A stretch of DNA of 24,416 nucleotides. Source: a virus. Location: the IMG/VR virus record IMGVR_UViG_3300035692_000061, positions 1 to 24,416 of that record; one strand, written 5' to 3'. The position numbers were made by a program, and so were the translations under genes. Under the pieces are notes generated by a model. The model worked only from the letters and a program-made list of their open reading frames with translations, made no database searches and was not told the DNA's origin. The number at the start of each line of letters is the position of its first letter. Within the stretch, counting starts at the first letter, position 1. Below are positions 1-24,416 of the stretch, in pieces.

Positions 1-366
1 ATTGCCAGGAGGAGGCCCCCCCAGAGAAAGTTCCAGGCTTTGTTGCCCGACGATCCGCTCGGATCGTGCCTCTCGCTTCGCCTTCGCGATGACCGCCGCC
101 TGGCCGCCGCCCGACCCGCAGCCCTGATGCTCCACCCGCCAGTTCGACGGCACCCACGTCAGGTCCGGTCGCTCCGCCCGGCTGATGATGTGCCCCACCT
201 GCCACGGCTGCTCCCGCCGCACCGGGCGCCGGCACACACCGCACGGCTGCGGCAGCGTGAGCTCCATCCTCGCGCGGATCTCCTGCACCGCCCGGCCCGC
301 CCACGGCCTGACCTCCGGAGCCGGGGTGCCGTCCTTGCTGCGCCGGATGTACTTGCCCCGGCTCAC
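1..366 (-). CDS. HNH endonuclease, C-terminus beyond the left edge
   Basis: The start is a GTG at 366 that overlaps the stop of the upstream gene (GTGA), with GGAG about 8 bases before it. The 122 visible codons contain a CGVC pair (residues 42-45), then GH59, N75 and H80 followed by C83, which is the order of an HNH fold with a Cys-rich zinc site. HNH proteins next to terminases (HK97 gp74 type) nick DNA and assist terminase cleavage at cos; that role here is inferred. It is the last visible gene of the 2073-to-1 minus-strand operon. The reading frame is open at position 1. Joined to position 24416 it would continue 12 codons and stop at 24380-24378, just inside the terminase gene. Confidence 0.8.
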   Translation of the reverse strand, partial: MSRGKYIRRSKDGTPAPEVRPWAGRAVQEIRARMELTLPQPCGVCRRPVRREQPWQVGHIISRAERPDLTWVPSNWRVEHQGCGSGGGQAAVIAKAKREARSERIVGQQSLELSLGGPPPGN

Positions 367-581
367 TCGTCTCCACGCTTCTTCGCGATGAGCTGTCCCA
401 TCTCGAAGCCGAGCGCTCCGGCCAGAGCGGCTATCGCCACGGTGAGCACTCGGGAGCCGACCTCGGTGAGGTCCCGCTGGCCTTGCGCGATCCCGATGAG
501 CACGGCCAGGGCGAGCAGCACGGACGTCAGCGCCAGACCGATCGCGAGCACCATCCGTGCACTCATGGTCACAGTCTGCAT
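363..581 (-). CDS. small two-helix membrane protein
   Basis: A 72-residue protein with two hydrophobic segments, roughly residues 10-32 and 45-64, joined by a short polar turn, and a charged C-terminus ending KKRGDE. No signal peptide cleavage site is evident. The start could be the ATG at 581 or the one at 566; neither has a good Shine-Dalgarno. It overlaps the HNH gene by GTGA, so the two are probably translationally coupled. Two-helix topology and size fit a class II holin, and no other holin candidate lies next to the endolysin, but its distance from the lysin and lack of a recognisable family make this only a suggestion. A strong hairpin precedes it. Confidence 0.7.
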   Translation of the reverse strand: MQTVTMSARMVLAIGLALTSVLLALAVLIGIAQGQRDLTEVGSRVLTVAIAALAGALGFEMGQLIAKKRGDE

Positions 582-611
582 CGGATCGCTGGTAATTCAT
601 TACTACCGGGC

Positions 612-651
612 GGCGTGGAGCGGTGACGCGATTCGCCTCACGCTCCACGCC
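612..651 (-). terminator. strong hairpin between small late genes
   Basis: A perfect 11-bp stem (612-622 pairing with 641-651) encloses a loop that itself contains TGA/TCA and GCG/CGC pairs. It lies just after the stop of the 657-1067 gene, in the minus direction. No T-tract follows, as is common in high-GC actinobacteria. A small AT-rich imperfect inverted repeat (591-607) comes next, so the block may end one transcript and start the 363-581 gene. Confidence 0.5.
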
Positions 652-656
652 CAGGC

Positions 657-1067
657 TCAAGGATGTGACTGCACGACCTTCCACGCCTTGAGCGACGTCC
701 GCGCGTACTTCGTGAGTAGGTCTCGCTGCTTCTTGTCCATCGTGATGGCGGCGATCGTGGCGAGCACCTCGTCGGTCCGCTGCACGACCCATTGCGCGGC
801 GACTATCCGCTCGTACTCCTGGTCCAGCTCGGTCGTCCACGGCCGGAGCTTGCCATCCTCGTACCGGACCCACGGAGGCCGGCCCGGGGTGTAGAGCAAC
901 GACTCTTTCCGCTTTCCGCGGGCAGGACTGCCATCCTGAGTTCTGGTTATCAGCTGTCGATTAGACGAACTCGTTTCGATAACGAGGCCGACCCACCAAC
1001 GCCAGGTGATCTCTCTGTTGTTCTCCTTCTCCCAGTACCCATCATCGATGATGGCCCCGCCAGTCAC
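657..1067 (-). CDS. hypothetical phage protein, 136 aa
   Basis: I do not recognise a family. The frame is closed upstream by a TAG, and the only usable start is the GTG at 1067, with no clear ribosome binding site. The protein is mixed charged, with an aromatic stretch around residues 22-26 (TWRWW), a basic middle (KRKES), and a predicted helical C-terminal third ending in KAWKVVQSHP. Its codon usage is less GC-extreme than its neighbours, with several A/T third positions in the first half, which may indicate recent acquisition. It lies in the minus-strand operon and ends just before a hairpin. It is probably a cytoplasmic accessory protein of unknown role. Confidence 0.6.
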   Translation of the reverse strand: MTGGAIIDDGYWEKENNREITWRWWVGLVIETSSSNRQLITRTQDGSPARGKRKESLLYTPGRPPWVRYEDGKLRPWTTELDQEYERIVAAQWVVQRTDEVLATIAAITMDKKQRDLLTKYARTSLKAWKVVQSHP

Positions 1068-1106
1068 TGTCTTGTGGTGTTCGATGTAGGCGTTGTAGGG
1101 AAATGC

Positions 1107-1355
1107 CTAATCGTCACCCAGTTCCTTCGGGAGTGGTTTCCTGCGTTGGTCGCGGTCGATTGCTTGTGCTCGTGCGATGGCCAGGATCTGCTCGTCGATC
1201 TCGTCGGCGACGTTGAGCAGGGCCGCGGCTACCCGGCGGGCGTCGCCGGGGCTCGTCGTGATCCAGGACGTGTCGGGCGGGAGCTGGAGCAGGACGCTGA
1301 GCTCACCATCCCGGTCGCTGACGCCGCGGACCTGGATCGCCATCGTTCGCCTCAT
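1107..1355 (-). CDS. small protein of a locally repeated family (copy 1)
   Basis: An 82-residue protein. The ATG at 1355 overlaps the TGA of the upstream gene (ATGA). The ATG at 1343, four codons later, has GAGG in front and is an alternative start. The N-terminal half is beta-like with a D-T-S-W-I-T-T core. The C-terminal half is a helix containing DARRVAAALLNVADEIDEQI, then LAIARAQAI. The LAIARA segment recurs in the 1530-1808 protein, and the DAR-VA--LL--A-EI pattern recurs in the 1798-2073 protein, so these are probably diverged duplicates. Function is unknown; no catalytic motif is visible. Confidence 0.65.
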   Translation of the reverse strand: MRRTMAIQVRGVSDRDGELSVLLQLPPDTSWITTSPGDARRVAAALLNVADEIDEQILAIARAQAIDRDQRRKPLPKELGDD

Positions 1356-1525
1356 GGCCGGCTCACCGCCTCCCGGCAGACGCGGCGGTGCTCCACGCAG
1401 GCGTCGAGGATGGCGGCCAGGTTCTGCACGGCGGTGACGACGATCTCTCCGCACACCGTGCACGTGATGGCCTTGTCGGGCTCGTCGACCATGAAGCCCA
1501 GCAGGTCTTCCACTCGGTAGACCAT
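1352..1525 (-). CDS. small zinc-finger-like protein, 57 aa
   Basis: The preferred start is the ATG at 1525, preceded by AAGGGCTGAGCGG. Longer in-frame starts exist but would overlap the upstream gene for no reason. The protein has CTVC near residue 22, a helical stretch, then a His and a Cys in VEHRRVC, which together could bind one zinc ion in a C2HC arrangement. It lies between two members of the small repeated family and overlaps the next gene by ATGA. Small zinc fingers of this kind are common in actinophage accessory operons and usually have no assigned role. DNA or RNA binding is possible but not shown. Confidence 0.6.
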   Translation of the reverse strand: MVYRVEDLLGFMVDEPDKAITCTVCGEIVVTAVQNLAAILDACVEHRRVCREAVSRP

Positions 1526-1529
1526 CCGC

Positions 1530-1808
1530 TCAGCCCTTCCGCTCGGGGTCGCCCTGGACCGCAACTGCTCGCGCGATCGCCAGTAGCTGGGTGTCGAGGC
1601 GATCGATGAACTCGGCAAGGAATGCGCGGGTCATCGTCAGCGCCGCCGTTCTGTGTTCGAGCGGGCCCTCGCCGGCGTCGTCGAACAGCGGGTACGGGTA
1701 GGCCAGGCCGCGACCATTGGCCAGGACCACGAGCGCGAGCAAGGGCGGCGGGTCGGTCAGCGACTCCTCGAGGTCGCGGAACTTCTGCTCGACACGGTCA
1801 CGATCCAT
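1530..1808 (-). CDS. small protein of a locally repeated family (copy 2)
   Basis: A 92-residue protein with an ATG at 1808 and GAGGAG 5 to 6 bases before it. Its start overlaps the end of the upstream gene by 11 bases. The middle (LLALVVLANGRG) looks beta-like. The C-terminal helix contains FIDRLDTQLLAIARAVAV, which matches EIDEQILAIARAQAI of the 1107-1355 protein. The family is not one I can name. The gene belongs to a tightly packed operon and is probably co-transcribed with the HNH gene and terminase. No motif suggests an enzymatic function. Confidence 0.65.
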   Translation of the reverse strand: MDRDRVEQKFRDLEESLTDPPPLLALVVLANGRGLAYPYPLFDDAGEGPLEHRTAALTMTRAFLAEFIDRLDTQLLAIARAVAVQGDPERKG

Positions 1809-2073
1809 CGGTGCTCCTCTTCACGCGATCACGGAAGTCGGGAGGCACCGGCCCGGTGCGTCCGGGGTTCCTCGTGGCCAGGCGCCGCTCGATCTCCAGG
1901 GCCGCGTCGAGCAGGCCGCCAGCGACCAGCCTTGCGTCGTCCGACGGAAGGATCAGGACTTGCCCTTGGTCGAACGTCAGGCGCACGGCGAGCCCGTCCG
2001 GCCACGCTGCGGTGGAGACCACGCTGATCCTGAACGGGAGCAGTGAACCGGCCTCGGTGCCGTTGTGCCTCAT
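1798..2073 (-). CDS. small protein of a locally repeated family (copy 3), first gene of the leftward operon
   Basis: A 91-residue protein with an ATG at 2073 preceded by GAGAGGGAAGG, a good ribosome binding site. A beta-rich N-terminal part containing LAVRLTFDQGQVLILPSDDA leads into a helix, ARLVAGGLLDAALEIERRLA, that resembles the C-terminal helix of the 1107-1355 protein. It is the first recognisable gene of the minus-strand operon, so the promoter for the small genes, and perhaps for the late genes, should lie in the 2074-2689 region. Function is unknown. The beta-strand plus DDAR-helix layout shared with copy 1 is the main evidence for a family. Confidence 0.65.
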   Translation of the reverse strand: MRHNGTEAGSLLPFRISVVSTAAWPDGLAVRLTFDQGQVLILPSDDARLVAGGLLDAALEIERRLATRNPGRTGPVPPDFRDRVKRSTDGS

Positions 2074-2214
2074 GCGCCTTCCCTCTCCTCCACAGACAAG
2101 ATCGAGTGCGGGCGGGCTCCCTGCGGGAGACCCAGGTCTCTCCGAGCGATTCCCTCATCCTCAAGACGGGATGCCCCGACCCAGGCCGCCATCGCCACCC
2201 GTGGCCCTATTGGG

Positions 2215-2263
2215 TGCAGCCTTCAGGGCCCGGTCTCGTGAGACGAGCGGGCTGATGGCTGCA
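2215..2263. ncRNA. candidate structured RNA or extended hairpin
   Basis: Nested pairings: TGCAGCC (2215-2221) with GGCTGCA (2257-2263), TCAG/CCCG (2223-2232) with CGGGCTGA (2248-2255), and GTCT with AGAC (2233-2236 and 2241-2244) at the tip. The strand and transcription are unknown. Confidence 0.35.
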
Positions 2264-2269
2264 ACTCGC

Positions 2270-2293
2270 CCAGAGCGGTGGCCACCGCTCTGG
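2270..2293. repeat. perfect 24-bp palindrome
   Basis: CCAGAGCGGTGG is followed directly by its exact reverse complement, with no spacer. A hairpin with no loop is a poor terminator, so a dimeric protein-binding site or an origin element is more likely. Confidence 0.6.
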
Positions 2294-2405
2294 TTGAGTC
2301 GTCCCTCATGTCCCGGCGTCGAGGGAGCGCGATTTCTGGCCAGGTGGTTCCTAGTGGCGCGCCCCACCGGCGCCGGTCTTGTGCAGGGCCCAGGCTTGTT
2401 CACCG

Positions 2406-2422
2406 CAGCCCACAGTGGGCTG
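2406..2422. repeat. 8-bp inverted repeat with one-base centre
   Basis: CAGCCCAC, A, GTGGGCTG. It lies in the same gene-free, palindrome-rich region and is probably a protein-binding site or structural element. Confidence 0.5.
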
Positions 2423-2689
2423 GGGCAGGAGACCTGGCGAGGAACTCCCGGGGGTGAAGCGGCGGAACACTGGCACCGAGCGTCTACCGAGTTGTGTTCG
2501 CGGCTGGAGACGAGGAGAGACGCCGCGCAGGAGGGGTCGGGGAGGCGTTAGGCACCACCGCCCGCGGTCGTCGCTGGGTCGGTGAAAGTCGTTGCAGCGC
2601 TAGCACTCCGTAGCGGTGTGGTCACGCAAACGGGGCTGCACAGGTGCGCGTCAGCGCAGGTAGAATCCATGACGTCTGTGAGACGTAGT

Positions 2690-2726
2690 GAGGGTCGCTT
2701 CCTAGGGGGACTAGGAAGCGACCCTC
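2690..2726 (-). terminator. intrinsic terminator of the excisionase-like gene
   Basis: A 16-bp perfect stem (2690-2705 with 2711-2726) and a 5-base loop GGGGA. The TAG stop of the 2711-2923 gene lies inside the stem. There is no T-tract on either strand. The symmetry would let it stop transcription from both sides. Confidence 0.75.
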
Positions 2727-2923
2727 GTCTCGTTGTCGGCGTCGCGAGCGGTCGCCAGCGCCACCATGTAGCGCTCGACCTCCGCGCGGATGAAGACGTA
2801 CGAGCCGGTACGACCGGGAAGCTTCGTCGACTCGAGCACACCCTCCCTAGCCAGCTTCAGTACCCAAGATCGATCGACACCCAGCATGTGGGCAGCTTCA
2901 CGCGCCCCGATGACATCAGCCAT
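2711..2923 (-). CDS. excisionase-like winged HTH protein (Xis or Cro role)
   Basis: A 70-residue protein matching the MerR-like HTH_17/excisionase pattern. Residues 4-14 (VIGAREAAHML) begin the HTH, with GVDRSWVLKLAREGVL as the recognition part, followed by a wing containing LPGRTGSYVFIRAEVERYM. The ATG at 2923 is chosen because the domain starts there. No Shine-Dalgarno precedes it, and a TAAGTT box ends 7 bases upstream, so a leaderless mRNA is likely. It is transcribed divergently from the repressor, the place where temperate actinophages carry a Cro-like or Xis gene. It may direct excision by bending DNA at attP about 340 bp away, or act as the anti-repressor. Confidence 0.8.
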   Translation of the reverse strand: MADVIGAREAAHMLGVDRSWVLKLAREGVLESTKLPGRTGSYVFIRAEVERYMVALATARDADNETRVAS

Positions 2924-3016
2924 ACGGGAAAACTTAGGACCATTCACAAGCTTTTGGAACACGCCGACACGCCGATACTCAAGACAATTTGCGGTTGTGG
3001 TCCTAAACTTCGGCGC
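2924..3016. promoter_or_regulatory. divergent switch promoter region with paired operator-like sites
   Basis: Two inverted copies of one sequence lie between the divergent genes: AACTTAGGACCA (2931-2942) and TGGTCCTAAACT (2998-3009), identical over TGGTCCTAA. The left copy overlaps the TAAGTT -10-like box of the leftward gene. A rightward promoter is plausible with TTGGAA at 2954-2959, a 16-base spacer and TACTCA at 2976-2981, which places the right copy in the early leader. The arrangement fits repressor operators that shut both promoters. The protein that binds them is inferred, not shown. Confidence 0.6.
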
Positions 3017-3367
3017 ATGGTGACGGAGATGCAGGGCGCGGACCCGGGCTGGCCACTCACAGATCGGCTGCGCCGCGCTCGCGAGTACGGCGGCTTCGAC
3101 CAGACGCAGCTGGCGGCCGAGCTCGGCGTGTCCAAGAACACGATCAGCAACTACGAGCGCGGGTTCACCAAGCCCAGGCGACCGATGCTGCTCGCCTGGG
3201 CCATGGCCACGGGGGTAGCCCTCACGTGGCTGGAGACGGACGATGCGTCCAAGATCGAGATCGTGCGCCCGAAGGGATTCGAACCCCTAACCTTCTGGTC
3301 AGGGGTGTCCCCATTGTGGGCAATTATCCCGTTTTTGCGCACTGACGATCTGGCGCTGACGGCATGA
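3017..3367 (+). CDS. XRE-type lysogeny repressor with attP inside its reading frame
   Basis: A 116-residue protein. Residues 16-73 form an HTH_3 domain (LRRAREYGGFDQTQLAAELG, then VSKNTISNYERG as recognition helix). The ATG at 3017 lacks a strong ribosome binding site. Codons 84-93 (RPKGFEPLTF) are the antisense of a tRNA-Arg 3' end, the att core. After it comes a 23-residue tail from W94 to A116 that ends DDLALTA. Recombination with attB would replace everything after about codon 93. In the host tRNA-Arg sequences I remember, the next codon becomes TGA, leaving a 93-residue protein. The tail ends LTA, close to the LAA of ssrA tags, so the viral form may be unstable and the prophage form active, as in mycobacteriophages BPs and Brujita. 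Confidence 0.85.
   Translation: MVTEMQGADPGWPLTDRLRRAREYGGFDQTQLAAELGVSKNTISNYERGFTKPRRPMLLAWAMATGVALTWLETDDASKIEIVRPKGFEPLTFWSGVSPLWAIIPFLRTDDLALTA
3264..3297. other. attP: attP core: 3' end of a tRNA-Arg gene
   Basis: On the minus strand this is a tRNA 3' part: anticodon-stem remnant CAGAAGG, T-arm AGGGGTTCGAATCCCTT, and acceptor CGGGCGCA. No D-arm or 5' acceptor follows, so it is not a working tRNA. It is the 34-bp shared sequence by which an integrase recombines with a host tRNA-Arg (the ACG isoacceptor is my best guess). Repressor sequence continues in frame on both sides, which marks it as attP and not attL or attR. Confidence 0.85.
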
Positions 3368-3612
3368 GCGCGACGGGCAGCCAGGAGCCGGTGACGGTCG
3401 CGGGACGGGCGTTCGCGCTGGCGATCGCCGAGCACATCGATCGGCCGGTGCCGGAGGCTGGCTGCGGGCGCTACATCGTCGAGGTCAACGAGTTAGGCGA
3501 AGTGGGGGTGTGGTGCCCGGGGGCCGGCTTCATATGGCTTGAGGGCGACACCGCCTCGGCGAAGAACATCCGGGGCATGCTGCTGGCACTGCGCGCCGGA
3601 GCGATCGCATGA
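3364..3612 (+). CDS. small conserved protein, copy A of a duplicated gene
   Basis: An 82-residue protein. Its ATG at 3364 overlaps the repressor stop (ATGA). It is clearly homologous to the 6339-6578 protein, about 60 percent identical by eye. They share FA-AIAEHIDRPVP near residue 20, GRY near residue 36, and the C-terminal AKNIRG-LLALRAGAIA. Function is unknown; no metal or nucleotide motif is visible and no membrane segment. It begins the plus-strand chain of small genes between attP and the integrase. Because it follows the repressor directly, it would be expressed with it in the viral state and separated from it after integration. Confidence 0.8.
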   Translation: MSATGSQEPVTVAGRAFALAIAEHIDRPVPEAGCGRYIVEVNELGEVGVWCPGAGFIWLEGDTASAKNIRGMLLALRAGAIA

Positions 3613-3959
3613 GCGCGACGAAGCTCCACTACAGCCGGCTCAGTCCGGTCGCTCGTTCGACCATCGTCGACCACGGGATCACCATCGTCGAGTACGTCCG
3701 CAAGGCGGGCCGCTGGGACGACGGCGACTGGCATGGCGACCGTTGCGGGTGCACCGATGACCGTTGCATCGGGTTCCACCATGACGAGAACGAGGACTGC
3801 GGATGCCTGCCCGTCCTCCTCGAGGAGGCACTGGGGTGGACCTATCCCGGCTTCCATGCAGCTAGGCCCGGCTATCGCGCGCTCCCTCACGGCGGGTGTA
3901 TCGGGATGGGGTTCCGGCGGGCCGGCGGGTGCTGTGTCCAGTGCGGGTGGACCGCATGA
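3609..3959 (+). CDS. Cys/His-rich small protein, 116 aa
   Basis: The ATG at 3609 overlaps the previous stop (ATGA). The protein contains a dense metal-ligand region: CGCTDDRC, then FHH, then CGC (about residues 47-67), and a second cluster near the C-terminus, GGCC--CGW. This looks like one or two small zinc sites. The family is not recognised. It is coupled by ATGA overlaps to the genes before and after it, forming a chain of four small genes. Proteins of this style are frequent in the accessory part of actinophage genomes near the integrase. A role in host takeover or transcription control is possible but has no direct support here. Confidence 0.7.
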   Translation: MSATKLHYSRLSPVARSTIVDHGITIVEYVRKAGRWDDGDWHGDRCGCTDDRCIGFHHDENEDCGCLPVLLEEALGWTYPGFHAARPGYRALPHGGCIGMGFRRAGGCCVQCGWTA

Positions 3960-4117
3960 GCCCGCATCTGGCGGCCGGGCAGCCGCTTGAACGCGACGAG
4001 TTCGATCCGGTGTGGTGGACCTGGTGCGGGGAGCTCGTCGAGGCCGAGGAGGTCCGAGAGGACCCGGCCGTCGTCGACTGTGCTGACTGCCTCGACCTCT
4101 ACGCGGACGAATCATGA
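3956..4117 (+). CDS. small acidic Cys-containing protein, 53 aa
   Basis: The ATG at 3956 overlaps the previous stop (ATGA), and its own stop overlaps the next ATG in the same way. The protein is acidic and contains WTWCGELVEAEEV followed by CADCLDLY, so three Cys are placed like a small incomplete zinc ribbon. This resembles short zinc-ribbon peptides often seen in actinophages that end in C--C-plus-aromatic. The function is unknown. The unbroken ATGA coupling on both sides is the strongest evidence that it is translated. Confidence 0.65.
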   Translation: MSPHLAAGQPLERDEFDPVWWTWCGELVEAEEVREDPAVVDCADCLDLYADES

Positions 4118-4185
4118 GCCTCCTCGGAGACCTGAATCGGCTGATGGTCCCCGGCTGGGTGACCGAGGACCAATCCGAGGCGTGA
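4114..4185 (+). CDS. candidate 23-residue micro-ORF
   Basis: The ATG at 4114 overlaps the previous stop (ATGA), continuing the coupling pattern of the chain. The peptide MSLLGDLNRLMVPG followed by WVTEDQSEA is amphipathic in its first half and ends with TGA at 4183-4185. It is too short for homology. The coupling and GC-rich wobble positions are the only support. It may be a real microprotein or a relay that carries ribosomes toward the integrase start 60 bases downstream. Confidence 0.35.
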   Translation: MSLLGDLNRLMVPGWVTEDQSEA

Positions 4186-4244
4186 GCTGCTGAGCCGATG
4201 AGACGGGCAATGGGGCCCGGGTTTCCGCTGATGAAGGGGTTGTG

Positions 4245-5141
4245 ATGGCGCTAGCGAAGTGGCCGGTCTCACCGGTGTGGTCGGAGTGGATCGAGGCCTG
4301 GTCGACGGCGCTACGCGCAGCGGACCGGTCGAGGGCGACGATCGACAGCCGCCGCCAGGTCCTCGCGCAACTGTCGCGGGAGGTTGCCGGCGACCCCGGG
4401 GACCTCACACCCGCGCAGCTCCTCGAGTGGATGGGCCTGGAGGTGTGGGACGAGGACCTCCAGCGGCTGCGGCCGCGGTGGTCGCGCGAGCGCCGGCGCG
4501 CAGTCCGGTCTTCGCTGGCCGGCTTCTATCGGTGGGCCCACGGTGCCGGTCGCGTGGCCGACGACCCAGCGGCCGGGCTGCCGGTGATCCGATCGTCGCG
4601 GGGAATGCCCAGGCCAGCGGCACTGGCGACGTATAGCGCGGCTCTGGGACGTGCCGGGGCTCGCGAGCAGCTCATGCTCGTGCTCGCGTGCGAGCTGGGG
4701 ATGCGCCGCGCCGAGGTCGCCCAGGTCCACAGCCGCGACGTGGTCGACGATCTGGTCGGGCAGAGCCTGATCGTGCACGGCAAGGGCGCCCGGCCGCGGT
4801 CGATCCCGATCGACGACGACCTGGCCGAGCAGCTGCGCGACGCCCGCGGCTACGTGTTCCCCGGCCGCTGCGACGGGCACCTGTCTCCGCGGTGGGTCGG
4901 CAAGGTCGTGGGACGGCTCCTGGAGGGCACCACCACGATGCACCAGCTTCGCCACGCCTTCGCCACGAGGATGCTCCGCGAGGACACCAACATCCGCGTG
5001 GTGCAGCGCTGGCTGGGACACGCCTCTCTGGCCGTGACCCAGGTGTACCTCGACGTCGACGACGACGAGATGCGCGCAGCCGGCGCGAAGGTGCACGCCT
5101 ACTTCAGCCCGCATCGTCCGCCAAGTCCGACAAACCCCTGA
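4245..5141 (+). CDS. int: tyrosine integrase (XerC/D-like)
   Basis: A 298-residue site-specific recombinase. The ATG at 4245 is preferred because AAGGGG lies 6 to 7 bases upstream; the GTG at 4242 is too close. Residues 10-105 are the SAM-like core-binding domain. The catalytic set is complete: R154 in GMRRAE, K180 in HGKG, H233 and R236 in HQLRH, H259 in LGH, and Y268. The size and direct entry into the core-binding domain suggest there is no separate arm-binding domain, so it may need few arm sites around attP. It should recombine the tRNA-Arg core at 3264-3297 with the host gene. The gene is 0.95 kb from attP, with four small genes between. Its stop codon lies in a conserved hairpin. Confidence 0.93.
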   Translation: MALAKWPVSPVWSEWIEAWSTALRAADRSRATIDSRRQVLAQLSREVAGDPGDLTPAQLLEWMGLEVWDEDLQRLRPRWSRERRRAVRSSLAGFYRWAHGAGRVADDPAAGLPVIRSSRGMPRPAALATYSAALGRAGAREQLMLVLACELGMRRAEVAQVHSRDVVDDLVGQSLIVHGKGARPRSIPIDDDLAEQLRDARGYVFPGRCDGHLSPRWVGKVVGRLLEGTTTMHQLRHAFATRMLREDTNIRVVQRWLGHASLAVTQVYLDVDDDEMRAAGAKVHAYFSPHRPPSPTNP

Positions 5142-5160
5142 TCTCTGGATCAGTGCTTTG
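5138..5160 (+). repeat. intergenic palindrome element E1
   Basis: CTGATC-TCTG-GATCAG followed by TGCTTTG. It overlaps the integrase stop codon. It is the same element as at 5589-5611, with a compensating pair change (G-C here, A-T there). A related half-site, AGATTGGGAG, lies at 5174-5183 and supplies the ribosome binding site of the next gene. Confidence 0.6.
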
Positions 5161-5192
5161 GACCCGAAACAGCAGATTGGGAGTTGTGCCCT

Positions 5193-5573
5193 ATGTCCGA
5201 CACCCGAGCGGTGCGGCGCACCCAGGACGAACTGGTCGCTGAACTGAAGCGGCGCTTCGGCGATGACCCGATGGACTGGGCCTTCAGGTGCCCGTCTTGC
5301 GGGGACGTCGCGAACGGGCGCGACTTCAAGGCCGCGCTGGCAGCGTCACCAGACGAGAAGCTGAGCAAGTCGACGGCCTCGGAGCACCTCGGGCAGATCT
5401 GCATCGGCCGATTGCTCGGCGCGCTGCGCAAGGACCAGAAGCGGTACGCCGGACGCGGCTGCGACTGGGCCGCCTTCGGGCTCTTCCGAGGCCCGGAGTT
5501 CGTAGTCGCACCAGACGGGCACGAGATCGCCTGCTTCGCGATCGCCCCAGGTAAGGCAACGCGGGGTGCGTGA
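5193..5573 (+). CDS. VVA0879-like protein
   Basis: A 126-residue protein. The ATG at 5193 has GGGAG about 10 bases upstream within an AGATTGGGAG half-element. Features fit the VVA0879 family as I remember it: an N-terminal helix with RFGDDPMDW, FRCPSCGDVANGRDF (about residues 32-46) with a CxxC pair, a central GQICIGRLLGAL, then a C-terminal GCDWAAFGLF followed by a short beta segment with HEIACFAI. That family is common in actinophages and actinobacterial mobile elements and has no established function. The Cys pair suggests a zinc-ribbon-like part. The gene sits alone between the integrase and a strong terminator. The family assignment is from pattern memory and is moderate. Confidence 0.7.
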   Translation: MSDTRAVRRTQDELVAELKRRFGDDPMDWAFRCPSCGDVANGRDFKAALAASPDEKLSKSTASEHLGQICIGRLLGALRKDQKRYAGRGCDWAAFGLFRGPEFVVAPDGHEIACFAIAPGKATRGA

Positions 5574-5588
5574 TGTCCGGTGAGACCC

Positions 5589-5611
5589 CTAATCGTGTGA
5601 TTAGTGCTTTG
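5589..5611 (+). repeat. intergenic palindrome element E2
   Basis: CTAATC-GTGT-GATTAG followed by TGCTTTG, preceded by CCC as in E1. It lies 15 bases after the 5193-5573 stop and before the bidirectional terminator. Confidence 0.6.
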
Positions 5612-5630
5612 ACTCCGGGTCTGGCCTCAG

Positions 5631-5658
5631 CCGGCGGCCGCCGCGCGGCGGCCGCCGG
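5631..5658. terminator. bidirectional terminator between convergent genes
   Basis: A perfect 28-bp palindrome of C and G (its halves begin CCGGCGGCCGCCGC) between the plus-strand 5193-5573 gene and the minus-strand 5664-5924 gene. It lies exactly at the convergence point, so it is expected to stop both transcripts. Confidence 0.75.
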
Positions 5659-5663
5659 TGGCC

Positions 5664-5924
5664 CTATCCATCGGCACGGGAGAACTTGCGGTGCGCGTTC
5701 TGCCGGGAGGTGTGCAGAACGAGCGCGATCGCTTCCCAGGAGTCGCCGGCCGCGCGGGCGGCGTCGACCGCGGCCTGGAGATCGGCCTTGGCCGAGTCCA
5801 CGGCGTTGCGGGCGGTGGCGATCGAGCGCAGGTGACGCCCGTCGCGCATGGAGTCGGTGGCCGGGTCGAGCTCGTCGAGCATCCGCTCGGCGCTGGTCTT
5901 GTCGTTGCTGGTCTTGGTCGTCAT
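5664..5924 (-). CDS. antitoxin-like small HTH protein, partner of the 5939-6172 protein
   Basis: An 86-residue protein with an ATG at 5924 and AAGGGG about 10 bases upstream. A charged N-terminal part (to about residue 50) is helical, and a short C-terminal HTH contains GDSWEAIALVLHTSRQNAHRKF. This W--IA--L--SRQ-A--RF pattern is typical of small actinobacterial DNA-binding proteins found next to short toxin-like ORFs. It follows the 5939-6172 gene by 14 bases in one transcript and ends at the terminator. It probably binds the inverted repeats at 6188-6226 and represses the pair. The toxin-antitoxin assignment rests on pairing, size and promoter layout. Confidence 0.75.
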   Translation of the reverse strand: MTTKTSNDKTSAERMLDELDPATDSMRDGRHLRSIATARNAVDSAKADLQAAVDAARAAGDSWEAIALVLHTSRQNAHRKFSRADG

Positions 5925-5938
5925 GTCGTCTCACCCCT

Positions 5939-6172
5939 TCACAGGTAGTCGTAGAACTTGGGCCGCAGCACGTCGGCGTGGATGATCCGCTGCGGGTCGT
6001 CGGCGGGGACCAGGACGAGCTCAAGGAGCCGTCCGGTGCGGTCGGCGCCGATCACGAAGATGCGCAGTTCGCCGTCGTACTCCTGCTCGCGGTAGCGCAG
6101 GACGGTGTCGAGGGCGTGACGCATGTCGTCGTCCGCGATGCCGTGCTTGCGGGCGCTCTCCGTGATCTCCAC
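5939..6172 (-). CDS. toxin-like protein (BrnT/RelE-like), leaderless GTG start
   Basis: A 77-residue protein. It opens with [20 protein letters not shown], has strands containing [21 protein letters not shown], and ends [16 protein letters not shown]. The ARKHG-x-D helix, the GxDRxGxLLE strand pair and the IHA--RPK ending match a common actinobacterial family often annotated as toxin, with a compact RelE/BrnT-like order of helix then strands. If the fold holds, the likely activity is mRNA cleavage, but the catalytic residues are not established. The GTG at 6172 is exactly at the expected +1 of a TTGACA-N17-TATGAT promoter, so translation is probably leaderless. It precedes its HTH partner. 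Confidence 0.75.
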
Positions 6173-6178
6173 GCTGTC

Positions 6179-6226
6179 ATCATAACGTTGACAGCCCTTC
6201 GTGTCAACATTGTGATGACACGAAGG
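6179..6226 (-). promoter_or_regulatory. strong promoter and nested operators of the toxin-antitoxin-like pair
   Basis: On the minus strand, -35 TTGACA (6207-6202), a 17-base spacer and -10 TATGAT (6184-6179) put +1 at 6172, the first base of the GTG start. A perfect 11-bp inverted repeat (6196-6206 and 6216-6226, 9-base centre) covers the -35. A second repeat, TTGACA-N8-TGTCAA, spans 6188-6207, and its left arm could be a weak plus-strand -35 with TGTGAT at 6211-6216. This is a typical autoregulated promoter. Confidence 0.8.
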
Positions 6227-6309
6227 CCGAGCCAGCCTTCACGTGGATGGGCGTACGCCTCGCCGACCTGGCCCACGAGCTGTATGGACCCACATCCGAA
6301 CATGGCCAC

Positions 6310-6327
6310 GAATCTGGAGATTAGGAG
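6310..6327 (-). repeat. intergenic palindrome element D, at a ribosome binding site
   Basis: GAATC-TGGA-GATTAG followed by GAG. Read on the minus strand it begins CTCCTAATC-TCCA-GATTCGTG, matching E2 in reverse orientation. On the plus strand it supplies the GGAG 11 bases before the ATG at 6339. Confidence 0.5.
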
Positions 6328-6338
6328 TTTGGTGCCGC

Positions 6339-6578
6339 ATGTCCGAACAGGAACCGTTGACGCAGGCGGGACCGGCCTTCGCCCGAGCGATCGCCGAGCA
6401 CATCGACCGCCCGGTGCCGGATGCCGCCGTCGGCCGGTACGTCGTCGATGTCTACGAGAGCGGTGGGTTGTTGGTCTGGTACCCGGAGTCCGATGGCGTC
6501 CGGCTTGACTGCGACAGCGACACGGCGAAGAACATTCGCGGCTTGCTCCTGGCGCTGCGCGCCGGGGCGATCGCATAA
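6339..6578 (+). CDS. small conserved protein, copy B of a duplicated gene
   Basis: A 79-residue paralogue of the 3364-3612 protein. It shares AIAEHIDRPVP, GRY-V-V, a short Gly turn and the identical ending LLALRAGAIA. The region between (G-L-VWYPESDGVRLD) has diverged and lost Cys residues present in copy A. The ATG at 6339 is preceded by GGAG within palindrome element D. It is flanked by the same kind of element on both sides and ends before a strong terminator, so it is probably a single-gene transcript. A weak plus-strand promoter may overlap the toxin promoter near 6188-6216. The function is unknown. Two retained copies suggest selection for dosage or for divergent partners. Confidence 0.8.
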   Translation: MSEQEPLTQAGPAFARAIAEHIDRPVPDAAVGRYVVDVYESGGLLVWYPESDGVRLDCDSDTAKNIRGLLLALRAGAIA

Positions 6579-6580
6579 GG

Positions 6581-6601
6581 CACTGATCAACAGATTAGGA
6601 G
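6581..6601 (-). repeat. intergenic palindrome element E3 (reverse orientation)
   Basis: CACTGATC-AACA-GATTAGGAG. Its reverse complement, CTCCTAATC-TGTT-GATCAGTG, aligns with E1 and E2 including the AGTGC that follows the palindrome. One pair is a G-T wobble. It begins 2 bases after the 6339-6578 stop. Confidence 0.6.
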
Positions 6602-6644
6602 CCTCTGAGCACGATACTTCCGGTTTTGCGCACACGATTGAGGG

Positions 6645-6682
6645 GCGGGCCGGGACGGCGTGGGGGCTCCGTCCCGGCCCGC
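6645..6682 (+). terminator. strong intrinsic terminator after copy B
   Basis: A perfect 14-bp GC-rich stem (6645-6658 with 6669-6682) around a 10-base loop. It lies 66 bases after the 6578 stop and insulates the partition genes. The 6683-6819 leader that follows contains no gene; it should hold the parA promoter, but I cannot pick out a convincing one. Confidence 0.75.
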
Positions 6683-6819
6683 GGCGACCGGGAGGCAGGG
6701 CCCGGCGGCCTGGCCCGTCCGATGTACGACCCGGCGACACGTCCGGGGATGTCCGCACACTCAGGGGCGCACTGACCACGCTAGGGCGGGGTGCGCCGTG
6801 ACCGATGGAGGAACACACC

Positions 6820-7455
6820 TTGGCCCAGACCACGATCGCCGTCGTGAACTTGAAGGGCGGCAGCTCGAAGACCACGACCGCAGCGCATCTGTCGGCGCAG
6901 CTGCACGGCGAAGGCCTGCGCGTCCTGACGGTGGACGCGGACCCGCAGGGCTCATGTCTGCGCTGGGCGGAGACCGCGGGCTGGCCGTGGGCGACGATCG
7001 GGCTGCCAGTGCGGACGCTGCACACCCAGCTGGGCGGCCTGCTCGGCGGCCACGACGTCGTGGTGATCGACACGCCTCCGCTGGAGTCCCAGTCAGGCAT
7101 CGTCGCTTCGGCGCTGCGGGCGGCGGACCTGGTGATCGTGCCCACGGCGCCGACGCCGATCGAGATCGAGCGCCTGCCGGCTGTACGGGAGGCCCTGGAG
7201 GACGTGGCGCCGCTGCGGCGTGACGGGACACCACCGCCGGCGCGGGTCCTGCTGACCCGCACGGTGGCCGGAGCCACGAGCACGGCCGTATGGCGGGCCT
7301 CGCTGCGCGAGGACGGCTGGAGCGTGCTGCACACGGCCGTGCCGCGGCTGGAGGCGCTCTCCCAGTCCTACGGTGACCTGATCCCGCCCGGCCTCGGCCC
7401 GTACGCGGTCGTCGCGGCCGAGCTGCTGGGCATCCTCGGGCGGGCTGCCGCATGA
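6820..7455 (+). CDS. parA: ParA-family partition ATPase
   Basis: A deviant Walker-type ATPase of 211 residues, starting at TTG 6820 because GGAGG lies 8 bases before it; an in-frame ATG at 6805 has no ribosome binding site. Motifs: deviant Walker A KGGSSKTTT (residues 12-20) with the signature first lysine, Walker A' DADPQG, and Walker B VVVIDTPP. There is no N-terminal HTH, so it fits type Ib ParA, which pairs with a small centromere-binding protein. It should form ATP-dependent patches on the nucleoid that separate plasmid or phage-plasmid copies. The next gene overlaps by ATGA, and centromere-like repeats lie there. Confidence 0.92.
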   Translation: MAQTTIAVVNLKGGSSKTTTAAHLSAQLHGEGLRVLTVDADPQGSCLRWAETAGWPWATIGLPVRTLHTQLGGLLGGHDVVVIDTPPLESQSGIVASALRAADLVIVPTAPTPIEIERLPAVREALEDVAPLRRDGTPPPARVLLTRTVAGATSTAVWRASLREDGWSVLHTAVPRLEALSQSYGDLIPPGLGPYAVVAAELLGILGRAAA

Positions 7456-7823
7456 GTCGCGCCGAGCAGGAGGCGAAGGCCGCCCGGTTACGGGGCCTCC
7501 GCACCCCCGCTGACGCGGAGGTACGCACTTCCGCACCTACGGAGGTGCGGACCTCCGTAGGTGCGGAACTCGAATCAGTCGAGGAACGCGCGGAGGCCCT
7601 ACTGCGGAGACTGCCGCCGCGGGTGAAGCCGGTGCGGTTGAACGTTGACGTTTCGCCTGCCGTCCGTGCGGCGCTGCGGAGGCTGTGCGCCGAGCTGGAG
7701 GTCGATCTGGGCGGTACGCCGGTCTCAGGGCAGGACGTTCTGCGCTGTCTGCTCCAGTGGCCTCTCGTGGACGCCGAGGCTCGGGCCCGGCTGCTGCGCG
7801 AGCTCGCCAACGGACGTCCGTAG
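7452..7823 (+). CDS. parB: small ParB-like centromere-binding partner, probably ribbon-helix-helix
   Basis: A 123-residue protein coupled to parA by ATGA. The first 50 residues are charged and low complexity. The segment EVRTSAPTEVRTSVGAE (about residues 23-39) contains the repeated EVRTS and is encoded by the inverted repeats at 7529-7568. Residues 58-118 contain PVRLNVDVSP (a beta strand), then helices AVRAALRRLCAELEV and GQDVLRCLLQ, a ribbon-helix-helix-like order, ending in a charged helix. Such proteins bind short repeats and stimulate ParA through a flexible N-terminal tail. Assignment rests on position, size and this pattern; I do not recognise a named family. Confidence 0.7.
   Translation: MSRAEQEAKAARLRGLRTPADAEVRTSAPTEVRTSVGAELESVEERAEALLRRLPPRVKPVRLNVDVSPAVRAALRRLCAELEVDLGGTPVSGQDVLRCLLQWPLVDAEARARLLRELANGRP
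7496..7568. repeat. centromere-like inverted repeats inside the ParB-like gene
   Basis: An 18-bp perfect inverted repeat (7529-7546 with 7551-7568, 4-base centre GCGG) built from TCCGCACCTAC / GTAGGTGCGGA units. A weaker repeat, CCTCCGC (7496-7502) with GCGGAGG (7515-7521), precedes it. All of it lies within coding sequence. The same unit recurs at 7818-7882 and at 8901-8914. Confidence 0.7.
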
Positions 7824-7882
7824 GTGCGGACATCCGCAGGTCAGTAGGTGCGGAGGTGCGGACCTGCTGACCTGCGTAGGTG
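7818..7882. repeat. centromere-like repeats at the convergence of parAB and the late operon
   Basis: GTAGGTGCGGA at 7820-7830 and 7844-7854, GGAGGTGCGGACCT at 7852-7865 (identical to 7541-7554), GTAGGTG at 7876-7882, and an inverted pair GCAGGTCAG (7836-7844) / CTGACCTGC (7867-7875). They fill the 60-base gap between parB and the endolysin stop and may double as a transcription stop. Confidence 0.7.
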
Positions 7883-7883
7883 T

Positions 7884-8852
7884 TCACCAGGTGGCGATCT
7901 CCGCCCACGTTCGGGTGATGGTGACGTTGCCTCCCAGGCTGGTCCCTTGCACTCGGAGGTACCAGTCATCGGCTACGGCTGCCTGGTGTGCGATCTCCAC
8001 GCCCATCGTGCCGTCTGGCGGCAGCACGTAGTCACGGAGGGCGTAGAAGAACTCGTCGTCGTGTCCGTTGGCCGTTCGATAGGGCCGCAGCTGGAAGCTG
8101 GTTCCGGGTGGCCCGGACACGTAGGCCTGGATCGTGGCGGAGTACCAGCCGACGGGGCCGCCGAAGATGACGTATGGGCCACCGGCCACGTCTTCGTCGT
8201 CATCGAACTGGAGATCCTTCCAAGAGCCCTTGATCAGAGTGCGGGGGCTGTCCGCTGCTCCCTTCTGGATGGTCTTCACGGGCGTGTCTCCATCTTCTCC
8301 GTCGTAGTTCGCGAGCTGCCTGCGGGCGTCGTCCATGTTCATCGGGTCGGGGTCGATCTTCCGATCCGGTGCCCATTCCTTGTGTGCCAGGAAGGCCCGG
8401 TCTATCTCGGCGGTGGTGTTGATCCCGAGCTTCTGACAGAGGGCGTGAACGCCCTTCAGTGCCTCCGACTTCTGGCCTCCCTGCCACTTCTCCCCGGTGG
8501 TGTGGTCTGTCTCGATGCCGATGGCGTAGGTGTTTCCGGCGTCCTTCGGGATGACGCCCCAGGGGCCGCCTTCTCCGGCGTGGTTCGCTCGGCCAGCGGC
8601 GATGATGTGCCATACCCCGTCGAAGTCCAGCCAGAGCTGGGAGAGCGGGCCTTCCAGGCCTTCCCTGCCGTAGTAGATGACTTCCCAGCCGTGGCTGGTC
8701 TCACCGGCGGGGCTGGCATCGTGATGGATCATGATGGAGTTCGGGTTGAAGTTTCCGTCCCGCCCGTGGTGCTTCCAGTCCCCGTGCTCGATGACGGTGC
8801 ATCCGGCGGCTCGGAGCACGTCGGCCAGCCAGGTCAGGGGATAGGTCGCCAT
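7884..8852 (-). CDS. endolysin, N-acetylmuramoyl-L-alanine amidase
   Basis: A 322-residue Amidase_2 (PGRP-like) enzyme that cleaves the amide bond between N-acetylmuramic acid and L-alanine in peptidoglycan. The ATG at 8852 has AAGGAG about 8 bases upstream. Visible zinc-site residues: IMIHH (H43/H44) and AHKEW (H157, with K158-E159), plus ANHAGEGG around H91 and IGIETDH around E114. The family pattern ends near residue 178. A linker with DDDEDV follows, then a beta-rich C-terminal domain (about 225-322), perhaps a wall-binding domain. There is no signal peptide, so a holin would be needed. It is the last gene of the late operon, and its stop is 60 bases from the end of parB. Confidence 0.9.
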   Translation of the reverse strand: MATYPLTWLADVLRAAGCTVIEHGDWKHHGRDGNFNPNSIMIHHDASPAGETSHGWEVIYYGREGLEGPLSQLWLDFDGVWHIIAAGRANHAGEGGPWGVIPKDAGNTYAIGIETDHTTGEKWQGGQKSEALKGVHALCQKLGINTTAEIDRAFLAHKEWAPDRKIDPDPMNMDDARRQLANYDGEDGDTPVKTIQKGAADSPRTLIKGSWKDLQFDDDEDVAGGPYVIFGGPVGWYSATIQAYVSGPPGTSFQLRPYRTANGHDDEFFYALRDYVLPPDGTMGVEIAHQAAVADDWYLRVQGTSLGGNVTITRTWAEIATW

Positions 8853-8863
8853 CCTCGGCTCCT

Positions 8864-9013
8864 TCAGCAGCAGCAGCGGTGGATGATGCGGGGCTTCTGG
8901 CCGTAGGTGCGGACCACGCTGCCGGTTTCCTGTGCCGGTTCGGGCTCCTCGGTGGCAACTGGTGTTGCCACCTCGGCAACCCGTTCCGGGGTCTCGGTGT
9001 CGTTCTCGGGCAT
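8864..9013 (-). CDS. small late peptide ending in three cysteines
   Basis: A 49-residue protein. The ATG at 9013 has GGAG 8 bases upstream, and the stop lies in the leader of the endolysin. The body is acidic and Pro/Glu/Thr-rich and leads into VVRTYGQKPRIIHRCCC at the end. No family is recognised. It lies between the receptor-binding protein and the lysin, a place where many actinophages carry a short peptide. The codons for VVRTYG contain one copy of the centromere-like unit CCGTAGGTGCGGAC (minus-strand gene, plus-strand unit). The CCC end could bind metal or be lipidated; neither is shown. Confidence 0.65.
   Translation of the reverse strand: MPENDTETPERVAEVATPVATEEPEPAQETGSVVRTYGQKPRIIHRCCC
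8901..8914. repeat. isolated third copy of the centromere-like unit
   Basis: CCGTAGGTGCGGAC is identical to 7818-7831 and lies in the coding sequence of the 8864-9013 gene, about 1.05 kb beyond the main repeat cluster. Confidence 0.55.
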
Positions 9014-9022
9014 GGTCTGCTC

Positions 9023-12000
9023 CTACTCGCTGGTCTCGTATTCGATCTTCAGGCTCCATTGGTCCTTGCCGGGCTGGGCGGAGAACCCGTAGTAGACGAA
9101 CGACTCCGATGGGCCGGGGCCGAGGGTGATGCCGGAGAAGGTGTGCGCCTCGTACCCGTGGATGGCTTTCACGGCCCAGGAGGTGATGTTCAGGGAGAAG
9201 CCGCCCTCGACCAGGTCGTGCCGGGACTGGTCCAGGAGTACCTGCGCGCTCGGCCAGGTGGTGGGTTCGGTGATCTGGTTGATGAAGTAGCCGACGATCA
9301 TGGTGCCGCCGCCGGAGTAGTACCAGTACGGCCAGCCGCCGGACTTGCAGACGAGGGTGACGCTGGTGATGTTCACCAGGTTCGGGACGGAGCTGGTGTC
9401 GAAGCGAAGCAGTGACTTCCGGTTCCCGGCCAGCTCTGAGAGGTACCCCTGGGAGACCGCTGTGGTGCCGGGCAGTACCGCGCCGGCCTCGGTGTAGCCG
9501 CGGGCCCACAGGCACGGCAGGACGAGGGTCTTGGTGACGGTCTGGTAGAAGTGCGTGGCCGCGGTCACCGCCGACGTGGAGGTGGCGTGCGCCGCGCTGC
9601 CGTTGTAGGTGGCCTTGAAGTAGGAGTCACCGGCTACCCCGGTGTAGGAGCGGGTGGCCTTCGTACCGGACAGGTTGACCGTGCCGATGGACGTCCACGG
9701 CCCGCCGGAGGCTGCCGAGCGGTAGAACGTCACGGTTCCGAGCGCGCCGGTCGTCACGGTGGCGGTCAGGGTCATCGTGTCCCCGACTTGGTAGACGCCG
9801 GACGACTTCGCCAGCGTCGTCGTGGTCGGAGTCTTCGCGGGAGCACCGACGGTGGCGTCTTTGCTGACGTCGATGACGCCGGGCTTGAGGCTGTCGGGCC
9901 GCCAGGAGTCGCCGTCCCAGTAGGACACCGGGGACGGCTGTGCAGCCGTACCGGCCACGACCGCGCCCGGGGTGAAGACGGCCTGGACGGTGCCTCGGGT
10001 GTAGTTGAACGCTACGGCGGGGTTGGCCGCCTGGTACCTGTACTGCGGGATCACCTCGATGGTCTCCCCAGGCGGGACGTTGATCAGGCCGCGGGCCACG
10101 ACCGGCCAGGAGGTCGAGACGTCGGGGGTGATCAGCCGGGGGATGCTGCCGAAGAATCCGGCGTTCGGCGCGGTGCCCCAGCCGATCTCGAAGTTCACAC
10201 TCGCCGGTGCCGCGCCGTTCGGGACGTTCACCGAGAGGTACGCGGACACGTCCAGGAGCCCACCGACGCCGGGCGGGGCGGTGAAGACGACCTTCTTCAT
10301 GCCGGGGATCGGCGCGAACGCGGTCAGCGTCCCGATCGGGAGCGCGGTGGTCCCGGTGAGCCCTACTCCTGTCTCGGCGTATGTGGGCAGTCCGCCGCTC
10401 TGCCCGTCGGGGTTCATCCACTGGGAGCCCAGGGGCCAGTTCTTCGGTGTGTGGACACCGGTGACGCCGGCCACGACCGCCTGGCCGAGTCCGGCTCCGA
10501 CGAACCGGATTCCGATCTTGATCGTCTGCGGGGCGATGCTGCCGGAGGTCGGGAACGCCAGCGTGTCCGGTACGACCACCGCCGCGGTCAGGGTGGTGTC
10601 GGCGGTGCCGATCGCGACGGGGGTTCCCTGCGCGACGGTGACGACGTCGGCGCCGGTGGTCGGGTCGGGGTTCGTGCCCTCCGCCGGCCCGTACATGACG
10701 ATGAACTGCGCGGTGGACGAGGGGGCGATCTGGAGCAGGTGCGCCTCCAGGGCGATCATGTCGCCGGGCAGCACGTCGAACGACGACTCCGACCAGAGGG
10801 TGCTGGTGGAGCCGGGGACAGCGGTCGGGGACGCCGTCCACCAGGTGCTCGAGCTGTTGTTGGCGGCTGCCTCCCAGCGGTAGTAGCTCTCCTCGGCGGG
10901 TGCCGTGCTGCCGTCGAAGTAGCCGAGGGCGCCTGCGTCGGTGAGCATCACGGCGTCGATGTATCCCGCGATCGCTCCCACGGCAACGGTCGTCTCCGGG
11001 GAGTAGAACCGGATCGAGATCGGCGCGCCGGTGCCGTCGGCCTCGGCGCGGAACGGGTACATGATCCGTTGCCACGCCCCGGTGATCTGGTAGCGGGGGC
11101 TCTCCGGGGCGACGCCACCGGAGGGCGCGATGGCCACCGTGAGGGTGGTGTCGGCGCTCTTCACCCATGCGCTGGCCCAGTAGTCGAGCCCGGTCTTCAC
11201 GGCGTCGGCGGCGAAGGCGTACCCGGCGTAGGGGGTGGTGCTGGTGTTGGTGAGCTTCAGTGACTGCGCGCCGAGGTAGTGCTCCGCGGTCGAGATCGTC
11301 CCTGCGCCCAGGTCGGGCGACCACGGCGGGGTGGTGACCGGGATCTCGAAGGACGGCTGGGTGACCAGGTTGGTGGCGAGCTTGATGGCGGGGGTCAGCG
11401 GGCCGATGTAGTGCTCTGACGCCGAGAGGTGCGGGGTGCCGAGCCAGAGGTAGTGGTCGGTGTTCGTGTCGACGTTGGAGCCGTCGAAGTAGGCGGCCAG
11501 TGGTGTCGCGCCGGCTACGAGGGAGAAGGCGTCGAGGTACACCGTGCCCGCGGTCATCGGCTGCCCTGCGGTGTTGGCGACGCCCACGAAGTGCCAGACA
11601 TCCGTCGCGGTGAACGTCAGGGTCAGCTGCACCCAGGTGTCCTTGACGGCGGTCACCGCGGTCGTGGTGCCCTTCTGCACCATCAGCCGCACCGACGGGC
11701 TCCCGGCGGGGACGTAGACCCAGATCTGGGCGGTGTACTGCTGGCCGATGACCAGGCCCTCGACGTCCAGGACCATGTGCGCCGGGTCGGGCCCGGCCGC
11801 CCAGGTCACCTTCGCGGAGGCAGACCCGACGTAGAACTGCTCGACGGACGGCTCGATCACCGACGCCTCGGAGTAGACCGGAGCGGCGTCGGTGCCGGTG
11901 TAGTTGGTCCAGGAGTTCCCGGCCTGGGACGGGCCGGTCCCTGCCTCGGCGGAAGGGATCGTGACGTAGTTACGGGCGGTGAAGACGGCCTGGGTCTTCT

Positions 12001-12463
12001 GGAAGACCCGCAGCCCCTGCCCGGAGTCGGCCAGGTCCCGGCCCCAGTTCTGGTCGTCCGGGGCCACGAACTCCCACGCGTCGAGGCTGCGCATCGACCC
12101 GCCGAGCACGAGGTCTTCGGGCGGCGGGTAGCCGGGGTTCGTGTCGGAGACGATGTGCGCCACCGACTCGTCGATGCCTTCTCGGAACGAGTCGAGGTCG
12201 TTGATCGCGGGGATCACGAGCTGGTCGCCCCGCATGTCCAGCTCGACAACCGTGCCGACCACCGGCGGGACCAACCCGAGCCACTGCACCCCGGACACGT
12301 TGACGTCGTTGATCAGCACCGTGCACGTGTTGGCTGAGTCCACCGACACGACGACGCCGGCGGTGAAGCGCGACACCGGGGACTGCTCCCCACGGATGAA
12401 GAGGGAGTCCACCTCGGAGCGGGCAACTCGGTAGGCGCCTTGGGCAGCCGGGTCAGCGGTCAT
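9023..12463 (-). CDS. large minor tail protein with carbohydrate-binding modules (receptor-binding)
   Basis: A 1146-residue tail fibre or tip protein. Its ATG overlaps the previous stop (ATGA). Residues 1-95 look like an OB/SH3-type attachment domain. Two jelly-roll carbohydrate-binding modules follow (about 170-345 and 365-540), each ending in a D-A---L---G-L-YFDGS strand and then a Y-W motif. A further beta-rich region spans about 560-850. An Ig-like Big_3 domain occupies about 875-970 (TTTTLAKSSGVYQVGDTMTL). The C-terminal domain, about 975-1146, has a DNRLRE-like layout with RKSLLRFDTSSVPNL. It probably binds cell-wall sugars of the host at the tail tip. Confidence 0.85.
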   Translation of the reverse strand: MTADPAAQGAYRVARSEVDSLFIRGEQSPVSRFTAGVVVSVDSANTCTVLINDVNVSGVQWLGLVPPVVGTVVELDMRGDQLVIPAINDLDSFREGIDESVAHIVSDTNPGYPPPEDLVLGGSMRSLDAWEFVAPDDQNWGRDLADSGQGLRVFQKTQAVFTARNYVTIPSAEAGTGPSQAGNSWTNYTGTDAAPVYSEASVIEPSVEQFYVGSASAKVTWAAGPDPAHMVLDVEGLVIGQQYTAQIWVYVPAGSPSVRLMVQKGTTTAVTAVKDTWVQLTLTFTATDVWHFVGVANTAGQPMTAGTVYLDAFSLVAGATPLAAYFDGSNVDTNTDHYLWLGTPHLSASEHYIGPLTPAIKLATNLVTQPSFEIPVTTPPWSPDLGAGTISTAEHYLGAQSLKLTNTSTTPYAGYAFAADAVKTGLDYWASAWVKSADTTLTVAIAPSGGVAPESPRYQITGAWQRIMYPFRAEADGTGAPISIRFYSPETTVAVGAIAGYIDAVMLTDAGALGYFDGSTAPAEESYYRWEAAANNSSSTWWTASPTAVPGSTSTLWSESSFDVLPGDMIALEAHLLQIAPSSTAQFIVMYGPAEGTNPDPTTGADVVTVAQGTPVAIGTADTTLTAAVVVPDTLAFPTSGSIAPQTIKIGIRFVGAGLGQAVVAGVTGVHTPKNWPLGSQWMNPDGQSGGLPTYAETGVGLTGTTALPIGTLTAFAPIPGMKKVVFTAPPGVGGLLDVSAYLSVNVPNGAAPASVNFEIGWGTAPNAGFFGSIPRLITPDVSTSWPVVARGLINVPPGETIEVIPQYRYQAANPAVAFNYTRGTVQAVFTPGAVVAGTAAQPSPVSYWDGDSWRPDSLKPGVIDVSKDATVGAPAKTPTTTTLAKSSGVYQVGDTMTLTATVTTGALGTVTFYRSAASGGPWTSIGTVNLSGTKATRSYTGVAGDSYFKATYNGSAAHATSTSAVTAATHFYQTVTKTLVLPCLWARGYTEAGAVLPGTTAVSQGYLSELAGNRKSLLRFDTSSVPNLVNITSVTLVCKSGGWPYWYYSGGGTMIVGYFINQITEPTTWPSAQVLLDQSRHDLVEGGFSLNITSWAVKAIHGYEAHTFSGITLGPGPSESFVYYGFSAQPGKDQWSLKIEYETSE

Positions 12464-13737
12464 CAGGCGACGCCCTGCGGGTCATCCACGTTGAGTTGCC
12501 GGGTGCGGACCTTCGTCTCCCCGCCGGCCAGGTTCCACTCGATGCTCTGGATGAAGTGGTCCTCGGTCCTGCCGTCGAACTGGAGCCGGACTTTGTCGTC
12601 GGGTTCGAGGTGGTACCCGCCCACCATGCTGAGGTCGATGTACCGGACCACGCCGCGCCGCCGGTGCAGGATCGCGTCAGCGTTCTTCTGGTACTGGCTC
12701 ACCACCGCGTCGGTGATCTTCGGCACGGAGCGGTCGTAGACGATCGGGATACGACCGAACCGGTCACCGTAGGTCACCGGGGTGTTGGAACCGGCCAGGG
12801 CCTTGACCGTGACGTCCACGCGGGAGTCACCGCGGGCGGCGCGGGCCTTGGCGTCCTTCGCCTTCTGGTCGGCCGTTTCGTGGATGTTGATGATCACCCC
12901 GTTGCAGGCGCCGTCGCGGGTGATGGTGGAGGTCATGCCGATCAGGGAGCCGGCCAGGCCGTCCCGGACAGTCATGATGGGGCTGCCTCTGGTGCCGATG
13001 TCCGGGCCGGTCTCGGGGATCTGGTCGTCCGTGCCGTCGCCGATGTTCTCCCGGATGATGAGGTCCCCGGCCCAGTCGAAGAAGACGTCGAAGGCGTACC
13101 GCTCACCGAGCGCGACAGCCTCCTCCCACCGCGAGGAGCCGGAATCGGAGATCCATTTCGCCGTCTCAGTTCTCGACCGGTAGCACGCCTTCATCGCGTA
13201 CCCCTTGTCGGGCAGCGCCTGCTTGACCATCTTGTTGATCGCGTCGGCTACCTTCAGCCCGCCGTAGGGCACCTTCCATTCGTGCAGGAACTCGCCCACC
13301 CGCACTGACCAGTCCATCGCCTCGACGGTGGCGATCTGGGACGGGCGCTCGAACACGTAGGACTGGATGGCGAACTCGCCCATCATCAGCCACGGGAAGT
13401 AGGTGCCGTCGGCTCGGTCGATGCTCACCCAGAGCCGGATGAACTGCCCGAACGGGGTGAGCGGGTCGTTCGAGGTGAGCGGCTCGAACGTCTTGCCGCC
13501 GCCCACCTGGAGGGTCAGCTTGCGCCGGGTGATGTCGGAGGAGTCCATCGTCAGGGTGCCGCCGACGACGGGGATCTTGTCCATCAGCTCCTCCTCTCCG
13601 GAGGAGCCGAGGAACCGGTAGGCACGTGCTAGCCAGCGCAGGGTGTGCGGGCCCTTGGAACGGGCGAGGAAGTACTCGGCGTCGGTCCGCGTGTAGAGCA
13701 GGTTCTTGCTGCTGCCGCGGGTGGTGAGGCTGCTCAT
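12463..13737 (-). CDS. tail hub protein, ReqiPepy6 Gp37-like
   Basis: A 424-residue protein with ATGA overlaps at both ends. The N-terminus (LLYTRTDAEYFLARSKGPHT) and central repeat-like beta segments with GGKTFEPLTS, FIRLWVSIDRADG and VEAMDWSVRV match the family annotated as virus ReqiPepy6 Gp37-like, placed after the distal tail protein in actinophages. A C-terminal DDKVRLQFDGRTEDHFIQSI segment suggests a gp27-like hub fold. It should form the baseplate hub that joins the tube to the large receptor-binding protein. No enzymatic motif is visible. Function is inferred from order and family. Confidence 0.8.
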   Translation of the reverse strand: MSSLTTRGSSKNLLYTRTDAEYFLARSKGPHTLRWLARAYRFLGSSGEEELMDKIPVVGGTLTMDSSDITRRKLTLQVGGGKTFEPLTSNDPLTPFGQFIRLWVSIDRADGTYFPWLMMGEFAIQSYVFERPSQIATVEAMDWSVRVGEFLHEWKVPYGGLKVADAINKMVKQALPDKGYAMKACYRSRTETAKWISDSGSSRWEEAVALGERYAFDVFFDWAGDLIIRENIGDGTDDQIPETGPDIGTRGSPIMTVRDGLAGSLIGMTSTITRDGACNGVIINIHETADQKAKDAKARAARGDSRVDVTVKALAGSNTPVTYGDRFGRIPIVYDRSVPKITDAVVSQYQKNADAILHRRRGVVRYIDLSMVGGYHLEPDDKVRLQFDGRTEDHFIQSIEWNLAGGETKVRTRQLNVDDPQGVA

Positions 13738-14891
13738 CAGCGGTGCACCGTGATGTATCGCTTGATGGAGTCGGCGCCGGTGTTCACGTTGTCGTCGCCG
13801 TCCCGGTCACCGACCCACAGCTTGATCCAGAAGTTCCCTGCCTTCTTGTAGAAGATCTCATGCGGGCCGTACTGGACCGACTCCCTGAACGGCGCGGAAT
13901 TCGCACCGGGGTTCTCGGGGGTGGAGACCAGGCCCATGTACGCGCTGGGGAAGAACCAGTGCACCCCGTTGTACTGGCCGGTGGAGGTGTCCGTGACGAC
14001 GATCTTCTGACCGACCTTCGGGGTGGTGTCGGAGATAGAGAAGTTCGCGTCGGCAGGGCTGACGATGTTCTCCGCCGTCTTCTTGTAGAGCGGAGCCGTG
14101 GGGTCGATCTCCACGAAGTCGATGTGAACGTAGCGAAGTGCTGCGTTGGTCGGGGTGGCCTGCTCGACCGTGACGTCCAGCGGGATGACCCGCATGTCGT
14201 TGATCATCACGGACGGCTCGGAGATCGAGTTGAAGATGATGGGCCGGATCACGCCGTTGGTCGGGAAGGCGATGTTCTGGAGGTGCTGCAGCTCGGTCAG
14301 GGACTCGCACTTCACCACGATGCTTCCTCGCCGCTGCTCCCGGACATCGCCCACGTAGACCGGGTACCTGTTCCCCATCACGGCCAGCTCGGTTCCCCTT
14401 GCCGTGTACTTGATGTCATCCATCGCGACCACACAGGCGTCGTGCCAGACCGACGCCTGTGCGGTGGACCGGATTCGCACCATGCCCGGCGTGTCCGCCG
14501 GTGTTCCGCGGAGGGACCAGTAGTAGTGAACGACTGTGGGACAGAGGACTCCGTTGGCGACCGGGTAGGTCTTCTTGAAGTCCCACTCGAACGGCCCGGT
14601 CAGGTCCGTCTTGACGATGAAGTACTGGACGGGAGTCAGCGGGGTCTCGTAATCGCTGAAGTCCTGCGTGGTGGCTGGTGCTTCCCACGAGGTCCGGTGC
14701 TGGACGGCGGACCAGTACTCCTTCAGGTCCGGCAGCCTTCGCTCGTACACCGGCACCCCGTTGGTGTCCAGGTGCCACTTCAGGTGCAGCCTCACCACGT
14801 CGTACCGGGTGCCGGGAATCAGGCCGGTCAGGTGGACCAGGGTGGTGACGTGCTCCGGTGACTTCTTCGTGACGGTGATCCCGAGCGCCAT
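13737..14891 (-). CDS. distal tail protein with a C-terminal PKD domain
   Basis: A 384-residue protein immediately after the tape measure, the usual place of the distal tail (Dit-like) protein. ATGA overlaps exist at both ends. Residues 1-270 are beta-rich, with VTVEQATPTNAALRYVHIDF near the end. From about residue 280 a PKD-type domain begins (ANFSISDTTPKVGQKIVVTD), with HWFFP and the final GDDNVNTGADSIKRYITVHR. PKD domains are adhesion folds common on phage tails and surface proteins and suggest peripheral binding to cell-wall glycans. It probably forms the hexameric ring at the tail tip. Confidence 0.8.
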   Translation of the reverse strand: MALGITVTKKSPEHVTTLVHLTGLIPGTRYDVVRLHLKWHLDTNGVPVYERRLPDLKEYWSAVQHRTSWEAPATTQDFSDYETPLTPVQYFIVKTDLTGPFEWDFKKTYPVANGVLCPTVVHYYWSLRGTPADTPGMVRIRSTAQASVWHDACVVAMDDIKYTARGTELAVMGNRYPVYVGDVREQRRGSIVVKCESLTELQHLQNIAFPTNGVIRPIIFNSISEPSVMINDMRVIPLDVTVEQATPTNAALRYVHIDFVEIDPTAPLYKKTAENIVSPADANFSISDTTPKVGQKIVVTDTSTGQYNGVHWFFPSAYMGLVSTPENPGANSAPFRESVQYGPHEIFYKKAGNFWIKLWVGDRDGDDNVNTGADSIKRYITVHR

Positions 14892-17551
14892 CAGGCCCGC
14901 CTCCGTACCGAGGATGACGTCGCCAGGCGGCCGGCCTTCAACGTGAGGTGGTCAGCGATCTCCGCACCGTCGAGGTAGATCTTCACCGGCGTCTGCTTCG
15001 GCGCGAGCTGGGTGACCTTGCTCGGCCCACCCGAGCCACCCGAGCTCTGCTGAGTCGCGCCGGTCATCGCGATGGACTGCGAGCTGACGCCTCGGAGCCC
15101 CGCCACGGTGGTGGAGTCTGCAAGCCGCTGCGGCACGATGCTGGTCTGCCCGGGCGTGACGATCGGGTTGGAGAGGTAGTCGTTCAGGGCCTTCGGGATC
15201 GTCGGCCAGTCGATGATGACCTTCTTGGTCACCGGGCTGGACAGATACGAGTTCAGCGCTGCGCCTGCTGCGTACCCCTGCGAGGTGTCGGCGTGGACCG
15301 GCTTGGTGAGCGGGCTCTCTGCCTGCGCCTTCAGACGCCGCAGCGTTGCTTCGGCGGCGGCTATGTCAGCCTGGATCTTCTTGCTCTTCGGGTGCTTCTC
15401 CGCTTCTGCCTGAAGAGCCTTCAGCTTCTTCTGCGCAGCCTTGATGTCTGCGTCGACCCGCACACCGCCGGCCAGCTTGCTCTTGATGTTCTTGATCATG
15501 TTGTCGAACTGGGACTTGAGCTTCTGCTCGTGGCTCTTCGGCAACACGAGACCAGGGACCGGGATCTTCTTCCCGTTGAGCAGGCCGTCGATCTTGCCGT
15601 CCATCGCATCGACCATCGCGATGGCGATGGTGTTGCCGATCTGCTCGCCGAGGGTCTGCCCGAAGGTCCAGTTCTTGCCGATCTTCTTCAGCTGGCTGCC
15701 GCTGGTCTTGTTGGCCAGGGAGTCAACGAGCTTGCCGCCGCCCTCGACGCCCATGTTCGCCAGGTTGTTGATCACCTGCTGGCTGAGCCCGCGGTCCGCG
15801 AGGGTGGCGAGGTTCTTCTTCCAGTCGGTGATGGCCTTGTTCCGTTTCCCCTGCTCCGCGATGAAGCTCTTGGCGTCGAACGCCTTCTTGCCGTCCTTGG
15901 TGACGGTCTTGTAGATGTCGCTGAGATCGGTGAGCGAGCTGACAGAGCCTTGGACGGCGCCTTGAATACTGTCGATGGACGTCTTGAGGTTGCCGAACGC
16001 CTCGGCCTGGTCATCGGTGATGGCTGTGCCGGTGATCTGCTCGTCCTCGAAGTCGCTGAGCGCGGGGACCAGCCTGCGAAGGCTCTGGAGGGTCTTCCCG
16101 ACGGCCTTGTCGTATTCGTCCGAGCCGACGACCAGGCCCTCGATCGCACCCTGCTGGTTTGCTGCCGCCTTGCCCGCGACACCCAGTGCGTAGGCGTAGT
16201 CGTTCGTCTGCTTGGTCAGGGCCTGCTGAGCCTCGGTGACGACTTGAATCTTCGGGGGCATCTTCTCGATTTCCCCGGCTGCCTCGTGCACCGCCATGCC
16301 GACGCCGACAAGCAGGTTGGTGCTTGCCGCCAGAGCCTTGACACCAGCCTTCAACGGTCCAGGCAGATCACTCCAGACCTTGTTGAGTGCGCCGCCCTGC
16401 TCGGTCAGGTCCCCCATCGTCTGGACCAGGAAGTTGCCCACGGTCAGGAAGTCCGTGACCAACGGCAGGACGCCCCCGCCCAGGGCGGTGGTCATGTTCT
16501 CCCACTCGGCGCTCAGCTTCGCCTGCTGCCCGGCCAGGGTGTCGGACTCGCGGGCGAACTGGCCGGCGGCGTCGGCCGACTGCTCCATGATCAGGGTGTT
16601 GATGACCACCGCTTTGGAGTGAGAGTCCAGCGCGCCCTTGCCGCTCCAGAGGCCCAGCTCCAGCGCCTTCGCGTTCAGCGCCGCCTGGTTGAGGCTGATG
16701 CCGTACTTCTCGATCGGGTCCATCTCGCCGCGCAGCGCGGACCCGATGGACTCGACGGCGTCTGCGGTGGAGCCGCCGAACGTTGCCGCGAGGTCCGCGC
16801 CGCGGGCGGTCAGCTCGGCGGTCATGGCGGCGGACTCGCTGATCGAGAACCCGAGGTTCTTGAGCTGGGCACCGACGACGGTCGCCATCTCCAGGTACGC
16901 CCGCTGGGACAGCCCGGCCGACTGGGCGGCGTCCTTGGCGAAGTCCTGCATCGCCTGGGACGTGTCCCTGAACACGGCGTCGCTGCCACCGATCGCCTGC
17001 TCCAGCCCGGACGCCTGCTGGGCCAGGTTGACGATCCCCTTGACCGCGATCACCGAAGCGCCCGCGACGGCGGCGATCGCGATACCGGCCGGGCCCGCCG
17101 CTTCTGCGACACCGCCGAGCGCACCGGAGGCGCCGGTCAAGCTGGAGGTGAGTTCCTGCCCGATTCCCTTGAGTGACTTGAGCTTGCCGGCGCCGCCACC
17201 GAGCTTCGAGCTGTCGAGGTCGACCTTCGCCTTGACATGAACCGTCTTGTCGTCCAGAGCGCGGATGTCGCCCTTGAGTTCGTTGATCCTCTTCTTGGTG
17301 GCCTTGGTGTCCAGGCCCAGGTCCATGTCCTTGGCCAGCTGAGTGCGGAGCTTGGAGAGCTCCTTCCTTGCGTTTTCGATCGCCTGGTCTTTCACGTCGA
17401 TCGTGTGCGACTTATCCAGGTCCTTGAGCGCAGACTCGGTCTGGTCGGCGGCCTTGGTCACGCCTTCGAGGGATGCGGTCAGTGGCTTGAGGCCGTTGAC
17501 CGCGGCCTTCGCGTCAGCGGTGATTTTGAGGTCGAGAACAGTGGTGGTCAT
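14891..17551 (-). CDS. tape measure protein
   Basis: An 886-residue protein, the largest in the head-side tail cluster, directly after the chaperone region and the 17548-18021 gene. The first 130 residues are charged coiled-coil. Residues about 140-185 contain a hydrophobic stretch rich in A/G (GPAGIAIAAVAGASVIAVKG), and 190-360 match the PhageMin_Tail domain (GGSDAVFRDTSQAMQDFAKD). A second coiled-coil and a long helical region with K-rich repeats (DADIKAAQKKLKALQAEAEK) follow. At the roughly 0.15 nm per residue usual for tape measures, the tail would be about 130 nm. It sets tail length and probably forms the DNA channel. ATGA overlaps on both sides. Confidence 0.92.
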   Translation of the reverse strand: MTTTVLDLKITADAKAAVNGLKPLTASLEGVTKAADQTESALKDLDKSHTIDVKDQAIENARKELSKLRTQLAKDMDLGLDTKATKKRINELKGDIRALDDKTVHVKAKVDLDSSKLGGGAGKLKSLKGIGQELTSSLTGASGALGGVAEAAGPAGIAIAAVAGASVIAVKGIVNLAQQASGLEQAIGGSDAVFRDTSQAMQDFAKDAAQSAGLSQRAYLEMATVVGAQLKNLGFSISESAAMTAELTARGADLAATFGGSTADAVESIGSALRGEMDPIEKYGISLNQAALNAKALELGLWSGKGALDSHSKAVVINTLIMEQSADAAGQFARESDTLAGQQAKLSAEWENMTTALGGGVLPLVTDFLTVGNFLVQTMGDLTEQGGALNKVWSDLPGPLKAGVKALAASTNLLVGVGMAVHEAAGEIEKMPPKIQVVTEAQQALTKQTNDYAYALGVAGKAAANQQGAIEGLVVGSDEYDKAVGKTLQSLRRLVPALSDFEDEQITGTAITDDQAEAFGNLKTSIDSIQGAVQGSVSSLTDLSDIYKTVTKDGKKAFDAKSFIAEQGKRNKAITDWKKNLATLADRGLSQQVINNLANMGVEGGGKLVDSLANKTSGSQLKKIGKNWTFGQTLGEQIGNTIAIAMVDAMDGKIDGLLNGKKIPVPGLVLPKSHEQKLKSQFDNMIKNIKSKLAGGVRVDADIKAAQKKLKALQAEAEKHPKSKKIQADIAAAEATLRRLKAQAESPLTKPVHADTSQGYAAGAALNSYLSSPVTKKVIIDWPTIPKALNDYLSNPIVTPGQTSIVPQRLADSTTVAGLRGVSSQSIAMTGATQQSSGGSGGPSKVTQLAPKQTPVKIYLDGAEIADHLTLKAGRLATSSSVRRRA

Positions 17552-18021
17552 CGCTTACCGCCCAGCACGTTCTCGACGGTCTCGACCTGCTTCTTGTAAA
17601 GCTTCGGCAGCCAGTCACGAACTGCGGGCCAGTAGAAGGTTCCCTCGGTGCCCGTGTGCGGCGTGAACATCATGGTGGCGCGACGCTTGACGATGTAGGC
17701 CCGGCCGAGCGGTGACCTGTTCGCGACCACCCTCTTCTTCGGTGAACGGCCGCCGAACTCACCGCCGGCGAAGAGCTCTGCCGAGAGGCCGCCCCCCTGG
17801 CCGCCCACGATCCTCATGCCGTCCGAGGCCTTCGCGATATTGACCGTAGACGCGGCCCGCTGCTGAATCCTCGTTCCGGCGCGCCCGCGCATCTCGGCCT
17901 GAATGCCGGGCGCGGCCTCGTGAAGGTTCTTGACCAGGTCCGCCTGGAGCGTCTTGGACCGCGTCGTGAGGGCCGTGATGGTGGCGGTGATGTCGCGGTA
18001 GTCGAACTTAGCCGTCACCAT
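17548..18021 (-). CDS. HK97 gp10-like or minor tail protein
   Basis: A 157-residue basic protein starting at ATG 18021; a GTG at 18030 would add three residues. The N-terminal helix (YRDITATITALTTRSKTLQA) is followed by EMRGRAGTRIQQRAAS and a glycine-rich middle GGQGGGLSAELFAGGEFGG. The C-terminus carries TFYWPAVRDWLPKLYKKQVE. This layout resembles gp10-family neck or tail-completion proteins, though those usually lie before the tail tube gene; here it lies between the chaperone and the tape measure. Its start overlaps the end of the frameshifted chaperone reading by about 13-22 bases of spacing, and its stop overlaps the tape measure ATG. Function is uncertain. Confidence 0.6.
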   Translation of the reverse strand: MVTAKFDYRDITATITALTTRSKTLQADLVKNLHEAAPGIQAEMRGRAGTRIQQRAASTVNIAKASDGMRIVGGQGGGLSAELFAGGEFGGRSPKKRVVANRSPLGRAYIVKRRATMMFTPHTGTEGTFYWPAVRDWLPKLYKKQVETVENVLGGKR

Positions 18022-18441
18022 CTTCACCACCCTTCGGGGCCAGGAGGTCGATCATCGTCAGAAGTACGTCCTCGTCCTCGTTCTCCAGGACTGAGACGGG
18101 GATTCCGACCCTTATTGCGATGGCGCAGAGGAGTCGGCTCCACGAGCCCTCCGGGTAGCCGCCTTCTTCGCGGCCGCCGTAGGGACCTCTTCGGCTTCGA
18201 CCCCCTCGACCGAGGTACAGGCGACGTCGAACTTCTCGAACGTGTCGTACGCACCGTTGAGGACGCCCTGCCGCTTGCCGGCGGACCAGCCCAGCCAGGT
18301 GAGCATGGACACGGACACCGGCTCGTTGAGCGCGGACTTGCGGTTGAGCTTCTCCCAGGCACGGAGGTCGATCGCCGAGTATTCAGCGACGACCTCCGTG
18401 CCGTCCTGAAGCTCCAGGCGGACCTTCTGGCGAAGGGTCAC
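18008..18441 (-). CDS. tail assembly chaperone, frameshifted long form (GpGT-like)
   Basis: The short form begins at GTG 18441. Inside its last third the -1 frame carries YPEGSWSRLLCAIAIRVG followed by VSVLENEDEDVLLTMIDLL, then KGGEDGDG and TAA at 18010-18008. That sequence has high wobble GC and a sensible helix, whereas the zero frame ends in a poor ARGADSSAPSQ. This is the lambda G-T arrangement: a -1 shift makes a longer chaperone. The best slip candidate is GAG-GGG-GTC at about 18207-18199, containing a G5 run, but it is not a canonical heptamer. The joined protein would be about 144 residues. Confidence 0.7.
18112..18441 (-). CDS. tail assembly chaperone, short form (GpG-like)
   Basis: A 109-residue protein whose GTG at 18441 overlaps the tail tube stop (GTGA). 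It contains KVRLELQDGTEVVAEYSAID, then WEKLNRKSAL, a helix with VSVSMLTWLGWSAGKRQGVL, and a charged Ala/Lys/Arg tail. Position between the tail tube and tape measure genes, size, and the alternative -1 reading frame all match the G protein of siphophages, which keeps the tape measure soluble during tail assembly. Most ribosomes should stop at the TAA at 18112. Confidence 0.8.
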   Translation of the reverse strand: MTLRQKVRLELQDGTEVVAEYSAIDLRAWEKLNRKSALNEPVSVSMLTWLGWSAGKRQGVLNGAYDTFEKFDVACTSVEGVEAEEVPTAAAKKAATRRARGADSSAPSQ

Positions 18442-18833
18442 GGCAGCACGCCGTCCGTGACGTCGCCGATCACGTCGAGGGTGATGTCTCCGGTGAGGGC
18501 CGCGCCGGCGTCGCCGCCGAACGGGACGTCGTTGATGGGCTTCGCGACGCCGGTCCTGGTGGCTTTCCCGACGGTGAGGACGAAGTCGATCTCGGCGACC
18601 GGGTCGGCGATGTAGGCGGTGTGGATCATGTCGAAGACGCCCAGTGCCACGCCGTAGTCCTGGAAGCCGGCCAGCTCGAGGTTGTAGTTGGCGATCGACG
18701 AGCTCTCGACCCCGCAGAACGTCGTGAGCTCCTCGGTGGTCGGGGAGTCGATGAGGGCTGCGCGGGTGAGCTGGCACTCGACCTCGGTCGTGTCCAGCGT
18801 GAGCTTGAGCGTCTTGATCGTGTTGATAGCCAC
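18438..18833 (-). CDS. major tail (tube) protein
   Basis: A 131-residue protein starting at GTG 18833 with GGAGG 7 bases upstream. It is mostly beta-strand, with INTIKTLKLTLDTTEVECQL at the start, FQDYGVALGVFDMIHTAYIA in the middle and GDITLDVIGDVTDGVLP at the end, and has no membrane or catalytic motif. It occupies the tail tube position between the tail terminator-like protein and the chaperone. It is small for the family but of plausible size for a single-domain tube protein. Many copies would stack into the tail tube. The strong ribosome binding site suits a highly expressed protein. Assignment rests on gene order. Confidence 0.75.
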   Translation of the reverse strand: MAINTIKTLKLTLDTTEVECQLTRAALIDSPTTEELTTFCGVESSSIANYNLELAGFQDYGVALGVFDMIHTAYIADPVAEIDFVLTVGKATRTGVAKPINDVPFGGDAGAALTGDITLDVIGDVTDGVLP

Positions 18834-18846
18834 GGGGGGTCCTCCT

Positions 18847-19245
18847 TCAGGCCCTGATGCGGACGTTGAGCTGGTACGCGGGCAGGTCCTGCCCGTTCAC
18901 CGCGACACCAGGGAGGGGTCGGGCGTCCAGAGGCTCGATGGAGAGGACGCTGGGAGCGTCTCCTCCGAGAGCGGTGACGACGTCGAGCAGGAGCTTCGAC
19001 ATCTCGGCTTGCGCGGCGCGTTCGTTGGACCGGGTCGTGATCAGGGTCACCGGGAAGGTCCAGGTGGCCCGGCAGAACCCGGAGGAGGCGTCGGTGAAGT
19101 CAAGCGCGGGCTGTCCGATCACCGCGGCCGGCGGCCGCACGGTGTCGGCGATGAATGGGTAGACCCGCAGCCCCGGGACTCCCGCCTCGATCAGGCCCTG
19201 GAGGACGCCCGCGACGTCGGTGGTCTGCTGGGTGATGCCGGCCAT
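18847..19245 (-). CDS. tail terminator-like protein
   Basis: A 132-residue protein between the connector and the tail tube, a position normally held by the tail terminator or completion protein. It has an N-terminal helix (TTDVAGVLQGLIEAGVPGLR), a beta segment VYPFIADTVRPPAAVIGQPAL, a WTFPVTLITTRSN strand, and a helix with AQAEMSKLLLDVVTALGGDA. The final strand contains LPAYQLNVRIRA. This alpha-beta pattern is characteristic of gpU/gp17-type tail terminators, which cap the tube. The ATG at 19245 directly follows the previous TGA. Confidence 0.7.
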   Translation of the reverse strand: MAGITQQTTDVAGVLQGLIEAGVPGLRVYPFIADTVRPPAAVIGQPALDFTDASSGFCRATWTFPVTLITTRSNERAAQAEMSKLLLDVVTALGGDAPSVLSIEPLDARPLPGVAVNGQDLPAYQLNVRIRA

Positions 19246-19596
19246 TCAGGCCACCACCATCTTCAGGTTGGGTCCTTCGAGGCGGGCCACGTCCCCGTCG
19301 TAGCTCGGCAGGGTGGCCGATACGAAGTCCCCGCCGGCACCGGCGAGCCCGACCACGCCTTCGGGGGAGTTGCGCCGCGCCGCGAGGCGCTGCGCCCGAA
19401 GGAACAGCGCCTCGCGGAGATCGGAGGTGTAGGCCTTGCCGCCCGACCCGTCGTCCTCGTACGTCACGACCTTGTCCTGCGCGACGATCGCCGCGTCGAG
19501 GGACTCCTGGAGCACGACGTCGTCGGTCGTGTCCGAGGGGCCGAGTCCGAGCCATTCCTTCAGCTCGGCCAGGGTGGGGACGGCGGGTGCGGGCAT
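19246..19596 (-). CDS. head-tail connector (gp6-like adaptor)
   Basis: A 116-residue protein next to the capsid gene. It starts with TLAELKEWLGLGPSDTTDD and helices VVLQESLDAAIVAQDKVVTY and REALFLRAQRLAARRNSPEG, then GFVSATLPSYDGDVARLEGP-like text at the end. Short helical proteins of this kind (HK97 gp6/phage adaptor family) form the ring under the portal that connects head to tail. The ATG at 19596 has GGAG about 12 bases upstream. It lies 4 bases after the capsid stop. Confidence 0.75.
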   Translation of the reverse strand: MPAPAVPTLAELKEWLGLGPSDTTDDVVLQESLDAAIVAQDKVVTYEDDGSGGKAYTSDLREALFLRAQRLAARRNSPEGVVGLAGAGGDFVSATLPSYDGDVARLEGPNLKMVVA

Positions 19597-19600
19597 CAGA

Positions 19601-20746
19601 TCACGCTCCGGCGGTCGCTTCGGCGAGCGCTGCGGGCCGCGAGACGACGGTCTTGCAGCGCTGCTCGGCGAGGGCGTCGAGGATGTTCTTGGCGAAGTTG
19701 TCGGAGTGGCTGTCGGTCAGGAAGAGCTGAACCGAGTTGCGCCGGTAGTGCTGGACGCCGGCCTTGAAGTCGCCGACGATGACCGTTCCCGCCGTCGCGC
19801 CGGGGTCCACGATCGGGGTCATGCCCCAGTAGGGGTCGCCCCGGAAGTTGGTCACCGAGGCGATGTCGAGGGCCACGAGGTCGTCGGAGTGGATCAGGAA
19901 GGCGTTCGGGTTGTAGCCGGCGTTCTCCACGGCGGCCTTGCCCGCGCGGATCGCGCCGGAGACCCCGGCACCGGCGGGGCCGGTGACCAGAGGAAGCGTT
20001 GCCGCGTTCAGAGCCGCCTTGGCCTCGGCCTCGACCTTCCGAGTGACGTCCGCCTGGAGCTCACCGTTGATGTAGGCGACGACGGCAGGGCCGTCCTCGG
20101 CGAGCTGGCGGGTGAAGCTGGTCAGGCCGGCGATGGTGTCGAGCGTGGCCGGAACCACGGTCGGCTGCCACTCGACGGTCGGCTTGGTGAGCCCCTCACC
20201 CACGACCGCCGCGCTGCCGGCCTTCTTGGCCCAGGTGATGAACTCGATGGCGTTCGAGGTCACCGGGATGACGGAGGTGAGTGGCACGATCATCGGGGGC
20301 AGCGGGGCCGGGGTCAGGTTGTAGATCGGGTTCGCCGGCAGCGCCGGGGCCATCGTGACCAGGCTGTGCGGAAGCGCGCGGGCCTCGACGTCGAACCGGG
20401 CCGACGTGCCACGAAGGCTGCGGTCCTGGTACTCCTTGAAGGCGTCCGAGGCGGTGAACTGCTCGCCCCAGGACTGAGGGGTTTCCGAGCGCTGCTCGGG
20501 GACCTGCGGGCTACGGGAGAGCCTGCCGTCGAGGGCGTCGGCGCTCTTCTGGGCTTCGAGGAGACCGGCGAGACGCCCGATCTGGGTGTCCAGGCCAGCG
20601 GCACGGGCTTCGAGGTCCTTGAAGGACTGGTCCTCGGCGTCGAAGTTCTCGTCGGCAGCCATCGCGATCGCGGCGTCGCGGGCGGTGTCACGGGCGGAGC
20701 GGAGCTGGTCGAGCTGCTCCACGACCGGGTTCTTCAGCGTGAACAT
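19601..20746 (-). CDS. major capsid protein, HK97 fold
   Basis: A 381-residue protein. The ATG at 20746 is preceded by AGGAGG at 6-7 bases, so the longer frame to 20788 is not used. Residues about 1-100 form a helical delta domain (LDQLRSARDTARDAAIAMAA) that acts as scaffold and is probably removed by the protease. The remaining part has the HK97 pattern: VVPATLDTIAGLTSFTRQLAE, GAGVSGAIRAGKAAV, GVQHYRRNSVQLFLTDSHSD and FAKNILDALAEQR near the C-terminus. It follows the protease gene after a 163-base hairpin-rich leader, which suggests its own promoter or regulatory control. Confidence 0.9.
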   Translation of the reverse strand: MFTLKNPVVEQLDQLRSARDTARDAAIAMAADENFDAEDQSFKDLEARAAGLDTQIGRLAGLLEAQKSADALDGRLSRSPQVPEQRSETPQSWGEQFTASDAFKEYQDRSLRGTSARFDVEARALPHSLVTMAPALPANPIYNLTPAPLPPMIVPLTSVIPVTSNAIEFITWAKKAGSAAVVGEGLTKPTVEWQPTVVPATLDTIAGLTSFTRQLAEDGPAVVAYINGELQADVTRKVEAEAKAALNAATLPLVTGPAGAGVSGAIRAGKAAVENAGYNPNAFLIHSDDLVALDIASVTNFRGDPYWGMTPIVDPGATAGTVIVGDFKAGVQHYRRNSVQLFLTDSHSDNFAKNILDALAEQRCKTVVSRPAALAEATAGA

Positions 20747-20909
20747 GGCGTCCTCCTGGGCGCTTGGGATGGGTAACGCACATCGCAAGCGGGGGAGGTC
20801 CGCAAACCGTCCTTGCGGGGTACCGGGGGACCGGACACGAGGTCCGGGTTAGCCGGGATTCCCACGGCGGGGGGCAAGACCGATAACCGCAGGATGAATG
20901 TAGCGCCGT
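20747..20909 (-). promoter_or_regulatory. leader of the capsid gene with hairpins
   Basis: The largest gap within the late operon. It contains CCGGAC-CTCGT-GTCCGG and CCGCAA-GGACGGT-TTGCGG hairpins and a TACATT box near the protease stop that could serve as a -10. A role in raising capsid expression over its upstream neighbours is plausible; no start site can be fixed. Confidence 0.35.
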
Positions 20910-21476
20910 TCAGGCCGTGAGCGAACGCAGGCGCGCCAGACGCTCGTCGCGGGACTTGTCCGAGGCGGTGTCCCGGGCCGAGAGCACCAGCGAGCCGACC
21001 TCCCCGTAAACGCCGTGGCTGACCAGGGCGGCCCCGAGCAGGTGCCCTCGGGAGTGCGTGACGTGCAGGCCGTCCGGCGCGCGTCGGGCCTTCATCGCCT
21101 CACGGATCGCACGGAACTCGATGCTGCACTCGGTGATGACCTTCTCCACGACCAGGGTGCGGGCCTCCTGGGAGTTGCGGGAGGTGGAGAACCGCATCGT
21201 GGCGTAGGCGCCGTCGGGCAGATCCTCGACGGTCGTGGCGCAGCCGACCAGTGGCCCCTCGTGCTCGTTCCACATCTTGCAGCGCCCGGGGGCTTTCGTC
21301 GCGGCCTCGAAGCTGCGCGGCTCGAACGACTCCCACAGGTCGAGTCCGAGGCGGGCTTCCCGGTTGTACGGGACCAGACGCAGCCGCACCTCACCGGCGT
21401 CGTCGGCGATGTCGATGACCTCCGCGGAGCGCCACTGGACGACGTCGAACCTCTTCGGCAGCTCCAGGGTGGTCAC
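20910..21476 (-). CDS. HK97-type prohead protease
   Basis: A 188-residue protein, U35 family. The GTG at 21476 overlaps the stop of the small K-rich gene (GTGA). The fold signature is present: VRLRLVPYNREARLGLDLWE (about residues 30-49), then NEH with catalytic H72, and ECSIEFRA with catalytic S118, followed by a strand and the C-terminal helix LLGAALVSHGVYGEVGSLVL. It should cleave the capsid delta domain and itself during prohead maturation. Position between the portal and the capsid is usual for HK97-like phages. Confidence 0.88.
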   Translation of the reverse strand: MTTLELPKRFDVVQWRSAEVIDIADDAGEVRLRLVPYNREARLGLDLWESFEPRSFEAATKAPGRCKMWNEHEGPLVGCATTVEDLPDGAYATMRFSTSRNSQEARTLVVEKVITECSIEFRAIREAMKARRAPDGLHVTHSRGHLLGAALVSHGVYGEVGSLVLSARDTASDKSRDERLARLRSLTA

Positions 21477-21595
21477 TTCTTCTCCTTCGGTTCCGCCTTC
21501 GCGGCGGCCTTGGTGGTCTTGGCCGGGGCCTTCGCGGGCTCGGCCGCGGCGTACCGCTTCTTCTTGGGCGCCGGTGGGCGACGATGACGGGCCAT
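21473..21595 (-). CDS. small histone-like Lys/Ala-rich basic protein
   Basis: A 40-residue protein whose ATG at 21595 overlaps the last base of the portal stop (TGATG), with GGAG 7 bases upstream, and whose stop overlaps the protease start (GTGA). It opens MARHRRPPAPKKKR and ends in K/A/P repeats (PAKAPAKTTKAAAKAEPKEK), like the C-terminal tail of histone H1. About one residue in three is Lys or Arg. Nucleic acid binding during packaging or neutralisation of DNA in the capsid is plausible, but I know no established role. Its couplings suggest it is translated with the head genes. Confidence 0.65.
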   Translation of the reverse strand: MARHRRPPAPKKKRYAAAEPAKAPAKTTKAAAKAEPKEKK

Positions 21596-22800
21596 CACGC
21601 TGCTCCTGTCTGTTCGGGTACTGCCTGGAGTTGGGGGACCGGCTGGACGACGGGGGCGATCGGGTCCTTCTGGAACGCGGAGATGTCGACCTGGACGACC
21701 TGGCCCAGGGGCGCCAGGGCGGATAGCGCGTCCTCGACCTCGCTGATCCAGGGGGCCAGGCCGAAGGCCCGCAGCCGGTCCCAGGTGTCGGAGACGTTCA
21801 CGTAGGTCGAGGAGTTCGACAGGCTGACGCCGAGCACCTCCGGCGGCAGGCCGAAGGCCATCGCCACGTCGCCGATGCCCATCCGTTTGATCGCGACGGC
21901 TTCGGCGTCGACCGGGGAGTAGCTGATCGGGGTGAACTCGGTCGTGGCGTTCAGGACCGCGATACCGCGCCGGTCCCCGCCGTGGGCGGCCATCCACTTC
22001 GCCTTGAGCTCGTCGGCCTGGGCTTGGTTCAGGCCGGGCGTCATCGCGCGTAGGTAACCGGCGGGGACACCGGAGCGGAACGTGCCGGCGGTGTAGGAGT
22101 CGATCGAGGAGGCAATCTCGAACGCGGAGGGGGACAGGCCGAACACCCCGAGGACGGTCCCGTCCTCCAGCACCGGTGACAGCGGGTTACGCATCACGCA
22201 GATCCGGTACTCGAGTGGGCCGATGAACGCCGAGCCTTCACGGTTGAAGTCGACGGCCTCGTTGCCGACCCCGAGCCGCCAGTTTCCCTCGGAGTTGATC
22301 GACAGCGCGCCGGGGTGGACCTGGCGCATCGTCCCGGCGATGGGCTCCCCGGTGGTCGATGGGTTGAACACGAACGCACCGGTCCCGTACCAGATGCAGC
22401 TTCGCACGACCTCCCGAAAGAACCCGGAGCGGGTCAGCCGGCGAGTGTGCGGGAACGCCGCCAGGCCGTCCACGAGACGGGCGTCGGGGCGCAGCAGCAT
22501 CGGATCGAGCAGCCACCGCGGGGTGGGGAGCTGCTCACCGGTGAGCGCGTCCTCCAGCCGGTACGGGGCCGCGGTCAGCGGGCCCACGATCAGGTTGGTG
22601 GCCCTCGTGGTGACCGGCAGCCGCTCGGGGGTCGAGCCGCCGGGACCGTTCAGGACGGCCGGCCACGTGTCGTAGCCGATGTAGTGGACGCCTTCGGCGC
22701 CGGCGGTGGCCATGTCCCCGGTGAACCGGTCCCAGGCTGACCGACGCTCGGGCTGTGGGCGGTGTCCGTAGAACCACTCGGTGAGCGACCGGCGCGCCAT
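21595..22800 (-). CDS. portal protein
   Basis: A 401-residue HK97-family portal. The ATG at 22800 has GGAGG 7 bases upstream; an upstream in-frame start at 22824 is unsupported. Visible family features are the N-terminal LTEWFYGHRP, a core with GPGGSTPERLPVTTRATNLI, then IWYGTGAFVFNPSTTGEPI, KRMGIGDVAMAFGLPPEVLG (clip region) and SDTWDRLRAFGLAPWISEVE near the C-terminus. It makes the dodecameric ring at the capsid vertex through which DNA enters. It lies between the terminase and the small K-rich gene. Confidence 0.9.
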   Translation of the reverse strand: MARRSLTEWFYGHRPQPERRSAWDRFTGDMATAGAEGVHYIGYDTWPAVLNGPGGSTPERLPVTTRATNLIVGPLTAAPYRLEDALTGEQLPTPRWLLDPMLLRPDARLVDGLAAFPHTRRLTRSGFFREVVRSCIWYGTGAFVFNPSTTGEPIAGTMRQVHPGALSINSEGNWRLGVGNEAVDFNREGSAFIGPLEYRICVMRNPLSPVLEDGTVLGVFGLSPSAFEIASSIDSYTAGTFRSGVPAGYLRAMTPGLNQAQADELKAKWMAAHGGDRRGIAVLNATTEFTPISYSPVDAEAVAIKRMGIGDVAMAFGLPPEVLGVSLSNSSTYVNVSDTWDRLRAFGLAPWISEVEDALSALAPLGQVVQVDISAFQKDPIAPVVQPVPQLQAVPEQTGAA

Positions 22801-22908
22801 CAGGGACCTCCCGTGGAACGGCAATGGGAGACCGGACGCTCGGCCGTATCAGAGCGTACGGCCGTGGGTGCTCTCGGTGAAGTCGCCACGCCCACCGTGG
22901 GTGACTGG
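22801..22908 (-). promoter_or_regulatory. gap between terminase and portal with inverted repeat
   Basis: A 108-base gap with CGGCCGTA (22841-22848) and TACGGCCG (22857-22864) around an 8-base loop, and CCCAC-C-GTGGG near 22893. No gene fits. It may be a leader structure or attenuator of the portal gene. Confidence 0.35.
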
Positions 22909-24393
22909 TCAGAAGATCGCGGCCTGCTCCTGGACTTCCTTGGCGGATGCCACGGCCCAGACGAGTGCTTTGACGGCGTCGGCGCGGTGCTTGGAGACCA
23001 GGCGGGGGCCGTCGGAGCTCGGCTGGACCCGTAGGGCCATCACCTGGTCGGTGAGTTCGTCGGCGCCGGCGTGGCGGAGGGCGCCTTCGGAGATCAGCCG
23101 GCCGATCTCCTTCACCGCGGCCTGGGTGGTGCCCTGCGCCGGCTCGTGCCACAGCGCACTGAGAGCCGGCTCGACGGCGAGCAAGGACTTCCCGACCTGG
23201 ACCGGGGACTTCGACCCGTACGAGGCGGCCATCGCTGCGGCGTCGGCGGCCGTGGGATGGCTGGTCGAGGTGACGACGATCATCCCTCCTCGGTTCCACG
23301 CGGCCAGGACGGAGACGCCGTCGGAGTACCAGCCCTCCACGGCCACGGTGTTCGGTGCCCCGGGCGGCACTGCGGGGAGCTCGATCAGCTCCCAGTCGTC
23401 CTCGGTGACGACCGGGGTGCCTGGTGGCGGGCGCTCGATGTCGCGCAACAGCCACACGTTCAGGTACTGCGACCTGAAGCTGGCCATCGGGTCCTGGTCG
23501 TCGAACTCCAGGTCCACCTCACCGCGAACCGCGGCCGCCCACTTGTCCTGAAGCATCTCCTCCCGGTCGCTCGACCAGTGCGGGGAGGCCGAGCGCCAGA
23601 CCTGGAGGTCGGACTCATCCGACCCGCCGGGGGCGCCCCAGAGCAGGAGCAGGGTCTTGCCGTCGTCGGCGCCGAGGGCGGCCGAGATCTTCGTTCGCAT
23701 CAGCGACGTGGCGCGGCGGTGCGAGGTGCTGGTCAGGATGGACTGTGGCGAGATCCGCTCCAGGGTGGAGGGCTCCAGGCCGTCGGTGAAGACCTCCGGG
23801 TCGACGTCCCAGGCCTCGTCGACCATGCCCATGCAGATGTCGTAGCCGTAGACCGAGCCGGTCGAGCGGACCAGCCAGCGGTGGACCTCGTCGTTGATGA
23901 CTTCTTCCTGGCCGACGCCCTTGGAGACCTTCCAGCCGTCCGCGCCTCGCTCGGTGGCCCACCGCCAGGCCTTGCGGTGGATCTCGCGGACCACGGCCAC
24001 GTCACGGCCGGTGTGCAGGACGATCTGCGGCTCATTCCCGAACGTCTCCGGATGACTGATCCTGAACAGCGCCATGGCCCGCAGCCGTACCGACTTCCCG
24101 CAGCGCCTCGGGGTCGATTCGAGGACCGTCTTCCACACTAGGAGGCCCTCCCGGTCGTGCTCGAGCTGGCGGTAGATCGCGTACCGCTGCCACCAGCGCA
24201 GCCCCTTGGGCAGTTCGCGCTTCAGTTCCCGCTCGATCCACTCGCAAGCCTCGGGCCCGTACGTCCCGACCGCGTCAGGGTGGACCTGGGTCACGGCCAA
24301 TGGTGGAGACGCATTGTCCGGAATGACGAGAATGTCATCGAGCCATTCCGGGCAATGCTTTATGAAGAATGTCCAGCTTAGGTCGTCTCGCAC
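22909..24393 (-). CDS. large terminase subunit (start uncertain)
   Basis: About 494 residues from GTG 24393; the frame stays open to the right edge, so the true start could lie outside. The ATPase half has Walker A TPRRCGKSV (K100) and Walker B CMGMVDEAWD (D192-E193). The nuclease half includes VAVEGWYSDGVSVLAAWNRG and a final HRADAVKALVWAVASAKEVQ, where acidic residues fit the RNase H-like metal site. It cuts and pumps DNA into the prohead through the portal. No strong Shine-Dalgarno precedes the GTG; if the window is circular, this start would lie inside the end of the HNH gene, which would explain weak initiation by coupling. No small terminase is visible. Confidence 0.9.
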   Translation of the reverse strand: MRDDLSWTFFIKHCPEWLDDILVIPDNASPPLAVTQVHPDAVGTYGPEACEWIERELKRELPKGLRWWQRYAIYRQLEHDREGLLVWKTVLESTPRRCGKSVRLRAMALFRISHPETFGNEPQIVLHTGRDVAVVREIHRKAWRWATERGADGWKVSKGVGQEEVINDEVHRWLVRSTGSVYGYDICMGMVDEAWDVDPEVFTDGLEPSTLERISPQSILTSTSHRRATSLMRTKISAALGADDGKTLLLLWGAPGGSDESDLQVWRSASPHWSSDREEMLQDKWAAAVRGEVDLEFDDQDPMASFRSQYLNVWLLRDIERPPPGTPVVTEDDWELIELPAVPPGAPNTVAVEGWYSDGVSVLAAWNRGGMIVVTSTSHPTAADAAAMAASYGSKSPVQVGKSLLAVEPALSALWHEPAQGTTQAAVKEIGRLISEGALRHAGADELTDQVMALRVQPSSDGPRLVSKHRADAVKALVWAVASAKEVQEQAAIF

Positions 24394-24416
24394 CGGTGTG
24401 TGTGTTTCTTGGACGG

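What the first reader, a model, noticed from the sequence alone, without database searches (positions are those of the whole stretch)
3017..3367. Integration-dependent immunity switch: attP lies inside the repressor gene
The sequence shows a 34-bp tRNA-Arg 3' end in frame within the XRE repressor. Downstream codons add a 23-residue tail that ends LALTA, close to the LAA of ssrA tags. Crossover with attB would exchange everything after codon 93. In typical actinobacterial tRNA-Arg genes, as I remember them, the antisense reading after CCTTC is TGA, so the prophage form would end at F93. This is the logic of mycobacteriophages BPs, Brujita and Charlie: unstable repressor before integration, active one after. 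Here the integrase is separated from the repressor by four small genes, unlike BPs, so this may be an independent version.
Basis: partly seen in the sequence, partly recalled or inferred. Interest (0 to 1): 0.9.

Follow-up and report, generated by a model that had tools for sequence, protein, structure and literature searches.

The report
Repressor switched on by phage integration
This actinobacterial virus carries its integration site inside its repressor gene, so inserting into a host tRNA gene trims off a probable self-destruct tag and switches immunity on; the reading is right, but it is a new example of a known system (mycobacteriophage BPs type), not an independent invention.

Summary
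Confirmed: a 116-aa HTH repressor gene (3017-3367) contains, in frame, 35 bp (3263-3297) identical to the 3' end of actinobacterial tRNA-Arg(ACG). In all five host sites found, the first base beyond the core turns Trp94 (TGG) into TGA, so a lysogen would make a 93-aa protein ending GFEPLTF. A real prophage of the same kind (L020) ends exactly so, inside an intact tRNA-Arg. Across the repressor family, 8 of 8 loci in bacterial genomes end antisense in an intact tRNA. Where attL and attR could be joined, the phage form regains a tail: 9 of 10 tails end in -A, 7 in -AA, against 19% and 5.5% of other ORFs. The window's tail end (RTDDLALTA) is kept in relatives with synonymous changes. Known already: repressor and integrase are homologues of the BPs/cluster G pair, same tRNA, same frame; UmaThurman (43 bp identical) was already predicted to use this; gaps of 3-5 genes between repressor and integrase are also described. 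So: new member of a known kind. Degradation itself is untested. Unexpected: the same phage carries a parABS-like partition cassette, which in cluster A phages replaces integration.

The parts
3017..3367 (+). repressor gene, phage form, 116 aa
   Evidence: HTH_3 8e-13; homologous to repressors of Bipper, Angel (cluster G/BPs), UmaThurman, Barebow
3017..3295 (+). codons 1-93 kept in the lysogen; host supplies TGA
   Evidence: attB in L072-L076 reads CCTTC TGA; lysogen L020 ends RPKGFEPLTF*
3263..3297 (.). attP common core, 35 bp = 3' end of tRNA-Arg(ACG), antisense
   Evidence: identical in host tRNA-Arg genes L072-L076 and in phages UmaThurman, prophiGD43A-5, Bipper
3296..3364 (+). codons 94-116, phage-only tail ending RTDDLALTA, probable ssrA-like degron
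   Evidence: last 9 residues kept in L030, L050, L032, L006 with mostly synonymous changes; tail ends enriched for -AA across the family; predicted disordered
2711..2923 (-). excisionase-like HTH gene, divergent from rep, first gene of the leftward early operon
   Evidence: PF12728 3e-8, PHROG 66, TIGR01764 excise
2933..3007 (.). divergent control region with inverted CTTAGGACCA / TGGTCCTAAA (2933-2942, 2998-3007), candidate operators
   Evidence: conserved in L005; partly in L006
3364..3612 (+). small ORF 1, starts inside the rep stop codon (ATGA)
3609..3959 (+). small ORF 2
3956..4117 (+). small ORF 3; 81% identical homologue in L050, placed after int there
4114..4185 (+). putative small ORF 4 (23 codons, weak)
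4242..5141 (+). tyrosine integrase, no -AA C-terminus
   Evidence: PF00589 5e-21; 64-82% identical in L049-L052; C-termini

Best explanation
An integration-dependent immunity switch of the BPs type. On infection the leftward early promoter and the rightward rep-int transcript compete. The 116-aa repressor carries an exposed C-terminal ssrA-like tail and is probably degraded by a host Clp protease, so it cannot hold the lytic promoter down. If enough integrase acts, crossover between attP (inside codons 83-94) and the 3' end of a host tRNA-Arg(ACG) gene cuts off the tail, restores the tRNA, and joins codon 93 to a host TGA. The resulting 93-aa repressor is stable, represses, and gives immunity. 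The same crossover removes int and the small ORFs from the rep promoter. Shown here by sequence: the gene, the core, the in-frame stop in candidate hosts, an equivalent lysogen, conservation of the tail. Inferred: degradation, activity difference, promoters, the host of this particular phage.
For: 35-bp core in frame in rep, with attP TGG versus attB TGA as the first difference. L020: prophage repressor ends RPKGFEPLTF* inside an intact tRNA-Arg(acg). 8 of 8 family repressors found in bacterial genomes (Brachybacterium, three Rhodococcus, Microbacterium, Ornithinimicrobium, Kocuria, Aeromicrobium) end antisense in an intact tRNA: Arg, Lys, Asn, Thr. Joining attL and attR in silico gave phage-form tails ending AAAAA, RRAA, LSAA, GVAA, PAAA, EIAA, RVA, EAA, SVA and PTG. 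Among 30 tails 28 end in A and 24 in AA; baseline of 597 ORFs is 19% and 5.5%; with the four later ones 31 and 25 of 34. Window tail end RTDDLALTA matches L030 with three synonymous and no amino-acid changes in nine codons, while the codons before it have diverged. BPs: long form degraded, short form active, by experiment (PMC4557955).
Against: No protein half-life or immunity data. The window ends -TA, not -AA; its last Ala sits in a GCATGA stop/start overlap, and 35% of such overlaps end in Ala anyway (34 of 98), so the last residue alone is weak evidence. One reconstructed tail (L024) ends -TG. The integrase lacks an -AA end, unlike the described typical arrangement, though Angel's integrase (ending VAGF) lacks it too. 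Host of this phage unknown; terminase has no phage match. Tails counted are partly related to each other.
Confidence: 0.86

Rival explanations
1. attP overlaps rep only because the tRNA-derived core happens to sit next to int; both protein forms work and the tail is a passive remnant.
For: No functional test exists; last Ala of the window tail lies in an ATGA overlap.
Against: In-frame overlap in 8 of 8 genomic loci with four tRNA isotypes; strong enrichment of -AA tails with different codons and stop codons; amino-acid conservation of RTDDLALTA amid diverged sequence.
Confidence: 0.07
2. An independently evolved copy of the BPs logic.
For: Four small ORFs between rep and int; no nucleotide similarity to cluster G outside the core region.
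Against: Repressor and integrase are both homologous to Angel/BPs, Bipper and UmaThurman proteins; same tRNA, same frame, same gene order with a divergent excise-like gene.
Confidence: 0.03
3. The phage is mainly kept as a plasmid by its parABS-like cassette, and the integration switch is decaying or optional.
For: ParA homologue (PHROG 164, 5e-31) with 8-bp iteron arrays at 7499-7567 and 7802-7888; a relative, L006, has the same ParA, the tail and int but no tRNA core in rep.
Against: In the window rep, core, tail and int are all intact, and an episomal form would keep the tagged repressor.
Confidence: 0.08

Closest known systems
Mycobacteriophage BPs / cluster G (Angel gp33-gp32), integration-dependent immunity (PMC4557955, PMC9262239)
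   Same: Homologous repressor and integrase; 35-bp core of tRNA-Arg in the same frame (VRPxGFEPxTF); host base next to the core makes a stop in the next codon (Cys to stop there, Trp to stop here)
   Different: Tail ends LALTA, not LDKAS; four small ORFs between rep and int; terminase without a match in the phage collection
Gordonia phage UmaThurman gp36 (PMC4929511)
   Same: 43 bp identical (3263-3305) including the core; repressor, integrase, excise order; predicted tRNA-Arg attB
   Different: Repressor N-terminus distantly related (38% over 48 residues); int follows directly; tail ends QIPA
Mycobacteriophages Bipper and Typha, M. abscessus prophiGD43A-5 (PMC8092301)
   Same: Same tRNA core region and frame, repressors of Bipper and Typha 51-53% identical to window N-terminus; some M. 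abscessus examples have 3-5 genes between rep and int
   Different: 75-78 kb genomes; tails ending DAA, AVA, DAA
Small-genome phages: Gordonia cluster CW, Curtobacterium phage Barebow, Bifidobacterium prophage Bb423phi2 (PMC5559632, PMC6109161)
   Same: Compact 15-20 kb phages with attP in rep and a tagged phage form; GMA5 has an extra gene between rep and int
   Different: Other tRNAs (Lys, Met) in several; no partition genes noted

Membership tests
Integration-dependent immunity (BPs type) | attP common core lies inside the repressor ORF, in frame | tested here: met
   3263-3297 within rep 3017-3367
[quoted passage not shown]
   tRNA-Arg(ACG) in five genomes and in lysogen-type record L020
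Integration-dependent immunity (BPs type) | Host sequence at attL gives a stop at or near the junction | tested here: met
   TGA as the codon after F93 in L072-L076 and L020
Integration-dependent immunity (BPs type) | Phage form ends in an ssrA-like tag | tested here: inconclusive
   Ends LALTA; relatives LALAA and LELAA; sequence fits, degradation not shown
Integration-dependent immunity (BPs type) | Tyrosine integrase gene downstream on the same strand, co-transcribable with rep | tested here: met
   int 4242-5141 (+), four small ORFs between, chained by ATGA overlaps
Integration-dependent immunity (BPs type) | Integrase also carries a C-terminal degradation tag | tested here: inconclusive
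   Ends SPTNP; close relatives TKH and PIC; Angel int ends VAGF although BPs Int is reported to carry a signal
Integration-dependent immunity (BPs type) | Long form unstable and inactive, short form stable and immunising | not testable with these tools
   needs expression experiments
Integration-dependent immunity (BPs type) | Repressor and integrase homologous to BPs gp33 and gp32 | tested here: met
   44% (1e-12) and 42% (4e-56) to Angel, a cluster G relative of BPs

The most novel reading that the evidence does not exclude
The phage has two prophage states: integrated, with a trimmed, stable repressor and immunity; and plasmid-like, held by a parABS-like cassette while still carrying the tagged repressor. 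That would be a carrier state without full immunity, or a step in the evolution from integration to plasmid life, with L006 (same ParA, tail kept, tRNA core lost) further along.
Probability: 0.15. Interest if true: 0.65.

Novelty: new member of a known kind. Interest (0 to 1): 0.36.

Why it matters
It extends a rare kind of genetic switch to an uncultured actinophage lineage, and the family survey shows the arrangement is the rule for this repressor family in Microbacterium, Kocuria, Brachybacterium, Ornithinimicrobium, Aeromicrobium and Rhodococcus genomes, with at least four tRNA isotypes and several reading frames. The tRNA core also marks the exact seam at which unrelated DNA-binding halves are joined to a shared tail and integrase, which makes immunity-group swapping testable.

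Tried and rejected
Whole-window nucleotide search for a close cultured relative: only the att core region matched. Terminase against phages: no match, so the host stays unknown. Rfam and ARAGORN on the window: nothing. Taking the -A end of the window tail as evidence by itself: rejected, because ATGA overlaps favour Ala. Completing attP for L020, L017, L018, L026 and L014: no second core copy in the fetched ends of those records. The 37-bp hairpin replacing the core in L006: found in no other viral contig by exact pattern, left unexplained.

Full report
OBSERVATION. The window is an IMG/VR virus record of 24,416 bases. An ORF at 3017-3367 (+) encodes 116 aa with a helix-turn-helix domain (HTH_3, 8e-13). 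Inside it, 3263-3297 is 35 bp identical to the 3' end of tRNA-Arg(ACG) on the opposite strand, as found in five actinobacterial genomes. The reading frame runs through the core (VRPKGFEPLTF, residues 83-93) and on for 23 residues, WSGVSPLWAIIPFLRTDDLALTA, and the stop codon overlaps the next ORF's ATG.

WHAT INTEGRATION WOULD DO. In all five host copies the sequence is CCTTCTG-ATCCG; in the phage it is CCTTCTG-GTCAG. The first differing base is the third base of codon 94: TGG (Trp) in attP, TGA in attB. A crossover anywhere in the core therefore yields a 93-residue product ending in F93. The same trick, with a Cys codon, is described for BPs (PMC9262239). The exact 32-mer used was found in 5 of 396 genomes of the phylum sample, so the perfect site for this attP is narrower than 'any actinobacterium'.

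A LYSOGEN OF THE SAME KIND. Locus L020, an 18.4-kb prophage record with 2.1 kb of flank, has a related repressor whose last codons are RPKGFEPLTF followed by TGA; ARAGORN finds an intact tRNA-Arg(acg) at 6214-6287 (-), overlapping that end.

THE FAMILY. One scan of bacterial and archaeal genomes with a repressor alignment returned eight loci. In all eight the repressor's 3' end lies antisense in an intact tRNA gene: Arg(acg) twice, Lys four times, Asn, Thr. The tRNA is read in different frames (GFEPLTF and DSNxEP types; SRTRTYDL in L022 and L024). For six of these the integrase lay on the same contig 14-37 kb away and the second core copy was found; joining the two halves gave phage forms ending AAAAA, RRAA, LSAA, GVAA, PAAA, EIAA. 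Further records gave RVA, EAA, SVA and one exception, PTG (L008 there is the same prophage as L054). Together with tails read directly in phage records, 31 of 34 end in A and 25 in AA, against 18.9% and 5.5% of 597 ORFs of at least 120 codons from the same loci (the p-values there, 2e-18 and 3e-25, ignore relatedness and cover the first 30). Stop codons and Ala codons vary, so this is not one inherited DNA motif.

THE WINDOW'S OWN TAIL. Its last nine residues, RTDDLALTA, recur as RTDDLALTA (L030), RSDDLALTA (L050), RTDDLALAA (L032) and RTDDLELAA (L006). Between the window and L030 the nine codons differ by three synonymous changes and no amino-acid change. The part between the core and this block has diverged. 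This looks like selection on the peptide. A caution: the last Ala is in a GCATGA overlap; 34 of 98 ORFs with an ATGA overlap end in Ala. The L[AVT]A ending is rarer (1.0% of ORFs). Thr before the last Ala is not a standard ssrA ending; from general knowledge, the LVA variant of ssrA is a working degron in E. coli, and the tail of Angel, a cluster G relative of BPs, ends KAS, so -LTA is plausible. AlphaFold gives a confident helical domain at 14-73 and mostly low confidence from 77 on, consistent with an exposed tail.

MOSAIC SEAM. Nucleotide similarity of the window to L005 (rep N-terminus 83%, excise-like gene 74%) stops at 3298, the end of the core. Similarity to L049, L050, L030 and L032 starts at 3257-3263, the start of the core, and takes in an integrase 47-82% identical and, in all but L049, the tail end, while their repressor N-termini give no match to the window's. 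So the core is the joint at which DNA-binding halves have been exchanged.

RELATION TO KNOWN SYSTEMS. The gene order excise-like (left), rep, int is that of UmaThurman, Bipper, Angel, Barebow, SallySpecial and Rahul. Repressor and integrase are homologous to Angel's, and Angel's core (GTGCGCCCGGAGGGATTCGAACCCCCAACCTTCTG) is the same tRNA-Arg in the same frame. UmaThurman has 43 identical bases and is published as predicted integration-dependent immunity at tRNA-Arg (PMC4929511). In M. abscessus prophages the integrase may be 3 to 5 genes from rep (PMC8092301); GMA5 has one gene between (PMC5559632); an 18-kb Bifidobacterium prophage has the same design (PMC6109161). What differs here is modest: an -LTA end, an integrase without an -AA end (shared with close relatives), and a set of small ORFs between rep and int.

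AN UNEXPECTED NEIGHBOUR. At 6805-7455 there is a ParA-type ATPase (PHROG 164, 4.9e-31; NCBIfam ParA_partition 1.5e-35, below its cut-off), similar to RedRock-type ParA of extrachromosomal cluster A phages, followed by a small ORF (7452-7823), with 8-bp-period repeats at 7499-7567 and 7802-7888. RedRock has two parS loci of 8-bp repeats, and in cluster A parABS replaces the integration cassette (PMC7157519). Here both occur. Of 12 related records only L006's has this ParA, and L006's repressor keeps the tail but has lost the tRNA core. I have no test of function; it is the most interesting loose end.

VERDICT. A well-supported new member of a known switch. Sequence evidence for truncation is strong; degradation of the long form is inferred.

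Noticed in passing
window 6805-7890: ParA-like ATPase, small downstream ORF and 8-bp-period repeat arrays (parABS-like) in a phage that also has an integrase and attP-in-repressor; literature on cluster A phages has parABS replacing integration.
   Followed up: partly
L006 3050-3367 (contig IMGVR_UViG_3300046738_000025): Close repressor relative keeps the tail RTDDLELAA but has no tRNA core; a 37-bp nested hairpin (CGTGGAGCG..CGCTCCACG) sits in its place. The window has a similar hairpin at 614-648; no other viral contig has it.
   Followed up: partly
window 3382-3613 and 6348-6579: Small ORF 1 after rep is duplicated downstream of int (77% identical over 232 bp); both copies end ALRAGAIA.
   Followed up: no
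window 5134-5160, 5585-5611, 6577-6599: Repeated intergenic motif ACCCCTRATC....GATYAGTGCTTTG, possibly a promoter or operator; a similar TCAGTGCTTTGG lies within the repressor gene of L006.
   Followed up: no
window 3257-3298 versus L005, L049, L050, L030, L032: Mosaic breakpoints fall on the attP core, so repressor DNA-binding halves are swapped against a common tail and integrase.
   Followed up: yes
L024/L091: One reconstructed phage-form repressor tail ends PTG, an exception to the -A/-AA rule.
   Followed up: no
window 4242-5141: Integrase C-terminus SPTNP, and TKH or PIC in close relatives, lack the -AA end seen in many family integrases.
   Followed up: partly
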